Shown piece after piece: positions 1-64,000 of a DNA stretch of 64,000 nt. This DNA is from Halorubrum halophilum (GTDB taxonomy: Archaea; Halobacteriota; Halobacteria; Halobacteriales; Haloferacaceae): positions 1 to 64,000 of the forward strand of contig NZ_BBJP01000001.1 in the NCBI RefSeq assembly GCF_000739595.1, read 5' to 3'. Numbering within the stretch: the stretch's first letter is position 1; every line of letters begins with the position of its first letter. Below the pieces are notes generated by a model. It was given only the letters and a program-made list of their open reading frames with translations. It had not been told where the DNA came from and did not search any database. The position numbers and the translations under genes were made by a program.

Positions 1-216
1 TATTCGCGTGCTTCTCGTGCACCAGTCGTTCTCCGTAAAATCAGCGGGACACTCCGTAACGATCGAGGTATGTTCGTTCACGAGACGATCTTGTCCCTGC
101 TGGCGACATGGCGCCAGCAGGGACGCAATCCCTACGAAGAACTTCGCCGAGTCGTCAACAACAATGAGATGATCTCACGGACTCACGCTGTGCCGGCTGT
201 CGAGACTTCGGGGTAA
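1..216 (+). mobile_element. IS66-family transposase, C-terminal fragment (cut by window start)
   Basis: Frame 1 is open from base 1 to the TAA at 214-216. It reads as the end of a haloarchaeal IS66-type transposase: VLRKISGTLRNDRG, then a SLLATWRQQGRNPYEELR helix, then NNNEMISRTHAVP. The order 'KISGTLRN-rg-ihe-LATW-qGrnpyeeL' is what I know from the catalytic-core end of these proteins. The 5' part lies outside the window, so whether the element is intact cannot be judged. The sugar-acid dehydratase gene starts 48 bases after the stop. A decayed copy of the same 3' end lies at 7478-7655 in the same orientation. Confidence 0.75.
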
Positions 217-263
217 ACTCATACGATATGTTTAATAGTTCGGTGGGTGACGGAATGAGCGCA

Positions 264-1439
264 ATGTCGGATGTAAGCATCACCGGCGTAGAAACATATC
301 TGGTCGCGAATCCGTGGAAGCCATGGGTGTTCGTCGAAGTCGAGACGGACGCCGGTGTCACCGGAATCGCTGAAGCGACCACGCACGACAAACCGCGCAC
401 GGTTGCGGCAGCCATCGACGAGATGTCGAACTTCTTCATTGGCCGGGATCCGTTCGACACCGAAGCCCTCTGGCTGGAGATGTATCGCGACGAATGGTTC
501 TCCAAGAACGTCATCAACACCACCGTCGCCTCCGCCATCGATATGGCATGCTGGGACATCAAGGGGAAGATCCTCGACAAACCGGTCTACGACCTCCTCG
601 GCGGAGCCGTTCACGGCACTGAGCTACGGACATATGCGAACGGCTGGTATCAGGAGACCGGCGGCACCCCCGAGGGCTTCGCCGAGGCTGCCGAACGGGT
701 CATCGACGACGGCTACGATGCGATGAAATTCGACCCCTTCGGTACCGCCTGGCAGTCCATGTCGCGCAAAGAGCAGAACAAGGCTGTTGATATTGTGGGC
801 GCGGTTCGCGAGGCTGTCGGCCCCGACGTCGACCTCCTCATCGAGTGCCACGGCCGCTTCTCCGCTGGCCAGGCCGTCGAGATATCCCGCGAACTCGCGG
901 AGTTTGATCTGACTTGGTTCGAAGAGCCGTGTCCTCCGGACTCTATCAACAGCCTCGCGGAGGTGTCGCGAAAGTCTCCCATCCCGGTTGCCACGGGTGA
1001 GCGGCACATGACCAAACACGACTTCTACGAGCTGGTCACGCGCACTGATGTCGATGTCTTCCAGCCAGACCTGATGAACACAGGTGGCATTACCGAAGGA
1101 AAGAAGATTGCCGGTCTATCGGAGGCCGACCACGTCGATATCGCCCCGCACAACCCCCAAGGCCCCGTCGCAGGTGCTATCTACGGGCACTTCTGTACAT
1201 CTATCCCGAATTTCCGAATTCAAGAGATGTTCCAGACGTACGACGCCGACTGGGTCGACAACATACTGAAGGACCCGCTTGTCGTCGAAGACGGTTATAT
1301 GCAGATTCCCGACGGCCCCGGCTACGGCATCGAGCTCGACCACGACATTATCGAGGAACACGAATATACCGAGGATAAGGTCCATACTATCGATCTCTGG
1401 GAATCCGGCTGGGAGGACCGCGCACAGAACAAGCGCTAA
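264..1439 (+). CDS. Enolase-superfamily sugar-acid dehydratase (galactonate/gluconate/xylonate dehydratase-like)
   Basis: A 391-residue mandelate racemase/muconate lactonizing-type enzyme predicted to dehydrate an aldonic acid to its 2-keto-3-deoxy acid in the cytoplasm. The N-terminal capping domain is followed by the TIM barrel. Visible barrel residues are K155/D157 (MKFDPFG), metal ligand E194 with H196 (LIECHGR), E220/E221 (FEEPCPPD), metal ligand E246 (TGERH) and the catalytic-type H296 (APHNPQGP). This pattern matches the galactonate dehydratase branch and haloarchaeal GnaD/XacD-like enzymes. In-frame ATGs also occur at 228 and 255. I prefer 264 (MSDVSITG) because TTTAATA at 229-235 would place a leaderless start near there. 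The gene is convergent with the FAH-fold gene. The exact sugar acid cannot be read from sequence. Confidence 0.85.
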   Translation: MSDVSITGVETYLVANPWKPWVFVEVETDAGVTGIAEATTHDKPRTVAAAIDEMSNFFIGRDPFDTEALWLEMYRDEWFSKNVINTTVASAIDMACWDIKGKILDKPVYDLLGGAVHGTELRTYANGWYQETGGTPEGFAEAAERVIDDGYDAMKFDPFGTAWQSMSRKEQNKAVDIVGAVREAVGPDVDLLIECHGRFSAGQAVEISRELAEFDLTWFEEPCPPDSINSLAEVSRKSPIPVATGERHMTKHDFYELVTRTDVDVFQPDLMNTGGITEGKKIAGLSEADHVDIAPHNPQGPVAGAIYGHFCTSIPNFRIQEMFQTYDADWVDNILKDPLVVEDGYMQIPDGPGYGIELDHDIIEEHEYTEDKVHTIDLWESGWEDRAQNKR

Positions 1440-1554
1440 CCCTGTCATCGAACCACTCGCGAGTTTGGGGTCACCGACCTCGACTCGCGTCCCGAGACAG
1501 TGTAGTGGGCTGTTTTGCTCCCCGGTATCACTCAGTATTACCTGCGAAGGTACC

Positions 1555-2424
1555 TTATACGTGCTTGACGCCGTTGTGGAGGGTTCCGATCGTCTCAAGG
1601 TCGATCGTGATATCGTCGCCGGGCTTGAGGGTGAATCCTTCCTCGGGGACGAGTGCCGTCCCGGTGAACAGTACCGCGAGCTCCGGCACCGCGTTGTGTC
1701 GTGTATAGTACGAGACCAGCTCGTCGCATGTCCGCGCCATCTCGCCGGTCGTCGTGGACTCAGCGTACATCGTCTCGCCGTCGCGGGTAATGTCAATATG
1801 CATTTCGAGGCTGTGCGGATCTCCGACAGTTGCCGTCGAGGTCACGTTGGGGCCAAGCGAACAACACCGATCGTAGACCTTGGCCTGCGGAAGGTATAGT
1901 GGGTTCTTCCCCTCAATATCTCGGCTACTGACGTCGTTCCCGATTGTGTATCCTACTGGCTCACCCCGATAGAGGACGATCCCGAGTTCCGGTTCGGGCA
2001 CGTCCCATGTAGAGTCGGAGCGGATCCCAACATTGTCGTCCGGACCGACGGTGTGGTTCTCCGTCGCCTTGAAGAAAATTTCCGGGCGCTCGCTCTCGTA
2101 AACGTTGAGGTACATCTCCGGCATGGTGCTTTCTGCCTCCCGTGCCTCCTCGCTGATCTCGTAGGTCACTCCCGCGGCCCACACCTCGTCAGGGACGACG
2201 GGGCGCAAAGGCGTGTTGAGGACGGACTGATCGAGTTCTGAGGCGTCGTCAAGGAGCCCGGCGGTGATGTCGTCAATATCGGTTCCCGTGACCGAGGCGA
2301 CGCTCGCGAGGTCTCTGAACCGTTCAATGTCGTTGTGCGCGCTGGTGAGGTCGTAAACCATGCTATCGGTTTCCACGACCAGACGTGGCTCACTTTCTGC
2401 ATGGATAGCGTAGTACCGCATCAT
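1555..2424 (-). CDS. Fumarylacetoacetate hydrolase-fold protein, likely 2-keto-3-deoxy-acid dehydratase (XacE-like)
   Basis: A 289-residue FAH-superfamily protein. The core shows the family metal site as the EPELG acidic pair near residue 149 and a later Asp in GNDVSSRDIEG, plus the FFKAT lysine region. In haloarchaeal pentose catabolism an FAH-fold enzyme (XacE) dehydrates 2-keto-3-deoxypentonate to 2-oxoglutarate semialdehyde. Its setting next to an aldonate dehydratase, with an aldehyde dehydrogenase at 13 kb, favours that role. A decarboxylase or hydrolase acting on another acyl compound remains possible. The second codon is also ATG, so the start may be 2421. The 3' end faces the dehydratase gene, and the 5' side abuts an aldehyde dehydrogenase relic. 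Confidence 0.8.
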   Translation of the reverse strand: MMRYYAIHAESEPRLVVETDSMVYDLTSAHNDIERFRDLASVASVTGTDIDDITAGLLDDASELDQSVLNTPLRPVVPDEVWAAGVTYEISEEAREAESTMPEMYLNVYESERPEIFFKATENHTVGPDDNVGIRSDSTWDVPEPELGIVLYRGEPVGYTIGNDVSSRDIEGKNPLYLPQAKVYDRCCSLGPNVTSTATVGDPHSLEMHIDITRDGETMYAESTTTGEMARTCDELVSYYTRHNAVPELAVLFTGTALVPEEGFTLKPGDDITIDLETIGTLHNGVKHV

Positions 2425-2479
2425 CTCATCATTGAAAACAAGAGGGTTAATTCTATCGACGGGAGCAAACGAACTGTCC

Positions 2480-2650
2480 TCGGCTGAAAGACTTTCAAGG
2501 CCGGCGTCGTGAAGATTACCGAGAAGACGACCGGTCTAGAGATGCATGTCTCGTCGGCGGCCTGAAGATCCCCTCGATCAACACGTACCACGACAGGGAC
2601 GCAGGACTAGCGTTCCAAATGACAATGAGGACGGTCTACGACAGCTACTC
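2480..2650 (+). pseudogene. Relic of the C-terminus of an aldehyde dehydrogenase
   Basis: Stitched over two frames, this stretch spells the tail of an aldehyde dehydrogenase. AGVVKITEKTTGLEMHV (from about 2500) corresponds to [17 protein letters not shown] in the intact gene at 13086-14534. After a frame change, INTYHDRDAGLAF and then MTMRTVYDSY follow the intact protein's order ([13 protein letters not shown], then IEKTVYDNY). Frameshifts and the lost stop make it non-functional. It probably records an earlier gene beside the FAH-fold gene, or a duplication followed by decay. Nothing else is visible between 2425 and 2736. Confidence 0.75.
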
Positions 2651-2736
2651 ATCGTTCGGCGTACCGCCTCCCGACCGTCAGCGGTCTCGATCCAGAATGG
2701 TCGGCCGCCGGAATCACCGTCTCCACAGTTTTCCGA

Positions 2737-3393
2737 CTACTTCCCGCTCGGTTCCGCGTTACCATTCCCGTTCTCCGCGCCGCCGCCCCGCTCGCCGATC
2801 TCGCAGACGTCGGCCTCTATCGCCGTAAGCCGGTACGCGGAGAATCCGAGAAGTCCGATCGATGCCCAGAGGACAGCGAGCCCGTCGAAGGGGAGGACGG
2901 AAGCGCCGTTGGCGGCGCCTGCACTGAACAGTGCGGCTAGGACGGTCGATCCGCAGCTCGCACACCCCCCACCGACAGTAGCAGCAATGACGCCGAGACC
3001 CGCGCCACCCGCGCCCTCTGCGGCGCCCGCGGCGCGACGGATCTGGTACGTCGCCAGCGTGACCACGACACCGGTCGCGAGCGCAACGAGAACAAGGCTC
3101 ACTTCCTCGACGGTAGGTGGTGTGCCGACGCCGGGGAAGAGCGAGACGGCCACCTTCACACGAGACGCGAGTGGAAACCCCTCACCGAGGACGACATCGA
3201 GCACCACTGCCGGGTTCCGCGCGGCCGTCGACAGGACAAGCGTCGACGCCGCTGCTAGGAGGGCGACCGCCGTGCCCCGTGGTCTGCGGAGGGTGTCGAC
3301 TGTGATCCGGACCGCCGTCGCCAGATCATCTCGGTCGGTCGGCAGCGGACGCGAGGGGACGTTCCGACCGTCTCTGTGACCGCTCCGGCTCAT
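2737..3393 (-). CDS. Small membrane protein with a Cys-x-x-Cys pair in a transmembrane segment
   Basis: A 218-residue protein with about four membrane segments. They lie near residues 40-58 (TAVALLAAASTLVL), 95-117, 132-143 with the following hydrophobic stretch, and around 165-185. C144 and C147 (GGGCASCGS) sit at the start of a hydrophobic helix, recalling metal- or thiol-handling membrane proteins. I do not recognise a named family. The ATG at 3391-3393 overlaps the TGA of the upstream gene (ATGA), so translation is probably coupled to the thioredoxin-like lipoprotein. That coupling suggests a shared redox or metal task at the outer face of the membrane. The start is chosen for the overlap; a longer frame continues upstream but lies inside the neighbouring gene. 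Confidence 0.7.
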   Translation of the reverse strand: MSRSGHRDGRNVPSRPLPTDRDDLATAVRITVDTLRRPRGTAVALLAAASTLVLSTAARNPAVVLDVVLGEGFPLASRVKVAVSLFPGVGTPPTVEEVSLVLVALATGVVVTLATYQIRRAAGAAEGAGGAGLGVIAATVGGGCASCGSTVLAALFSAGAANGASVLPFDGLAVLWASIGLLGFSAYRLTAIEADVCEIGERGGGAENGNGNAEPSGK

Positions 3394-4064
3394 AGCTCGA
3401 GTGCCCCCTCGAAGACCCCGTACGGCTGGTTTCCGACGACGGTCGTGACGTACGACCCCTCGCGGAAGAGCACAAATCCTGGCAATGTGTCCACCTCGTT
3501 CTCCTTCGCGGCCGCCTCGTCCGCCGCCACGCGGTCTTCGATATCCGGGTTCCCGCCGTCCATCGTGCCGACAACCGCATCCGGATCGGCGTTGATATCG
3601 AGGTCTGCGAGGAGAGACCGTGTCGCGTCTGCAACGGTGTCCGCGTCGATGGCATCCCGCTCGTCGTAGTACCCCTCTTTCAGCGTCCAGAATCCGTCTG
3701 GATCGCGCTCGCGGACGGCCCACAGCGCACGGGTTGCTGGTCGTCCCCAGGGCTCGACGCTCGGTACGCCTCGCCAGACGTAGGTCGCGCGCCCCGCGTC
3801 GATCATCTCTGCCCGCAGCTGTGGGAGCGTCGAGTCGGCGAACGCTGCACACGAGCTACAGGAGGGATCCTCGAACGCGACGACTACCGCCTCCGCGTCG
3901 GACGGATCGGGACCGAGCGTCGGTGCCTCTTTGAGTCCATCGCCAGCCGGGTGCGTCGTGAGCGACGGTGACTCCTCTTTGTCGCCGAGACATCCGCTGA
4001 GCGACCCGCTGGCGACCGCCGCACCGGTTACCAGTGCCGCCCGTCGGGTGAACGTTCGGGTCAC
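3390..4064 (-). CDS. DsbA-like thioredoxin-fold lipoprotein (CSSC)
   Basis: A 224-residue protein exported as a lipoprotein. It has an arginine-containing signal (TRTFTRR) and a lipobox ending at C25 (SLSGC). The thioredoxin-fold domain carries the redox pair C69-S-S-C72 (FEDPSCSSCAAF) and, near the end, a TLPGF segment that supplies the cis-proline expected opposite the active site. The family catalyses thiol-disulfide exchange on exported proteins. The start is GTG at 4064, overlapping the TGA of the upstream solute-binding protein (GTGA). Its own stop overlaps the start of the membrane protein, giving a tightly coupled three-gene operon. The CxxC of the downstream membrane protein may be its redox partner; that is inference. 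Confidence 0.85.
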   Translation of the reverse strand: MTRTFTRRAALVTGAAVASGSLSGCLGDKEESPSLTTHPAGDGLKEAPTLGPDPSDAEAVVVAFEDPSCSSCAAFADSTLPQLRAEMIDAGRATYVWRGVPSVEPWGRPATRALWAVRERDPDGFWTLKEGYYDERDAIDADTVADATRSLLADLDINADPDAVVGTMDGGNPDIEDRVAADEAAAKENEVDTLPGFVLFREGSYVTTVVGNQPYGVFEGALEL

Positions 4065-5086
4065 AGATCGAGAGGTTCAATTCCGACCGCCGACGCGGCG
4101 TTGAGGTACGCACTGCGCGCCGACTCGTCGAGTGTGCGGTGCGGGTGACGGGTCCACTCGGTCGGTCGCCACATTGCGTCAGTTCCTGTCTTGAAGTCCA
4201 GTCCCCAGTCGATGAACTCCAGTGCCGTATGTGGGCTTTTGGCCCCTCTCGGCACGGCGAAGGTGTTCTGTGAGTAGAGGACGCCGGCCTCGGGAGCCAC
4301 CTCAACGATCGGCGTCCCGTCCTGCGAACAGAGACACATTCGCGGGTTCGGGAGCACGGCTGCTTGGACGCTGGCGTCGCGGAACGCCCGCCAGCAGTCG
4401 TTCCAGTCGGTCCAGTACGATGTCACGAGCGGCTCCTGTGCGACGAGTGCCTCGCGGATCGCGTCGGGATCGTCCGGATTGTTCGGATCCTGTCCCGTGT
4501 ACAGTGCGGCGATCTGCGCGGCGAGGATCGGATCTGCGGGCATCGAGATGTGGCCGGACAGCGATTCGTCCCACAGCAGGTCCCAAGATGAGGGGCGATC
4601 GAGCGTGTCGCGGTGGAACGCGAGCGCGTACGTCATTGGTGTCTGCGGGACCCCGTACAGCTCCCCGTCGCGGACGTAAAACGACTCGTCGTGGTCGTAC
4701 CGCTCCTCCTCTGGCGGCCAGAACGGCACGGTGTTGCCAGGGAGCGGCTCAAGGAGATCCTCGTCGACGGCGCGCTGGAACCGCCGAGATGGGAGCGTAA
4801 CCACGTCCGGAGTCTCGCCGTTGGTGAGGCGGGCGTACTGCTCGGCAGCCGAGACGGTCTCGCTCTCGATATCTTCAAGCTCCGCGTCGAACTGGAACGC
4901 CTCGGCCTGTGACCGCCAGTAGTGCTGCCACGACCAGTAGGTCAGCTCCTCCGAGGACGACAACGGCGGCCACTCGTCGAGCGACGCCGCACTCCGCCGC
5001 TGTTGTCCGCGAGCGAGACACCCCACGATCCCGCTCGCGCCCACGGCGCCGATTTCGGCCATGATTCTTCGTCGTGATCTGGTCAT
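4061..5086 (-). CDS. Extracellular solute-binding lipoprotein, PotD/iron-binding type
   Basis: A 341-residue substrate-binding protein. The start at 5086 (MTRSRRRIM) gives a twin-arginine-like signal and a lipobox at GIVGC. An open frame runs further upstream to 5242, but it would cross the divergent promoter region. The mature part has the two-lobe pattern of ABC-type binding proteins, with TPDVVTL, YGVPQTPMTYALAFHRD and a late NTFAVPRGAKSPHTALEFIDW segment typical of polyamine, sugar or iron binders. No permease or ATPase gene is nearby. Instead it is the first gene of a coupled operon with a thioredoxin-like lipoprotein and a CxxC membrane protein. It may act as a receptor or metal-binding partner rather than a transporter subunit. 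Confidence 0.75.
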   Translation of the reverse strand: MTRSRRRIMAEIGAVGASGIVGCLARGQQRRSAASLDEWPPLSSSEELTYWSWQHYWRSQAEAFQFDAELEDIESETVSAAEQYARLTNGETPDVVTLPSRRFQRAVDEDLLEPLPGNTVPFWPPEEERYDHDESFYVRDGELYGVPQTPMTYALAFHRDTLDRPSSWDLLWDESLSGHISMPADPILAAQIAALYTGQDPNNPDDPDAIREALVAQEPLVTSYWTDWNDCWRAFRDASVQAAVLPNPRMCLCSQDGTPIVEVAPEAGVLYSQNTFAVPRGAKSPHTALEFIDWGLDFKTGTDAMWRPTEWTRHPHRTLDESARSAYLNAASAVGIEPLDL

Positions 5087-5114
5087 ACATAATTTCATAC
5101 ACTCTATCAATGTA

Positions 5115-5131
5115 TGTGTTACGGTGACACA
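5115..5131. promoter_or_regulatory. Operator-like dyad TGTGT-N7-ACACA, copy 1
   Basis: A 17-base interrupted palindrome, TGTGT then seven bases then ACACA, lies in the divergent region between the solute-binding operon and the aldolase gene. The right half extends to GGTGACACA, identical to copy 2. It sits just upstream of the lipoprotein start at 5086. A regulator of one or both genes is likely; its identity is unknown. Confidence 0.55.
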
Positions 5132-5188
5132 GATCACAGAAATCCTCGACATCGATTCACGCAGACACAAGAGAGGTAATATATCCCA

Positions 5189-5205
5189 TGTGTGCGGGTG
5201 ACACA
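5189..5205. promoter_or_regulatory. Operator-like dyad TGTGT-N7-ACACA, copy 2
   Basis: Second copy of the same 17-base dyad, 74 bases from the first and sharing the extended right half GGTGACACA. A TATA-like TTTTAA follows at 5215-5220, about 25 bases ahead of the aldolase start at 5245. The dyad therefore occupies the position expected for a repressor or activator next to the basal promoter elements. Confidence 0.55.
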
Positions 5206-5244
5206 AGAGTAACGTTTTAATCACGTCGCAAAAAGGTATCATCT

Positions 5245-6006
5245 ATGGGTCAGCCAACCCTCAAGGAGCAATTGGAGAACGGAAACACGACCGTCGGAAC
5301 CTTCCAGAGCATTCCCTCGGCCGCCATCGCGGAGATCGCCGGTCTCTCTGGGATGGACTTCACGATCCTCGATCAGGAACACGGGCCGCTCACCGCTGAG
5401 TCCTCACTGCCCCTCTGTGCGGCAGCCGAGCGGGGCGGCGCCAGCCCCATCGTCCGAGTCCGAGAAAACTCACCGTCGGAGATTCAGCGTGCTCTCGACA
5501 TCGGCGCGTCGGGCGTCGAGATTCCGCAGATCGAGACACGCAAAGACGCGGAGGCTGCTGTCGCAGCGGCGCGCTTCGACCCTCTCGGCGAGCGCGGCCT
5601 CTCGCCGTACGTCCGTGCGGGCGGGTACGATGGGAGCGACAACTACACCGCCGAACAGAACGAGGAGACGCTCGTCGCAATCCACGTCGAAGGACAGGAG
5701 GGGCTCGACAACCTCGACGGCATCCTCGACGTCGAAGGGATCGACGTGGTGTTCCTCGGGCCGTACGACCTCTCGCAGTCGCTTGGTATCGCCGGACAGG
5801 TGACAGACGAGCGCGTCGAAGAGACGATGGAGGAAGTGTGCAGTCGCGCCCGCAATGCCGGGAAGATCGTCGGTACCTACGCGGATACACCCGAACTGGC
5901 CAACCGCTGGATTGATGTCGGTGTGCAGTACGTCGCAATCTCTGTCGACGCCGCGCTGCTCAAGGGCCGATTCACTGAAGTCGTGGATGCCGTGGACACG
6001 TCGTAG
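5245..6006 (+). CDS. HpcH/HpaI-family class II 2-keto-3-deoxy acid aldolase
   Basis: A 253-residue TIM-barrel aldolase that would cleave a 2-keto-3-deoxy sugar acid to pyruvate and an aldehyde. Family residues are visible in order: the E45-H46 pair (LDQEHGPL), R71 (IVRV), E92 region (GVEIPQIET), the metal Glu in AIHVEGQEG and the metal Asp in FLGPYDLSQSLG. Length matches the family, which includes 2-keto-3-deoxy-L-rhamnonate and 2-keto-3-deoxyglucarate aldolases. A TATA-like TTTTAA at 5215-5220 supports a leaderless or nearly leaderless start at 5245. It may provide an aldolase branch parallel to the FAH-fold dehydratase. The natural substrate is not deducible. Confidence 0.85.
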   Translation: MGQPTLKEQLENGNTTVGTFQSIPSAAIAEIAGLSGMDFTILDQEHGPLTAESSLPLCAAAERGGASPIVRVRENSPSEIQRALDIGASGVEIPQIETRKDAEAAVAAARFDPLGERGLSPYVRAGGYDGSDNYTAEQNEETLVAIHVEGQEGLDNLDGILDVEGIDVVFLGPYDLSQSLGIAGQVTDERVEETMEEVCSRARNAGKIVGTYADTPELANRWIDVGVQYVAISVDAALLKGRFTEVVDAVDTS

Positions 6007-6147
6007 ACGGCGGTCGATACCCTATAACGCTGGAACGGCCGACGCGCCTGACAAGATGTGATCGTCGAGGAACGGGATCTCTCGGGGAATCCCGCTGGCA
6101 ACACGACCGCAGACTTTTTTTATCATATAGCCACCTATTTCGTAGTG

Positions 6148-7131
6148 ATGACATACACGATCGCGATTTCACAGGCGGACTTTCCGAACGCGAACACGGA
6201 ACTCGAGGTCTTCGAACTCGCAGACGAAGATATCGCCGTGACCGTTGGATCGGCCGAATCGGAGGCAGAACTCATCGAGTTGGCCTCGGGCGCAGACGGC
6301 CTGTTAGTCCAGTACGCGCAGGTCACGGAGTCGGTGTTCGAACAGCTCCCGGAGCTGTCGGTGGTGTCACGGTACGGTATCGGCGTTGACAACATTGACG
6401 TAGAGGCAGCGACGGAACACGGCGTCGCGGTCACCCACGTTCCGTCGTACTGCGAGGAGGAAGTGGCGACCCACGCGATCTCGCTACTCATGACACTCGT
6501 GCGCAAGACTTCGCGCTACGACCGCGAGGTCAAGTCCGGCAACTGGGACTGGAAGATCGGCCGGCCGATCGAGCCGCTGACGGGGAAAACTGTCGGCTTC
6601 GCGGCGTTTGGGAAGATCCCACGGACGTTCGCGAAGCTGCTCGACGGGTTTGACCTCGAATACCTCACGTACGACCCGTACCTTTCAGAGGAAGATGTCG
6701 CCGACCACTCGGTCGAACTCGTCTCCTTTGAGACCCTGTTGGCCGAGTCGGATGTCATTTCAATACACGCCCCGCTCGTCAAGGAGACACGACACCTCTT
6801 CGATGCGGACGCATTCCGGCAAATGAAAGACTCCGCGTTTCTTCTCAACACCGCACGCGGACCAATCGTCGACGAAGACGCCCTCAATGAGGCACTGCTT
6901 GCGGACGAGATCGCCGGGGTCGGGGTCGACGTCATGAAGGAAGAGCCGACCCACGAGTCGCCGCTGTTCGAGCGGGAGGACACGGTTGTCACGCCGCACG
7001 TCGCGTGGTACTCGGAATCTTCTTTGACTGAGCTCCGGCAGAAGGCAGCCGAGAACCTAGTTCGCTATCTGCATGGGGAAGCCCCCCATGGATTCGTTAA
7101 CGAGTCCAGTGTTTCACTTCCCGACAAGTAA
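6148..7131 (+). CDS. D-isomer-specific 2-hydroxyacid dehydrogenase (CtBP/PGDH-like)
   Basis: A 327-residue NAD(P)-dependent dehydrogenase of the D-2-hydroxyacid family. It would interconvert a 2-keto acid and its D-hydroxy acid, for example reducing hydroxypyruvate, glyoxylate or an aldolase product. Family features are SRYGIGVDNIDVEAA with CEEEVATHAI in the catalytic domain, the catalytic Arg (NTARGPIVDED), Glu (KEEPTHESP) and His (TPHVAWYS). The nucleotide loop reads GFAAFGKIPR, with Ala where the middle glycine of GxGxxG usually stands. The start at 6148 (MTYTIAIS) is chosen because TTTTTTTATCAT at 6115-6126 supplies a TATA box. An in-frame ATG-less extension begins at 6058. It follows the aldolase gene by 141 bases. 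Confidence 0.85.
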   Translation: MTYTIAISQADFPNANTELEVFELADEDIAVTVGSAESEAELIELASGADGLLVQYAQVTESVFEQLPELSVVSRYGIGVDNIDVEAATEHGVAVTHVPSYCEEEVATHAISLLMTLVRKTSRYDREVKSGNWDWKIGRPIEPLTGKTVGFAAFGKIPRTFAKLLDGFDLEYLTYDPYLSEEDVADHSVELVSFETLLAESDVISIHAPLVKETRHLFDADAFRQMKDSAFLLNTARGPIVDEDALNEALLADEIAGVGVDVMKEEPTHESPLFEREDTVVTPHVAWYSESSLTELRQKAAENLVRYLHGEAPHGFVNESSVSLPDK

Positions 7132-7229
7132 ACACTCACCGACCTGTTCAAGTTGTATGTATTCCCCAGAACGATTTCGCCACTCTCTCAGCAACGACAT
7201 CATGCCATCTTTCTGTGAAAGCGTTCAGA
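7132..7229. other. Start of a 580-base gene-free, low-GC stretch
   Basis: From 7132 to 7712 no gene is visible. The stretch holds, in order, about 100 bases with no recognisable feature, the 129-base inverted-repeat element, about 120 further bases, the IS66 relic, a C10 run and the TRAP promoter (TTTTATAATAAAA at 7678-7690). Its base composition is well below that of the chromosome east of 16 kb. Confidence 0.6.
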
Positions 7230-7358
7230 CTGCTCTGTTGAATAGCGTCCTCTGAGTCGAAACAAAGTGTCCTCCACTTTAGGATCACCTACAGCAACCC
7301 CTCATATGCTGCTTCTCATTCCGGCATTTGCTGATGGCACCGCTATTCAACAGAGCAG
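7230..7358. mobile_element. 129-bp MITE-like element with perfect 18-bp terminal inverted repeats
   Basis: The left end CTGCTCTGTTGAATAGCG (7230-7247) is repeated in perfect inverted orientation at 7341-7358, enclosing 93 bases with no coding capacity. GCTCTGTTGAA-type ends resemble those of haloarchaeal IS6-family elements, which is an inference from memory. I cannot find a convincing flanking target duplication. It is probably a non-autonomous derivative. Confidence 0.65.
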
Positions 7359-7477
7359 CTTAGACCATATTATTGTGGGAACTGACCAGTCCAGATCGTA
7401 GTATCGGCGAGCTAATACACTAGATCGAAGAAATTTCCATCTAACGTGCGAAGTCAAGCTAAAGACGGTTGAACAAG

Positions 7478-7655
7478 CGAGTTATCCGCGACAACGAGAT
7501 GGTCTCATAGACTCATAAGAATCGTTGCGATTTTTCACACGTGGTTGGTAACTGATGACAGTGTCAGCCGTGCTGAGGAATGCATCCGTGTAATAGATGA
7601 AACTAACCGCAACAATCACTATCGGACTGATCCGGGTGTTGATTCTCCGGGGTAA
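7478..7655 (+). mobile_element. Decayed 3' end of an IS66-type transposase, interrupted
   Basis: Bases 7478-7515 read CGAGTTATCCGCGACAACGA followed by GATGGTCTCATAGACTCA. This matches the corresponding part of the window-start transposase (RVVNNNEMISRTH) as RVIRDNEMVS, then a stop, then TH. At 7641-7655 GATTCTCCGGGGTAA matches that copy's final GAGACTTCGGGGTAA. About 120 unrelated bases separate the two matched parts, so the relic was itself interrupted. Same orientation as the fragment at 1-216. Confidence 0.6.
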
Positions 7656-7660
7656 ACACT

Positions 7661-7670
7661 CCCCCCCCCC
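7661..7670. repeat. C10 homopolymer tract upstream of the TRAP promoter
   Basis: Ten consecutive cytosines lie just upstream of the TATA-like TTTTATAATAAAA (7678-7690) that serves the TRAP transporter genes. Runs of this length are prone to slippage and could also be an assembly-length error. Confidence 0.6.
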
Positions 7671-7712
7671 ACCACAAGTTTTATAATAAAACATGATACA
7701 CGGTGTTGTGTG

Positions 7713-8843
7713 ATGCAAGACGATAGTGATAGACGGTCTTTCATGCGCAAAGCTGGGGCTGCAAGTGTAACCGCTGGCATGATGTCGATCGCTGGCTGTA
7801 GCTCCCTCGGTGGCGGTGACTCCGATAGTAGTGGAGGCGGGAGTAACTCGGGGTCTGGCAGCGGTGGTCCCGAGATGCCCGAGATGACCGCCACGCTTGG
7901 TCACTCCGGTCCGGAGGATATCACCCAACATCAGCACCGCGCCGCAGTGACGTTCAAGAATCACATCGAATCGGCGTCTGATGGGAACTTCACCATCGAG
8001 ATCTCTCCCGGTGGCGCGCTGGGGAGCCTGCGGGAGATGATCGAGCAGAACCAGTCGGGATCGCTGGAGCTCGTTGGGTCAACCGCGGAGGGACACATCG
8101 CTCCATTCTACCCGAACATCAACGTCTACGCCCTGCCGTACGCGTTCCGGAATGTCGAGGTGGCTAACTACGTCTTCGATAACGAATTTGGTGACACCCT
8201 CTGGGAGGACTTCCGCGACCAGACTGGGCTCCGGATGTTGACGTGGTACGACAATGGTGGATTCCGGTCGTTCGGCGTCTCTGGCGTCGAGATCGAATCT
8301 GTAGAGGACATGGAGGGGCTTGATATTCGGACGATGCAGATCGAGGCCCACCAAGAGCTGGTAAGTCAGTTGGGTGCCAACCCGACTCCGATCGACTGGA
8401 ATGAACTATACCAAGCCATCGAGCAAGGCGTCGTCGCCGGACAAGAGAACTCTATCCCGACGGTGATCTCTGGTGACCTCCACGAGGTGCTCGATTGGAT
8501 CATCCTTGATCGACACGTGTTCACGATGAACTTTATCCACGGTAACGAGGAGTGGTTCCAAGGTCTCCCGCAGTACTACCAGCAGCTAGTCGTCCAAGCA
8601 GGACAGCTGGCTTCGCAGGAGGCACGGAGTATCAACCGCATCCAACGTGAGCGGGGTAGACAGACGGTTGAGGACGCCGGGGTCACGGTCTACGATCCGC
8701 CACAGGACGTCATCGACGACTTCGCGGAGGCGACACAGGAGCCTGTCGGCGAAGTCGTCCGCGACCAGATGGACGACCCTGGTCTGGTCGACGAGATGCA
8801 GGAAGCGATCCAGCAGGCTGAAGAAGATCTCGGGTACCAGTAA
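7713..8843 (+). CDS. TRAP transporter substrate-binding lipoprotein (DctP type)
   Basis: A 376-residue DctP-family binding protein that captures an organic or sugar acid outside the cell for the membrane subunits encoded downstream. It has an arginine signal (DRRSFMRKAG), a lipobox at SIAGC and a Gly/Ser linker (GGGSNSGSGSGG) typical of haloarchaeal surface lipoproteins. The DctP fold follows (ALPYAFRNVEVANYVFD, LRMLTWYDNGGFRSFG, GVVAGQENSIPTV). In TRAP binding proteins an Arg clamps the substrate carboxylate; the likely candidate here is in GFRSF. A GTG codon precedes the ATG, but the ATG at 7713 lies about 25 bases after the TATA box, so a leaderless start there is preferred. The ligand is probably the acid processed by the neighbouring enzymes. 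Confidence 0.9.
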   Translation: MQDDSDRRSFMRKAGAASVTAGMMSIAGCSSLGGGDSDSSGGGSNSGSGSGGPEMPEMTATLGHSGPEDITQHQHRAAVTFKNHIESASDGNFTIEISPGGALGSLREMIEQNQSGSLELVGSTAEGHIAPFYPNINVYALPYAFRNVEVANYVFDNEFGDTLWEDFRDQTGLRMLTWYDNGGFRSFGVSGVEIESVEDMEGLDIRTMQIEAHQELVSQLGANPTPIDWNELYQAIEQGVVAGQENSIPTVISGDLHEVLDWIILDRHVFTMNFIHGNEEWFQGLPQYYQQLVVQAGQLASQEARSINRIQRERGRQTVEDAGVTVYDPPQDVIDDFAEATQEPVGEVVRDQMDDPGLVDEMQEAIQQAEEDLGYQ

Positions 8844-8911
8844 GCGTTCACCACCTGTGTCCGTCCGATGTACAGCGATCCGACCGAACCGGTTCTCTCT
8901 TTCCAGTGACA

Positions 8912-9349
8912 ATGTACGAAATACTACTCCCGATAACGACCGATAGCGCGCGCACGATCCGTCAGATAGCGGCCGTCGAAGACCTTCCACTCCAGCGGGA
9001 CGAGGTCGAAGTGACGCCGTTATACGTCTTCGAAGAGCTCGACTCCGATCTCGGCGGCGTCGTGTCCACGAAGGAGTACAGTGACGTGCCCGAGACGATG
9101 AGTCAAGCCACGGACCGGCTCACCGAACTAGGGTTCGAAATCAACCCGATCATCGCCGAGGGAGATCCCAAAGACCTCATCGTCTCGATAGCTGACGAGC
9201 GGGACGTTGATCACATTCTGGTGACCGGCCACCGTCGCTCGCCCGCCGGAAAGGTGTTGTTCGGGAGCGTGGCCCAGGCGGTTGTGATCAACTCCGAGGT
9301 ACCGGTGACCGTCGTACAGACGGTAGACGGCGACGGTGAGGAACAGTAA
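8912..9349 (+). CDS. Universal stress protein (UspA family), TRAP-associated
   Basis: A 145-residue UspA-fold protein. The C-terminal nucleotide loop GHRRSPAGKVLFGSVAQ follows the G-x2-G-x9-G(S/T) type of ATP-binding Usps reasonably well. It sits between the TRAP binding-protein gene and the membrane subunit genes. A Usp gene in that place is known from other TRAP operons (for example TeaD with TeaABC), where it modulates transport in an ATP-dependent way. The same role here is inference. A GTG six bases earlier is an alternative start. It is probably cotranscribed with its neighbours. Confidence 0.88.
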   Translation: MYEILLPITTDSARTIRQIAAVEDLPLQRDEVEVTPLYVFEELDSDLGGVVSTKEYSDVPETMSQATDRLTELGFEINPIIAEGDPKDLIVSIADERDVDHILVTGHRRSPAGKVLFGSVAQAVVINSEVPVTVVQTVDGDGEEQ

Positions 9350-9476
9350 TGATGTGGAACTACTCGTCCGGCACCGGAAAAATCAACTTCTCCGATTCCC
9401 TTGGCACGGCTGTCATGGCTATCGGAATTACTGTAACTCTTCCCACGCGATCGACCAGCGGAACGGAGGTGAACGG

Positions 9477-10058
9477 ATGGTAACATCTCCATTCGACACG
9501 GACGGACAGTTCCGGACCGTCGCCACTCGGATCGTCGGCATAATGGACGCGGTGGACCAAGCGATCAGGAAACTGTGTCTGGGGCTGTTATCACTCCTTC
9601 TCGCCGTCGTCGTCCTCAACGTCGTGATGCGGTACGTGTTCGATAACTCGCTGGTGTGGGCGAACGAACTGTCACGGTACCTCATGGTCTGGTTCGCCCT
9701 CCTGATGACGGCCGCCCTGATCAACACGGACGACCACCTCAACGTGACCCTCGTCTACGAGAAGTTTACGTTGCGGACTCGGTACTGGATCCAGGTTGTG
9801 ATGATGCTTATGTACGTCGTGATCGGACTAGTCTGGATGACCTTCGGGCTAGACTACACCCTGACGGCGGGATTACAAGCGGAGGCACCTGCCCTCAACT
9901 TTCAACTCATCTGGGTATACGTAGTTATCCCGATAAGTGGGTTGCTCGTGATTGCCTTCTCGCTCACCCGGCTGCTGCGGCTCGTCATTCTCGGCGAGAC
10001 GGGCCAACTTGAGACGCAGTACGCTCCTGCTACGGAAGAGGTGACCAGCAATGATTGA
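9477..10058 (+). CDS. TRAP transporter small membrane subunit (DctQ type)
   Basis: A 193-residue protein with four membrane segments, the size and pattern of DctQ small permease subunits. The conserved DctQ signature is visible around VLNVVMRYVFDNSLVWANELSRY. It pairs with DctM and the DctP-like binding protein to form a sodium-driven importer. An open frame extends upstream to 9336 inside the usp gene. The ATG at 9477 is preferred because GGAGGTGA at 9465-9472 is a strong Shine-Dalgarno sequence. The gene overlaps the downstream dctM-like gene by 8 bases. Confidence 0.88.
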   Translation: MVTSPFDTDGQFRTVATRIVGIMDAVDQAIRKLCLGLLSLLLAVVVLNVVMRYVFDNSLVWANELSRYLMVWFALLMTAALINTDDHLNVTLVYEKFTLRTRYWIQVVMMLMYVVIGLVWMTFGLDYTLTAGLQAEAPALNFQLIWVYVVIPISGLLVIAFSLTRLLRLVILGETGQLETQYAPATEEVTSND

Positions 10059-11334
10059 ACTTCTCCCGGTGCTCTTGTTCCTGTTGTTCCTGATCTTCGT
10101 CCGGATCGACATCGCATTCGCCATCGGGGCTGCCTCGTACCTCTGGTTATTCATCGCTGGCGAGTCGATGACCACAGGAGTCACGCGGGTCTTCAGCGGG
10201 CTCAACTCGTTCGTCCTGCTTGCGATTCCGTTCTTCCTGCTGGCGGGCGAACTGATGAACAACTCCGGCATCACCAATCGGATCGTCAAGTTCGCGAACT
10301 ACACCATCGGGCGGTTCCGGGGCGGGCTGGCGCAAGCGAACGTCCTCGCGAGTCTGTTCTTCGCCGGCATAACCGGTGCGGCAGTTGCCGACGTCGCGGC
10401 GCTTGGGTCCGTGTTTATCCCTGCGATGGACGAGGAGGGGTACGACACCGACTTCAGTTCAGCGATCACGGCGGCATCTTCGATTGTCGGTCCGATCATC
10501 CCGCCAAGTATTATCATCGTTATCTATGGATCGGTGACGAGTACGTCGATCGGTGCGCTGTTCTCCGCTGCGATCATCCCCGGGCTCTTGCTCGGTGGAG
10601 CGCTCATGGTCATCACCGGAATCCTCTCGGTCCAACGAGACTTCCCGAGCCACACACCGGATGTGGAGCGTTCGGAGGTTCCGAGGCTGCTGTTTGACTC
10701 CCTGATCGCACTCACTATGCCCGCGATCATCCTTGGCGGCATCCTCGGCGGAGTGTTCACCCCAACCGAGGCGGCGGCGGTCGCCTGCATCTACGCACTC
10801 CTAATCGGCGGAGTCTTCTACCGGTCGCTCGGCAGTTCAGATATTTATGACTCGCTGTCAATTACCTTGGAGCGGTCGGCGCAATTGTACGCGATCATAG
10901 CCTTCGCAATGATCCTGTCGTGGATGCTCGCGAGGACGGGGATCACCCGAGATCTTGCGGCCGCCCTCGTTCAGATGGGACTGAGTCCCGAGATGTTTAT
11001 GCTATTCGTCGGCGTAATCCTGCTGTTCGTCGGCACTTGGCTCGAGATCGGAGCTGCGGCTATCATTCTCGCACCCCCCCTCGCCACGATTGCGGAGACG
11101 CTCGGCATCCCAGCCTACCAATTCGGGATTATGTTTATCGTGACGCTCAACTTCGGCCTCATCACGCCGCCGCTCGGTATCTGCCTGTTCGCGGCGTCGA
11201 GCGTCTCTGACCGTCCAGTCTGGGAGATCAGCAAGGAAATCGTACCGTTCTACGTCGCTGACATCGCGGTGCTTCTGTCGATTATCTACCTGCCGTCTCT
11301 CACCCTCACTCTCCCGCGTCTGACCGGATTCTGA
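10051..11334 (+). CDS. TRAP transporter large permease (DctM type)
   Basis: A 427-residue, roughly 12-segment membrane protein of the DctM family, the sodium-coupled translocating subunit. Family signatures are visible: IPFFLLAGELMNNSG, LASLFFAGITGAAVADVAALG, SSIVGPIIPPSI, GVFTPTEAAAVACIYA and NFGLITPPLGICLF. It overlaps the preceding DctQ gene, so translation is coupled. T-runs follow the stop (11338-11353) and probably end the transcript. Together with the upstream genes it forms a complete TRAP system of the order P-Usp-Q-M. Confidence 0.92.
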   Translation: MIELLPVLLFLLFLIFVRIDIAFAIGAASYLWLFIAGESMTTGVTRVFSGLNSFVLLAIPFFLLAGELMNNSGITNRIVKFANYTIGRFRGGLAQANVLASLFFAGITGAAVADVAALGSVFIPAMDEEGYDTDFSSAITAASSIVGPIIPPSIIIVIYGSVTSTSIGALFSAAIIPGLLLGGALMVITGILSVQRDFPSHTPDVERSEVPRLLFDSLIALTMPAIILGGILGGVFTPTEAAAVACIYALLIGGVFYRSLGSSDIYDSLSITLERSAQLYAIIAFAMILSWMLARTGITRDLAAALVQMGLSPEMFMLFVGVILLFVGTWLEIGAAAIILAPPLATIAETLGIPAYQFGIMFIVTLNFGLITPPLGICLFAASSVSDRPVWEISKEIVPFYVADIAVLLSIIYLPSLTLTLPRLTGF

Positions 11335-11356
11335 GGCTTTTTCAACCGTTTTTGTT
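11335..11356 (+). terminator. T-rich terminator after the TRAP operon
   Basis: Two T5 runs (11338-11342 and 11349-11353) follow the permease stop codon. Haloarchaeal transcripts commonly end at such T-tracts without a strong hairpin. Confidence 0.5.
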
Positions 11357-11684
11357 TCGTCTCAGGCTTGACATCCCCGCGGTGACAACGCGAGACAGCG
11401 GGCCGGTTCCATGTCCCACTGGCACTTTCTGATGGCTGCCTACAGTCTCGTGCGTCTTGATCCTGATTCGATCGCCTTGGAATCAGTTCGATCGAAGAAA
11501 TAACTCTTTTGAATAAACCAATAACATTATATAAAAGAAGTTGTCTACAGCCTTCTCTTGTGGGCTCGGGGCAACGATATTGGTCGCATCGGTGTCCGCA
11601 TGACCGGGATTGACCATTCTTCATTCACTCAACCGTTAAGGCTAACGTGCAAAACTGAGGTGGTATTTTGATTCGTGGCACCTC
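11357..11684. other. Gene-free low-GC stretch
   Basis: No open frame with a recognisable product is seen. It contains an AT-rich patch at about 11500-11545 and the inverted pair CTGATTC/GGAATCAG (about 11459-11488), whose meaning is unclear. It separates the TRAP operon from the sugar dehydrogenase. Confidence 0.4.
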
Positions 11685-11810
11685 TCAGATAGTGTACTGG
11701 ACGGCAGATCGGGTGGTCTCGGGATCGTAATCGTCGCGCACGAAGTGCTGGACATCCTCGACGCGCAGGGGAAAGACGCGTCCGCGGCGTCCGAGTAGGT
11801 CCGGTGTGAC
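11685..11810 (-). pseudogene. C-terminal relic of an unidentified protein
   Basis: On the minus strand an open stretch ends at the TGA 11685-11687. It reads TPDLLGRRGRVFPL followed by RVEDVQHFVRDDYDPETT and a final RSAVQYTI. The acidic composition is coding-like for a halophile, but no start or N-terminal domain is present upstream, where the sugar dehydrogenase ends at 11829. I do not recognise the family. It is probably the tail of a gene lost during remodelling of the region. Confidence 0.35.
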
Positions 11811-11828
11811 TTCCCTTCGACGGCCGAG

Positions 11829-12917
11829 CTACGACACCGAGACCGTCGCGCCGGTCTCGGCGGCGGCGTAGATCGCTTCGAGGGCCCGCATGTCGACGAG
11901 GGCGTGGTCGCCGTCGGGGTGAATCGGCGCGTCGCGGAGCACGCGGTCGGCGAAGTAGTCGAACTCCTCGGTCATTTCGTCTTTCATCACGTCTCGCCGA
12001 CCGTCGGCGACCTCCAGGCGCCGGTCGTCGCTGTGGAGCGTTAGCGTCCCTTCGGGCTGTCCGAGGAAGGCGGGTTCGAAGACCAGTTCGCCGTCGGTGC
12101 CGACGACGCGGAGGTGGCCCGTGTACGCGGCGTGCTGGCTGGCGGTGCAGGCCGCCTGCGTCCCGTCGTCGAATCGGACCGTGAAGGCGGCGTGTTGGTC
12201 CGGCACGTCGCGGAACGCCTCGTCCGTCGACCGCATCTGGGCGGTCACGCTGACGGGGTCGGCGTTGAGGACGAACCGCGCGGTATTGAGCGGGTAGATG
12301 CCCAGATCCATCACGCTCGCACCGTAGCCGACGAGGTCGGGATCGAGGCGCCACTGGTCGGGATCGCCGGAGACCGTCTCCAGCATCTGCTGGTTCATGC
12401 TCCCGTGCACGCCCACGGGATCGCCGACGGCGCCCTCCGCGATCAGTTCGCGCATCCGGCGGACCTGCGGGTCCGTCTGCATCCGGTAGGCGACCATCAG
12501 CGGGACGTCCTCGGTGGCCTCGACGAGGCGCTCGGCGCGCTCGCGGGTCGACTCCACGGGCTTCTCACAGAGGACGGCCTTCCCGTGTTCGGCGGCGGCC
12601 TCCGCGTACGGCAGGTGGAGCGCGTTCGGCGTACAGACGTAGGCCGCGTCGTACTCGTCGGTCGCTTCTCCGTCGGTGAACTCCTCGTAGGTGAGCGCGG
12701 CCTCGACGGACGGGATCTCCTCGGCGGCCGCGGACGCCTTCTCTCGGGTGCTGCTGACGAGGACGGTCGTCTCGCAGAACTTCGAGTCTTCGACGGCGGG
12801 GATCGCCTGCTCGCGGGTCCACCACCCGAGACTGATCATCGCGATCCGGAGCGTTCCCGACTTCAACTGCTCCCAGTCCCGGTGCCTGACGCTCTCGAGA
12901 TAGTCGGCGGCTGACAT
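11829..12917 (-). CDS. Gfo/Idh/MocA-family sugar dehydrogenase (D-xylose dehydrogenase-like)
   Basis: A 362-residue NAD(P)-dependent oxidoreductase. It has an N-terminal Rossmann domain and then the catalytic motif CEKPVES, in which the Lys is catalytic. The C-terminal alpha/beta domain carries [13 protein letters not shown], matching GG-x-DxGxY-type conserved residues. The N-terminal extension [17 protein letters not shown] and general layout resemble haloarchaeal xylose dehydrogenases, which oxidise the sugar to its lactone as the first step of the oxidative pentose route. It is divergent from the aldehyde dehydrogenase gene, with about 170 bases between them. A glucose-fructose oxidoreductase-like substrate range cannot be excluded. 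Confidence 0.85.
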
Positions 12918-13085
12918 AGCTCGACGTTCGCGGCTACCCGCAAAAGTGTATTGGACGACGCGGCTCGGCGGTGATGGCGACGCCTCTCGATCCGCGACGG
13001 CTCTCGACTCTTGACGAGCGTCATCGACGCCTCGCGGGTCACTAGAACCGTAAGAATGGTATGGGTCGGTCGCGAACGTCGACGC

Positions 13086-14534
13086 GTGTCAGAGCCCAAC
13101 CAGAACTACGTCGGCGGAGAGTGGGTCTCCTCGGAGACGGGCGAGACCTTCGACGTCGAGAACCCCGCGAATCCCAGTGAGACGGTAGCGAGCTACCAGC
13201 AGTCCAACGAGGCGGACGCCGTCGAGGCAGTCACGGCGGCGGCCGACGCGAGCGAAGAGTGGGCGTCCACGCCCGGTCCGGAGCGCGGTCGGATCCTCCG
13301 GCAGGCGGGGTCGATCCTCGCCGATCGGAAGGACGAGCTCACCGAGATGCTCGTTGAGGAGGAGGGGAAGGCCCGTCCCGAGGCGGCCGGCGAGGTACAG
13401 CGCGCGATAGACATCTTCCACTACTTCGCCGGGAAGGCCTCGGACCTCGGCGGGACGGTGAAGGGATCGAGCAGCCGCGACACGACCCTCTACACGCGCA
13501 AGGAGCCGGTCGGCGTCGCGGCGCTGATCACGCCGTGGAACTACCCCATCGCCATCCCGGCGTGGAAGCTCGCCCCCGCGCTCGCGGCGGGCAACACCGT
13601 GGTCATCAAGCCCGCGAGCGCCGCTCCGGGCGTCGTCCTCGCGGTCACGGAAGCGCTCGACGAGGCCGGGCTCCCGGACGGCGTGCTCAACGTCGTCACC
13701 GGCCCGGGAAGCTCGGTCGGCAACGAGTTCATCACGAACGAGGGGACCGACGCCGTCTCCTTCACGGGCAGCGGACAGGTCGGCGAGATGGTCTACGATC
13801 AGGCCACGGACGCCGGCAAGCGGGTCCAGACCGAGATGGGGGGGAAGAACCCGACGCTGGTGGCCGACTCGGCCGACCCCGCGGAGGCAGCCGAGATAGT
13901 CGCGAGCGGCGGGTTCGGGACGACCGGCCAGTCGTGTACCGCGTGTTCCCGCGCGATCGTCCACGAGGACGTCTACGACGAGTTCGTCGACGAGCTCGTC
14001 GAGCGGGCCGAGGCTATCGACATCGGACCCGGGCTCGACCACGAGATGGGCCCGCAGGTCAGTGCCGACGAGCTCGAGTCTACCTTGGAGTACATCGATA
14101 TCGCCCAGGATGAAGGCACGACGGTCGCGGCGGGCGGCGGCCAGCCGGCCGGCGACGCGGTCGAGACCGGCTACTTTGTCGAGCCGACCGTCCTGACCGA
14201 CGTCGACAACGACGACACGATCGCGTGTGAGGAGGTGTTCGGCCCCGTCGTCGCCGTCATCAAGGTGAGCGACTACGACGAGGGGCTTCACGTCGCCAAC
14301 GACGTCGAGTACGGGCTCTCGGCCAGCGTCGTCACCGACGACCACACCGAGGCCAAGCGCTTCATCGACGAGATCGAGGCCGGCGTCGCGAAGGTCAACG
14401 AGAAGACCACCGGCCTCGAACTCCACGTCCCCTTCGGCGGCTTCAAGCGCTCCTCCTCCGAAACCTGGCGCGAGCAAGGAGATGCCGGCCTCGAGTTCTA
14501 CACCATCGAAAAGACCGTCTACGACAACTACTGA
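13086..14534 (+). CDS. NAD(P)-dependent aldehyde dehydrogenase, 2-oxoglutarate-semialdehyde dehydrogenase-like (XacF type)
   Basis: A 482-residue aldehyde dehydrogenase. Visible are the cofactor and oxyanion motif [10 protein letters not shown], the nucleotide-binding FTGSGQVGE, general base Glu in EMGGKNPT, catalytic Cys in GQSCTACSR and [10 protein letters not shown]. In haloarchaeal pentose degradation an enzyme of this type (XacF) oxidises 2-oxoglutarate semialdehyde to 2-oxoglutarate. The GTG at 13086 ([12 protein letters not shown]) gives the family's usual N-terminus; an ATG at 13056 and a frame from 13011 are alternatives. A broken copy of its last 60 residues lies at 2480-2650. High-GC codon use contrasts with the dehydratase and TRAP genes. 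Confidence 0.85.
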
Positions 14535-14953
14535 GGCGGTCGTCCGTTCCCTCTGTCCCGCGGGCATCGTCGCGCAATTAACCGGCCTCGTCTGTCCCAC
14601 TGACGGCCGGTCCGACTTCCGTCCCGGAGGGGAGTTTTATCGAGCTCGCGGAGAAGTACGCTGCGACCACCGAGACACCACGGAACGGCGGCGGTCCCCG
14701 ACCGGGAACGCGATGTTCGGCGACATCACCCAACAACTCATCCTCAAGTTCTTCGGATTCGTCACCGTTCGCACGAGCTAACCGGAACGAGCCGTCGAGA
14801 GACTCTCTATCCGGAAGTTGGCCCGCGGTGAGCCGTCGATGCAACTGTACCAACTCGACGGGTGTCGTCTGAGAAGCGTGCCGGTCGTTCAGCGTGACAG
14901 AAAATGCGTTCAAGTTGATAGGTAGTGGCTGGTGGTACTCGACTGTACAGGCA
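14535..14953. other. Gene-free stretch
   Basis: About 420 bases after the aldehyde dehydrogenase hold no convincing gene. A 22-codon frame from ATG 14713 to TAA 14779-14781 reads FGDITQQLILKFFGFVTVRTS and is preceded by TTTTAT at 14635-14640. It is too short and unlike anything I know, so I do not call it. The end of the stretch decays into the dehydrogenase relic. Confidence 0.4.
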
Positions 14954-15025
14954 GTCGTCACGGGTGAAATGCTGTACGCCGACGGCGGCTGGCAGGCATA
15001 CGGCTGGGGCGCGGGCGATCAGTAA
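14954..15025 (+). pseudogene. C-terminal relic of a short-chain dehydrogenase/reductase
   Basis: The last 23 codons read VVTGEMLYADGGWQAYGWGA and end GDQ-stop. This is the familiar SDR ending in which TGE-x-LYxDGGW-x-A closes the fold. Upstream sequence is degenerate and no start is present. Haloarchaeal sugar clusters often carry SDR sugar dehydrogenases, so this is probably a lost pathway gene. Confidence 0.65.
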
Positions 15026-15065
15026 CGCTCCCAGTCACGTCGGCGTTCCGTGTGGCATGATAGTC

Positions 15066-15082
15066 GTTCTGAGAACCAGAAC
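15066..15082. promoter_or_regulatory. IclR-type operator GTTCTG-N5-CAGAAC (orphan site)
   Basis: A perfect 6-5-6 palindrome lies 41 bases after the SDR relic and 162 bases beyond the 3' end of the IclR regulator gene. The same pattern recurs at 15222-15238 and at the regulator's own promoter. No gene start is close, so it looks like an operator left behind by a deleted gene. Confidence 0.6.
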
Positions 15083-15221
15083 GAAAATGCGATGAACTAC
15101 CGATATACGTTACAAATCTACGACTGTAATTGATTTGGGAAAAATCGATCCATATCGGCCGAATAACGGGCTTTACGTGACAATACTCCTCGTATCGATG
15201 CTCCCATCTCGCCCGAAAGGC

Positions 15222-15238
15222 ATTCTGAATATCAGAAC
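15222..15238. promoter_or_regulatory. IclR-type operator ATTCTG-N5-CAGAAC (orphan site)
   Basis: Second copy of the 17-base palindrome, with one mismatch in the left arm, five bases beyond the regulator's stop codon. It has no adjacent start codon on either strand. Confidence 0.55.
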
Positions 15239-15243
15239 CAATA

Positions 15244-15999
15244 TCAGTAGTTGATGTTCAGCTCGACGACGTTGGCCGCGCTGAGCACGCGTTCGGGGAG
15301 TCTGCCGTGGAGGTCGTCGTCGCTGACGCGGCTGGCCGGCGCCGACACGCTGATCGCGCCCAACACCTCGTCCGAGGAGTCCTTGACCGGGGCCGCGATA
15401 CAGCGCAGTCCTTCGAGCCGCTCCCCGTCGTCGATCGCGTACCCGCGGTCGCGGACGCCCTCCAGCGCCTCGAACAGCTCTTCGCGAGAGCCGACGCTTC
15501 GGGGGGTCTTCCGTTCCAGTCCGCGCCGCTCGATGATCTCCTCGACGCGGGACTCGGGCAGGTGTGCGAGGATGGCCTTCCCGAGCGCGGTGGTGTGGAG
15601 GTACGTCCTGAGCCCGGCGTACGTGTCGAGGTCGACGGCCTCCTCGCCCTTCGACCGCATCAGGTACACGCCCATACCCTGCTCCTCGACGAGGAGGTTC
15701 GCGAGCTCGCCGGTCTCGTTCGCGAGCGACTTCACCTCCGGCTCGGCCACCTGATAGAACTCCATCGACTTCCGGGTGGAGCCGCCGACCTCGAGGAACT
15801 TCAGCCCGAGCTGGTACTCGTCGCCGGTCTTCAGCACGTACCCGTGCTTCTGGAGGGTCGTGAGGTGGTTGTGAACCGCGCTCTTCCCCATCTCTAGCCC
15901 ATTCGCCAGCTCCGTTACCCCACACGGCCCGCGGTCCATCAGCTCCTCGACCAGCGCGAGGGTCTTCTCGGTGGTTCGCACCGGGTGTTTGGCGTCCAT
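15244..15999 (-). CDS. IclR-family transcriptional regulator (XacR-like)
   Basis: A 251-residue regulator with an N-terminal winged helix-turn-helix ([28 protein letters not shown]) and a C-terminal IclR effector domain (GRxxPLH-like region [16 protein letters not shown], then [21 protein letters not shown]). In Haloferax an IclR protein, XacR, controls the pentose genes; the neighbouring sugar and aldehyde dehydrogenases suggest the same job here. Its TATA-like ACTTATC at 16026-16032 (read on the minus strand) is directly abutted by an operator palindrome at 16033-16049, so autoregulation is likely. Confidence 0.88.
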
Positions 16000-16032
16000 A
16001 CTGATTGATCAAGACAGACACCGGTGATAAGT

Positions 16033-16049
16033 GTTCTGGATAATAGAAC
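16033..16049. promoter_or_regulatory. IclR-type operator at the regulator's own promoter
   Basis: GTTCTG-GATAA-TAGAAC matches the palindromes at 15066 and 15222 except for one base. It adjoins the TATA element of the IclR gene, where binding would contact or block the pre-initiation complex. Confidence 0.6.
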
Positions 16050-16104
16050 AGAATCGGGGACCGAGCCGTCACGCTCGCGGAGAACAACGGAGCGATCGGC
16101 CGGG

Positions 16105-16746
16105 TCACGTGACCAGATCGACCGGATCACCCGGCTCCCGATCGTGGTCGCACAACCAGCCGACGAACGCCTCGAACAGCGCGGGCGAGTTCGCGGCATC
16201 GTGAAACAGCACGATTTCGGGGTCGTCCGTCGCGAACGGACCGACGGCAGCCTCGAACCGGTCCCGAAGTTCGGTGACCGAGTCGGTCGTCCAGTCCTCG
16301 ACACTGCATGTCCACGGCCAGTGGTGGAGTGTCTCCCCGTCAGTCCCAACTTCGACGATCCGGTTCGGCCCCGCGAACCCGCGCTCGCGCAGGGTTCGCT
16401 CGAACCGGGCGGCGCGTTCGCCGCCGGTGTCGCCGTACGGGAACCGGAAGAGCTTGGCGGGGCGCGTCGCTCCGACTCGGTCGTAGGCCGCCTCGATGCG
16501 GCGCTCCGTGCGCTCGATCTCGCGGACGAATTCTGCCTCGGACAGCTCGGACGCGCGGGGGTGCGACCACGTGTGGTTGCCGAGGTGGACGCCCTCCCGC
16601 ACGGCTCGCGTCGCGTACTCGGGGTGGCAGTCGAGACGGCTCCCCTCACAGAAGAGGAGCGCCGGCACGTCGCGGGCCGCGAGCGCGTCGAGCTTCTCGT
16701 CGAGGGTCGACGAGGGGGCGTCGTCGACGGTGAGATAACAGGTCAT
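16105..16746 (-). CDS. Polysaccharide deacetylase (NodB domain)
   Basis: A 213-residue single-domain NodB-fold protein. The metal site is visible as TVDDAPS (catalytic and metal Asp) with the HLGNHTWSHP His-x3-His pair. FRFPYG and a late LFHDA supply the remaining conserved residues. Members remove acetyl groups from N-acetylated sugars. No signal peptide is seen, so a cytoplasmic substrate is likely, possibly a nucleotide- or lipid-linked sugar in glycosylation. It is a single gene with no obvious partner. Confidence 0.8.
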   Translation of the reverse strand: MTCYLTVDDAPSSTLDEKLDALAARDVPALLFCEGSRLDCHPEYATRAVREGVHLGNHTWSHPRASELSEAEFVREIERTERRIEAAYDRVGATRPAKLFRFPYGDTGGERAARFERTLRERGFAGPNRIVEVGTDGETLHHWPWTCSVEDWTTDSVTELRDRFEAAVGPFATDDPEIVLFHDAANSPALFEAFVGWLCDHDREPGDPVDLVT

Positions 16747-16855
16747 CTGCGATCTCTTGCAGCCGTTTGACGCGTCGCGACCGGACGTAGTAAACGTGAC
16801 GCTAATCGACGATCAACGAGTAAGAGTTATGTGACCGTCGAACCACCATTCGCGT

Positions 16856-16957
16856 ATGCGTTCGACATGTACCCAGTGTGGAGACACAGTCGCGAGAGAC
16901 CACGGCTCGCTCGTCTGCCGAAACTGCGGCCGCACGTTGCGGCACGGCGCCGACTGA
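16856..16957 (+). CDS. 33-residue two-motif zinc-finger microprotein
   Basis: A very short gene, ATG 16856 to TGA 16955-16957, encoding MRSTCTQCGDTV, then ARDHGSLVC, then RNCGRTLRHGAD. The two C-x2-CG pairs (CTQCG and CRNCG) separated by about 12 residues form a single zinc-ribbon-like site. This matches the haloarchaeal CPxCG-type microprotein class known from Haloferax. A weak TATA-like GAGTTATG (about 16824-16831) precedes it at leaderless distance. It stands between the deacetylase and pckA genes. Function is unknown; members often affect growth or biofilm traits. Confidence 0.65.
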   Translation: MRSTCTQCGDTVARDHGSLVCRNCGRTLRHGAD

Positions 16958-17001
16958 CTCTTCGACGATCGGTACCGCGCTTGACCGCCCGAAGCGCCCT
17001 G

Positions 17002-18516
17002 CTAGTACATCGCGTCGCGGATGTCGTCGTCGAGGTCGTCGAACCGGTCGAGGTACTCGCGGCGGTCCTCGCGGAGCGCGTCCCGGGCTGTCTCGAAGTC
17101 GCCGACGCGGTCGGCGACGGCGAACCGCTCGATGTCGATCCCCGGAACGTCGCTCGGGACGGTCAGCCCGAGGTCGTCGTCGCGCTCCCACTCGATGCGG
17201 TTCCGGGCCGCTCCCTCCAGCACGGCGACGGTCTCCTCGACGCCGACATCGATCGGATCGTCGGTCCCCACCGCGCCGGTGTTGATGACGTAACACTCGA
17301 CGTCGAGGTCGGCGATGAGGTCGCGGAATCGGTTCCCCTCCTCGCCCTCTGAGCCGACGATGAACGGGTTGGTCCCGACGACTCGGATCGGCTCGCCCAC
17401 CCGCGAGGGGTCGCCCGCACTCGTCTCGACGGACTCCCCGAGCATGAACGCGACCGCGGCCTGCTCGTGGTCGAGGCGTGCAATCGGTGGCATGAGCGGG
17501 TTGCGCGTGATGAAAAACACCTGATCGACGCTGTCTAGGTCGATGTCGTCCGCCGAGCTCTCCAGTCGGTTCCGTCGGATGGTCGCCCGCGCGTTGCGTC
17601 CGTACCGGGGCTTGTCGAAGTGGACCGCGCCGTCCTCGTCGACCGCCACGTTCTCCAAGACGGCGCTCTCGTCCGTCGCGGCGCTGTGCAGTTCGGGCTG
17701 TTCACCGGCGTCGAGGCCGATGGTTTTGATGTAGAGGCCGCCGCCCTCGCTTCCGGCAACGCTGCCCGAAGGGAGGAGCGCGCAGACGTCGTCTTGGATC
17801 ATCTCGACGCCTTCGGGGTCGTCGAGCCAGAGCCCGTGGCTCGTCAGCGTTGATTTTCCAGTTCCAGAGAGCCCGAGGAACAGCTGCCCCACGTCGCGGG
17901 TGTCGTCTCCCTCGATGAGCGTGACGCGCTTGCTCCCCGCGTGGAGGCCTAATCCGCCCTGTCGCTTCGCGCGGTGCATGAACAACCGGAGGAACGACTT
18001 CTTCGCCTCGCCCGTGTAATCGCTTCCGAGGACCGTCGTGACGCCCTCCTCCGGGTGAACCCGGATTCGGGGATCGTCCGTCGCGTCGGGTAACTGCACC
18101 GTGACGAAGTCCGGCGATCGACCCTCGGCCGGTTCGAGGAGCTTCGCCCACGAGAGCGCGATCCGACCGTACGCCGCGGGGAGGAACAGCCGACACGCGT
18201 ATGAGGTCTCCGCGTGTCGACCGACGACCCGGTCGACGCAGACGACGTCGTTGTCCGAGTCGTTCACCCACTCGACGCCGCGCGCGAACACGTCGTAATC
18301 CCCGTCACCGAAGTCGTCGTCGATGACGTTCGCCGTCGCGTCGGCGCTCCGCGATCGATAGTCGCTCACGTACGACGGCGACCCGTACTCCGTCGTCACC
18401 TCCTCGCCCGCCGACAGCTCGCGTAACTCCGCAAACGAGGGGTTGTACGTAACGTGGTCCGCTGTCGCCGGATCCGGATAGTCCGCGGGTTCCGGGACCG
18501 CGTCATGGAAAGCCAT
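17002..18516 (-). CDS. pckA: Phosphoenolpyruvate carboxykinase (ATP)
   Basis: A 504-residue ATP-type PEP carboxykinase that converts oxaloacetate and ATP to PEP, CO2 and ADP at the start of gluconeogenesis. Signatures in order are HAETSYACRLF in the substrate-binding part, the kinase-1a P-loop GLSGTGKSTLTS, the kinase-2 metal motif MIQDDVCALL, and FITRNPLMPP. The ATG at 18516 (AFHDAVPEP) lies about 25 bases after TTATTATA (minus strand, near 18541), giving a leaderless start. An ATG at 18525 and a longer frame to 18573 exist. It would let cells growing on the acids imported upstream make sugars. Confidence 0.88.
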   Translation of the reverse strand: MAFHDAVPEPADYPDPATADHVTYNPSFAELRELSAGEEVTTEYGSPSYVSDYRSRSADATANVIDDDFGDGDYDVFARGVEWVNDSDNDVVCVDRVVGRHAETSYACRLFLPAAYGRIALSWAKLLEPAEGRSPDFVTVQLPDATDDPRIRVHPEEGVTTVLGSDYTGEAKKSFLRLFMHRAKRQGGLGLHAGSKRVTLIEGDDTRDVGQLFLGLSGTGKSTLTSHGLWLDDPEGVEMIQDDVCALLPSGSVAGSEGGGLYIKTIGLDAGEQPELHSAATDESAVLENVAVDEDGAVHFDKPRYGRNARATIRRNRLESSADDIDLDSVDQVFFITRNPLMPPIARLDHEQAAVAFMLGESVETSAGDPSRVGEPIRVVGTNPFIVGSEGEEGNRFRDLIADLDVECYVINTGAVGTDDPIDVGVEETVAVLEGAARNRIEWERDDDLGLTVPSDVPGIDIERFAVADRVGDFETARDALREDRREYLDRFDDLDDDIRDAMY

Positions 18517-18573
18517 GTACGGCATTCCGAGCGAGAGTATAATAAGCGTACTGAACGGTGGAACACTGTCCAA

Positions 18574-18855
18574 AGCCGAGCCGCTATCAGTCGAAGCAGC
18601 CGCGTCAGCGCGGACGGTAGCTGCTCGAACTCCCCTGCCCTCAAAATATATCTAAAATGGTGTTTAAGAAAACGTGCGTGATATCTATAATATCTATCAA
18701 TCGCATTTGGGGCCGTTGATCCCGTCCGGGGTCACGAGTTCCGGACGGTGTCGACGGCGGTCGTCGTCGAGGCGGACACCGGCTCGGTTATCTTCCGAAC
18801 GATCAGCGGGGCGAGACACCGATGATTTTGTCACGTCCGGGATCGAACTCCGGGT
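18574..18855. promoter_or_regulatory. Divergent promoter region pckA/rdfA with an AT-rich patch
   Basis: Between the two divergent genes lies an AT-rich stretch (about 18640-18705) in a high-GC surrounding. It probably holds promoter elements for one or both genes. No other structure is recognised. Confidence 0.35.
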
Positions 18856-19479
18856 ATGACCACCGAAGCGAGCGGGACGAACACGAAGGTCGCGCGCGTG
18901 ATCCGGGAGTACGACCTCGACGACATGGGAGCGAACTTGGAGGCCGCGTGGACCGGCGAGGCGGGCGAGCGGACGAGCCTGCGGGATCTCGCCGACGAGT
19001 TCAACGAGGCGGTGTTGGAGGCAGCCCTCCGCGAGGTCGGCGTCTCGTCGCTCAGCGTCGACGTATCGAGCACGTACGAGGCCCTCCGCGGCGAGTCTGG
19101 ATCGTCGGCGACGCGGGCGCGTCGCCGCCTCGAACGCGAGGGGATCGACGTCGACGAGCTCACCGGGGACTTCGTCACTCATCAGGCGATCCACACGTAC
19201 CTCACGCAGGAGCGCGAGGCGAGCCTCCCCGCGGCGGACGACGATATGGCCGATCGAAAGGTCGAGACCATTGAGAAGCTGCAGGGACGGGTCTCGGCGG
19301 TCGCCGAGTCGGCCATCTCGTCGCTCGCGAACGCGGAGGAGCTGGACCGCGGCGACTACGACGTGCTCGTCGACGTACGCGCCGTCTGCCCGAACTGCGG
19401 GACGGACGCGCCCGTCGGGGAGATAATCCGGCGAGGCGGCTGTGGCTGCACGGCGGAGCCCGTTACCGACGATGGGTGA
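18856..19479 (+). CDS. rdfA: Rod-determining factor RdfA family protein
   Basis: A 207-residue protein matching my memory of haloarchaeal RdfA, which promotes the rod cell shape. It has the conserved opening TKVARVIREYDLDDMGANLE..W, an LRDLADEFN segment, RRRLEREGIDVDELTGDFVTHQ, and a C-terminal zinc site. That site is formed by CPNCG and a later GGCGC in these proteins. The start at 18856 (TTEASG) is the first ATG of the frame. It is unlinked to other shape genes here. Confidence in the family is high; the mechanism is not apparent. Confidence 0.8.
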   Translation: MTTEASGTNTKVARVIREYDLDDMGANLEAAWTGEAGERTSLRDLADEFNEAVLEAALREVGVSSLSVDVSSTYEALRGESGSSATRARRRLEREGIDVDELTGDFVTHQAIHTYLTQEREASLPAADDDMADRKVETIEKLQGRVSAVAESAISSLANAEELDRGDYDVLVDVRAVCPNCGTDAPVGEIIRRGGCGCTAEPVTDDG

Positions 19480-19964
19480 GTCAGGTATCACGGCGGCTCG
19501 CGACGTGACCGACACTGCTCGCTCAACGCATGTCCGATCTGCCAATATATCAGAATGATATTTATTATTGTAATCTGATATTCTCTGCGGATCAACCGCA
19601 GGCTTGCGGTTCGAAAAACGAATCTCCGAACAAGCAAGTGGTGGTGGTTGTATTATCTATACGTATGACTACACTTACTCAACCGATTTTACAACCAATC
19701 CGAATCACGCCTTTTCAACCATGACAAGAGTCGAGATCGCACTAATAGACAGTATTTACTGGTGTCGTGACACTTAATCTGAGCCGCGGAGTACTTTGCG
19801 TGTCCAAAACATCATTATTCTTGCATATATGTGAGATTGATGATTTCTTGCTACGCGCCATTTGAACCACTATCTGATCGACTGCGGCGATATCACTCGT
19901 CACTGTCGAGGTCGAATACGACTGCCGCAGATGCTGTCGCTCAACGGTTTGTTCGTCGTAGAAA
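19480..19964. other. AT-rich gene-free stretch beside tRNA-Glu
   Basis: About 485 bases of markedly lower GC hold no convincing gene. Visible structure is the inverted pair ATATCAG/CTGATAT (about 19548-19580). The position next to a tRNA gene recalls an integration hotspot, but no second copy of the tRNA end is present. Confidence 0.45.
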
Positions 19965-20039
19965 TGCTCCGGCTGGGATTCGAACCCAGGTCATCACCGT
20001 GAGAGGGTGATATGATTGGCCGGACTACACCACCAGAGC
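19965..20039 (-). tRNA. tRNA-Glu (anticodon CUC)
   Basis: On the minus strand the acceptor arms GCTCTGG (5') and CCGGAGC plus A (3') pair. The anticodon arm TCACC-CTCTCAC-GGTGA gives anticodon CTC, and the T-arm contains GGTTCGAATCC. The cloverleaf is complete, 75 bases without encoded CCA. Confidence 0.93.
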
Positions 20040-20171
20040 GCACGTCCGTTCGACGCAATTACGGGTATGGCAGGATATTGTAAAACTGTTCCGTTTCGAC
20101 CCTGCCGTGTCCCGGTTTACCGTGCCTGACCGTCTCGCTGCTGCCGGCGTAACGCATCGCTCGCGTCGACT

Positions 20172-21236
20172 TCACACGTCGACTGCGAAGGAGGTCGCGT
20201 CCGCAGCGGCGTCGGCGATCGCGGCAAGGAGATCGGCCACGGCGTCGAGGTCGCCGGTGTCGACCACCTCGACCGGCGTGTGCATGTAGCGGTTCGGGAT
20301 CGAGACGTTGAGCGACGGGACACCGCCTCGGGACGTGTAGAAGGCGTCGGCGTCGGTACCGGTCCGGGAGCCCGCCGCCTGCAGCTGTACGTCGATGTCG
20401 TCGGCAGCGGCGGCGTCACGTGCGAGCTCGACGAGGACGGGGTGGTTCGCGCTGCCGCGGGCGATCACGGGGCCGGCACCGAGCTCGACCGGCCCCCGGT
20501 GCTCGCTGTCGACGTCGGGGTTATCGGTGGCGTGGGTGACGTCGACGGCGACGAACGCGTCCACTGCGTCGAGGTCGACGCCGACCATCTGTGCGCCCTT
20601 GAGCCCGACCTCCTCCTGCACCGTGGAGACGGCGTAGACGGTGGCTTTGGCGTCGCGTTCGGCGGCGCGGCGGAGCCCCTCCGCGGCCGCCCAGGTGCCG
20701 GTCCGGTTGTCGATCCCGCGGGCGGCGATCCGGTCGCCGACGAGCTCTTCGACCGAGGTCGAGAAGGTGACGGGGTCGCCGATCTCGACGTGTTCCCGGG
20801 CCTCCTCGGCGTCGGCCGCGCCGATGTCGACGAACTGCTCGGCGATCTCCTCGTACTCGTCCTCGGAGGGGTCGCGCAGGTGGATCGCGGTCTGGCCGAT
20901 CACGCCCTGCACGGGCTCGTCGGCGTGGACGGTGACGTGCTGCCCCTTCGAGACGGTGCGGTCCGAGCCGCCGATTCGGGAGATCCGGAGGAAGCCGTCG
21001 TCGAGCACGTCGCGGACGATGAAGCCGATCTCGTCGGCATGGCCCGTCAGCGCAACGGTGGGCGCGTCGTCGTCGCCCTCGTGGACGGCGACGGCGTTGC
21101 CGTAGGCGTCGATGGTGACCTCGTCGGCGAAGCCGCGGACGTAGTCGGCCCAGACCCGCTGGCTCGGCGTCTCGAAGCCGGAGGGACTGGCGGTCGCGAG
21201 CAGGTCGTCGAGAAACGCTCTCTGAGAGTCGCGCAT
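20172..21236 (-). CDS. M42-family aminopeptidase (tetrahedral aminopeptidase/glutamyl aminopeptidase-like)
   Basis: A 354-residue cytoplasmic metallo-aminopeptidase that trims peptides left by the proteasome. The two-metal site is visible in order: His (TGHADEIGF), bridging Asp (RGIDNRTG), catalytic Glu-Glu (TVQEEVGLKG), Asp (VAVDVTHAT) and final His (NRYMHTPVE). The apical-domain insertion lies between the first His and the Asp. Length is normal for M42 dodecameric enzymes. It lies just downstream of tRNA-Glu on the same strand and diverges from a second metalloprotease gene. Confidence 0.9.
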   Translation of the reverse strand: MRDSQRAFLDDLLATASPSGFETPSQRVWADYVRGFADEVTIDAYGNAVAVHEGDDDAPTVALTGHADEIGFIVRDVLDDGFLRISRIGGSDRTVSKGQHVTVHADEPVQGVIGQTAIHLRDPSEDEYEEIAEQFVDIGAADAEEAREHVEIGDPVTFSTSVEELVGDRIAARGIDNRTGTWAAAEGLRRAAERDAKATVYAVSTVQEEVGLKGAQMVGVDLDAVDAFVAVDVTHATDNPDVDSEHRGPVELGAGPVIARGSANHPVLVELARDAAAADDIDVQLQAAGSRTGTDADAFYTSRGGVPSLNVSIPNRYMHTPVEVVDTGDLDAVADLLAAIADAAADATSFAVDV

Positions 21237-21339
21237 ACGCGTGTTGGTCCGGCGGTCGGCAAGAAACCGCCGATACGGGGCGGTCTCTCTACCCCCTCAC
21301 CGACACAAGGGACTTGAGGCGCGCTCCCCTCCAGTCCGT

Positions 21340-22449
21340 ATGGACATCCTCCGAAGCCTCCGGACCGTCTCCGAGGCCAGCGGGCCGGGCGTCGTCGACT
21401 GGGAGCGGGCCGCGACGGCCGCGAAGGCGGGCACCGATCCGGGGTCGCTCGCGCTCAGCGACGCGGAGCGGGCGGGGTACGCGACCGACGTGCGCGACGC
21501 GCGCACCCGACTCCGCGAGGTCGCAGGCATCGAGTTCGACGTGCCCGACGCGATCGAGGTGCAGAACCGTCACCACTGGATCGACGCCAGCGTCGACACG
21601 TTCCGGAACGTGATGGCGCCGATCGAGGCGGCCGCGACCGGGGACGAAGAGTCGGCCGGCGTGGCCGGCGGGTCGGCCGGCGGAATCGTCGACCCCGCGG
21701 GCGGGCCCGTGGACCTCCCGGCCGGCGACCTCACGCGGGGATTCGCGCGGGACCTCTCGCGGGTCGCCAACACCGGGTCGATGGCGTTCACGCTCGGATT
21801 CTTAGCGCGCAACGTGCTCGGCCAGTACGACCCGCTCCTGTTGGCCGACGAGCCCGACGCCGACCACGGGCTCTACTTCGTCCACCCGAATATCGTCGCG
21901 GTCGCGGCGTCGCTCGACGTTGACTTCCCGCGGTTCAGGCGCTGGATCGCGTTCCACGAGGTGACGCATGCGGCGGAGTTCGGCGCGGCGCCGTGGCTCC
22001 CCGAGTACCTCGAATCGCGGGTCGAGCGCGGGATCGAGGGATTCACCGGCGGCGGGGGATCGGCCGGTAGCGACGGACTGACCGCCGGCAATCTGCCGGT
22101 CGACGCTCTGGACACCGAGCCGTTCGCGGAGCTGCAGGCGGCGATGACGGCGGTCGAGGGGTACGCCGAGGTGCTGATGGACCGCGCGTTCGACGGCGAG
22201 TACGCCGACCTCCGCCGGAAGCTCGACGAGCGCCGTGGCGGCGGCGGTCCGATTCAGCGGCTCGCGCGCCGGCTGCTCGGGCTGGGACTGAAGCGTCGGC
22301 AGTACGAGCAGGGCGCCGCCTTCTTCCGCGAGGTCGTCGACGCCCGCGGAATCGAGGCGGCTGGCGTCGTCTGGGAGCGCCCGGAGAACCTTCCGACGAG
22401 CGCCGAACTCGACGATCCCGCGGCGTGGCTGGTGCGGGTCGACCCCTGA
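21340..22449 (+). CDS. Zinc-dependent metalloprotease-like protein (DUF2342/F420-associated type)
   Basis: A 369-residue protein with the zinc motif HEVTH in IAFHEVTHAAEFG. The layout recalls the zinc-dependent metalloprotease family annotated as coenzyme F420 biosynthesis-associated in Actinobacteria and haloarchaea. A conserved Asn-rich DPLLLADEP..YFVHPNI segment precedes the zinc site. Two Gly/Ala-rich inserts (about residues 103-125 and 236-248) look like halophile-specific loops. The start is ATG 21340 (DILRSLRTV); the frame is open to 21241, but that would enter the neighbouring promoter. The substrate is unknown. Confidence 0.75.
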   Translation: MDILRSLRTVSEASGPGVVDWERAATAAKAGTDPGSLALSDAERAGYATDVRDARTRLREVAGIEFDVPDAIEVQNRHHWIDASVDTFRNVMAPIEAAATGDEESAGVAGGSAGGIVDPAGGPVDLPAGDLTRGFARDLSRVANTGSMAFTLGFLARNVLGQYDPLLLADEPDADHGLYFVHPNIVAVAASLDVDFPRFRRWIAFHEVTHAAEFGAAPWLPEYLESRVERGIEGFTGGGGSAGSDGLTAGNLPVDALDTEPFAELQAAMTAVEGYAEVLMDRAFDGEYADLRRKLDERRGGGGPIQRLARRLLGLGLKRRQYEQGAAFFREVVDARGIEAAGVVWERPENLPTSAELDDPAAWLVRVDP

Positions 22450-22511
22450 GGAGGCGGACGAGCGAGCGACTCTCGGTGTGTGGACCAGTCACCCCTCGAT
22501 AGCGACGGTTA

Positions 22512-22811
22512 CTTATAAATGAACGAGGCGATGGCGTGCGCCTGCGAGCGGGCCGTAGGCCCGCGAGCAGACCGCGCGAGGGAGTCGGCGCGGCGCTTTT
22601 AAGCGCCGCGCCGACGAGGCTGGGGAGGCGCGAGGTGCGGTTGCGGTGCGGGTGGGACTCAAAGGGGCAGCCGTGAGGGCGGCGCAGGCGATGTAAGCAC
22701 TACAGGGAGCGAGCAACGCGAGCGACCGAAGCGCACAGCGAGCGTGCGCCGCCCTCACGGCTGGGGCTTTGGAGGTGTTCTCCGAGCAGTGTTCGATCGC
22801 TTATAAACAAC
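22512..22811 (+). repeat. Dispersed structured element, copy A (full length)
   Basis: A roughly 300-base non-coding element running from the TATA-like CTTATAAAT (22512-22520) to CTTATAAAC (22800-22808). It contains hairpin 1 (22548-22564, 7-bp stem) and hairpin 2 (22584-22615, 15-bp perfect stem). The unpaired block GTGGGACTCAAAGGGG is at 22652-22667. The long stem 3 pairs 22668-22686 with 22745-22763 over 19 perfect pairs, and GGGCTTTGGAGGTGTTC follows. The same order recurs inverted at 59.9 kb and, internally deleted, at 43.4 kb. It carries no open frame with coding character. It could be an ncRNA, a structured mobile element or a nucleoid signal. Confidence 0.8.
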
Positions 22812-22980
22812 CGGCTGGGGCTTCGGAAGTATTCACCACCGAGTCACCGATCACATATCGCTGAGCGGCTGGAGCTTTGACGGTGATTTTTTCTCTCGAC
22901 CCGCAATCTGCTACTTATAAACGATCGACTGGAACTCCACCGCAGTTCGACTACACCACCGATCTTACGTCAGTCGCTTA
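22758..22980 (+). repeat. Four decaying tandem units of 54-60 bp
   Basis: Units start at 22758, 22812, 22866 and 22926 with CGGCTGGGGCTTTGG-like sequence. Several end in CTTATAAAC-type TATA elements. Similarity falls off from the first unit to the last. The array runs up to the 3' end of the CBS-domain gene (stop 22965), and the first unit is the tail of the structured element. Confidence 0.65.
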
Positions 22981-23459
22981 TCGCGGAACGCCCGAATAAC
23001 GTCTTGACGGGCGATGATACCGACGATCCGACCTGCATCGTCGACGACCGGGACGCGGTTGATGTTCGGATCATCGCCGGTGAGCAGATCGAGCACCTCG
23101 TTCATATCTGTCTCGGGCGTCACTGTCGCCACGTCGGTGCTCATCACCTCCGAGATCGGGCGGTCGGCGTTCCGCACCATGTCGACGCCCAGATCGAGGT
23201 CGGCCCACGGCGCCTTCACCTGATAGGTGAGCGTGTCGACGAACGGCGGGAGCCCGATCGGGATCCACAGCGTCTCGTCGTCCGGCTCGAACAGATCGAC
23301 GAGGTCAGACTCGGTGACGACGCCGACCAGCCGGTCCTCGTCGTCGACGACGGGGAAGCCGCTGAAGTCGTACCGAGCGAACTTCTTGAACACGTCGGCC
23401 ACGTCGTCGTCCGGGGCGACCGTCTTCACGTCGGGTTCCATCAGGTCACGCGCTTGCAT
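22965..23459 (-). CDS. Two-CBS-domain protein
   Basis: A 164-residue protein made of two CBS domains. The first is residues 1-55 (ARDLMEPDVKTVAPDDDVADVFKKF .. GFPVVDDEDRLVGVVTESDLVDLF) and the second about 100-160 (ISEVMSTDVATVTPETDMNEVLDLL .. NRVPVVDDAGRIVGIIARQDVIRAF). CBS pairs bind adenine nucleotides and act as energy-state sensors. The linker (WIPIGLPPFVDTLTYQVKAPW) resembles haloarchaeal relatives. The start at 23459 (QARDLM) fits the domain; a longer frame adds low-quality sequence. It is monocistronic. Confidence 0.88.
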   Translation of the reverse strand: MQARDLMEPDVKTVAPDDDVADVFKKFARYDFSGFPVVDDEDRLVGVVTESDLVDLFEPDDETLWIPIGLPPFVDTLTYQVKAPWADLDLGVDMVRNADRPISEVMSTDVATVTPETDMNEVLDLLTGDDPNINRVPVVDDAGRIVGIIARQDVIRAFRDKRLT

Positions 23460-23621
23460 ACGGTCGCCGTCGCGGCCGGGACCCGTAGGCGTTTCGACCG
23501 GCGCCGTGTTCGGATTGGAGATGGGTCTGAACGTAGCTCCTGTTAACAACCAGACTCGGATCAATAGTGGGAGTGGAACTGTTCTCTTCCAGATGGGGTG
23601 TGACTCCCGAACCAGAGCCGG

Positions 23622-24395
23622 TTAGAGCTCCGGCGTCTGTGACGCGTCAACCGGGGTTGCTGTCGATCGGTTCGGAGCGTCTCGCCCGTCTCGCAACTGG
23701 AGGTACGCCGACGCGATGATCGCGTAGTACGGCAGGAAGAACACCGTTGTGAGAACGACCGTCACAACGTCGGAGACGACCGCCATACCGGCGAGATCCA
23801 ACAGGGATCCGACGCCGCCGAGGAGCCCGCCGAACAGCGCGGAGACGACGACGAGGAGACCGAGTTTGAGCCGGGACCCGCGAGCCAGCCCCCAGCTCCG
23901 CTTGAGGCTACCGATGAGACCACGATCCTCAACGGCGACCGCGAAGATGAAGAACAGGAACGACGCCGCGAGGAACAGCCCCGGGAATAACAGGAGGATG
24001 GTCCCGATCATAATCGAGAAGCTCACGATCACTCCGCCGACGAGTGCGATAGCTGTTGCACGCCCAAGTCGTCGCGTCGACGTTGCGGGGAACGTCGATA
24101 CGTCACTGAGCGGCTGAGCGAACGTTCGCGAGAGAACGACAAAGAACGTCGAGCTCAAAACCGTGAGCGCGATGAACAGCGCGATTCCAACACTTCCGGG
24201 AATGGGAAGCGCAAGTCCGACATTCTGCTCGAACTGCTCGGCCGCCGCTGGCGGGAGAAACCCCAACACGGCGCTGTTGACGCTTGTTTGAACCCCGAGC
24301 TGGATGATAAGGAACCCCAAAAACAGGATCCCGCCAGTTCGACTGACTGTCCGTCGAATGCCGTCGCTAACCGCCTGGGTAAGTTGGAGGGCCAT
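23622..24395 (-). CDS. Haloarchaeal multi-pass membrane protein of unknown function
   Basis: A 257-residue protein with about six membrane segments. They include ILFLGFLIIQLGV, GIALFIALTVLSSTFFVVLS, AIALVGGVIVSFSIMIGTILLLFPGLFLAASFLFFIFAVAV, and two more before the tail. The central VEDRGLIGSLKRSWGLARGSRLKL segment (acidic patch, then basic helix) recurs in a family of haloarchaeal membrane proteins I know only as hypothetical. No catalytic residues are evident. It is transcribed toward the CBS gene and downstream of the tRNA-Met gene on the same strand. Confidence 0.75.
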   Translation of the reverse strand: MALQLTQAVSDGIRRTVSRTGGILFLGFLIIQLGVQTSVNSAVLGFLPPAAAEQFEQNVGLALPIPGSVGIALFIALTVLSSTFFVVLSRTFAQPLSDVSTFPATSTRRLGRATAIALVGGVIVSFSIMIGTILLLFPGLFLAASFLFFIFAVAVEDRGLIGSLKRSWGLARGSRLKLGLLVVVSALFGGLLGGVGSLLDLAGMAVVSDVVTVVLTTVFFLPYYAIIASAYLQLRDGRDAPNRSTATPVDASQTPEL

Positions 24396-24546
24396 TCCGA
24401 TCGTGGCGTCTCTAGCAATGTTAATAAAATAACCGGAATAGACGAACGAGTCTGTTTCGACCCCAGTTCTGCTCGTTCGTCCTGTTGAGACTTCCGATAT
24501 CTCCCACTAGAGAGATTTTGACGTATCACGTCAACAGTATAGTAGA

Positions 24547-24700
24547 TGGCCGGGGTGGGCTCCGAACCCACGATCTCCGCATGTCCCAGGTCCGAGGCTC
24601 GGCGGAGCCACGGGAAGGACGCGGACGCTTCCAAGGCGTCACCGCACCGAATCTCTGAACCCTATGAGTGCGGCGCTATGTCCAGCTAAGCCACCCGGCC
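24547..24700 (-). tRNA. Elongator tRNA-Met (CAU) with an 80-nt intron
   Basis: Acceptor arms GGCCGGG (24700-24694) and CCCGGCC plus A (24554-24547) pair. The anticodon stem CCGCA/TGCGG encloses the loop CTCATAA once an intron at 24583-24662, placed after position 37, is removed. The mature RNA is 74 bases. An intron at this place in elongator tRNA-Met is standard for haloarchaea and is cut by the splicing endonuclease at a bulge-helix-bulge. Confidence 0.92.
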
Positions 24701-24891
24701 TCACTGTTCCGTACCGCGATGAAACCCTTTAACCTTCCCATCCGTCGGAAGGTTGCGAACCCGTGACAGAGTCGGCGGGGTCGACGGCGGGACCGACCGC
24801 GAGATCGGTGACGACGACCGTTTCCACCGCTTTCGCGAGGCGCCGACGCGGACCCCGCGGATTTATGGCCGACGGGGCGGATCTCCGGGAT

Positions 24892-26274
24892 ATGAGCCTT
24901 CCCGAACTGCTCGCGGGGACCGTCGGCGACGAGGAGGTCGTGGCCGAGGTCCCGCTCGGGGGAGCCGACCAACTCGCGGTCACGCCGACGCGGACGCTCG
25001 TCTACCGCGGCGACGGCCTGCTGTCGGACGAGTCGGTCGCGGAGTACTCCCACGACGTCGAGCGTATCGCGGTTTCGACGGGTCGCCGCAAGGCGAAACT
25101 CACCCTCGGCTACGGCCTCGACGGCGACGAGACGATCTCGGTGCCGGCCAAGCGCGCCGACGACGTCCTCCACCCGATCCTCGCGGGCGTCCTCTCCGCG
25201 AGGGGGGTCACCGGCCCCGGCGAGTCGGTCGTCCGCACCTTCCGCTTCTCCGAACTCACGCTCGTCGTCACCAGCGAGCGCCTCGTCAAACACGTCGGCT
25301 CCGCCGTCTGGGACGAGGAGTTCGAGGAGTTCGCCTACGCCGACCTCACCGACCTCGACTTCGAAGAGGGGACCGTCGCGACCGCGGTCGTGTTGACCCA
25401 CGACGGCCGCTCCGAGCGGTTCAAAGCGCCCAACGAGTCCGCCCGTGCGGTCCGTGAGACGCTCGTCGACGCCGTCTGCGCGTACCACGGCGTCGACAGC
25501 GTCGAGGAGTTCCGCGTGACCGTCGCCGACGACGGAGACGACGCAACCGCCGACGCCACGGGAGACTCCGGCGGCACGACCGACTTCGGCGAGGGGCCCG
25601 ACCCGCTGTCGGCCTCGCCGGTCGCCGACGCGGAGGAGGAAGCGGGAGTCGAAGCGCAGACCGGAACAGAGACGACGCCGAAATCGGGGGCTGTGGGTGA
25701 TCGCGACCTCGACACGGGAACGAGGTCCGGAACGGACTCGACGTCCGGGGGCGAGTCGGTCGCCGGCAAAGAGCCGGCGCGCGGCGGGGATCCGACGCGT
25801 GCCGGAGAAGCGTCCTCGTCACTCGCGGAGGACTCCGCCGATGTCGCGGACGCGGAGTCCGTCGAAGGGCCGGTCAGCGGTCACGGGACCGACGCAGACT
25901 CGCTTACCGACGACCCGCTCGGCGACGATCCGATCGCTGACGACCCGGTCGCGGACGCGGAGACTGATCCGATCGCCGGCGCGGACCCGACGGCCCGCTC
26001 CGAGACCGACTTCGCGAGCGATGCCGCGGGAGAGGCGACCGCAGAAGAGATCGCGGCGACCGAGACGACCGATCCGACTGACCCCGCCGGCGCCGAGGCG
26101 ACCGACGCGGACGCCTTCGACGGCTCGCCGTTCGAGAGCGCCGGCGTCGAGGGTGAGGACCTCGCGACGGAAGTCGCGGAGCTCCGTCACACCGTCGAAC
26201 AGCAGTCCGAGCGTCTCGACAGGCAGTCCTCGCTCATCGAACAGCTGATCGAGGAGCTCCGTCGCGGTCGATGA
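24892..26274 (+). CDS. Haloarchaeal protein with duplicated PH-like N-terminal region and long acidic linker
   Basis: A 460-residue protein of unknown function. The N-terminal 210 residues hold two similar beta-rich units that resemble PH-like folds (EVVAEVPLGGADQLAVTPTR .. and ESVVRTFRFSELTLVVTSER ..). Each has a strand-strand-helix end. Next come about 200 residues of Asp/Glu/Ala/Thr/Ser-rich low complexity. A C-terminal amphipathic helix (EVAELRHTVEQQSERLDRQ) probably forms a coiled coil. The start at 24892 (SLPELLAG) is preferred because ATTTATGG at 24861-24868 sits about 28 bases upstream; ATG 24865 is an alternative. A scaffold or membrane-associated role is possible but unproven. Confidence 0.7.
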   Translation: MSLPELLAGTVGDEEVVAEVPLGGADQLAVTPTRTLVYRGDGLLSDESVAEYSHDVERIAVSTGRRKAKLTLGYGLDGDETISVPAKRADDVLHPILAGVLSARGVTGPGESVVRTFRFSELTLVVTSERLVKHVGSAVWDEEFEEFAYADLTDLDFEEGTVATAVVLTHDGRSERFKAPNESARAVRETLVDAVCAYHGVDSVEEFRVTVADDGDDATADATGDSGGTTDFGEGPDPLSASPVADAEEEAGVEAQTGTETTPKSGAVGDRDLDTGTRSGTDSTSGGESVAGKEPARGGDPTRAGEASSSLAEDSADVADAESVEGPVSGHGTDADSLTDDPLGDDPIADDPVADAETDPIAGADPTARSETDFASDAAGEATAEEIAATETTDPTDPAGAEATDADAFDGSPFESAGVEGEDLATEVAELRHTVEQQSERLDRQSSLIEQLIEELRRGR

Positions 26275-26394
26275 CCCCGGATCGGAGGCTCCGACCCGCC
26301 GAATCCGGGGTCGGTGAAGCCGGATCTCCGGCCCGTTCTCTCGGGCGATAGCCGCAGGGGACCATTTTTAAATGCGAAGGAGAACCGTCGGACA

Positions 26395-27642
26395 GTGACC
26401 GCACAACTGGGAACGCGACTCGACGCACTGTTGGGGAGCGTCGCGACCACGGAGGCCCGCGTCGCGGTGACCGCCGGGATCCTGATCGCAACGCTCGCCG
26501 TCGGTTGGCTGCTCCTCCCTCGGGTCGTCCGAGCCGCGGAGCGCGTCGCGACGCGCTGGCTGGAACGGTTCCTCGACGGGCGGGGGGAACACTCGATAGA
26601 GACGATGCGGGAGGCCGTGCCGACCTCGTTCGCGTTGCGGTTCCTCGTCGGGGTCCTCCAGCTCGCGCTGTTCGCGCTCGCGGCCGTCGCGATCTTGGCG
26701 CTGTGGGGACAGTTCGCGATCGTGGTGGCGGTGCTTCCGGTCGCGGGGAACGCGCTCTCGATCGGCGCGCAGGCGTTCCTCTCCCTGCTACTCCTCGGTG
26801 CCGCCTACGTCGCGAGCGACGTGTTAGAGGAGTACGTCGAGGACCTCTCGGCCGACAGCGACCGCATCACCGCCCACCAAGAGCAGCTTCTCAGCCGGAT
26901 CATGCAGGTGGGCGTGCTGGTGATCGCGGGGATAACCGTTCTCGGGATCTGGGGCGTGAACCTCGGTGGACTGCTCGTCGGGGCGGGCTTTTTAGGGATC
27001 GTGCTCGGGATGGCGGCCCGCCAGACGCTCGGATCGCTTATCGCCGGCTTCGTGCTGATGTTCGCGCGCCCGTTCGAGATCGGCGACTGGGTGGAGATCG
27101 GCGACGAGGAGGGGTTCGTCACCGACATCACCATCATGAACACCCACATGCGGAACTTCGACGGCGAGTACGTCGTCGTCCCGAACGACCTGGTCACCAA
27201 CCAGGCGATCACGAATCGGAGCCGCGAGGGCCGGCTCCGGATCCACATGGAGGTCGGGATCGGCTACGACGACGACCCCGACGAGGCCAGCGAGATCGCC
27301 GAGGAGGTCCTGGCCGAGATCGACACCATCGCCAACAACCCGAAACCGTACGTTATCCCCTCCGGCTTCGGCGACTCCGCGATCTTACTCGACCTCCGCT
27401 TCTGGATCGAACCGCCGACCCCGCAGGCCCGGTGGCGCTCGAAGGCGACCGCCGTCGAGATGATACAGGACCGCTTCGCGGACGCCGGGATCTCCATCCC
27501 GTACCCGCAGCGGACCGTCTCGTACCCGCCGGAGACGGCGGAAGCGGCCGAGACCGTCGAGCGCGTCGAGCGCCTCGACGCCGACGGCGACGAGCGCGGG
27601 GGCCGCGGAAGCGACGGACGGGCGAGCGACCGCCCTACCTGA
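26395..27642 (+). CDS. MscS-family mechanosensitive channel
   Basis: A 415-residue small-conductance mechanosensitive channel homologue that would vent solutes on osmotic downshock. It has four predicted membrane segments. The pore helix follows as GGLLVGAGFLGIVLGMAARQTLGSLIAGFVLMF, and the beta domain as RPFEIGDWVEIGDEEGFVTDITIMNTHMRNFDGEYVVVPN. That is a textbook MscS core. The GTG at 26395 (TAQLGTRL) lies about 25 bases after ATTTTTAAATG (26363-26373), so a leaderless GTG start is preferred over the longer frame from 26314. Its 3' end overlaps the convergent beta-helix gene by 8 bases. Confidence 0.92.
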   Translation: MTAQLGTRLDALLGSVATTEARVAVTAGILIATLAVGWLLLPRVVRAAERVATRWLERFLDGRGEHSIETMREAVPTSFALRFLVGVLQLALFALAAVAILALWGQFAIVVAVLPVAGNALSIGAQAFLSLLLLGAAYVASDVLEEYVEDLSADSDRITAHQEQLLSRIMQVGVLVIAGITVLGIWGVNLGGLLVGAGFLGIVLGMAARQTLGSLIAGFVLMFARPFEIGDWVEIGDEEGFVTDITIMNTHMRNFDGEYVVVPNDLVTNQAITNRSREGRLRIHMEVGIGYDDDPDEASEIAEEVLAEIDTIANNPKPYVIPSGFGDSAILLDLRFWIEPPTPQARWRSKATAVEMIQDRFADAGISIPYPQRTVSYPPETAEAAETVERVERLDADGDERGGRGSDGRASDRPT

Positions 27643-29455
27643 GTGGCGCCGCGCCGTCGATCGACGCGTCCGACTCCGCCGGCTCGAACGTCACCCGGAC
27701 CACGTCGTCGAGAGTTCCGGCGAACCCGCCCGTGTCGACGCCCGCTTGGTAGGGCTCCGGGTCGTGAACGGCGGCGATTCGATACGCGCGATCGACGGAG
27801 AGCGACTGGTTCAGCTCGACGAACAGCACGGACTCGCAGTCCCCGCGCTCGCCGCCCCACGTCGGGAGCGTGACCGGGGTCGCGTCCGCCGCGGCGCGGA
27901 TGACGTGCCCGTCGGCCAACCGCCCGTCCTCCCCGACAAGGATCGCGCCGGGGTCGTCGAACCCGTTGCGCTCGATATCTGACGGGTCGGTGACGTAGAA
28001 CGTCCCGTCCCAACACCCCGCCCCGTACGGGTCGGCGCCAACGATCCGCCGGTACGACTTCGTCGCGACGTAGCCGACACCGCCCCCTCCGGGTTCGAGG
28101 CCGGGGCTATCGTCGGTTTCGAGACCTCCGACGCAGGATCCGGCGGAGACTTCGGTCCCGTCGGAGACTTCGGTCCCGTCAGAGACTTCGGTCTGATCCG
28201 ACCCGTCGGCCCCGTCGGACTCCTTGCCTCGGCCGGCGTCGCCGGGCCGGTCAGCGCTCCACGGGAGGAACGCGACGCGGTCGCTGACCGGCTGCCCTCC
28301 CGGGTCTTCGAGGGGGTTGTCCCGATGGGTGGGTCCCGTCTCGTCGCCCCACCAGTTGCACGTCGCGTCGATGGGGTTCAGGTACGACGCCCGGTCCGCG
28401 ACCGCACCGCCCTCCTCGTTGCCCTCGATGACGTTGTGCCGGAGCACCCCCTCGAACTCGTCTCCCGCCCGCACTCTGTATCCGACTTCGTTCCCGGCGA
28501 GGGTGCAGCCTCGGACTTCGAGGAAGCCGTCGGTGTGCTCGATGCCCGCCCCGGCGTTGTCCCGAACGTCGCAGCGGCGCACGGGGACGGGCTCGTCGAG
28601 CTGCGGACCGTCGGCCGGAGCCGTTTCGAGGTGCGGGCCGCCGTTCGACTCGATCGGGGACCGGCCGACGTGGGTCGCCCCGCGTCCCGTCTCTTCGTCC
28701 CCCGCAACCGAGGCGGGATCGACGGGGGCCGTCTCGATTCCCGGGCCGTCGTTCGCCTCGATCAGCGTCCGCTCGACCCCCGACCCGGCGGTCACCGGGA
28801 GCAGGACCCCGCCGCCGTTGCCCGCGGCGACAGAGCCCTCGACGACCGCCGTCGCGCGGGCGCCCGATCCGGCGGTGTCGAGCGCACGTCCGGCATTTCC
28901 CCGTATCTCGCAGTCGCGTATCGAGACGCGACCGTCGTAGACGTGCACCCCGTTACCGGCGTTTTCACGGATCGTCGAGCCCTTGCACGCAATCTCCGCC
29001 CTACCGTCGCTCCCCACGCCGTCGGCGGCGTTCCCCTCGATCGTCACCGAGGAGAGGGTCAGTGAGCTGTCCCACCCGACGTCGACGCCCAGCCGGAAGT
29101 TCCGCACGGTGAGGCTCTCGACGGTGACGCCGCGCGCGCCGTCCCGAACGCGGATTCCCGATCGCCGCCCGTCGCCTTCGAGCCGGTGTCCGCGCCCGTC
29201 GATCGTCACGTCGCTCGCGGCGATTTCGATCCCCTCCCCCGCCGCGGAGAGGTCGCTCTCGAGGACGTATCTCCCGGACTCGTCGACGGTCGTCGGCTCG
29301 GTGATCGTCCCCGGGCCGTCGTGGTCGCCGGCGGTCATCATCCGAACGGTCCCGAAGCCGGCGAACGCGAACCCGCCGACGCTTCTCTGAAGGACCGCCC
29401 GCCGCGAGTGCCCGTCCTGCGAGCCGTCGTCCGGCGGATTCGCTTCGTTCGACAT
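27635..29455 (-). CDS. Secreted right-handed beta-helix (NosD/parallel beta-helix repeat) protein
   Basis: A 606-residue exported protein with a twin-arginine signal (SRRAVLQRSVGGFAFAGFG). About 350 residues of beta-helix coils follow, with repeated I-x-G-N-x-A/G-x-G-I/V patterns (TIEGNAADGVGSD, TIRENAGNGVHVYD, CEIRGNAGRALD). A CNWWGDETGP turn typical of such repeats ends the helix. A linker contains three near-identical EVSDGT units, from an 18-base DNA repeat at about 28147-28195. A separate C-terminal domain of unknown type ends the protein. Such proteins bind or cleave surface polysaccharide. The start at 29455 gives the cleaner signal peptide; ATG 29482 is possible. Confidence 0.8.
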   Translation of the reverse strand: MSNEANPPDDGSQDGHSRRAVLQRSVGGFAFAGFGTVRMMTAGDHDGPGTITEPTTVDESGRYVLESDLSAAGEGIEIAASDVTIDGRGHRLEGDGRRSGIRVRDGARGVTVESLTVRNFRLGVDVGWDSSLTLSSVTIEGNAADGVGSDGRAEIACKGSTIRENAGNGVHVYDGRVSIRDCEIRGNAGRALDTAGSGARATAVVEGSVAAGNGGGVLLPVTAGSGVERTLIEANDGPGIETAPVDPASVAGDEETGRGATHVGRSPIESNGGPHLETAPADGPQLDEPVPVRRCDVRDNAGAGIEHTDGFLEVRGCTLAGNEVGYRVRAGDEFEGVLRHNVIEGNEEGGAVADRASYLNPIDATCNWWGDETGPTHRDNPLEDPGGQPVSDRVAFLPWSADRPGDAGRGKESDGADGSDQTEVSDGTEVSDGTEVSAGSCVGGLETDDSPGLEPGGGGVGYVATKSYRRIVGADPYGAGCWDGTFYVTDPSDIERNGFDDPGAILVGEDGRLADGHVIRAAADATPVTLPTWGGERGDCESVLFVELNQSLSVDRAYRIAAVHDPEPYQAGVDTGGFAGTLDDVVRVTFEPAESDASIDGAAPLR

Positions 29456-29583
29456 GGACGGAGAGAGCCCCTCGGCTCTCATCGTTATGCGCCGGCGAAT
29501 CTCGCGTTAGAAGCCAGCTACTCGCGTCTCGACGTTGGGTCGTCGAAGACCTCCGCCCCGCCCGGGTCGTCCGAAACCGCCGC

Positions 29584-31353
29584 TCACCCGTCCCGACCGA
29601 ACCCCGCCGCGAACGTCGCCTCGTCGACCGAGAGGACGGTCGGCCGCCCGTGCGGACACGCGTAGGGGCGGTCGCACTCGCCGAGTCGATCGAGCAGCGA
29701 GCGCAGCTCCCCGGCGTCGAGCTCTCCGATCTCCCCGCGCTTCAGCGACGGGTGACACGCCAGATCGGCGAGCAGCGCCTCCCGAGCGTCCCGCGGCGAC
29801 TCCCCGTCCGCGAGCGTCGCGAGCGCGTCGCGGAACGCGTCCGCGTCGGCCGCCCGCCCGAACGGTGCCGGGACAGTCCGGAGCCTAACGGTCCCCCCGC
29901 CGAACGGCTCCGCCTCGAAGCCGAGCGCGGCGAGGGCGTCGGTGTGCGCCTCCGCGGCCGCCGCCTCGTCGGCCGACAGCGACGCGGTCGCCGGCGGATC
30001 GAGCGGGGCGGTCGGCACCGCCTCGCCGTCGAACGCGCGGGCGAGCCGCTCGTAGTTCACGCGCTCGTGGGCGGCGTGACCGTCGATCACGAGCAGCTCG
30101 TCGCCGGACTCGACGAGCAGGTAGAGGTCGCGGAACGTCCCGATCGGATCCGCGTCCGCGAACGCCGCCGGGCGCTCGCCCTCGTCGCCGCCGACCGGAT
30201 TCAGCGCCTCGTCGAGCCCGGTGTCGACCTCGGTCTTCCGCCGGAGGTCGGCGCCCGTGAGCGCGTCGGCAACGACCGACTCGACCGCGTCCGCGACCGC
30301 GCCGGCGTCGCGGAGCCCGACCTCCCGCTTGGCGGGGTGGACGTTCGGGTCCACGCGGGCGGGCGGCAGCGACGCGTCCACGGCCGCCACCGGCTCGCGG
30401 CCGTCGGGGAGCAGGCGGCCGTACCCCGCCCGGACCGCGGCCGCGAGCCGGTCGTTCCGGACCGGGCGCCCGTTCACCGAGACCCGGACGTGGTCGCGGG
30501 AGGACCGCGTCACCGAGGGGTACGCGAGGGCGCCGGACACCTCGACCGAATCTCTCTCGGATCCCTCTGTCTCGACCTCGACGCTCGCCGCGACCTCCGT
30601 CGACCGGCTCGCAGTCTCGCGGTCGTACACGCCGAGCAGGGCCTCCGTGATCCCCGTGCCCGGCGTCGACAGCGTCCGCGACCCGTCGTGCTCCAGCGTG
30701 AACGCGACATCGGGGTTCGCGAGCGCGTAGTCGGCGACCAGCGCGGAGACCCGCGCGAACTCCGCCGCCGCCCCCGCCAGCGACTCCCGGCGCGCGGGCC
30801 GGGTCGCGAACAGGTCCTCGACGACGACGGTGGTGCCGCGGGCGCGCCCGGCGTCGGCGACGGTCGGCTCTCCGGAATCGGCACCGCGGGTCGATTCGCC
30901 GCCCGACGCCACCCCATCGACGACCACCCGTGTCCCGACCGCGCTGCCGTCGCTGGTGACGAGTTCGAGCCGCGCGGCCTCGGCGATCGCCGCCAGCGCC
31001 TCGCCGCGGAAGCCGAGCGAGTCGACGCCCACGGGGTCGCCGTCGGGTGCGAGCTTGCTCGTCGCGTGGCGCTCGACCGCGAGCCGGGCGTCTTCGCGGC
31101 TCATCCCGCGGCCGTCGTCGGCCACGCGGATCCGGTCGGTGCCGTCGCCGTCGACCGCGACCTCGACCCGCGAGGCGCCGGCGTCGAGCGCGTTGTCGAT
31201 CAGCTCGCCGACGACCCGAGCCGGACGCGTCACCACCTCTCCCGCGGCGATCCGGTCGACAGTGGCAGGATCGAGCCGGCTGACGCGGTTCAGTTCCTCC
31301 GACTTGTCCGGGTCGGTCTCGCCCCCGCCGCGGGCGCGCTCCTCACCCGCCAT
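29584..31353 (-). CDS. mutL: DNA mismatch repair protein MutL
   Basis: A 589-residue MutL. The GHKL ATPase motifs are visible in order: [21 protein letters not shown] and SLGFRGEAL, with a further VNGRPVRND region. The C-terminal part contains [12 protein letters not shown]. This fits the DxHAxxExxxxE metal site of MutL proteins with latent endonuclease activity, as expected where MutH is absent. Its start lies inside the end of mutS (11-base overlap), so the two are coupled. It acts with MutS in post-replicative repair. Confidence 0.93.
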
Positions 31354-34198
31354 CGTCGACTCGCGACTGGAGGTCGTGGAGGGCGTTCAGCGCCTCTATC
31401 GGCGTCATCCGGGCGAGGTCGAGATCGCGGAGGGCGGCGGTCAGATCTGTCCGGGAGCCGGCCGACTGGTCGCTCTGGGGGTCGCCGTCGGTCGCGGAGT
31501 CGCTATCGCCCCCGGCGCTCGCGCCTTCAGCACGCTCCGCCTCCGCTTCACCGTCAGTCCCCTCTTCTTCCGCGAGGAACTCACGAAGCGAGGCGTCCGC
31601 GTCGCTGCCGTCGTCGCCGTCGGACGCGAGTTCGGCTCCGCCCGTCTCGTCGTCTGCCGCCTCGGCGTCGCCCGTCTCCGCGGTCACGAGGTCGCGGGAC
31701 CGATCCACGACGGAGGCCGGAACTCCGGCGAGTTCGGCGACCTCGACGCCGTAGGACGAGGAGGAGGCCCCGGGGACGACCCGGTGGAGGAACGTCACGT
31801 CGCCGCCCTCGCGGGTCGCCGTGAAGTGGAGGTTGAAGACGCGCTCCCGCTCGTCGGCGAGGTCGGTCAGGTCGTGGTAGTGCGTGGCGAAGAGCGCGGT
31901 CGCGCCCAGCTCGTCGTGGATGAACTCGGCGGCGGCGCGGGCGATGGCGCGCCCGTCGGTCGTGGCGGTGCCGCGGCCCACCTCGTCGAGGAGGACGAGC
32001 GAGTCCGGGCCGGCGTCGTGGAGGATCTCCGTCAGCTCGCTCATCTCGCGCATGAACGTGGACTGGCCGCCGGCGATGTCGTCGGAGGCGCCGACGCGGG
32101 TGAACAGCCGGTCGAAGACGGGAAGCGAGGCCGCCTGCGCCGGGATGAACGACCCGGTCTGCGCGAGCACGACCGCGAGCGCGACCGACCGCATGTACGT
32201 CGACTTCCCGCTCATGTTCGGCCCCGTGATCACCGCGATCGACCCGCGCGGGAGGTCCGCGTCGTTCGGGACGAACGACTCCTCGGCGCGCTCGACGACC
32301 GGATGACGGCCACCTTCGATTTCGATGCCGGCGTCGGGATCGGAAGCGTCATCGACGATCTCCGGACGGACGTAGTCGCCATCGACCGCGACGGTCGCCA
32401 GCGAGCGGAGCGCGTCGAGCGCCGCGATCGCGTCCGCCAGTTCCTGAATCCGTTCCGTCTCGCTCGCGACGCGCTCGCGCACGTCGGCGAACAGCTCGTA
32501 CTCCAAGGCGTCCGCGCGCTCCGCGGCGCCGACGATCTCCTCCTCGCGCTCCTTCAGCTCGGGGGTGTAGTAGCGCTCGCTGTTCTTCAGCGTCTGTCGC
32601 CGGCGGTAATCGTCGGGGACCCGGTCGAGGTTGGCGTCGGTCACCTCGATGTAGTAGCCGTGGACCTGGTTGTGGCCGACCGACAGCGAGTCGATCCCGG
32701 TGCGCTCGCGCTCGCTCGCCTCTAAGTCGGCGACCCACTCTCGTCCCTCCCGCTCGGTCGCGCGGAGGGCGTCGAGGTCGCCGTCGAACCCCGAACCGAT
32801 CACGCCGCCTTCGGTGATCTCCGGCGGGGGATTCGCGGCGATCGCGTCGTCGATCAGCTCCCGGACCTCGGTCAGCTCGTCGAGGCGGTCGCGGAGGTCA
32901 CGGAGGTGGTCGGTGCGGGGGAGGTCGGCGTCGTCGTCCCCGGAGACGGCGCCGTCCGCGCCCGCCTCGCCGTCCTCCGCCCCCGCCAGCGTCGCCTTCA
33001 GCTCCGGCACGACCGCGAGCGTCGCGTGCAGCGAGCGCAGGTCGCGGGCGTCGGCGCGCCCGCGGGAGATCCGGCCGACAAGCCGTTCGAGGTCGTAGGC
33101 GGCCCCGAGCGCGTCGGCGAGCCCCTCTCGGACCAGCGTCCGGTCGGCCAGCTCGTCGACCGCGTCGTGGCGGCTCCGGACCGCGTCGGCGTCGACGAGG
33201 GGGCGCCGGAGCCAGCGCTCTAAACACCGCCGGCCGAGCGCGCAGCTCGTCTCGTCGAGCGCGTCGAACAGGGTGTCGCTGGCGCCCAGCCCGCGGTTCT
33301 CGAACAGTTCGAGGCTGCGCTGGGCGGCCGCGTCGAGCCGGAGCCGGTCGCGGGGGTTGTACCGCCGGATCCGAGTGACGTACGAGAGCGGGCCGTCGTC
33401 GCCCTGCGTGTACTCGGCGTACGCGAGCACCGCCCCCGCCGCCCGCAGTTCGGCGTCGCCGTCGAACCGGCGGTCGGGGGCGGGGAGGTACGGCTCCAGC
33501 CGCTCGGTCGCGGCCCGCCGCTCGAAGGCGTCGGGGTCGTAGGCGTGGGTCGTCCAGCCGCGCTCGGCGTCGGTCGGCTCGAAGTCGGGGGAGTCGGGTC
33601 CCGCGATCAGCTCCGCGGGCGCGATCCGGTCGAGCTCCTCCGCGACCGCGTCGCGGTCGCCCGACGTGACGAGGCACTCGCCCGTGGAAACGTCGACGGC
33701 GGCGAGGCCGACGACATCTGACGCGTTAGTGCCGGCCTCGTCGCCTCCGCCCGCAACCGCGGCCACGTAGTTCGTCGTCCCGGCCTCCAGCAGCTCGTCC
33801 TCGACGACGGTTCCGGGCGTGATCACCTCGGTGACGGCGCGGTCGACGAGCCCGGACGCCTGCTCGGCGTCCTCGATCTGGTCGCCGAGCGCGACGCGGT
33901 AGCCCGCGTCGAGCAGCGATTCGAGGTAGGGCGCGGCGTTGTCGATGGGGATCCCGGCCATCGGGTAGTCGCCGGTGGAGTCGGAGCGCTCCGTCAGCGT
34001 CACCTCGCAGACGCGGGCGACCGCCGCGGCCGCCTCGCAGAATGCCTCGTAGAAGTCGCCGACCTGGAACAGCACGAGGGCGTCCTCGTGGGCCGCACAC
34101 AGGTCGGCGTACTGCGAGAGCATCGGCGTCAGCTCCTCGCGGGCGGCGGCGATCCCCGGCGGGAGCCCGGTCACCGTCTCTCGGTCCGGGGTCGGCAT
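31343..34198 (-). CDS. mutS: DNA mismatch repair protein MutS
   Basis: A 951-residue MutS1-type protein. The mismatch-probing Phe-x-Glu motif is in [11 protein letters not shown] near the N-terminus. The C-terminal ATPase has Walker [16 protein letters not shown], signature segment [14 protein letters not shown], Walker [12 protein letters not shown] and the HYHDLTDLA region. Two acidic low-complexity inserts (after the helical lever and near the C-terminus) are halophile-specific. The start at 34198 (PTPDRETV) is preferred over the frame's ATG at 34225. It heads the mutS-mutL pair and diverges from the J-domain gene. Confidence 0.95.
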
Positions 34199-34310
34199 AC
34201 CACGTATCCGGGCGCCCGCGGGCATAAACGGTGCGGAGGCGAGCGGTGGAATCGTCCGAGCGGATCCGCCGCGCCCGAGCGCTTACAACGCTGGAGCCCC
34301 GAGAGAGCCC

Positions 34311-34853
34311 GTGACGAACCGCGCGATCGTCGTCGGCATGGCAGCGACGTTCATCGGGCTGACGGCCCTGTTGCTGGTCGCCGGAGTCGTCGTCTCCCCG
34401 GTCCTGTTGGCAGTCGCCGTTCCGTTCGCCGTCGTCGCGTACTTCCTCTGGTACCACGCCAGCGGCCGGCTCCGCGACCGCGTCCAACGCGAGGCCGCGG
34501 GGGCTGGCCCGAGTGAGCGCGCACGGGCCCGACAGCGCGCGAGAGCCGCCGAACACCGCCGGTCAGCGTACCGGTCCGCCGGCGCGACGGACGGCGGGTT
34601 CGGCCGCGGCGGGGCCCGGTCCGCGGCAGGCGGTCGCGGCGGCCCCGGAGACCCCCGAGACCGCGCCCCGCCGGCGAGCGGGATGTCCGAACGCGAGGCC
34701 TACGAGACGCTCGGCCTCGACCGGACCGCCGACAGCGAGGCGATCCGGTCCGCCTACCGAGAGCGGGCGAAGCGGCTCCATCCGGACGGAGCAGACGGCG
34801 ACGAGGCGGCGTTCAAGGAGCTGAACAAGGCGTACGAGCTGTTGACTGACTGA
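34311..34853 (+). CDS. Membrane-anchored J-domain (DnaJ-like) protein
   Basis: A 180-residue protein. Two N-terminal membrane segments ([23 protein letters not shown] and [19 protein letters not shown]) are followed by a basic, Gly/Arg-rich linker. A C-terminal J-domain with the HPD motif ([26 protein letters not shown]) ends the protein. J-domains stimulate DnaK ATPase, so this would recruit the chaperone to the inner face of the membrane. The start codon is GTG (TNRAIVVG). The arrangement of membrane anchor first and J-domain last is common in haloarchaea. It diverges from mutS and converges on mobA. Confidence 0.85.
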
Positions 34854-34894
34854 TTGCGGTCTTCCGTCCACTCCCGTCTTCTCTCGACCTCCGA

Positions 34895-35590
34895 TCACCG
34901 AGCGTCGGCGTCGCGGCCGTCGAGCGACGCCGCGATCGCGGTCTCCGCTTCCGCGAGCTCCGCCCGCGTGTTGACGTTGGTGAACGTCTGTGCCGTGGTG
35001 CGCTCGCGGATCTCGGCGTCCCCGACAACGACGCGGTCGAGGTCGTCGATAGGCGCCAACACCTTCCGGTCGCCGCGGGCGAGGGCGCGGTCGCAGGCGG
35101 CCGCCATCGCGTCGGCGTGGTACACCGCCTGCGTCGTCTGGAGCCAGCGGTCGTCAAGCCGCGGGATCGCGGCCTCGCGCCCCGCGGCGTCCCCGCGGAG
35201 CGCGTCGAGGAACGACGGGTCGACGAACGGCATGTCGCAGGCGACCACGGCGACGTACTCGTTTTCGGCGGCCTGACAGGCGTTCCGGATGCCCGCGACC
35301 GGCCCCAAGTCGGGCTCGTCGTCGACCGCCCAGCGGCGGGGAAGCGGGAGGCCGTCGAGTGCGTCCTCGATCACTTCTCGCTGATCGGGCCGGCAGTTGA
35401 CCACGAGCTCGTCGACGACCGGGTCGCCGCCGGCGGCGCGGTCGGCGCCCGGCGGGACGGGGTCGTCGGCGCCGGCGAGCCGGTCCGCGACGCGGCGGAC
35501 CATCGGCACGCCTGCGAGGGGAGCGACGGCCTTGTCGCGGTCGCCGAAGCGGGTCGAGCGCCCCCCGGCGAGAATGGCTCCGGTTGTCAC
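34895..35590 (-). CDS. mobA: Molybdenum cofactor guanylyltransferase
   Basis: A 231-residue MobA/nucleotidyltransferase-fold protein that attaches GMP to molybdopterin. The nucleotide signature is [22 protein letters not shown], and the metal Asp lies in [14 protein letters not shown]. The GTG at 35590 (TTGAILAGG) is chosen because the motif must begin within a few residues of the N-terminus. The open frame continues far upstream only because it shadows the pdxS gene. An insert [12 protein letters not shown] lies in a surface loop. Bis-MGD cofactor would be needed by nitrate reductase and similar enzymes, which fits a denitrifying host. Confidence 0.85.
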
Positions 35591-35752
35591 GGGTCGCCTA
35601 TCGTCGCCGAGGGACTTCGCGGTTGCGGTCGGCCGGGGAGAGCGGTCGGCCGGGGAGAGCGGTCGGGTCGGATCCGCCGATCCGAGGCCCCGATGGCCCT
35701 TCAACTCCCGGCAAAGCGACCCGTTAAGTGGCCGGCGACCCACGGATCGGAC

Positions 35753-36661
35753 ATGGCAGAGGCCACGGATCTGGAGGAGCTGAAGCGGGGGACCGACTTG
35801 GTCAAGCGCGGCTTCGCGCGGATGCAGAAGGGCGGGGTCATCATGGATGTCGTCACCCGCGAACAGGCGCGGATCGCGGAGGATGCCGGCGCGGTCGCGG
35901 TGATGGCGCTGGAGGCGGTCCCGGCCGACATCCGCAAGCGCGGCGGCGTCGCGCGGATGCCCGACCCGCAGAACGTCACCGAGATCATCGACGAGGTGTC
36001 GATCCCGGTGATGGGGAAATCGCGGATCGGCCACCGCAAGGAGGCGGAGATCCTGGAGTCGCTCGGCGTCGACATGATCGACGAGTCGGAGGTGCTCACG
36101 CCGGCCGACGACGAATACCACATCGACAAGCGCGACTTCGCGTCGCCGTTCGTCTGCGGCGCCCGGAACCTCCCCGAGGCGCTCCGGCGGATCCGCGAGG
36201 GCGCGGCGATGATCCGGACGAAGGGCGAGGCCGGCACCGGTGACGTGAACCAGGCCGTCCAGCACCAGCGCACCATCAAGAACCAGATCCGGACGCTCAC
36301 CGGACTGAACCACGAGGAGCGCGAGAAGTGGGCCCGCGAGCACGGCGCCCCCCGCGATCTGGTCCACGAGACCGCCGAGGCCGGCCGGCTCCCGGTCGTC
36401 AACTTCGCGGCCGGCGGCATCGCGACGCCCGCCGACGCCGCGCTGATGATGCACCACGGCTGCGACGGCATCTTCGTCGGCTCCGGCATCTTCGGCGCGG
36501 AGGACCCGGTCGAGATGGGGAACGCGATCGTCGAGGCCGTCAACAACTGGGACGACCCCGACGAGCTCGCCGACATCGCCTCCGGCATCGGCAAGGGGAT
36601 GAAGGGCCAGTCAAACGAGGATATGGAAGAAGAAGAGCAGCTGCAGGGCCGCGGCGTCTGA
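35753..36661 (+). CDS. pdxS: Pyridoxal 5'-phosphate synthase subunit PdxS
   Basis: A 302-residue PdxS (Pdx1) TIM-barrel synthase that makes PLP from ribose 5-phosphate, glyceraldehyde 3-phosphate and ammonia supplied by PdxT. Highly conserved blocks are visible: [33 protein letters not shown], the catalytic Lys in VMGKSRIGH, the second Lys in [11 protein letters not shown], and [18 protein letters not shown] with GIFGAEDP. PdxT is not in the window. The start at 35753 ([12 protein letters not shown]) gives the normal N-terminus. The C-terminal acidic tail is halophilic. Confidence 0.95.
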
Positions 36662-36698
36662 GCGCCTGTTTATAGGTGATCCGCGGTTTCGGTCCCAC

Positions 36699-37799
36699 TC
36701 AGGCCGACCCCTCGGTCCCCGGATCATACACGTCTGAGTTCGATTCTCCCTCGACGTTGACGACCGCGAGCGCGCCGCGCCGGCCGGCCCGCGAGAGCGC
36801 GTGATCGACGATCTTGATCGGTCCCGAAACCGGTAGCTCCATCTCGCCGACCGTCGCCGTCCCGGGCGCGACCGGCGTCGTCTCGACGTATTGACCGGGG
36901 TCCGAGACGAGGTCGCCGTCGCGGTACAGCCGCGACCAGACGTTCCCGATCGGGTGCCACGAGCTGGACTGGTTCGGGCCGCCGTTCACGAAGAACACGC
37001 GGACTGTCTCGCCGACCGCGGCGTCGATCGCGCCGAGCCGGTCCTTCGTGAAGCCGTGATCGGTCCCGTTGAACACGACGTACGTCGGGTCCTCGTCGAG
37101 CATCGCGCCGTGGTCGAACGCGTGGTGGCCCTTCTCGCCGAGGTCGCCTTTGGTGTACAGCTCGTGCTGGCCGAGGTAGAGCTCCCGGTCCACGGTCGGT
37201 AACCCTCCCTCGGGCTCGACGAGGATCGTGCCGAACATCCCGGCGCTGACGTGGTGGTCCATCGCCGGCACCGCGCAGTGGTAGGTGAACAGGCCGGGAT
37301 ACTCAGCGCGGAAACTGAGTTCCGCTGCGTCGTCGCCGGGCACCAGCGTCGTTTCGACGGCCCCGCCGCCGGGGCCGTACACGGCGTGGAAGTCCACGTT
37401 GTGGATGTCGCTGTTGTCGTCGGCCGGCACCTCGAACCGGAGGTTCACGGTGTCGCCCCGCCGGACCCGGATCATCGGTCCGGGGACCCGACCCTCGAAG
37501 GTCATGTACTCGAACGTGACGCCGGGCTCGATCTCCGCGACGAGCTCCTTCGTACGGAGCGTCACGTCGTGTTCGCGCGGCTCGTCCCAGTCGACCGGGG
37601 CCGGCACGTCCGTCGGGTCGGCCGCGATCCGGTCGGCGTCGACGTCGCGTGCGGGGTCCAGCTCGGGGGCGACCCGCTCGGTCTCGCCCTCCGGCGTCGT
37701 CTCCGCGTTCACCGGCGCGCCGATACAGCCGGCGACGGCGCCGACCGCTCCGATCCCGAGTGCCGAAACCACCTTCCGCCTGCTGAGGTCTTGTGACAT
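36699..37799 (-). CDS. nirK: Copper-containing nitrite reductase, copy 1
   Basis: A 366-residue two-cupredoxin nitrite reductase predicted to reduce nitrite to nitric oxide outside the membrane. A Tat-like signal and lipobox (VAGC25) anchor it. Copper ligands are visible: HNVDFHAV (with the catalytic Asp), TYHCAVPAMDHHVSAGMFG (type 1 Cys, His and Met plus a type 2 His) and SSWHPIG (type 2 His). The segment PTYVVFNG has Tyr where classical NirK has its catalytic His. It is divergent from the regulator block, with a 277-base promoter region upstream. It is closely related to copy 2 at 40.3 kb. Confidence 0.9.
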   Translation of the reverse strand: MSQDLSRRKVVSALGIGAVGAVAGCIGAPVNAETTPEGETERVAPELDPARDVDADRIAADPTDVPAPVDWDEPREHDVTLRTKELVAEIEPGVTFEYMTFEGRVPGPMIRVRRGDTVNLRFEVPADDNSDIHNVDFHAVYGPGGGAVETTLVPGDDAAELSFRAEYPGLFTYHCAVPAMDHHVSAGMFGTILVEPEGGLPTVDRELYLGQHELYTKGDLGEKGHHAFDHGAMLDEDPTYVVFNGTDHGFTKDRLGAIDAAVGETVRVFFVNGGPNQSSSWHPIGNVWSRLYRDGDLVSDPGQYVETTPVAPGTATVGEMELPVSGPIKIVDHALSRAGRRGALAVVNVEGESNSDVYDPGTEGSA

Positions 37800-38076
37800 G
37801 ATTCTTCTCTGTTTCAGGAGAGGCTTCCCAATGACATATATGATATATACTGTTCCCCAGTATTGATACGAAACGGGCTATCAACCCCCATATAGGGGAT
37901 ATTAAATACCTAGATAAATGTATGAGACCGGGAATCGATCGATTGGTGCCTTAGGCCCCGATCGCCTCGGTTCACTCTCGTCTCGCTTTCAGGTCGCTCG
38001 CGACCGCCCCGGCTCAACGGGTGACGGCGGGGGACGCGCTTTCAGAGCGTATCGGGAATTCACCCGCTGATCAGGG
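37800..38076. promoter_or_regulatory. AT-rich promoter region of nirK copy 1
   Basis: This stretch carries TATA-like AT runs (37838-37850) and a palindromic CCCCCATATAGGGG near 37887-37900. It does not contain the CGAA-N4-TTCG box seen elsewhere in the locus. That suggests control different from copy 2. Confidence 0.4.
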
Positions 38077-38586
38077 TCAACACTCCGTCTCCGCGAACGG
38101 GCACCGTTCGACACCCTGGCCCGGGAGCTCGGAGCACGCGTTCGGCGTCTCGTCCGCGAGCGCGCGAAGCCGACCGATCGCCTCGTCCAAGAGGACGTAT
38201 CCGATCCGGTAGCCCGTTTCGAGGGACATGTCGAACCCCGTTCGACGGCGAAAGAACGTTCGGACGGCGCACTGGCGCGCTTCCAGCTCCAGCGCGACCT
38301 CCCGCCCTCGATCGGTGAGAGCGACGCCCTCTCGTTTCTCGTATCGGAGGAGCCCCGCGTCGGCGAGCCGCTCGAACGCTCCCGTCACGCTCGCGGGCGC
38401 GACGTCGAGGAGATCGCTCACCTCTCCCGTCCGGACCCGACCGTCGCGGTCGGCGCCGATCCGCCTGACTGCGACGAGGTACAACCCTCTGTTCCGATCG
38501 ACGCAGGCGGTGGGGCGCACGCAGCCGCAGGCATCCGTCCGCGAGGGGGCGATAGCCATTACCGCGTGTTCGACGGCTCCGGACAT
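38077..38586 (-). CDS. Cysteine-rich DtxR-fold transcriptional regulator
   Basis: A 169-residue regulator with a winged helix-turn-helix (VRTGEVSDLLDVAPASVTGAFERLADAGLL) and a DtxR-like dimerisation helix set (TDRGREVALELEARQ). DtxR metal-binding residues are not conserved; the RHRL-type His is replaced around ARQCAV. Seven cysteines are present instead: C20, C22 and C28 near the N-terminus, C106, and C151, C162 and C169 at the C-terminus. Such density is rare in a halophile and suggests an Fe-S, zinc or redox/NO sensor. The start at 38586 (SGAVEHAV) keeps the palindrome at 38598-38609 upstream; ATG 38604 is an alternative. It lies between the two nirK genes. Confidence 0.65.
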   Translation of the reverse strand: MSGAVEHAVMAIAPSRTDACGCVRPTACVDRNRGLYLVAVRRIGADRDGRVRTGEVSDLLDVAPASVTGAFERLADAGLLRYEKREGVALTDRGREVALELEARQCAVRTFFRRRTGFDMSLETGYRIGYVLLDEAIGRLRALADETPNACSELPGQGVERCPFAETEC

Positions 38587-38597
38587 GAGGGCGCTCC

Positions 38598-38609
38598 CGA
38601 ACATGTTCT
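38598..38609. promoter_or_regulatory. CGAA-N4-TTCT palindrome (near-match box)
   Basis: CGAACATGTTCT lies just upstream of the regulator start at 38586. It differs by one base from the CGAA-N4-TTCG pattern, which I recall being described for the denitrification regulator NarO in Haloferax. Confidence 0.45.
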
Positions 38610-38674
38610 CGCCGGCCGTTGGTGCTTCGTCACGCGCGCTCCAGGCGCCGGGGAGAGGGTTCAGATCGGCTCGT

Positions 38675-38686
38675 CGAACATATTCG
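38675..38686. promoter_or_regulatory. CGAA-N4-TTCG box
   Basis: CGAACATATTCG is a perfect box in the gap between the divergent DtxR-fold regulator and the truncated membrane-protein gene, 37 bases ahead of the latter's start. Confidence 0.55.
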
Positions 38687-38722
38687 GGGGAAGAAACGCG
38701 GGGGCGGACGCGAGTCGGACGT

Positions 38723-39160
38723 ATGGATCGACCACGGCTCACGGCGCTTCTGATCTGGGCGGTCGTGGGGACGTACCTGCTCCTCGCGCTCGGCGCGACG
38801 GCCGCCACGGACGCGGGCTCCGCGATCGACGCGGTCCACCACGCCGCCGCGGTGGCCGTCGGCGTCCTGCTCGCCGCCGCGGCGCTGCTCGCACACCGAA
38901 CGGCGGCCTCGCGCGGCGTCCGCCTCGGAACGATCGGGGTCCTGATCGCCTACGCGGCGCAGGCCGGCGTCGAGCCGACGGGTCACCTCGAGACAGCCGC
39001 AGCAACAGAACTCGCGAACGTGTTCGGCACGTGTGCGGGCGAAGCGTCGTCGCCCGAACTCCCGCCGTCGTCGTCGCGCCCGTCGTCCACCCCGACGAGG
39101 GGCCCTGCGGCGGCGGCGTCGCTCCGCTCAGATGCGGGTATAAGCCCGCGCCTCGAATAA
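38723..39160 (+). CDS. Truncated CtaA/CtaB N-terminal-like membrane protein
   Basis: A 145-residue frame. Its first 90 residues look like the membrane domain found at the N-terminus of haloarchaeal heme A/O synthesis proteins (LLIWAVVGTYLLLALGATAAT, then HHAAAVAVGVLLAAAALLAHR and a third segment ending YAAQAGVEPTG). The Cys-rich loop of the family is missing. The last 45 residues (EASSPELPPSSSRPSS and on) look like out-of-frame sequence. A CGAA-N4-TTCG box lies inside the frame at 39015-39026, which suggests the gene is truncated there. It may be a remnant or a shortened functional protein. Confidence 0.4.
   Translation: MDRPRLTALLIWAVVGTYLLLALGATAATDAGSAIDAVHHAAAVAVGVLLAAAALLAHRTAASRGVRLGTIGVLIAYAAQAGVEPTGHLETAAATELANVFGTCAGEASSPELPPSSSRPSSTPTRGPAAAASLRSDAGISPRLE
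39015..39026. promoter_or_regulatory. CGAA-N4-TTCG box with extended flank
   Basis: CGAACGTGTTCG is followed by GCACGTGTG. The box at 41533 has the same GTTCGGCAC continuation, which suggests a copied promoter segment. It lies about 390 bases before the HTH_10 regulator start. Confidence 0.5.
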
Positions 39161-39415
39161 TTCGGTCGACCGTGTCACTCCGTAAAAACGTCCGACGCTG
39201 CCTTTTCATCCGGGACGTAGGTGAATCCGTCCGACCATGGCCGAACACGCCCTCGACCGACGACGCGTCACGCTCACGTCCCGGCGGTCGGGGAGGGGAC
39301 GCCCGCTCCCGCGACCGCGATCCGAACCGCTCCCCGGCTCCCGACGGAGCCGAACTCGGTCGTGCCCGGCCGGTGCGCCTCACCGACAGGTGGGAGTACC
39401 CCTTCCAGAAGGCCG

Positions 39416-40075
39416 ATGACACAGGCGCGTCTCGTCGTCGAGCTGCCGGAGGGGCCGTGGGCAGCCGACGTCTCCCGGGAGTTCCCGGCGGCGACGTTTC
39501 GGGTGATCGCCGCGCTCCCGGGGGACGGTCCGGGGTTCGCGCTCGTGTGGATAACCGCTCCGGACGTCGCGGCCGTCCTCGAGGCGATGGAGTCCCACCC
39601 CGCCGTCACCGACACGTCGGTGATGGACCGGTCCGACCACGAGGCGACGGTGCAGTTCGAGACGTCGGCGCCGCTGCTGCAGCTCGCGGCGAAGCGGTCG
39701 GGCGTCCCCATCGAGATGCCCGTCGAGATCAGCGGCGGCGAGGCGGTCATCGACGTCACCGGGGCCCAAGACCGGATCGCGGAGCTGGGCCGGCAGTTCG
39801 ACGAACTCGACTTGGAGTTCCGCGTCAAGTACGTCCGGGAGCGGCTCCCGGCGAGCCAGCTCCTGACCGAGACCGATCAGGACCTGCTCCTCCGCGCGGT
39901 CGAGGAGGGGTACTACGACACGCCGCGGGACTGCTCGCTCACGGAGCTGGCCGACCGCGTCGGGGTCGCGAAGTCCACCTGCAGCGAGGCGCTCCATCGC
40001 GTCGAGGAGATCGCTATCAATCGGCTCGTCGAGGACCTCCCCCCGCAGGTCGGCGCCGACGAGGCGGCCCAGTAG
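39416..40075 (+). CDS. Bat-type helix-turn-helix (HTH_10) transcriptional regulator
   Basis: A 219-residue regulator. The C-terminal HTH_10 domain is clear: QDLLLRAVEEGYYDTPRDCSLTELADRVGVAKSTCSEALHRVEE is the bacterio-opsin-activator type pattern. The N-terminal 150 residues form a putative sensing domain without recognisable cofactor ligands. HTH_10 regulators control anaerobic respiration in haloarchaea (NarO, DmsR). Its position 210 bases upstream of nirK copy 2 on the same strand suggests it regulates that gene. The ATG at 39416 is the first well-placed start. Effector and sites are unproven. Confidence 0.8.
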   Translation: MTQARLVVELPEGPWAADVSREFPAATFRVIAALPGDGPGFALVWITAPDVAAVLEAMESHPAVTDTSVMDRSDHEATVQFETSAPLLQLAAKRSGVPIEMPVEISGGEAVIDVTGAQDRIAELGRQFDELDLEFRVKYVRERLPASQLLTETDQDLLLRAVEEGYYDTPRDCSLTELADRVGVAKSTCSEALHRVEEIAINRLVEDLPPQVGADEAAQ

Positions 40076-40140
40076 TGAGGTGCGACCCCGGTCCGACCCC
40101 GCCGTCGGGAACCGTCGACTCGCCGCGACCACCCGCCGAC

Positions 40141-40152
40141 CGAACGTATTCG
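40141..40152. promoter_or_regulatory. CGAA-N4-TTCG box upstream of nirK copy 2
   Basis: CGAACGTATTCG is centred about 140 bases before the nirK start at 40286. It is the best placed of the boxes to act on a denitrification gene. AT-rich promoter-like sequence lies between it and the start. Confidence 0.6.
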
Positions 40153-40285
40153 GACTACCGGTATCGGACCTGGACATCCTTTAACTCAAAACGACGATGA
40201 TGTTCAGGTATTTGCTCACTGAATGAGAATAATTGTGGCGTTATACGGGCTATAACCGCCAATCCACAACCGGAGGAGAGACACG

Positions 40286-41383
40286 ATGGCGCTACTTCCC
40301 AACATCGAACGGCGCTCGTTCCTGAAAGTGGCGGGTCTCGGCGGCGCGGCGGCGCTCGCCGGCTGTACCGAGGACAGCGCGAACGCCGCGTCGACCACCG
40401 CGGCCCAGACGTCGGACGAGTCCGGCGCCGCGTCGGTCGACGTGGACCGTGTCGCGGCGGACCCGACAGATGTCCCCGATCCCGTCGACTGGAACCAGCC
40501 GCGCACGCACGACATCACGATGGAGACGAAAGAGGTGACCGCCGAGATCGAGCCCGGCGTCACCTTCGACTACATGACCTTCGACGGTCGGGTTCCGGGG
40601 CCGATGGTCCGCGTCCGCCGGGGCGACACGGTGAATCTCACGCTACAGAACCCCGAGGACAGCGACATGCCGCACAACATCGACTTCCACGCCGTCTACG
40701 GTCCCGGCGGCGGGGCCAACGCGACGACGATCGCTCCGGGCGAGGAGGCCACCATCGAGTTCAAGGCCACCTACCCCGGGTCCCACATCTACCACTGCGC
40801 GGTCCCGAACATGGACCAGCACATCAGCGCGGGCATGTTCGGCGCTATCCTCGTCGAGCCGAAAGACGGGCTCCCGGAGGTCGACAAGGAGCTCTACTTC
40901 GGTCAGCACGAGCTGTACACGGACAAGGAGACCGGCGAGGAGGGTCACCACAAGTGGAGCGTGGAGGCCGCCAAGTCGGAAGACCCGACCTACATGGCGT
41001 TCAACGGCGAGGCGTACGCGTTCACGAAGGACGGCTACGGTCGGGTCCCGATCGAGCAGGGTGAGACCGTCCGGGTCTTCCTCTCCAACGGCGGCCCGAA
41101 CCTCAGCAGCTCGTGGCACGCCATCGGCAACGTCTGGGACAGGCTCTACCGCGACGGCGACCTCGTCTCGGACCCCGCGCGCTTCGTCGAGACGACGCCG
41201 GTCGAGCCCGGTACCGTCACCGCCGCGGAGATCGAGACCCCCGTCCCCGGTCCGATCAAGATCGTCGACCACTCGCTGACCCGCGTGGCTCGCAAGGGGC
41301 TGCTCGGTGTGCTCGACGTGCAGGGCGAACAGAACCCCGAGATCTACGACCCCGACCCCGACGGCGATTCCGGCGGCGAGTGA
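40286..41383 (+). CDS. nirK: Copper-containing nitrite reductase, copy 2
   Basis: A 365-residue nitrite reductase, lipoprotein-anchored through a Tat-like signal (ERRSFLKVAG) and lipobox Cys27. Ligand motifs are HNIDFHAV, IYHCAVPNMDQHISAGMFG and SSWHAIG, so both copper sites appear complete. PTYMAFNG again has Tyr at the place of the classical catalytic His. It shares long blocks with copy 1 (EIEPGVTF, GRVPGPM, DLVSDP, VETTPV), pointing to duplication or separate acquisition. The upstream CGAA-N4-TTCG box and HTH_10 regulator suggest anaerobic induction. Confidence 0.92.
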   Translation: MALLPNIERRSFLKVAGLGGAAALAGCTEDSANAASTTAAQTSDESGAASVDVDRVAADPTDVPDPVDWNQPRTHDITMETKEVTAEIEPGVTFDYMTFDGRVPGPMVRVRRGDTVNLTLQNPEDSDMPHNIDFHAVYGPGGGANATTIAPGEEATIEFKATYPGSHIYHCAVPNMDQHISAGMFGAILVEPKDGLPEVDKELYFGQHELYTDKETGEEGHHKWSVEAAKSEDPTYMAFNGEAYAFTKDGYGRVPIEQGETVRVFLSNGGPNLSSSWHAIGNVWDRLYRDGDLVSDPARFVETTPVEPGTVTAAEIETPVPGPIKIVDHSLTRVARKGLLGVLDVQGEQNPEIYDPDPDGDSGGE

Positions 41384-41532
41384 TCGCCGCGGGCCGATCC
41401 CGCTGCCGGAACTTGTAGAGAGATAGCCACGCACGGACCGATCGGCGACTTCGGCGTTCCCTTCGGGGTCGCACAGGTCCGCTGACCGCGCTCTCGGACA
41501 GCGACCGTCCGTAAGTCCGATCGCGCTCTGGC

Positions 41533-41544
41533 CGAACATGTTCG
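41533..41544. promoter_or_regulatory. CGAA-N4-TTCG box upstream of the SRPBCC gene
   Basis: CGAACATGTTCG is embedded in the longer perfect palindrome GCCGAACATGTTCGGC. It lies about 100 bases before the SRPBCC start, suggesting that this gene belongs to the same regulon. Confidence 0.55.
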
Positions 41545-41643
41545 GCACACGTGGGAAGCGGCCTGAGCACCTTCCATGAGCCGTCGAATGGTCGCCACAC
41601 CGCTACCGAGACGACGGTCGTTTTCCGGCGCGAAGAGGGTTCC

Positions 41644-42060
41644 ATGAACTCGGTGACGCTCTCGCGAACGATCGACGCACCGCCGGCGGTCGTCCGCGAG
41701 TCGATGACGCGGATCGAGCGATTCATGCGGGCGTCGGGGTTCGACAACGTGACTGTCGACGGCGAGACGGTCCGCGTCGCCAACGAGGTGGGGATCGCGA
41801 CGATCGATCTCACGCTCGAACTCGTCGACCGCCCCGAGGTCGACCTCGCGTACGAACAGCGCGACGGCATCTTCGAGGAGATGCGGACGACGTACGCGGT
41901 CGCGCCCGCTCCCGACGGAAGCGAGGTGGAAGCGACGACGGAGTTCGCGCTCGACGTCGCGATCGTCGGCGACGTGCTCGACTCGACGATCATCGAACGG
42001 CAACGGCGAACGGAGCTGGCGGCGCAGTTCGACTGGCTCGAAGACGTCTGCTCCGAGTGA
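41644..42060 (+). CDS. SRPBCC-fold (START/Bet v1-like) protein
   Basis: A 138-residue helix-grip protein. It starts SVTLSRTIDAPPAVVRESM, the usual first strand and helix of the fold, and ends with a long C-terminal helix (IERQRRTELAAQFDWLED). Such proteins bind hydrophobic ligands or act in cofactor or membrane carrier roles (CoxG-like). A CGAA-N4-TTCG palindrome upstream ties it to the denitrification genes. ATG 41644 is chosen because the fold begins there, although the frame is open from 41551. The ligand is unknown. Confidence 0.75.
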   Translation: MNSVTLSRTIDAPPAVVRESMTRIERFMRASGFDNVTVDGETVRVANEVGIATIDLTLELVDRPEVDLAYEQRDGIFEEMRTTYAVAPAPDGSEVEATTEFALDVAIVGDVLDSTIIERQRRTELAAQFDWLEDVCSE

Positions 42061-42147
42061 GCGACGAACCCGCTCCCCTGTGGCACGGTACCGCTCGCCA
42101 GTATCGTTATGGGGTCGCGGCGCGTAGATCGCGGTGGTGTTGCACAC

Positions 42148-42741
42148 ATGACAGGACAACAGATACTGATGATCGTCGGCGACTTCGGCGAGGATTACGA
42201 GATCATGGTCCCGTTCCAGGCGTTACAGGCGGTCGGCCACGAGGTCCACGCGGTCTGCCCCGAGAAGGAAGACGGGGAGACGGTCAAGACCGCGATCCAC
42301 GACTTCCGGGGCGACCAGACGTATCTGGAGACGCGCGGCCACGACTTTGCGCTCACGCACGGGTTCGACGAAGTCGACCCGGCCGAGTACGACGCGCTGG
42401 TCGTGCCCGGCGGACGCGCTCCGGAGTACCTGCGCGGCTACGACGAGGTACTCGACGCGGTGCGGCACTTCTTCGAGGCCGACAAGCCGGTCGCGTCGAT
42501 CTGTCACGGGCCGCAGATCCTCGCAGCGGCGGGCGTGCTCGACGGCTACGAGATCACCGCGTACCCCGCGGTCAGACCCGAGGTCGAGGCCGCCGGCTGC
42601 TCGTGGGTCGACGGCGTGACCACCGACGGGAACCTCGTCACGGGACAGGCGTGGCCCGACCACCCCGAGTGGATCGCGCAGTTCCTCGACGTGCTCGGGA
42701 CGGAGATCGACCACGAGGCGACGGCCGCGACCGCGGACTGA
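42148..42741 (+). CDS. DJ-1/PfpI-family protein
   Basis: A 197-residue DJ-1/PfpI-superfamily protein. The nucleophile elbow is [13 protein letters not shown] (Cys), with a conserved Glu region near GDFGEDYE and [12 protein letters not shown] before it. Members act as glyoxalase III-type or deglycase enzymes, or as intracellular proteases. Length and His after the Cys fit the PfpI branch. The start at 42148 ([10 protein letters not shown]) places the first beta strand correctly; an ATG at 42109 adds a basic extension. It is a single gene. Confidence 0.85.
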
Positions 42742-42848
42742 GGTCGTCGCGGCCGCCGGAGACGGGCCGGTGGGCGGAGAGGGTCGTTCGCCGAAGACGG
42801 ATCAGTCCGCCACCGCGATTTATGAGGTGCGGCCGCGTTGTGCGTCCC

Positions 42849-43277
42849 ATGAGCGACGACGAACCCACGGAGACGACCGACGAGGCGGTCGGCCGCGGCG
42901 CGCCGTCGCGGCTCGGCCGAATCCTGCTCGGCGCCGGTCTCGCCGCGCAGGCCTCGGAGGACTTCCGCGACATGGACGACACGATCGAGTACGCGGAGTC
43001 GGCGGGAGTGCCTGCGCCCGACCTCGCCGCCCCGTTCGCCTCCGGGATGATGGTCACCGCCGGCCTCGGCATCGCGCTCTGGCGGCTCCCCCGAGTCGCG
43101 ACCGGCGCGGCGGTCGCGTTCCTGACCGTCGTGACCGCGACGATGCACGACTTCTGGAACGCCGACGAGGACGACAAAAGCGGCGAGCGACTCGCCTTCT
43201 TCGGCAACCTCGCGATGCTCGGTGGGGCCTTGGTGTTCCTGCGCGAGGCGTATACGGAGTCAGTGGCCCACGACTGA
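42849..43277 (+). CDS. DoxX-like small membrane protein
   Basis: A 142-residue protein with about four membrane helices. It resembles DoxX-type proteins: RLGRILLGAGLAAQASEDFRDMD, then FASGMMVTAGLGIALWRLP, GAAVAFLTVVTATMHDFWNADED and LAFFGNLAMLGGALVFLREAYTE. The HDFWN motif after the third helix is characteristic. GCGATTTATGAGG at about 42817-42829 supplies a TATA box. The last codons (SVAHD) and the stop are formed by an IS200/IS605 right-end relic. The native C-terminus was therefore probably replaced. Confidence 0.75.
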   Translation: MSDDEPTETTDEAVGRGAPSRLGRILLGAGLAAQASEDFRDMDDTIEYAESAGVPAPDLAAPFASGMMVTAGLGIALWRLPRVATGAAVAFLTVVTATMHDFWNADEDDKSGERLAFFGNLAMLGGALVFLREAYTESVAHD

Positions 43278-43300
43278 AGCCGTGGGCTTCCTCCTTGTTC
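43262..43300 (+). mobile_element. IS200/IS605 (IS1341-type) right-end relic
   Basis: GGCCCACGACTGAAGCCGTG followed by GGCTTCCTCCTTG forms a 7-bp stem (43266-43272 with 43281-43287) and 8-base loop. I know this hairpin from the 3' ends of haloarchaeal tnpB elements. No tnpB or tnpA coding sequence remains. The relic supplies the stop codon of the preceding gene. Confidence 0.65.
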
Positions 43301-43390
43301 CTCTGTGATCGGAGAGGCGGAGTACGGGTCCGGAGCCGCAATCGTTCATTAATGAATCGTTACTTCCGGAGCGGCGGTGAACGCCGCCGA

Positions 43391-43516
43391 AGTCCCAGCC
43401 GTTTGTTTATAAACCTACCGCCGCGGTGAACACTTCCAAAGCCCCAGCCTCGTCGCCGGCGACCTCGCGCGTGCTGACTCGCGGCCGCCTTCGGCGGCCA
43501 CTCGCAGGCACGCGCC
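43391..43516 (-). repeat. Dispersed structured element, copy B (internally deleted)
   Basis: Read on the minus strand this copy has GGCGCGTGCCTGCGAG, then hairpin 1 (43483-43499, stem GGCCGCC) and hairpin 2 (43452-43463, GTCGCC/GGCGAC). The fused GAGGCTGGGGCTTTGGAAG, GTGTTCACC and TTTATAAAC follow. The GGGACTCAAAGGGG block and stem 3 are missing, cut between the two GGCTGGGG repeats. A second CGGCTGGGACTTCGG unit follows on the outside. Confidence 0.75.
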
Positions 43517-43544
43517 GACCGCACCGACCGCGTCGACGGGTCGT

Positions 43545-44825
43545 TTAATACGGCTCCTTCCCCCACCGCCGGTCGTCGTAGGTCGCCTGCTGGTCGCTGT
43601 CGAAGCGCTCCTCAAACTTCCGGCGGAGCGCAGCCTTCTCCGTCGCCGAGATCCGCGCCAGCTCGTCGGCCTTGCCGACCGCCTCCGGCGGCCCGCGGGT
43701 GGTCGCCACGTCGGCGAGCACCTGCCGGGTGAGCCGGTCGCGAGTCTCAGCGTCGCGCGCGAACGCGTACGGCGCCTCCAGCTTGTAGGTCACGTCGGTC
43801 CGGGGGTCGTACACGACCATGAACGTCGGCTCGTACAGCTCGGGGTCGAGCTCGCGGTCGATCCCGAGCGCGTCGCCGTCGGCCGCCATCGTCGCGTCGG
43901 CGCCACCCCGACTGCGGAACCACGTGGTGAAGGTGAGCTCGTCGTCGACGCGGTCGGATCGACCGTCGCCGACAGAGTTGCCGCTTCCAGAGCCGTCGCC
44001 CTCGCGCCGCTCTAAGAGCCGGGTGAAGAGCGCCGTGTCGTCGGGCCACGGCGGCTCGACGCCCTTCCGGGTCAGCGCGCGGACGATCGTCCCGCTGGAG
44101 GGGTTCTTCACGAACCCGGCCAGCGGCACGTCGCGCTCGACGAAGCGCTCGACGAGCCGGACGTACTTCTCGACGACGGCCCGGGGCTTCGCCTCGCGAG
44201 CGAGCGCGCCGAGCTCGGGGTTGCGGTCGTCCCACGTGAACAGCTCCTTCGGGTATATTGGACCGTCTAACACGAGCAGGTCGTCGACCTCGTCGGCGTG
44301 GTCGAGCGCGTGGGTCCCCTCGGCGAGGTACAAGGCGAGCGCGTGGACGACTCCCTCCGCGTACCGATTTACCCGGGGAGCGTGGAGCACGCGCTGGCGG
44401 GTGTGGCCGTCGTCGCGCGAGCGCCACTCGCCGTCGAAGTTCGCGGTCGAGTCGCCGGCGTGAACGGTCGCGACGATGGTCCGGTCGCGGTGGAGGTCCA
44501 GGTCGCTCGGCGTGCTCGCCATCGCGGCGTGCGCCACGTCGACGACGAGCCCGTTTTTAAAAGTGGTCGGGTTGATCGTCCCGGAGTCGAGCCCGTGGAC
44601 CGTCTCGAACGGGCGGTCGGTGAGGGCGGCGTCGTCGATGGGGGCCCGCCGGCGCTCGTGCCCGTCGACGGGTTCGATCACGACCCGTCCGTCGCGGCGG
44701 AGCTCGGGGAGCCAGTCGCGCCACACCCGGCCCGCGAGGTCGTCGTGATCGGTCGTGTCCACGTCGCCCGCGATGCCGTACGCGAGCTGCGCGATGTTCT
44801 CGACGTGGATCGGATCGAGCGTCAC
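43545..44825 (-). CDS. nurA: NurA-domain nuclease
   Basis: A 426-residue NurA-type 5'-3' nuclease/endonuclease thought to work with the HerA helicase in end resection. The first conserved Asp lies in HGLDSGTINPTTFKNG. A second acidic cluster is DDLLVLDGPIYPKELF, with GFVKNPSSG and VVYDPRTDVTYKLEAP following in family order. A variable acidic-Ser/Gly insert (about residues 270-300) is halophile-specific. HerA is not in the window. The 3' end abuts repeat copy B. Length is typical for haloarchaeal NurA. Confidence 0.82.
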   Translation of the reverse strand: MTLDPIHVENIAQLAYGIAGDVDTTDHDDLAGRVWRDWLPELRRDGRVVIEPVDGHERRRAPIDDAALTDRPFETVHGLDSGTINPTTFKNGLVVDVAHAAMASTPSDLDLHRDRTIVATVHAGDSTANFDGEWRSRDDGHTRQRVLHAPRVNRYAEGVVHALALYLAEGTHALDHADEVDDLLVLDGPIYPKELFTWDDRNPELGALAREAKPRAVVEKYVRLVERFVERDVPLAGFVKNPSSGTIVRALTRKGVEPPWPDDTALFTRLLERREGDGSGSGNSVGDGRSDRVDDELTFTTWFRSRGGADATMAADGDALGIDRELDPELYEPTFMVVYDPRTDVTYKLEAPYAFARDAETRDRLTRQVLADVATTRGPPEAVGKADELARISATEKAALRRKFEERFDSDQQATYDDRRWGKEPY

Positions 44826-44882
44826 GGCCGTACCGCGGTTCGGAGGGATATAAAACGCGTCGGCTCAGGCGGGCGCAGAGCG

Positions 44883-45158
44883 CTACTCGCCCGCTCCGTC
44901 CTCGCCGTCCCGTTCGGCCACGAGTTTGCTCTGTAATCTGTCGAGTCCGAGCGTGAGAAGGAAGAAGCTGCCGCCGACGTACAGCAGCGACTGCGGCTCG
45001 GAGACGAGTCGGCTGATCAGGCTGTTCCCGTAGCCGATCACGGTGCTCAGATACCCCAGAACCGACGCGGTCCAGCCGATCCCCGTGAGACCGGTGAGCT
45101 GGTTGAGCAGATCCTCGTCGGCGTCGCGTATCAGTCTCAGCAATGTGACTGTTATCAT
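44883..45158 (-). CDS. Small membrane protein of unknown function
   Basis: A 91-residue protein with two likely membrane segments: WTASVLGYLSTVIGYGNSLIS and SLLYVGGSFFLLTLGLDRLQ. A charged C-terminus ends it. I recognise no family. TTATTTATA (minus strand, about 45200-45208) lies roughly 26 bases before a predicted transcription start. That favours the ATG at 45158 (ITVTLLRL) over the one at 45191. It diverges from the chemoreceptor gene and could be co-regulated with it. Confidence 0.6.
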   Translation of the reverse strand: MITVTLLRLIRDADEDLLNQLTGLTGIGWTASVLGYLSTVIGYGNSLISRLVSEPQSLLYVGGSFFLLTLGLDRLQSKLVAERDGEDGAGE

Positions 45159-45438
45159 CACCTTAACCGGAGTATCTTTGTGGTGGTACATAAGTTGTTT
45201 TCATATAAATAAGACCGTACTTATTGTGTGACTGTGCGATTTTCAACGTCTTTCAGTTCGCCAACTCGAACTCGTTCAACCCCTGTTCGGAGAACGCTCA
45301 CCGAAGTTGGCGCGGGTCCGCACCACCAGTCCCGAGAACGCCCGTTCGCGCGTCACGGAACCGCTTGAGCGTCGAGAAGAGTATCAGGGGTAATATTCGG
45401 AGGGTGTATTCTTTTAAATGGTACGACGTGTATTCACC

Positions 45439-47382
45439 ATGGCCGAGTCAACGGTCGGGTCGAGCGGGGGGAACTACGACCCGTCGAGTGCGGAGGAGAG
45501 CGGGCCGTCAGGACCGGTAGAGAAGCTCCGAGAGGTGCTCAGATACGTCCCGGACGGCACGTCGATGCCGGAGGAGATGTGGCACGGACGCCACCGTAAC
45601 ATCCTCCTCGTCGTCGTCGCACAGGTGCCGTTCCTGATCGCGCTGGGGCTGTACGAGGGGACGGAGTCGCTCGTCACGGGCGCGCAGATCCCCGCGACCC
45701 CGACGTGGATGCTCGTCGCGTTCGTGACGACCATCCTCGCCACCGCGGCGCTATCGATGTGGGCGCCGATCGACCGGCGAAAGCGGGCCGTGCTCGCCGC
45801 GTTCAGCGTCATGACGGTGTCGATGGCGCTCGTCAAGCTCTCGGGCGGCTACATCGAGGCGCACTTCCATTTCTTCGTGTTCGCCGGCGTGCTGGCGCTG
45901 TACGAGGACTGGCTCCCGTTCGGGGTCGGAGTCGCGTACGTCGCGGTCGGCCACGCCGCGTTCAGTCAGATCGACGCCAGCCTCGTGTACAACCACGCGG
46001 CGGCCATCGAGAACCCCGTCGCGTGGGGCGGCATCCACGCCGCCTTCGTCCTCGGGCTCGTGGGCGCGCTGATGGTGAACTGGTACTCCATCGAGAAATC
46101 CCGCGAGGAGGCGCAACGGCAGCTCGATCTGGTCGCCGAGCAGAAGGCCGAGATCCAAGACGTCGAGGCGGCGAAGGCGGAGGTCGAGAAGCGCCGCGAG
46201 GAGGTCGAACGGCTGAACCGACACCTCGAGACGAAGGCCGACGACTACAGCGCGACGATGGACCGCGCGGCCGGCGGCGACCTCACCGTCCGGCTGGACG
46301 CCGACAGCGAGAGCGAGGCCATGGAGCAGATCGGCGCGGCGTTCAACGAGATGATGGACGACATGGAGGCGACGATGCGGGACGTGCAGTCGTTCGCCGG
46401 CGAGGTGTCCGCGGCCAGCGGGAAGACAGTCGAGGGCGTCGACGCCGCCGAGGCGCGCAGCGAGGACGTTCGCGGGTCGATCGAGGAGATCGCCGAGGGC
46501 GCCGCCGACCAGCGCGAGATGCTCGAACAGGTCTCCGGCGAGATGAACACCCTCTCGGCGACGATCGAGGAGGTCGCCTCCTCGACGGAGACCGTCGCCG
46601 ACGCGGCCCAGGAGACGGCGTCGATCGCCGACGAGGGGCAGGACACCGCGGGCGAGGCGATCGACAGCGTCCGGGAGTCGCAGGACGCGATCGGTGAGAC
46701 GGCGGAGAAGGTCAGGGTCCTCGACGAGCGGATGGAGGACATCGGCGAGATCGTCGACCTCATCGGCGACATCGCCGAGCAGACGAACCTGCTCGCCTTG
46801 AACGCCAACATCGAGGCGGCGCGGGCCGGCGGCGCCGGCGGCGGGAGCGACGGGTTCGCGGTCGTCGCCGACGAGGTGAAACAGCTGGCCGAGGAGACGC
46901 AGGAGGCGGCCCAGGAGATCGAGGAGCTCATCGCCGGCACGCAGGCGCAGACGCAGGCGACCGTCGAGGAGGTCCGGACCGCCGAAGAGCACATGGAAGA
47001 GGGTGCCGAGGCCGTCGGGGACGCCGCAGACGCGTTCGCCGAGGTGGCGGCCAACGCCGGGGAGACCGACGACGGGATCCGCGAGATCAGCAAGGCGACT
47101 GACGACCAGGCCGCGAGCACTGAGGAGGCGGTGTCGATGGTCGAGGAGGTCGCGGGGATCAGCCGGTCGACCGCCGACGAGGCCGACGAGGTCGGTACGG
47201 CGGCCGACGAGCAGCTCGCCGCGATGTCGCAGGCGACCGCCGAAGCCGGCTCGGTCGCCGAGCAGGCCGAGCGGCTCCGGGCGCTGCTCCGGAAGTTCGA
47301 GGTCGGCGGGGGGTCGCTCGACGACCCGTCGGCGTCGGGATCACGCAACGTCGCCGTGGGCGACGGCGGACAGACGAACTGA
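45439..47382 (+). CDS. Methyl-accepting chemotaxis transducer (Htr) with six-helix membrane domain
   Basis: A 647-residue transducer. Six N-terminal membrane segments (about residues 45-220) include an EAHFHFFVFAGVLALYEDW motif shared by membrane sensors of this type. A short coiled coil, a HAMP-like unit (about 280-330) and a long helical signalling hairpin follow. The hairpin tip EIVDLIGDIAEQTNLLALNA with NIEAARAGG is the CheA/CheW contact. Glutamate/alanine pairs in the flanking helices are methylation candidates. TTTTAAATG at 45412-45420 supports a leaderless start at 45439. The stimulus is unknown, and no other chemotaxis genes are present. Confidence 0.9.
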   Translation: MAESTVGSSGGNYDPSSAEESGPSGPVEKLREVLRYVPDGTSMPEEMWHGRHRNILLVVVAQVPFLIALGLYEGTESLVTGAQIPATPTWMLVAFVTTILATAALSMWAPIDRRKRAVLAAFSVMTVSMALVKLSGGYIEAHFHFFVFAGVLALYEDWLPFGVGVAYVAVGHAAFSQIDASLVYNHAAAIENPVAWGGIHAAFVLGLVGALMVNWYSIEKSREEAQRQLDLVAEQKAEIQDVEAAKAEVEKRREEVERLNRHLETKADDYSATMDRAAGGDLTVRLDADSESEAMEQIGAAFNEMMDDMEATMRDVQSFAGEVSAASGKTVEGVDAAEARSEDVRGSIEEIAEGAADQREMLEQVSGEMNTLSATIEEVASSTETVADAAQETASIADEGQDTAGEAIDSVRESQDAIGETAEKVRVLDERMEDIGEIVDLIGDIAEQTNLLALNANIEAARAGGAGGGSDGFAVVADEVKQLAEETQEAAQEIEELIAGTQAQTQATVEEVRTAEEHMEEGAEAVGDAADAFAEVAANAGETDDGIREISKATDDQAASTEEAVSMVEEVAGISRSTADEADEVGTAADEQLAAMSQATAEAGSVAEQAERLRALLRKFEVGGGSLDDPSASGSRNVAVGDGGQTN

Positions 47383-47406
47383 GGCGGCGACGCGTTTTCC
47401 CCCGCG

Positions 47407-47805
47407 CTACTGCTCTTCTCCGATCGCGTCGACGACGGCTTCGAAGGCCGGGAGCGCCCGCTTCACCTGCGCGCCGCCCTCGACGAACACCAGCGTCCGC
47501 GGCGGGCGGACCGCCTTCGGCCTGACGCGTAGGTCGGCCTCGCCCGCCGCATCGGCGGCCGCGTCGGGCGCGACGACGAACTCGATCCGGAGCCGGTCCG
47601 GCTGGACGTAGGCCTCGGCGACGAGGTCGCCGTCGTTCTCGCCGCCGCGGACCACCCGATACGCGAGCGCGCCGTCCGGGGTGGGCTCGACATCGGGGTC
47701 CGCGTCGGCCAGCGCGAGGTGCCGCAGGCGACCCTCGTTGCCGGAGAGTTCCGAGGCGAGCAGCTGGCCGATCCGAACCCCGTCGGTCAGGCGCTCGTCG
47801 ACCAT
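47407..47805 (-). CDS. Haloarchaeal conserved protein of unknown function, coupled to DUF2240 gene
   Basis: A 132-residue soluble protein. The N-terminal helix (DGVRIGQLLASELSG) is followed by five or six beta strands, including LAYRVVRGGENDGDLVAEAYV and RLRIEFVVAPDAAADAAGEADL. A final helix lies near ALPAFEAVVDAIG. I recognise no named family. Its ATG overlaps the TGA of the upstream DUF2240 gene (TGATG), so the two are translated together and probably work together. Conserved catalytic residues are not apparent. Confidence 0.7.
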   Translation of the reverse strand: MVDERLTDGVRIGQLLASELSGNEGRLRHLALADADPDVEPTPDGALAYRVVRGGENDGDLVAEAYVQPDRLRIEFVVAPDAAADAAGEADLRVRPKAVRPPRTLVFVEGGAQVKRALPAFEAVVDAIGEEQ

Positions 47806-48335
47806 CACTCGGCCTCCGCGGCGCCGGTGGTCGGGTCGTCCGTCTCGTCACCGTCGCCGGCCGCATCTCCCTCGCCGGTCTCATCACCGGCGGCGGCCAG
47901 TCCCTCGCGAACGTCGGCCGCGAGCTGGTCGACGGCGGCGCCGTGCTCCTTCGCGAAGAGGACCGCGGCCGCCTCGATGCTGACCGCGAGCGAGCGCTGG
48001 CGCTCGTTGATGCCGGCGACCGCGCGCTGCTTCTCGACGCCGGCGGCGACGATCGCGTCGAGCGCCGTCTCGAAGGTGGACTGCTCGCGGAGGATCGACT
48101 CGTCGGGCGCGAAGCCTTCCGGGACGGTCACGTCGGCCGGGTCGAAGCGGGCGACGAGGTCGCCGTCCTCCTCGGCGACCAGCCCGCGCCCGACCGCGAC
48201 GTCGACGAGCCGCTTCGCCTGGTCGGGGGAGAACCAGTCCCGATCGAGCGACAGCGCGACGACGAACTCCCCCTCGCCCAACCGCTCCGTCGCTCGCTGT
48301 TGGAAGGGCACAGCGACGGCGACCTCGAGGCTCAT
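47805..48335 (-). CDS. DUF2240 family protein
   Basis: A 176-residue protein. Its start (SLEVAVAVPFQQRATERLGEGEFVVALSLDRDWFSPDQAKRLVDVA) matches what I know as the haloarchaeal DUF2240 family. A DVTVPEGFAPDESIL segment and a long C-terminal helix follow, then an acidic tail. The N-terminal part looks like a winged-helix fold (helix, FSPDQAKRL helix, then DLVARFDP wing), so nucleic-acid binding is possible. The start at 48335 is the first ATG matching the family. It overlaps the downstream gene. Confidence 0.8.
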   Translation of the reverse strand: MSLEVAVAVPFQQRATERLGEGEFVVALSLDRDWFSPDQAKRLVDVAVGRGLVAEEDGDLVARFDPADVTVPEGFAPDESILREQSTFETALDAIVAAGVEKQRAVAGINERQRSLAVSIEAAAVLFAKEHGAAVDQLAADVREGLAAAGDETGEGDAAGDGDETDDPTTGAAEAE

Positions 48336-48456
48336 GTGCGAATCGGGGGGCGTCGACGGCGGTAAACCTACCGGACCGCGAGCCGGACTCGGGGCAGTTG
48401 CGAGATCCGACTCGCGGCCGACAACCGTTATGCCGCGCCGGCGTGATGGCGTACGT

Positions 48457-49341
48457 ATGCAGACCCGCCCGCTCGGCGACACCGGTCACGACAGCACCGT
48501 CATGACGTTCGGCGCGATCGCGCTCAACTGGCTCGAACAGGAGGGCGCGAACCAAATGGTCGAACACGTCCTCGACTACGGCGTCAACCACTTCGACGTG
48601 GCGCCGGAGTACGGCGACGCGGAGCTGAAGCTCGGCCCGAAGCTCCGCCAACACCGCGAGGATATCTTCCTCGGCTGCAAGACCCAAGAGCGAACCTACG
48701 AGGGCGCGTGGCGCAAGCTCGACCGATCGCTGAACCGCCTCGGCGTCGACAACATCGACCTGTATCAGGTACACGGGCTCGAGTACGACTCGGAGCTCGA
48801 CGAGATCACGGGCGACGACGGGGCGCTGGCGGCGTTTCGCGAGGCCAAAGAGGAGGGACTGATCGACCACATCGGTCTGACGAGCCACGGCGACCCCGGA
48901 CTCATCCTCGACGCGCTCGACCGTATCGACGACCTCGAGTCGCTGATGTTCCCCCTGAACCCCGTCGTCGCCGGGAAGGACGACGAGGAGTACGACTACG
49001 AGGCGGTCCTCGCACGCGCCGACGAGAAGAACGTCGGCACGCTGGGGATCAAGGCGTTCGCCGGCGGCTCGTGGCCCTCGACCGACGAGCTCCCCGAGGC
49101 GGACCGACCGTTGGCGAACTGGTACCGACCGGTCACCGCGCCCGACGAGATCAGCGACCGGTTCGACTTCGCCGCCGCACAGGGGCTCACCAGCGTCGTC
49201 AGCGCCGGCGATCCGAAGCTCGTCACCATGATCCTCGAAGCTGCCGCCGACTACGACGGGATGGACGCGACCGCCCAGCGGTCGCTGATCGAACGGGTGC
49301 GCCACGACGACAGTCCGGTTCCCGAACAGCTGCACCACTGA
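48457..49341 (+). CDS. Aldo/keto reductase
   Basis: A 294-residue aldo/keto reductase (TIM-barrel NADPH oxidoreductase). The catalytic tetrad is visible: Asp and Tyr in HFDVAPEYGDAE, Lys in LGCKTQ, and His in YQVHGLEY. LTSHGDPG and LTSVVSAGDPKLV belong to the cofactor side. It most resembles the bacterial/archaeal YajO/ferredoxin-less group that acts on small aldehydes. It is followed after nine bases by a methyltransferase-like gene on the same strand, suggesting cotranscription. The substrate is unknown. Confidence 0.88.
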   Translation: MQTRPLGDTGHDSTVMTFGAIALNWLEQEGANQMVEHVLDYGVNHFDVAPEYGDAELKLGPKLRQHREDIFLGCKTQERTYEGAWRKLDRSLNRLGVDNIDLYQVHGLEYDSELDEITGDDGALAAFREAKEEGLIDHIGLTSHGDPGLILDALDRIDDLESLMFPLNPVVAGKDDEEYDYEAVLARADEKNVGTLGIKAFAGGSWPSTDELPEADRPLANWYRPVTAPDEISDRFDFAAAQGLTSVVSAGDPKLVTMILEAAADYDGMDATAQRSLIERVRHDDSPVPEQLHH

Positions 49342-49350
49342 GCGAGACGG

Positions 49351-50160
49351 ATGGACGTGCCGCACACGGTTACGACCGCGCTCGACGATCAACCGGTTGC
49401 CGGGAAGCGCTGTCTGGAGGCCGGTGCGGGCGTCGGAAACACGACCGGCGGACTGCTCGCGAACGGCGCCGCGCGGGTGTACGCCGTGACGAACGACCGG
49501 GATCACGCGCGGACGACGCGACGGCGCGTTGACGGCGAGGGCGGTGACGGTGGTGACGGTGGCGACGAGAACGGCGACGGCGCCAACGACAGCGACGATA
49601 GCGACGAGAACAGCGGCGACCACGGCGACCGCCTGGCCGTGCTGGAGGCGGACCTCCGAGCGATCCCGCTCCCCGACGGATCCGTCGATCTGATCACCGC
49701 ACACGGGCTCTGTAACGTCCTCGATCCCGCGTCGCTGTCGACGGTGGCCGAGGAACTCTCGCGGGTCGCGGCTCCGGGCGCGCAGCTCGTCGTCGACGAC
49801 TACGACCCGCCGCCCGACGGCGCCGCGATGCGAGAGCTGTTCGCCGTCGAGAACGCCGCGTCGGAGCTGGCCCGCGGCCGGCCGGCGCTCACCTTCTACC
49901 CGGCGGCGTTCCTGCGGCGATTCTTCGCGGGCCACGGCTGGGAGTTCGAGCGAGAGCGGGCGCTTTTAGAGCCGGTGCCCTGGACCGAGAGCCACGTCTC
50001 GGCACACGCCGACGAGGCGGCCGACGCGGCTGCCTCGGCCGCGGACGGTTCCGGTGGAGCGGGCGACGCGCTAGCGGCGACCGCTCGGCGGCTCGCGGCC
50101 GAGATCGGGTCGGAATCGGCCGGGCGGATGTACAGTCTCGCGTTTCGCCGACCGGGCTGA
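49351..50160 (+). CDS. Class I SAM-dependent methyltransferase-like protein with acidic insert
   Basis: A 269-residue Rossmann-fold methyltransferase. Motif I is CLEAGAGVGNTTGGLL, an acidic residue ends strand 2, and a post-II segment ADLRAIPLPDGSVDLITAHGLCNV resembles motif IV. A Gly/Asp/Asn-rich insert of about 35 residues (from a repetitive GGTGACGG-type DNA stretch, 49540-49620) interrupts the region after strand 2. Another Ala/Asp-rich patch lies near the end. The substrate is unknown. It starts nine bases after the aldo/keto reductase gene. Confidence 0.72.
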   Translation: MDVPHTVTTALDDQPVAGKRCLEAGAGVGNTTGGLLANGAARVYAVTNDRDHARTTRRRVDGEGGDGGDGGDENGDGANDSDDSDENSGDHGDRLAVLEADLRAIPLPDGSVDLITAHGLCNVLDPASLSTVAEELSRVAAPGAQLVVDDYDPPPDGAAMRELFAVENAASELARGRPALTFYPAAFLRRFFAGHGWEFERERALLEPVPWTESHVSAHADEAADAAASAADGSGGAGDALAATARRLAAEIGSESAGRMYSLAFRRPG

Positions 50161-50287
50161 CGGCCGCGGAAGCAGCGGCCCCGTCGAAGCGCTCCGTAAC
50201 TGAGCGACCCGCGATGTTCTCCGTATATAACACTTAAATTATACTATCACAGTGTCTACTTATGCAGCGGGGAGCTGTCTATCCGCT

Positions 50288-51007
50288 ATGACCGATTCGA
50301 GTAGCGACGAGTTCGACCCGACGGCATCGGATCAACGGGAGATCGGCCGCGAGATGGTCGACGACAGCACGGGACTCGGTTCGGTGATGGCCCACGCCTA
50401 CCGCGGGGAGATAGATCGGGTGGGGACGTGGCGGCAGCGCCTCGACGAGACGACGACGTGGGCGGTGACGCTGATGGCGGCGATCCTGACGTGGGCGTTT
50501 TCGAGCACCGATAACCCGCACTACATCCTGCTGGTCGGAATCGTCGTCGTCACCGTCTTTCTGGGCATCGAAGCGCGGCGGTACCGGGACTACGACGTCT
50601 TTCGCTCTCGCGTTCGAGTCATCCAAGAGAATCTGTTCGCAAACGCCCTCGATCCGTCCCAAGGCACCGAGAGTCACGACTGGCGAGCGGAACTGAGCAG
50701 GGACTACCGCAGGCCGACGCTGAAAGTCTCGTTGCACGAAGCGCTCGCGAACCGACTCCGGAGCGTGTACCTCGCTCTGCTCGGTGTCCTCTTGGGCGCG
50801 TGGGCGTTCAGGATCACGGCGTTCGCGCCGCGCCAAGACTGGCTGACGACCGCCGGAGTCGACCGTATCCCGGGAACTGCTGTGGTCGCCGTCGTGGGCG
50901 TGTTCTACGTCGTCCTGCTGGGCCTCGCCTTCTGGCCCCGCGAGCGCCACGCCAAGGGCGAATTCCGCGAAGGGGACCCGGACGACTGGAAAGAGACGGG
51001 CGGATAG
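50288..51007 (+). CDS. DUF2270 membrane protein
   Basis: A 239-residue protein with four membrane segments arranged as two hairpins: TTWAVTLMAAILTWAFSS with YILLVGIVVVTVFLGIEA, then LRSVYLALLGVLLGAWAF with VVAVVGVFYVVLLGLAF. A conserved cytoplasmic loop RRYRDYDVFRSRVRVIQENLFANAL lies between them. This matches the DUF2270 family as I know it from haloarchaea. ATG 50288 is preferred over the earlier frame start at 50252. The promoter region 50215-50250 is AT-rich. Function is unknown. Confidence 0.8.
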   Translation: MTDSSSDEFDPTASDQREIGREMVDDSTGLGSVMAHAYRGEIDRVGTWRQRLDETTTWAVTLMAAILTWAFSSTDNPHYILLVGIVVVTVFLGIEARRYRDYDVFRSRVRVIQENLFANALDPSQGTESHDWRAELSRDYRRPTLKVSLHEALANRLRSVYLALLGVLLGAWAFRITAFAPRQDWLTTAGVDRIPGTAVVAVVGVFYVVLLGLAFWPRERHAKGEFREGDPDDWKETGG

Positions 51008-51076
51008 TCGAAACGCGTCGTCCGATCGCCGCAGCGATACGTCAGTCGGCCGCCGCAATCGACCCGTCAGTCGTCG

Positions 51077-52540
51077 TCAGTCGTCGTCAGTCGCCGCGGA
51101 CGGCTCGTCGGCGGCGGGCGCCCGGTCCGCGGCCGGCGTCACGTTCAGCGAGTAGCCGGTCGCGGCCATGACGAACAGCACGAGCGGCGAAAGGAACGCG
51201 AACAGGTAGTACGGCGCGTACTCCAGCGTCGGGACCCCGGTGACGCCCGCCATGTAGACGGCGCCCGCGTGCCACGGGAACAGCGCGCCGGTCGGCGTCC
51301 CGGCGGCCTCGACGGCGCGGGAGAGCTGGTCGGTGTCGAGCCCGAACTCGTCGTAGGTGTTCCGGAGCGTGACGCTCGGGAGGACGATACTCATGTACTG
51401 CTGGGCGGTGAGCGCGTTGATGGCGATCGCCGAGACGCCGGTCCCAGCGACGAGCGCGCCCGGGCTCTTCACGGATGAGGTGAACGCGTGGGAGATCACC
51501 GCGAGGACTCCCGTGCGCTCCAAGATACCCCCGAGGGCGAGCGCGGCGACGACGACCGTGATCGTCCACGCGGAGCCGGTGAGCCCGCCCGTCGCGAGCA
51601 GCTCGTTCACCAGGTCGGAGCCCGACTCCGGCGCGGTGCCGTACATGAACGTCTCCCACGCGGCGACGAAGCCGACCCCCTGCACGAGGATTGTCGTGAT
51701 CGCGCCCGCGAACACGCCGGCGACGAGGGTCGGGAGCGCGGCGTATCCGCGCAGTGCCAGCCCGAAGGTGACGACGAGCGGGATGAACGCCAGCAGCGTG
51801 ATGGCGTAGACCTCGCCGAGCGCGCCCTGGATCTCCGCGATCCGTCCCGTCGGGATCTCGCCACTGGCGCGGAGGCCGAGCGCGAGGAAGCCGAGCACGG
51901 CGAGCCCGAAGGCGACGGCGGTTCCGGTCCGCATCCGACGGATGTGCGCGTACAGGTCGGTGTTGGTGACGCCGGCGGCGAGGTTGGTGGTGTCGGAGAG
52001 CGGCGACTGCTTGTCGCCGGCGTACGCGCCCGAGAGGACGGCCCCGACCGTCATCGGGGCGGGGACGCCGAGCCCCGCGCCGATGCCGACGAAGGCGACG
52101 CCGAGCGTCCCCACCGTGGTCCACGAGGAGCCGATGGCGAACGCGACGACGGCGGCGACGACCGCGGCCGCCGGCAGGAATGTCGTCGGCGAGAGGATCT
52201 CCAGCCCGTAGTACATCAGCCCCGGAATCGTGCCGGCGCTGACCCACGTCGCGATCAGCCCGTAGATGGTGAAGATGATTAAAAGCGCCTGCAGCCCCAT
52301 CACGAGGCCGTTGGCGATCCCGTCGAACAGCTCTTCCCAGTCGTAGCCGAGCCACAGCCCGAAGCCGCCGACGAAGGCGATACTCCAGAGGAGCGGCGGG
52401 TGCGGGTCGAGGCCGAGAACGGCCGAGCCGATACCGAGGAACGCCACGACGGCGAGGACCGGGATCAGCGCCAGCGCCAGACTCGGGCGGCGGTCCGGAT
52501 CGAGGTCCTCGTAGGTCGTCGGCGTGAACGATCGTGCCAT
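51077..52540 (-). CDS. nhaC: NhaC-family Na+/H+ antiporter
   Basis: A 487-residue antiporter with about 11-12 membrane helices. NhaC signatures are AIGSSWTTVGTLGVAFVGIG and SGAYAGDKQSPLSDTTNLAAG in the transport core, with LPSVTLRNTYDEFGLD near the end. It would exchange sodium or a small amine acid for protons. Two twin stretches of TCGTCGTCAG at the 3' end (51065-51095) encode the acidic tail. ATATATTTATGCC (minus strand, about 52558-52570) supplies the TATA box. It diverges from the NOG1-type GTPase gene. Confidence 0.9.
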   Translation of the reverse strand: MARSFTPTTYEDLDPDRRPSLALALIPVLAVVAFLGIGSAVLGLDPHPPLLWSIAFVGGFGLWLGYDWEELFDGIANGLVMGLQALLIIFTIYGLIATWVSAGTIPGLMYYGLEILSPTTFLPAAAVVAAVVAFAIGSSWTTVGTLGVAFVGIGAGLGVPAPMTVGAVLSGAYAGDKQSPLSDTTNLAAGVTNTDLYAHIRRMRTGTAVAFGLAVLGFLALGLRASGEIPTGRIAEIQGALGEVYAITLLAFIPLVVTFGLALRGYAALPTLVAGVFAGAITTILVQGVGFVAAWETFMYGTAPESGSDLVNELLATGGLTGSAWTITVVVAALALGGILERTGVLAVISHAFTSSVKSPGALVAGTGVSAIAINALTAQQYMSIVLPSVTLRNTYDEFGLDTDQLSRAVEAAGTPTGALFPWHAGAVYMAGVTGVPTLEYAPYYLFAFLSPLVLFVMAATGYSLNVTPAADRAPAADEPSAATDDD

Positions 52541-52738
52541 GCCCTCCTATATTCCTTTGGGGCATAAATATATCTCGAAATATGAGCGAGGAAGATAACG
52601 ATCGTTCATCGTCGTTTGCGGCAGGCGGCGAACCCACCCGACACCGCAGCTGTGACGCGCGTCCGTCCGTGCGCCGCCGTGTCGCGGGGGTCGCCGAACG
52701 GACGGTCTTATACGCGTCGGCGGTCAAGTCGGGGCAAC

Positions 52739-53725
52739 ATGATATTTGAGGGCCTCCCGACGACCCCCCGATCGGAGGAACTCGTCGACAAGGCGTTCTC
52801 GCGGGCGGCGCGGGCGGGGCGCGCCAAGCACGGACACGAGGCGCAGGAGTCGATGCTGCGGACCGCCGGCAACGTGCTCTCGGACAACCTGGAGAACGTC
52901 GTCGTCTCGTGGCCCGACTTCGGCTTCGACGTGGAGCCGTTCTACTACGAGCTCGCCGACGCCATCGTCGACGTCGACCGGCTCCGACAGGCGCTCTCGC
53001 AGGTGATGTGGGCCAGCCGCCAGATCGAGGACCTCCGCGACGAGTACACGACGAAGGTCCGCAACTCGGACGTGGACACCGCACGGAAGCACCGCAAACA
53101 GGCGTTCGCGCGCATGGCCGACGTGATGGACCAGATCGAGGACGACCTGCGGTACATCGGCGACTCGCGGGACCAGCTGAAGGTGCTTCCCGACGTGCGC
53201 ACCGACGAGCCCGCCATCGTGATCGCGGGCTATCCCAACGTCGGCAAGTCGTCGTTCGTCAACCGGGTCACCCGCGCCTCGAACCAGATCGCGGAGTACC
53301 CGTTCACCACGAAGGGCGTCCAGATCGGCCACTTCGAGCGGGACCACGTCCGGTACCAGATCGTCGACACCCCCGGCCTGCTCGACCGACCCGCCGACGA
53401 GCGCAACGACATCGAGCGGCAGGCGGTCAGCGCCCTCGAACACCTCGCGGACGTGGTCGTGTTCGTGTTGGATCCGTCCGGCGACTGCGGCTACCCCCTC
53501 GACGTGCAGCTCGAACTCCGCGAGGAGGTCCGCGCGCTGTTCGGCGAGGCCGTCCCGTTCCTCACGGTGGCGAACAAACACGACCGTTTCGACGCGGTGC
53601 AGGCGGAGTCCGTGGACGCGACGATGAGCGTCACTAACGACGAGAACGTCGAGCGCGTGCTCGACATGGCCGTCGAGGCGGCCGCGTTCGAGCCCGACCT
53701 CCCGACCCGCGACGGCGAGGAGTGA
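52739..53725 (+). CDS. NOG1/Obg-HflX family GTPase
   Basis: A 328-residue TRAFAC GTPase of the NOG1 type. An N-terminal helical bundle (about residues 1-160) precedes the G domain: G1 AGYPNVGKSSFVN, switch region SNQIAEYPFTTKGVQIGH, G3 VDTPGLLDRPADERNDIE and G4 VANKHDRFD. In eukaryotes Nog1 acts in 60S ribosome assembly, and the archaeal form is thought to do the equivalent for 50S. ATG 52739 (IFEGLPTTPRSEELVDKAF) is the family start. It is monocistronic and diverges from nhaC. Confidence 0.92.
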   Translation: MIFEGLPTTPRSEELVDKAFSRAARAGRAKHGHEAQESMLRTAGNVLSDNLENVVVSWPDFGFDVEPFYYELADAIVDVDRLRQALSQVMWASRQIEDLRDEYTTKVRNSDVDTARKHRKQAFARMADVMDQIEDDLRYIGDSRDQLKVLPDVRTDEPAIVIAGYPNVGKSSFVNRVTRASNQIAEYPFTTKGVQIGHFERDHVRYQIVDTPGLLDRPADERNDIERQAVSALEHLADVVVFVLDPSGDCGYPLDVQLELREEVRALFGEAVPFLTVANKHDRFDAVQAESVDATMSVTNDENVERVLDMAVEAAAFEPDLPTRDGEE

Positions 53726-53804
53726 GCGGTCGCTTATAAGCAGGTAGCGCCGCGGCTCGACGGTTGGTCTTCTCCCTCGAAAAATCGCCGAGCGAGCGCT
53801 CGCT

Positions 53805-54566
53805 TCAGGCCTGTTCGGCGGCGTAGACGACGTTGACGCTGACCTGCACGCTCACGTCTCCCGTCTCGACGCCGGTGGCGGCGCCGGCGTCGGCGCCGTC
53901 GCTCTCGGCCATCATGGACGCGTCGGACACCCGATACGGTGTCACGCCCGCGTCCGCGGTGGAGACCCTGTATGCGCCGGCGATCTCCAGTCCGCTGGAA
54001 TCCGCGAGCACGGCCGCGTCGTCCTCGGCGTTCGCCATCGCGTTCTCGATGGCGGTCTCGCGGACCTCGCGTTCGCGCTCCTCGCTCAGCCCGAACTCGA
54101 TCCGCTGGACCTCGTCGGCGCCGGCGCCGATCGCGACGTCGATGACCTCGCCAACCGCGTCCACGTCGTCGAGCGCGATCGCGTAGCGGTGGACGCCCTG
54201 GTACCGCGTTCGCTCGGGGTTCTCGCGCGTCTCGTAGGACTCTCGCACGTCGTACTGCTCGGTCCGGATGTCGTCCTCGTCGAGCCCCCAGTCGGTGAGC
54301 GCGGCGCGAACTTGGTCGTCGCTCGCAGCCAGTTCGTCGCGGACGGCCGCGGAGTCGTTCCCGGTCGCGGTCACCGCGACGCTGATCGTCGCGCGGTCCG
54401 GCTCGGCGGTGGCCTCGCCGTCCGCGGTCACCTCGATGTTCCTGTCGAGCGCCGATTCGTCTCCCGCGTCGACGCCGGCGCCTCCGGTCGAGCCGACGAA
54501 CCCCGAACAGCCAGCGAGCGAGACGATCAGCGCGACGCCGACGGCAGTTGCCAGTTTCCTGTTCAT
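53805..54566 (-). CDS. SIMPL-domain (DUF541) lipoprotein
   Basis: A 253-residue exported protein with a short signal and lipobox (SLAGC), then a SIMPL/DUF541 domain. Visible are NIEVTADGEATAEPDRATISVAVTATG at the domain start, LDEDDIRTEQYDV in the middle, and AIENAMANAEDDAAVLADSSGLEIAG toward the end. The family forms large ring assemblies in bacteria; function in archaea is unknown. ATG 54566 (NRKLATAVG) gives a clean signal peptide. It lies between convergent NOG1 and the transporter fusion gene. Confidence 0.88.
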   Translation of the reverse strand: MNRKLATAVGVALIVSLAGCSGFVGSTGGAGVDAGDESALDRNIEVTADGEATAEPDRATISVAVTATGNDSAAVRDELAASDDQVRAALTDWGLDEDDIRTEQYDVRESYETRENPERTRYQGVHRYAIALDDVDAVGEVIDVAIGAGADEVQRIEFGLSEEREREVRETAIENAMANAEDDAAVLADSSGLEIAGAYRVSTADAGVTPYRVSDASMMAESDGADAGAATGVETGDVSVQVSVNVVYAAEQA

Positions 54567-54658
54567 ACCTGACCCGTCGTCGGGAACCATCAAATAAGTC
54601 GCCGAAAGGACAAAGAGCCGTTTGCGCTATCGGACGAGAGGCGATCCGACTGCCGCGA

Positions 54659-56926
54659 TCAGGCGGATCGGGCGTCGTCGCCGTCCGTGTCTCCCCCGTT
54701 GGTCCCGCCCTCGTCCGCTTCCTCACCGTCGTCGTCAGAGTCGTCTTCCGCGTCGTCGTCCGAGTCGTCTTCCGCGTCGTCAGAGTCGTCGTGATCCATG
54801 ATCACCGCGGGCTCCGGCGAGAGGTCGTCGTCCGATTCCGCCTCGCCACCCTCATCCTCGTCGGGGTCGTCGTGATCCGTGATCACCGTCCGGTGCGCGT
54901 CGTCGTTCTCGGCGCGGCCGCCGTCGTCGCCACCGGTAGCGTCGCCGCCGTCACCCCGACTGTCGTCGTCATCGGCGTCGCCTTCGGGGGCGCGATCACC
55001 GCGATCGGACTCCCCGTCGTCTCGCTCGCCGGCCCCGATCTTCGCCCCGCTCGACGCGTCCGGGTCGCGGTCGACGCCGCCATCCGGCGGGCCGGACACG
55101 CGCCGACCGGTGCCGAAGAGCCGCTCGCGGAACGTGCGTCGGCTGGGGCGCTCGGCGAGCAGCAGCGAGCAGTCCACGTCGTGAACCACGTCGAGGTGGA
55201 GCGAGTTCGAGACGAGCCGCGAGAGCATCCCCTTCTCCGTCGCGCCGATGATGACGAGGGTGTTGTCCGCGGCCTCCCGAGCGATCGCGCCCTCGACGTC
55301 GCCGCTGTCGTCGACGATCCGCTCGGCGTCCGAGAGCCCGTGCTCCGCGGCCCACGCGGTGAGGAACCCCTCGCCCTCGGCGCGGTTCTCGGGGCCGTCA
55401 ACCACGTGGAGCAGGCTCACCTCGGCGCCAGCGGTCCGGGAGAGCACGCTCGCGACCTCCGCGCCCAGCGTCGAGTCCGGGCCGCCGGAGGTCGGGAGCA
55501 GGACCCGCGAGGTGTCGAGGTCGCTCTCGCTCAGGATGAGGAAGTCGCAGGGGAGCTGGTTGGTCAGCTCGTCGATCGGTCGCTCCGCGCGGGCGGCGTT
55601 CCACAGCTGGTCGTCGCCCCACCCCATCAACACGGCGTCGGGGCGGGTCCGACGGGCCATGTTGAACACCTCCTCGAAGGAGCGGTGCGAGACGACCGTG
55701 GAGGTGGAGACGCCGATGTCGTACTCCTCGGCGGTCTCGCGGAGCCCGGCCATCCCCTCCTCGGAGACGTCGGCGATCCGGCCCGCGCCCGCCGACAGCG
55801 ACATCCGCTCCGGCGCCTGCACGACGTGGACGATGTGGACGAGCCCGTCCTCGTGGTCGCTGGCGAGCCGGCTCGCGAGCTCGACGATGGGGCCGTCGGT
55901 CCGCGGGTTCGTGATGGGGACCATGATCCGGTGGCCCTCGTTGGCGAACAGCGTCGCCTCCGTGGCGTCGAGGATCGGGACGTACGAGCGCCCCGCGGCG
56001 CGGCCGAGCACCCACTCGGGCACCGTCAGCCGGCGGGTCATCCCCTCGAAGCGCGCCTCCTCCAAGCGCTCCTCGCTGGTCTGGAAGTAGTTCACCAGCG
56101 TGACTAGGACGACCCCGCCGATGGTGTTCCCGAGCAACACGGGGATCACGAAGCCGACGATCCCGGAGTAGAGGCTGATCTCCGCGCCGTACAGCGGAAT
56201 GCTGTACTCGAAGAACAGGTAGAGGACCTCGGTGAACGAGACGACGACGTGGAACAGGTCGCCGAGCGGGATCGCGAGGAACGCGAGGTAGACGACGAGC
56301 ATCCGGCTCACGGAGTCGGTGGAGGCGAACCCGACCCAGACGACGCCGGCGACGATCAGCCCCGCCATCGCTGCCTTGAAGAACAGCGGGACGACGCCGA
56401 TACTGAATCCGCCCTCGGAGATGTACCGCGCCGCGTCAACGGTGTCGCCCGTGAAGACGCCGCCGTAGGACAGCACGAGCGCGCCGATCCCGCCGCCGAC
56501 GAAGTTGCCCGCGAGCACGATCGTCCAGTGGCGGAGGAGCGTGGGGAGGCTCGCGAGCCGCTCCAAGGTCAGCGCGACCGGCGGCAGCGTGTTCTCGGTG
56601 TACAGCTGGTAACCGCCGATGATGATGTAGATGAACCCGAGCGGGTAGAGGAGCACGCTCAAGATCGGATGAGAGTCGGTCGCAGCGGTCAGGGAGGCGT
56701 ACAGCATGAAGGTGATCGTGATCGCCAGCCCCGCCGCGAGCCCGCTGAAGAAGAGTTCGCGGCTCCCGGATGTCACCTCCTCGTCCGCGGCCGCGATGAT
56801 CCGCTGGAACACCTCGTCGGACGAGAAGCGATCCCGAACGGCCTCGCCGACCGCCGGGGCGCCGCTTCGGGAGCGCTCGACGACCTCGCGCATCGAATCG
56901 TCGTCGGGTCGCTGTGAGTCGGTCAC
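54659..56926 (-). CDS. Formate/nitrite transporter fused to two UspA domains
   Basis: A 755-residue three-part protein. An FNT-type channel of six helices occupies about residues 45-310 (TENTLPPVALTLERLASL, HWTIVLAGNFVGGGIGALVLS, and DLFHVVVSFTEVLYLF with the central-His position). Two UspA-like domains follow at about 355-490 (HRIMVPITNPRTDGPIVELA) and 500-640 (VLLPTSGGPDSTLGAEVAS, VIIGATEKGMLSRLVSNSL). A long Asp/Glu tail closes the protein. The GTG at 56926 sits 26 bases after CTTTTTATC (minus strand, about 56948-56957), supporting a leaderless start. It would move formate or nitrite under nucleotide control; with two nirK genes 15 kb away, nitrite is a reasonable guess. Confidence 0.85.
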   Translation of the reverse strand: MTDSQRPDDDSMREVVERSRSGAPAVGEAVRDRFSSDEVFQRIIAAADEEVTSGSRELFFSGLAAGLAITITFMLYASLTAATDSHPILSVLLYPLGFIYIIIGGYQLYTENTLPPVALTLERLASLPTLLRHWTIVLAGNFVGGGIGALVLSYGGVFTGDTVDAARYISEGGFSIGVVPLFFKAAMAGLIVAGVVWVGFASTDSVSRMLVVYLAFLAIPLGDLFHVVVSFTEVLYLFFEYSIPLYGAEISLYSGIVGFVIPVLLGNTIGGVVLVTLVNYFQTSEERLEEARFEGMTRRLTVPEWVLGRAAGRSYVPILDATEATLFANEGHRIMVPITNPRTDGPIVELASRLASDHEDGLVHIVHVVQAPERMSLSAGAGRIADVSEEGMAGLRETAEEYDIGVSTSTVVSHRSFEEVFNMARRTRPDAVLMGWGDDQLWNAARAERPIDELTNQLPCDFLILSESDLDTSRVLLPTSGGPDSTLGAEVASVLSRTAGAEVSLLHVVDGPENRAEGEGFLTAWAAEHGLSDAERIVDDSGDVEGAIAREAADNTLVIIGATEKGMLSRLVSNSLHLDVVHDVDCSLLLAERPSRRTFRERLFGTGRRVSGPPDGGVDRDPDASSGAKIGAGERDDGESDRGDRAPEGDADDDDSRGDGGDATGGDDGGRAENDDAHRTVITDHDDPDEDEGGEAESDDDLSPEPAVIMDHDDSDDAEDDSDDDAEDDSDDDGEEADEGGTNGGDTDGDDARSA

Positions 56927-57038
56927 TGCCGGATCACTGTCGGCGCGATAAAAAGTAGTTCCTCTTTCGGCAGGGGTCGAAAAAAGACGGCGCTGAACGC
57001 GTCCTCGGAGAATCGCCGAACTGCCGAACCCCCCGGTC

Positions 57039-58331
57039 TCAGGCGCGGCTGACCGCCACGAGCCGCACCTCGACCTGCACGTCCTCTCCGATCGCCGCCT
57101 CGATCCGGCGGTCGAGGGCGTCGGCGACCGCCTCCGCACCGACGCCGGGAGGCGCTCCGACGGTAACCACCACGCGTTCGGTGTCGAGAGGCGGTATCGT
57201 CCCGCCGCGCTCGACCTCGAGTTCGATCAGCTCCATCCCGGGGTCCATCGCGGCCAGCTCGTCGCCGACGGCGGACCGGATGTCCGTCTCGGTCGTCGAG
57301 GCGACGTACGAGTCGTAGGTGACGCCGCCGAGGAACACCGACAGCACGGCGATGGCGGCGACGAGGACCGCGACACGCTTCACGAAGGCCGCTCGCGCCT
57401 CGTCCTCGCGGAACCAGCGCTGTGGGCGGTACCCCTCGTACCACAGCATCACCAGCGCGGAGAGGTTGATCGAGAGGACGTTCACCGCGACGATCACGCC
57501 CGCGCCGATCACGAGCCGCGGGATCTGGAACGCGATCCCGATCCCGACGGCGGCCGCCGGCGGAATGAGCGCCACCGCGATCATCACGCCGACCAGCGTC
57601 GCGGAGACGCCGGTCATCAGCGAGAGGATCCCGGCGACGCCGGCCCCGATCGCCACGACGAGCACCAGGACGTTGGGCGCGAGCCGCTCGGAGACCTCGG
57701 CGAGCGCAAGCGGGTCGGTCCCCGGCGGCACCAGCGCGAGCGTTCGCAACGCGAACGCGAACAGCGTCGCGGCCCCGATCGCGACCGCGACGCCGAGCAC
57801 CTGCATCCGCACCCCGCGCCGGAACATGTCCTCGTCGTCCACGACGGTGCCGATCGCGGCCGACATCGCCGGACCGATCAGCGGTGCGATCACCATCGAG
57901 CCGACCACGGTCGCCGGCGAGTCGAGCAGGAGCCCGGCCGTCGCGATCACGGCGGAGATAACCGTCATCAGCACGTACGTCCGGAGCCCCGACGCGAGGT
58001 CGTCGGCCTTCGCCTGCAGCTCCTCTCGGGAGATGTAGTTGCCCGCGTGATCGGCGTCCTCGGCGTACTGGTCTTCGAGCGCCTCGAACCGGCGGGAGAT
58101 GACCGTCTCGGCCGCGACGATGACCGTGTAGGTACTCTCGTCGATCCCCGCCTCACGGAGCCGTTCGAGCACTGGCTCGACGGCGGCGGTCGGGAGCGGA
58201 AACGTCGCGACCGCGGTGTACTCGCGGCCGCTCGTCTCGTCGGTGACGACGTAGTCGACGCCCTCGTCGTCGAGCGCGCGGATCACGGCGGCGCGCTTCC
58301 CCGCCGGGATCATGACCTGAACGAGTCGCAC
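57039..58331 (-). CDS. DUF389/TIGR00341 family membrane protein
   Basis: A 430-residue protein. An N-terminal ferredoxin-like domain (RLVQVMIPAGKRAAVIRALDDEGVDY, about residues 1-85) is followed by a linker helix. The conserved DUF389 membrane core has about seven helices, with SPATVVGSMVIAPLIGPAMSAAIG and VALIPPAAAVGIGIAF, and a C-terminal soluble domain ends the protein. Function is unknown; the family is widespread in halophiles. It ends 113 bases before the transporter fusion gene starts on the same strand, so cotranscription is possible though each has its own TATA-like element. Confidence 0.88.
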   Translation of the reverse strand: MRLVQVMIPAGKRAAVIRALDDEGVDYVVTDETSGREYTAVATFPLPTAAVEPVLERLREAGIDESTYTVIVAAETVISRRFEALEDQYAEDADHAGNYISREELQAKADDLASGLRTYVLMTVISAVIATAGLLLDSPATVVGSMVIAPLIGPAMSAAIGTVVDDEDMFRRGVRMQVLGVAVAIGAATLFAFALRTLALVPPGTDPLALAEVSERLAPNVLVLVVAIGAGVAGILSLMTGVSATLVGVMIAVALIPPAAAVGIGIAFQIPRLVIGAGVIVAVNVLSINLSALVMLWYEGYRPQRWFREDEARAAFVKRVAVLVAAIAVLSVFLGGVTYDSYVASTTETDIRSAVGDELAAMDPGMELIELEVERGGTIPPLDTERVVVTVGAPPGVGAEAVADALDRRIEAAIGEDVQVEVRLVAVSRA

Positions 58332-58453
58332 GATCGGTCGTCTCGCCGGCGCGACTTATAAGGGGCGGTGGTCGCGGACCGGGGGCCGAACCGCGGTCCG
58401 CCCCGCGCGAAACGGAACTTTAATGCGCGAATCCCTCGCACGTCCAGACAAGA

Positions 58454-58705
58454 ATGCTCTCGCCGCTGTTCATCGACACGTTCCTGCTCGATTACCACCT
58501 CGGGCACGTCATACTGCTCGGGTTCGTCGTCTCGCTTCTGGCGGCCGCGCCCCTGAAGTCCCAGAAGGTGATCGCGTCCATCGTCGCCGGCTTCGGGACG
58601 ATCTTCCTCGTCGCCCCGTACACGACGATGCCGCAGGTGTACATCCTCGCGGGCATTCCGATGATCCTGATCGGCGCGCTGCTGTGGACGATGGCCGGGA
58701 ACTGA
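58454..58705 (+). CDS. Small two-to-three-helix membrane protein
   Basis: An 83-residue, almost wholly hydrophobic protein with segments HLGHVILLGFVVSLLAAAPL, SIVAGFGTIFLVAPYTTM and VYILAGIPMILIGALLWTM. ACTTTAATG at 58417-58425 is a TATA-like element at the right distance for the ATG at 58454. I recognise no named family, but its composition and promoter support a real gene. It lies between the divergent DUF389 gene and thrB. Confidence 0.65.
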   Translation: MLSPLFIDTFLLDYHLGHVILLGFVVSLLAAAPLKSQKVIASIVAGFGTIFLVAPYTTMPQVYILAGIPMILIGALLWTMAGN

Positions 58706-58885
58706 CGCGGTTCGCGCCTCCGCCTCCCGTTTTCTGCCGTCTCCCGCTCCGTGTTCCCCGTTCCCCGACAGCGTCGGCGCTCGCTCTCTCCGCGCCGCCG
58801 CTCCGCCCCGCCGTTTCGTCTCTCCGCCCCGCCGCGCCGTTGCTCGATCCCGCCTCTTTTTGCACCCCGAGCGACACTGCCCGCC

Positions 58886-59767
58886 ATGGTCACGGTACGG
58901 GCACCCGCCACGAGCGCGAACCTCGGCAGCGGGTTCGATGTGTTCGGGGCGGCCCTCACACGGCCGGCGGACGTCGTCACCGTCGAGAAGGCGGCGGAGA
59001 CGACGATCGAAGTTACCGGCGTCGGGGCCCAGTACATCCCCGAGGACCCCGAGAAGAACACGGTCGGCGCCGTCGTCGAGGCGCTCGACGCGCCCGCGCG
59101 GATCCACATCGACAAGGGGGTCCGCCCGGCCTCCGGCCTCGGCTCCTCGGCGGCCAGCGCCGCCGGCGCCGCGGTCGCGCTCAACCGGCTGTACGACCGC
59201 GGGCTCTCGCGCTCGGAGCTGGTCCCGATCGCCGCCGAGGGCGAGGCGGTCGTCTCCGGCGTCGCTCACTCCGACAACGTCGCCCCCTCGATCCTCGGCG
59301 GGTTCACGGTGACGACGAGCGAGGGCACCCACGCCGTCGACGCCTCGATCCCCCTCGTGGTCTGTCTCCCCGACGTGGCGGTCTCCACCCGCGACGCGCG
59401 TCGGGTCGTCCCCGAGACGGCCTCGATGGACGACCTCGTCGAGACGGTCGGCAACGCCGCCACCCTCGCGGTCGGGATGTGCCGCTCCGATCCCGAGCTC
59501 GTCGGCGCCGGCATGAGCGACCCCGTCGTCACCCCCGAGCGCGCGCGGCTGATCACGGGCTACGACGACGTGCGCGCGGCCGCCTTCGAGGCCGGCGCGG
59601 CCGGCGTCACCGTCAGCGGTGCCGGCCCCGCGATCCTCGCCGTCTGTCGCGACGGGCGTCGGCGGGGGGTCGCCGCCGCGATGCTCGACGCCTTCTCCGA
59701 GGCCGGCATCGACGCCCGCGCCTACCAGACGCGGATCGGAAAGGGATCGACGGTGCTGGAGGAATGA
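58886..59767 (+). CDS. thrB: Homoserine kinase
   Basis: A 293-residue GHMP-family kinase that phosphorylates homoserine for threonine synthesis. Conserved parts are VRAPATSANLGSGFDVFG at the N-terminus, the ATP loop RPASGLGSSAASAAGAAVALN, HSDNVAPSILGG and the C-terminal GVTVSGAGPAILAVC loop. Together they distinguish homoserine kinase from other GHMP enzymes. ATG 58886 follows a TATA-like TTTTTGC. The region directly downstream holds structured-element copy C. Confidence 0.92.
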   Translation: MVTVRAPATSANLGSGFDVFGAALTRPADVVTVEKAAETTIEVTGVGAQYIPEDPEKNTVGAVVEALDAPARIHIDKGVRPASGLGSSAASAAGAAVALNRLYDRGLSRSELVPIAAEGEAVVSGVAHSDNVAPSILGGFTVTTSEGTHAVDASIPLVVCLPDVAVSTRDARRVVPETASMDDLVETVGNAATLAVGMCRSDPELVGAGMSDPVVTPERARLITGYDDVRAAAFEAGAAGVTVSGAGPAILAVCRDGRRRGVAAAMLDAFSEAGIDARAYQTRIGKGSTVLEE

Positions 59768-59884
59768 GGCGATACGATCGGAGAGTTCGGGCCGGTGGTG
59801 GCGTGAAGATGGTTAGTGTTTCAGTCGATCACTTATAAGTCGTCAATGGCAGATAGATGACGGGAGCCTCCGATCCTCTAATCG

Positions 59885-60175
59885 TTTGTTTATAAGCGAT
59901 CGACTGTTCTACGGTGAACACCTCCAAAGCCCCAGCCGGTGAGGCGGGCGCACGCTCGCTGCGCTCCTCGCTCGCGTTGCTCGCTGCGGTGCTTACGTCA
60001 CCTGCGCCCGCCTCACCGGCTGCCCCTTTGAGTCCCACCCCGCCCCGCACAGCACCGCACCTCACACCTCCCCAGCCTCGTCGGTCGCCGTAGGCGACCG
60101 ACTCCCTCGCGCGGTGCTGCGAGCGGGCCGGTGGCCCGCTCGCAGGCACGCGCCACCGCCATCATTTATAAATAA
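59885..60175 (-). repeat. Dispersed structured element, copy C (full length)
   Basis: Inverted relative to copy A, this element runs from TTTATAAAT (about 60164-60173) to TTTATAAGC (59889-59897). Hairpin 1 is 60119-60143 (11-bp stem) and hairpin 2 is 60080-60102 (10-bp stem). The conserved CCCCTTTGAGTCCCAC (complement of GTGGGACTCAAAGGGG) is at 60023-60038. Stem 3 pairs 59933-59952 with 60003-60022 over 20 perfect pairs. Each stem differs in sequence from copy A yet stays fully paired. It has no coding content. Confidence 0.8.
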
Positions 60176-60216
60176 ATCGACAACACCCCGTCTCCCCCAA
60201 CGAGTTCCGCTCGTCC

Positions 60217-60798
60217 CTACGGCGCGCGAGCGATCACGGCGAACGTCTCGGTGCGCTCGGCGGCGGAGACCACCTCGAATTCTGCCGCCTCCAGCGCGTC
60301 GACCGCGTCGCTCGCGGCGAACCGCTCGTCGGCCGGCGGCCCGTGCTCGCCGTCGCCGGCGGCCGACCAGTCGAAGAGCGCGAGCCGGCCGTCGGACCGG
60401 ATCACGCGGGCCAGCTCCGCGAGGGCCTCGTCGCTCGCGAACTCGTGGTACGTCATCGTCGAGAACGCGGCGTCGAGCTCGCCGTCCTCGAAGGGGAGCG
60501 CGGCCACGTCGCTCTCGACGAGGGCGACGTTCTCGGGGACGCCCTTCTCGCGGTAGAACGCGTGCATCTCCGCCTGCACGTCGACCCCGTAGACGGTCTC
60601 GACGTGGGGCGCGACCGCGTCGGTGTAGAAGCCGGTGCCGCTCCCGAGGTCGGCGACCGTCGCCGCGGCGCGGTCGGCGCGGTCGGTGCCCTCAGCCGTC
60701 AGCGCGCCGATAACTTCCTCGGCAGACACCCAACGGTACCGGACCGCGGGACGCTCCAGTCGCTCCGCCTTGTCGGCGTCGAACGTGTGAAATCCCAT
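60217..60798 (-). CDS. Class I SAM-dependent methyltransferase
   Basis: A 193-residue methyltransferase. Motif I is VADLGSGTGFYTDAVA, strand 2 ends VYGVDVQAEM, motif II/post-I is SDVAALPFEDGELDAAFS, and MTYHEFASDEALAELARVIRSDGRLALFDWS follows. This is the UbiE/COQ5-like small-molecule branch. The N-terminal helix FDADKAERLERPAVRYRWV is typical of haloarchaeal members. The substrate is unknown. It is followed on the same strand by unrelated sequence and structured-element copy C. Confidence 0.85.
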   Translation of the reverse strand: MGFHTFDADKAERLERPAVRYRWVSAEEVIGALTAEGTDRADRAAATVADLGSGTGFYTDAVAPHVETVYGVDVQAEMHAFYREKGVPENVALVESDVAALPFEDGELDAAFSTMTYHEFASDEALAELARVIRSDGRLALFDWSAAGDGEHGPPADERFAASDAVDALEAAEFEVVSAAERTETFAVIARAP

Positions 60799-60843
60799 GA
60801 CCGGTCTTGTGCGTGTATCACTAAAACGCGTCCGGTCCCTCGC

Positions 60844-61983
60844 TCACCACTCGGCGGCGAGGGCGTCGACCAGCCGGTCGATCTCGGCCTCGGTGGAGAC
60901 CGCGTGGACCGAGGCCCGGACCCCGTCAGGGTGGGGCAGCGAGCGGATCACGATCCCCTCGTCGGCGAGTCGGTCGACCGTCGCCTCGGGGTCCTCGACG
61001 TCGACCGTGACGAGCCCGGACTCATACTCGCGGGGGCTCAGCAGGCGGTCGTCGGGGACGCCCTCTTTGAACCGGTCCGTGAGCGACGCGATCCGGTCTT
61101 CGATCGTTTCGAGTCCGACCGCGTCGATCGCGTCGAGCGCCTCGACCAGTCCGGCGTGGGCGGCCGGGGTCGTCGTCCCGACCTCGAAGCGCTTCGCGCC
61201 CGGCTTGAACGCGATCTCCTCGGCGTCGGGGTCCTCGACGCTCCGGTAGCCGACCGCGCGCGGCGCCAGCTCGGCCGCGGCCTCGCGGTCGACGTAGAGA
61301 AAGCCGGCCCCCCACGGGCCGAGCAGCCACTTGTGGCCCGCCGCCGCCACCGCGTCGGCGCCCCACGCCGACACGTCCATCGCGACCTGTCCGGGCGACT
61401 GGACCGCGTCGACGAGGGTGAACGCGCCCGCCTCGTCGGCGATGTCAACGAGGTCGGCGACCGGGAGCCGCGTCCCGTGGGTCCACGTGATCGCGCTGAA
61501 GCAGACGAGCCGCGCGTCCGCGACTGCCTCGGCGTACGCCTCGCGGTCGATCCGACCGGTCTCGGTCTCGACGACTCGGACCTCGACGCCCTCGCGCTCC
61601 AGTCGCTTCCACGGGAGGACGCCGGCGGGGTGTTCGAGGTCGGTCCGGACGACAACGTCGCCGGGCTCCCAGTCGATCGCGCCCGCGATCCGGGTGATCC
61701 CGTCGGTCGTGCTCTCGGTCAGGGCGATCTCGTTGGGCTCGGCGCCGACGAAGTCAGCGACGCGCTCGCGTACGGTCTCGTACGTCCCGAAGGCGTGCTC
61801 GTATGGGTCGGTCGTCCCCGAGCCGAACTCGTGGTCGGCGAGGTAGTCAGACGCGGCCTCGACGACGGCCTCAGAGCTCGGACCGTGCGCGCCGAAGTTG
61901 AAGTACGCGGCCTCGCCGAGCGCCGGCACGTCTGAGCGCAGCTCGCGCGGGGTCATCCCGTCGTCGGACTCGGACCCAGCCAT
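60844..61983 (-). CDS. Class V aminotransferase-fold protein (cysteine desulfurase/isopenicillin epimerase-like)
   Basis: A 379-residue fold-type I PLP enzyme. The cofactor lysine lies in AAAGHKWLLGPWG. TESTTDGITRIAG and HPAGVLPWKRL are typical of the class V group, and LVDAVQSPGQV supplies the cofactor-contact Asp. Members include cysteine desulfurases, kynureninases and epimerases; no conserved active-site Cys loop is visible, so a plain SufS role is doubtful. Its ATG at 61981-61983 directly abuts the thioredoxin stop, so the two are cotranscribed. That suggests a thiol- or sulfur-linked reaction. Confidence 0.82.
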   Translation of the reverse strand: MAGSESDDGMTPRELRSDVPALGEAAYFNFGAHGPSSEAVVEAASDYLADHEFGSGTTDPYEHAFGTYETVRERVADFVGAEPNEIALTESTTDGITRIAGAIDWEPGDVVVRTDLEHPAGVLPWKRLEREGVEVRVVETETGRIDREAYAEAVADARLVCFSAITWTHGTRLPVADLVDIADEAGAFTLVDAVQSPGQVAMDVSAWGADAVAAAGHKWLLGPWGAGFLYVDREAAAELAPRAVGYRSVEDPDAEEIAFKPGAKRFEVGTTTPAAHAGLVEALDAIDAVGLETIEDRIASLTDRFKEGVPDDRLLSPREYESGLVTVDVEDPEATVDRLADEGIVIRSLPHPDGVRASVHAVSTEAEIDRLVDALAAEW

Positions 61984-62325
61984 TCAGGCGGTGTGCTCCG
62001 CGATCGCGTCGGCGAGCGCCTCCTCCGTCTGCGCGCCGACCATCCGCTCCGCGAGCTCGCCGCCGGCGAAGACGAGCAGCGTCGGAATGCTCTGCACGCC
62101 GTACTCGCCGGCCAGTCCCTGGTGTTCGTCGACGTCGACCTTCAGGACGGTCGCGCCGGTGTCGCTCGCCACCGCCTCGACGGCCGGCTCCATCATCTGA
62201 CACGGGCCGCACCAGTCCGCGTAGAAGTCCACAAGGACAACGTCGCGGTCCGCGACGTAGTCGTCGAACTCGTCGGCGTCGGCCAGCTGAATCGGTTCCG
62301 TGGGGACGGCGTCGGTTGAACTCAT
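61984..62325 (-). CDS. trxA: Thioredoxin
   Basis: A 113-residue classical thioredoxin. VLVDFYADWCGPCQMMEPAVEAVA carries the WCGPC redox site, and the SIPTLLVFAGGE segment gives the cis-proline. It reduces disulfides in cytoplasmic proteins. ATG 62325 (SSTDAVPTEPIQL) is the start. Its stop immediately precedes the class V aminotransferase gene, with no gap. No thioredoxin reductase gene is in the window. Confidence 0.93.
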   Translation of the reverse strand: MSSTDAVPTEPIQLADADEFDDYVADRDVVLVDFYADWCGPCQMMEPAVEAVASDTGATVLKVDVDEHQGLAGEYGVQSIPTLLVFAGGELAERMVGAQTEEALADAIAEHTA

Positions 62326-62468
62326 CGTGTCTCCGTATGTGCCCCACGCGGATAATGGTTTTGAACGGAAAACACAATACCGCGTGTCGGAGTGGATCGA
62401 ACCGCACGTGAATCGATCCCGCGACGCGGGTCCGAGGGTTCAAATCCGGGGCCGACGAACCGCGCCGC

Positions 62469-62999
62469 ATGTACGCGGTCGTCGGCTGCAACGAGTGCGC
62501 GGCGATGTGGCTCCTCGCGGACCCGCGGACGAGCGACAGCGCGGGGTGTCCCCGCTGCGGGAAGACGCATCAGACGGCGAAGCTCAAGCGGTTCTTCGAG
62601 TCGGAGGACCGCGACGCGGCCCGCGAGGCCCGGGCCGCGCTGCTCGCGAAGAAGCGCGACGAGAGCGCGGCGTTCGCGGAGCTCGACCACGTCTCGGAGC
62701 TCGAACGCGCCGTCGACGAGGCGGGGATCGACGACCGCGAGTACCTGGAGGCGTCGGGAATCGACGCCGACGCCGTCGACGAGGCGGCCGCCCGCGCCGA
62801 GGGCGGCGGGTCGGATTCGCGAAGCCGGACAGCGATCGTCCGCGACGCGGTCGAGGCGGTCGACGAGGCCACCGAGGAGAACGTCGTGGCGCGCGCGAGC
62901 GAGCAGGGCGTTCCCGCCGAGGCGGCGGGAGAGATCCTGACGCGGCTCGCGCGGCGCGGGGAGCTCTCCGAGTCGGGCGGGCGCTACCGGTCGCTCTGA
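62469..62999 (+). CDS. DUF5817-type zinc-ribbon/winged-helix protein
   Basis: A 176-residue protein. The N-terminal zinc ribbon uses CNEC (near residue 7) and CPRCG (near 27), with the conserved spacing AAMWLLADPRTSDSAGCPRCGKTHQ. A helical middle (KRFFESEDRDAAREARAALL) and a C-terminal winged-helix-like segment (EENVVARASEQGVPAEAAGEILTRLARRGEL) complete it. This layout is what I know as DUF5817, found in haloarchaea. The combination suggests nucleic-acid binding. ATG 62469 is the family start. It is monocistronic. Confidence 0.82.
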   Translation: MYAVVGCNECAAMWLLADPRTSDSAGCPRCGKTHQTAKLKRFFESEDRDAAREARAALLAKKRDESAAFAELDHVSELERAVDEAGIDDREYLEASGIDADAVDEAAARAEGGGSDSRSRTAIVRDAVEAVDEATEENVVARASEQGVPAEAAGEILTRLARRGELSESGGRYRSL

Positions 63000-63080
63000 G
63001 CGGATCGGCTCCGGGCGTCCCGCCGTTTCCGCCCCCGATCCCTGACAAAGCACTTATGCCGTCGTTCAGACGTGTCGGGT

Positions 63081-64000
63081 ATGGACACGCGAACTGCCCT
63101 CCTGGCGGCCGCCGCCGCGCTCCTGCTCGCGGGCGCGATCGGCGCCGTCGCCGCGCCGGACGCCATCGTCGACCCCAGAGAGGCCGACGAACGCCCCGGC
63201 GACGTACGCATCGTCGACACGGTCGTCTCGCCGGGTGAAGTGCGCGGCGAGACCGCGGAGCTCCGGCTCGGAGTCGACCTCCGACACCGGGGCTCGACCG
63301 TCGAGAATGTCACGGTCCGCCACCGCGCGATCGGCGCCGACTCGGGACTCCTCGTCGACGAGACGACGGTCGACGTCGGCGACGTGGACGGCGGCGGCGA
63401 ACGGACGATAAACGGGTCCGTCGACGTGGACCGCGCCGGCGGCTACCGGATCGAGACCGTCGTTTTCGCCGACGGCGAGCGGCGCGCCAGCCAGACGACC
63501 CGCGTCGGCGGCGTCGCGGCACTCACGCCCGACTACGCCGACTCGCGCGTCGGCTTCACCGAGGGGAACGTCTGGCCGACCGTCGCGGTCAGCGTGCGCG
63601 AGGCCGACAACGAGACCGCGACGCTGTCGGTGTCGATCTCGGTGACGAACCGCGGCGACGCTGCCTCGGAGCCGCTCGACCTCCGGGTGCTACTCCGGCA
63701 GTCGGAGTCGAACGTGATCGCCGACGAGGCGAGCGAGACGGTCGGCGAGGTGCGGCCCGGCCGGACCGACACTGTGACGACGACCGTCGAGGTGCCCGCC
63801 AACTACAACTACTACGTCGACGCCGCGCTGTGGAGCGACGACGTGCTCATCGACGAGACGCAGGGCGTCGCCAACCTGAACCCCCGCGAGACGATCAGCG
63901 CGAACCAGACGGTCGAGGAGGTCGATTTCGCCGTCGAGGACTTCACGCGAGGCGAGGGCGCCGACGACGCGGCGGGCGACGGCGCCGCTCCCGATCGGGG
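63081..64000 (+). CDS. Secreted protein with repeated Ig-like/CARDB-type beta domains (3' end outside window)
   Basis: The frame is open from ATG 63081 to the window end, at least 306 codons. A signal peptide (TRTALLAAAAALLLAGAIGAVAA) opens it. Two beta-sandwich units follow: VRIVDTVVSPGEVRGETAELRLGVDLRHRG, and later SVSISVTNRGDAASEPLDLRVLLRQ with the VRPGRTDTVTTTVEVPANYNYYVD ending typical of CARDB-like folds. A Gly/Asp/Ala linker begins near the cut. ACTTATG at 63052-63058 gives a TATA box. It is probably a surface-exposed, possibly C-terminally anchored protein. The family is unnamed to me. Confidence 0.75.
   Translation, partial: MDTRTALLAAAAALLLAGAIGAVAAPDAIVDPREADERPGDVRIVDTVVSPGEVRGETAELRLGVDLRHRGSTVENVTVRHRAIGADSGLLVDETTVDVGDVDGGGERTINGSVDVDRAGGYRIETVVFADGERRASQTTRVGGVAALTPDYADSRVGFTEGNVWPTVAVSVREADNETATLSVSISVTNRGDAASEPLDLRVLLRQSESNVIADEASETVGEVRPGRTDTVTTTVEVPANYNYYVDAALWSDDVLIDETQGVANLNPRETISANQTVEEVDFAVEDFTRGEGADDAAGDGAAPDR

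Follow-up and report, generated by a model that had tools for sequence, protein, structure and literature searches.

A dispersed non-coding repeat family of the Halobacteriales with a covarying, modular predicted fold

Copies of the repeat in the window

The window (the whole 64,000-nt stretch of Halorubrum halophilum DNA that was analysed) carries two full copies, A and C, and one truncated copy, B, of a dispersed repeat. What is conserved is ~270 nt of a single strand, predicted to fold into a 5′ domain, made of hairpin 1 (which contains a GA/GA internal loop), an interchangeable hairpin 2 and GGCTGGGGAGG, and a 3′ rod in which 37 pairs are supported and the purine loops are conserved. Matches are given to two covariance models, R1 for the rod (built from 63 Halorubrum rods) and R2 for the 5′ domain.

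22512..22811, plus strand: copy A, full element, 5′ double-hairpin domain and rod, with TTATAAA at each end
22528..22636, plus strand: copy A 5′ domain, hairpin 1 with GA/GA internal loop, hairpin 2 and GAGGCTGGGGAGG (R2 match, E 7.8e-14; covariation in hairpin 1)
22584..22615, plus strand: copy A hairpin 2, a 15-bp perfect palindrome and exchangeable module (module swapping at orthologous copies)
22649..22788, plus strand: copy A rod domain (R1 match, 150 bits, E 2.6e-30; covariation)
22801..22965, plus strand: degenerate tandem 3′ units downstream of copy A (TTATAAA ... GGCTGGGGCTT...)
43420..43522, minus strand: copy B, truncated by deletion of the rod; hairpin 1 and a hairpin 2 of 6 bp are followed by GGCTGGGGCTTTGGAAGTGTTC (R2 match at 43447-43522, 36 bits; R1, 29 bits)
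59885..60175, minus strand: copy C, full element (R1 and R2 matches)
59908..60041, minus strand: copy C rod domain (R1 match, 133.5 bits, E 9.9e-27)
60059..60159, minus strand: copy C 5′ double-hairpin domain (R2 match, 92 bits, E 1.2e-14)

A tRNA gene with an Rfam match also lies in the window (19965-20039, minus strand).

The first-pass annotation had proposed that all three copies share one order of blocks. We observed this order in A and C, namely TTATAAAT, hairpin 1, hairpin 2, GGCTGGGG, GTGGGACTCAAAGGGG, stem 3, GGCTTTGGAGGTGTTC and a closing TTATAA, and the stems were also found as described: hairpin 2 of A has 15 perfect base pairs, and stem 3 of A and of C lies within 30- and 28-nt inverted repeats, respectively. 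The rod of copy A is this stem 3, to which 2-bp steps separated by GA/GA loops are added on the inner side and GGGTG/CACC on the outer side. Copy B (43391-43516, minus strand), on the other hand, has only hairpin 1, the 6-bp hairpin 2 and the 3′ block; the 5′ TTATAAAT, GTGGGACTCAAAGGGG and stem 3 are absent and the R1 match is weak, so the structure is not uniform across the three copies. From its sequence, B looks like the product of a deletion between two GGCTGGGG repeats. The 22-nt 3′ block, GGCTGGGGCTTTGGAGGTGTTC, occurs four times at ≤3 mismatches where 0 are expected, which excludes chance as the source of the repeat. The absence of a coding frame holds for practical purposes, although ORFs do overlap most of A (an 81-aa antisense ORF, probably spurious) and most of C (a 106-aa ORF, antisense to the element or sense).

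Size and range of the family

The window's own 3.68-Mb genome contains 140 R1 matches to the rod (the 140-nt 3′ half), and the core GTGGGACTCAAAGGGG is present there at 82 exact and 134 near-exact places. The exact core motif was found in 47 of 52 Halorubrum genomes, at 0 to 105 copies per genome, and was absent from 45 genomes outside this genus. The R1 model, however, matched 100 of 155 Halobacteriales genomes, belonging to 41 of 57 genera, mostly over its full length; outside Halorubrum the best E value was 3e-21 and a genome held up to 91 copies. Among 148 genomes sampled from the phylum, every one of the 18 with an R1 match belonged to the order, and none fell outside the Halobacteriales. 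Rod relatives in other genera have the form GGGTGGGACTGAAAGGGGC ... GACGCAAGCAC ... GCGCACAGCGAG ... GGGGGCTTTC, and in some of these genera the 5′ domain also lies directly 5′ of the rod (loci L374 and L380, and two weaker matches).

Relatives were also present on plasmid records, including those of Halobaculum, Halorussus, Natrinema, Haloarcula and Halobacterium, and the named plasmid records carry almost no annotated feature at these positions. Rfam 15 gave no match for the repeat, as only tRNAs reached the gathering score and the weaker matches were at chance level. A sequence search of the open literature found the core in no paper and returned unrelated matches only; no copy was found in the viral and phage collections. 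Four bacterial assemblies contain the exact motif (L038, L098, L110 and L126); the matches in L038 and L098 fall inside predicted ORFs, and these two were taken as chance. We conclude that the repeat is a previously uncatalogued haloarchaeal family that extends beyond Halorubrum to the whole order. Both the family and its predicted fold are well supported, and we hold them with high confidence.

Covariation and the folded strand

We examined three alignments: Halorubrum rods (A1), the Halorubrum 5′ domain (A2) and 40 rods from other genera (A3). In A1, 97.4% of the cells were paired and 265 were double-changed, compared to 75 after shuffling. The corresponding values for A2 were 99.0% and 111, compared to 32. 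When the partner was slid by one to three columns in these two alignments, pairing fell to 23-63%. In A3, 94.8% of the cells were paired against 74.4% when shuffled, a pairing figure that leans towards the model because these rods were fitted to R1; double-changed cells numbered 289 against 83, and double changes occurred in 30 of the 37 pairs. At fixed offsets, with no structure prediction, the variable positions of the outer 12 bp of stem 3 paired with their partner from the same copy in 88% of cases, compared to 52% for shuffled partners. Thus covariation over many copies, named in advance as the test of the structural claim and run here in an equivalent form, was found in excess, and the claim stands. 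From these alignments, the predicted rod fold is maintained by matched base changes on both of its sides.

The inner part of the rod is built of 2-bp steps separated by GA/GA loop columns, mostly 81-98% conserved. Four adjacent inner pairs showed 30 haplotypes in 63 copies, which indicates that the inner pairs change independently. C-to-T changes on one arm and G-to-A changes on the opposite arm are one and the same mutation; therefore, without selection on a folded strand, GU and AC should be equally frequent. We observed GU:AC ratios of 74:16 (A1), 74:1 (A2) and 54:6 (A3) with the mostly-G-U pairs left out, figures biased towards GU by the column selection of RNAalifold and, for A3, by fitting to the model, and a ratio of 102:34 at fixed offsets. 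The large excess of GU and the conserved GA/GA loops indicate that one strand folds, as RNA or as single-stranded DNA. In almost every copy the sense strand has the more favourable folding energy; as strand evidence this was set aside as a composition effect, the sense and antisense z-scores of copy A being equal (-5.9 and -6.1).

Hairpin 2 is replaced wholesale between orthologous copies, one perfect palindrome for another, and shows no wobble asymmetry (17 GU to 17 AC). It is the one part that acts like a DNA palindrome module, and the earlier reading of its changes as selection on RNA does not hold. The signature of selection on structure is borne out by hairpin 1 and by the rod, including the GA/GA internal loops of the latter.

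The behaviour of hairpin 2 fits an alternative in which the stems are cruciform or hairpin DNA, serving as a binding site or as a recombination or nucleoid element, with the paired changes produced by template-switch correction. The GC-rich, nearly perfect stems fit it as well. The rod loop is inverted relative to the conserved arms in 4 of 312 cases (L004, L343, L134 and the G014 region), as would result from recombination between the two arms of the stem, which suggests that DNA-level recombination acts on the stems too. However, this alternative does not account for the excess of GU over AC in hairpin 1 and the rod, and whole-arm copying would not leave GA/GA loops at fixed places with independent 2-bp steps. 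As an explanation of the element, we consider it quite unlikely.

Genomic setting, modules and possible mode of spread

At site A, the orthologous gap is occupied in three relatives by a full copy whose hairpins differ; in genome G029 the arrangement is another one, and in G017 the gap has only 14 bp. Many further pairs of occupied and empty orthologous intergenic sites were observed across 84 kb of the own genome and stretches from five relatives, 320-400 kb per relative. In these species, ~90% identical, the presence or absence of a copy could partly be due to loss. At five orthologues of site A (L173, L181, L187, L189 and L194), the gap contains, instead of the repeat, an ORF that looks, by eye, like an OsmC-family protein. 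Two orthologues of site C have a small two-gene cassette in the gap, by eye similar to an antitoxin-toxin (VapBC-like) pair, and one of them (L205, the other being L202) has a truncated repeat copy next to the cassette.

Copies are mainly intergenic. By heuristic gene calls, convergent gaps are favoured (90 of 211 copies, compared to 143 of 619 background gaps) and divergent gaps avoided (32 of 211 compared to 184 of 619), while copies in tandem gaps, which form 292 of the 619 background gaps, show no strand preference (40 same, 49 opposite). In 24 loci of other genera, a small number, no such preference for convergent over divergent gaps was visible. TTATAAA stands near the ends of many copies, and no duplication event of this motif was resolved at the diverged sites. 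The two most complete wrapped copies (L329 and L336, see below) have no target-site duplication. When the flanks of empty and occupied sites were joined to look for target duplication, the intergenic sequence proved too diverged to define a junction. We consider a mobile-like spread of the repeat likely, and the first-pass proposal of a dispersed, mobile-like structured unit with compensatory changes, outside Rfam, is supported.

These observations also bear on the possibility that the copies are genes for, or UTR parts of, a functional structured host RNA, acting in trans or in cis on neighbouring mRNAs. Such an RNA would show covariation and conserved loops, as seen here over 41 genera. Optional two-hairpin inserts with TCATCA, TGCCA or GCCA linkers recur at three sites of the core; the one with TCATCA has the same position even in a genome of another family (L379), and these peripheral modules resemble the expansion segments of large RNAs. 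A host function, however, sits poorly with 0 to 105 copies within one genus, with orthologous sites that are often empty and with insertion that ignores the strand of the neighbouring gene. The TATA-like ends had been proposed as promoters of the folded RNA; where present, they mostly begin 13-17 nt before GGTGGCG. The archaeal TATA-to-start spacing is usually about 25-30 nt, so a start would fall inside the 5′ strand of hairpin 1, and the spacing does not suit a promoter of the fold. On this evidence a host RNA is rather unlikely.

In part of Halorubrum, the element lies inside an imperfect inverted-repeat wrapper of 450-660 bp, whose repeats, GATCGATAGCGGGAGTG...CACTCCCGCTATCGATC, are separated by about 440-530 bp. 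The most complete wrapped copies (641 and 660 bp) have extra outer ends, GGCTCTGTTGAAA...TTTCAACAGAGCC. An IS6-type transposon was rejected as the source of the outer GGCTCTGTTGAAA repeat, the ends of the own IS6-type elements being GTGTTCAGATAAG. Terminal inverted repeats, a feature of MITEs, are restricted to this wrapper; many-rod genomes lack them, and the absence of the wrapper repeats from copy-rich genomes (e.g. G015, G039 and G049) indicates a local package rather than the source of the family. Solo palindromes with wrapper repeats 110-130 bp apart and no core (G029:C2, about 2356386-2356514; G000:C81:208972-209101) are either empty wrappers or deletions. A lone wrapper-repeat match (2 mismatches) without a partner is also present in the window at 23559-23575 (minus strand), ~750 bp downstream of copy A.

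REP/REPIN elements, associated with RAYT transposases, are intergenic hairpins with a strand-specific fold, occurring singly or as inverted pairs. The haloarchaeal rods are likewise single or inverted-paired, located between genes and with one folding strand, and in other genera (L371, L373, L379, L382, L383 and L385) they often form head-to-head pairs, ~20-25 nt apart, around a short GGCCAGCCGAAAC-like sequence. The repeat could accordingly be pictured as single-stranded DNA hairpins moved by a Y1 (RAYT/IS200-type) transposase of the same genomes, and the convergent bias in Halorubrum would fit. But the haloarchaeal fold is much larger, and Y1_Tnp was not found in the copy-rich genomes G081 (91 copies), G154 (71) and G064 (58), nor in G018, while G056 has it 10 times without any R1 match. 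Since the distribution of Y1_Tnp does not track the copy number, mobilisation by Y1/RAYT was rejected, and we regard this explanation as very improbable. Pneumococcal BOX elements are modular dispersed repeats with a stable predicted RNA structure; they are compared here by description, and differ in host, size and modules.

Judged by its features only, the repeat appears to work most like the bcr1-type repeats. The bcr1 repeat has a conserved RNA structure. The BCRs of Bacillus cereus, in the account of PMC6542083 cited here, are non-coding, 100-400 bp long, restricted in taxon and present in dozens to 130 copies per genome, with mobile features without a transposase and an AT motif (TTTAT) tied to the repeats; for the bcr1-type repeats that account refers to Okstad 2004 and Kristoffersen 2011. 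The haloarchaeal repeat is likewise taxon-restricted and non-coding, with dozens to hundreds of copies and a mobile-like distribution. However, it is archaeal and order-wide where bcr1 is found in one species group, has a two-domain fold with a GA/GA rod and interchangeable modules, and its TTATAAA has no demonstrated duplication.

Closer in host are the PATEs, MITEs and SMRs of Haloquadratum, described in the relevant parts of PMC3119063 as transposase-free, high-copy repeats, several with palindromes; the same features are seen here. PATEs are IS605 derivatives that lack inverted terminal repeats, and SMR-A is about 110 bp and inserted into PATEs or IS605 elements (same parts of PMC3119063). 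Our repeat, in contrast, has inverted repeats in its wrapper, its copy-rich genomes lack Y1_Tnp, and it measures 270-660 bp and lies between ordinary genes; nor do those parts of PMC3119063 describe a covarying fold. By the definitions published there, the repeat is neither a PATE nor an SMR.

On balance, copies A and C are probably members of a Halobacteriales family of dispersed, non-coding, non-autonomous repeats that spread through recognition of the folded strand. The folded strand, an RNA transcript or single-stranded DNA, would be recognised by a protein encoded elsewhere, and this recognition would copy or move the element into gene-free, promoter-poor gaps. Selection would keep the fold because non-folding copies would not be propagated. 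No autonomous partner gene for the repeat was found; recognition of the folded strand by a partner in trans is our best inference for the mechanism, held with moderate confidence. That the family is an archaeal counterpart of SINEs, with a large modular structured RNA as the moving form, an RNA intermediate and a partner in trans across the haloarchaea, seems doubtful.

A fold kept over 41 haloarchaeal genera at up to ~140 copies per genome represents a large unexplored part of well-studied genomes, and it belongs to a repeat with no Rfam entry, almost no annotation at its relatives and no open paper found. If transcribed, the repeat would rank among the most abundant families of structured RNA in archaea. 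Movement as a folded single strand, if it occurs, would make structure-based mobility testable in the genetically tractable Haloferax, Haloarcula and Halorubrum.
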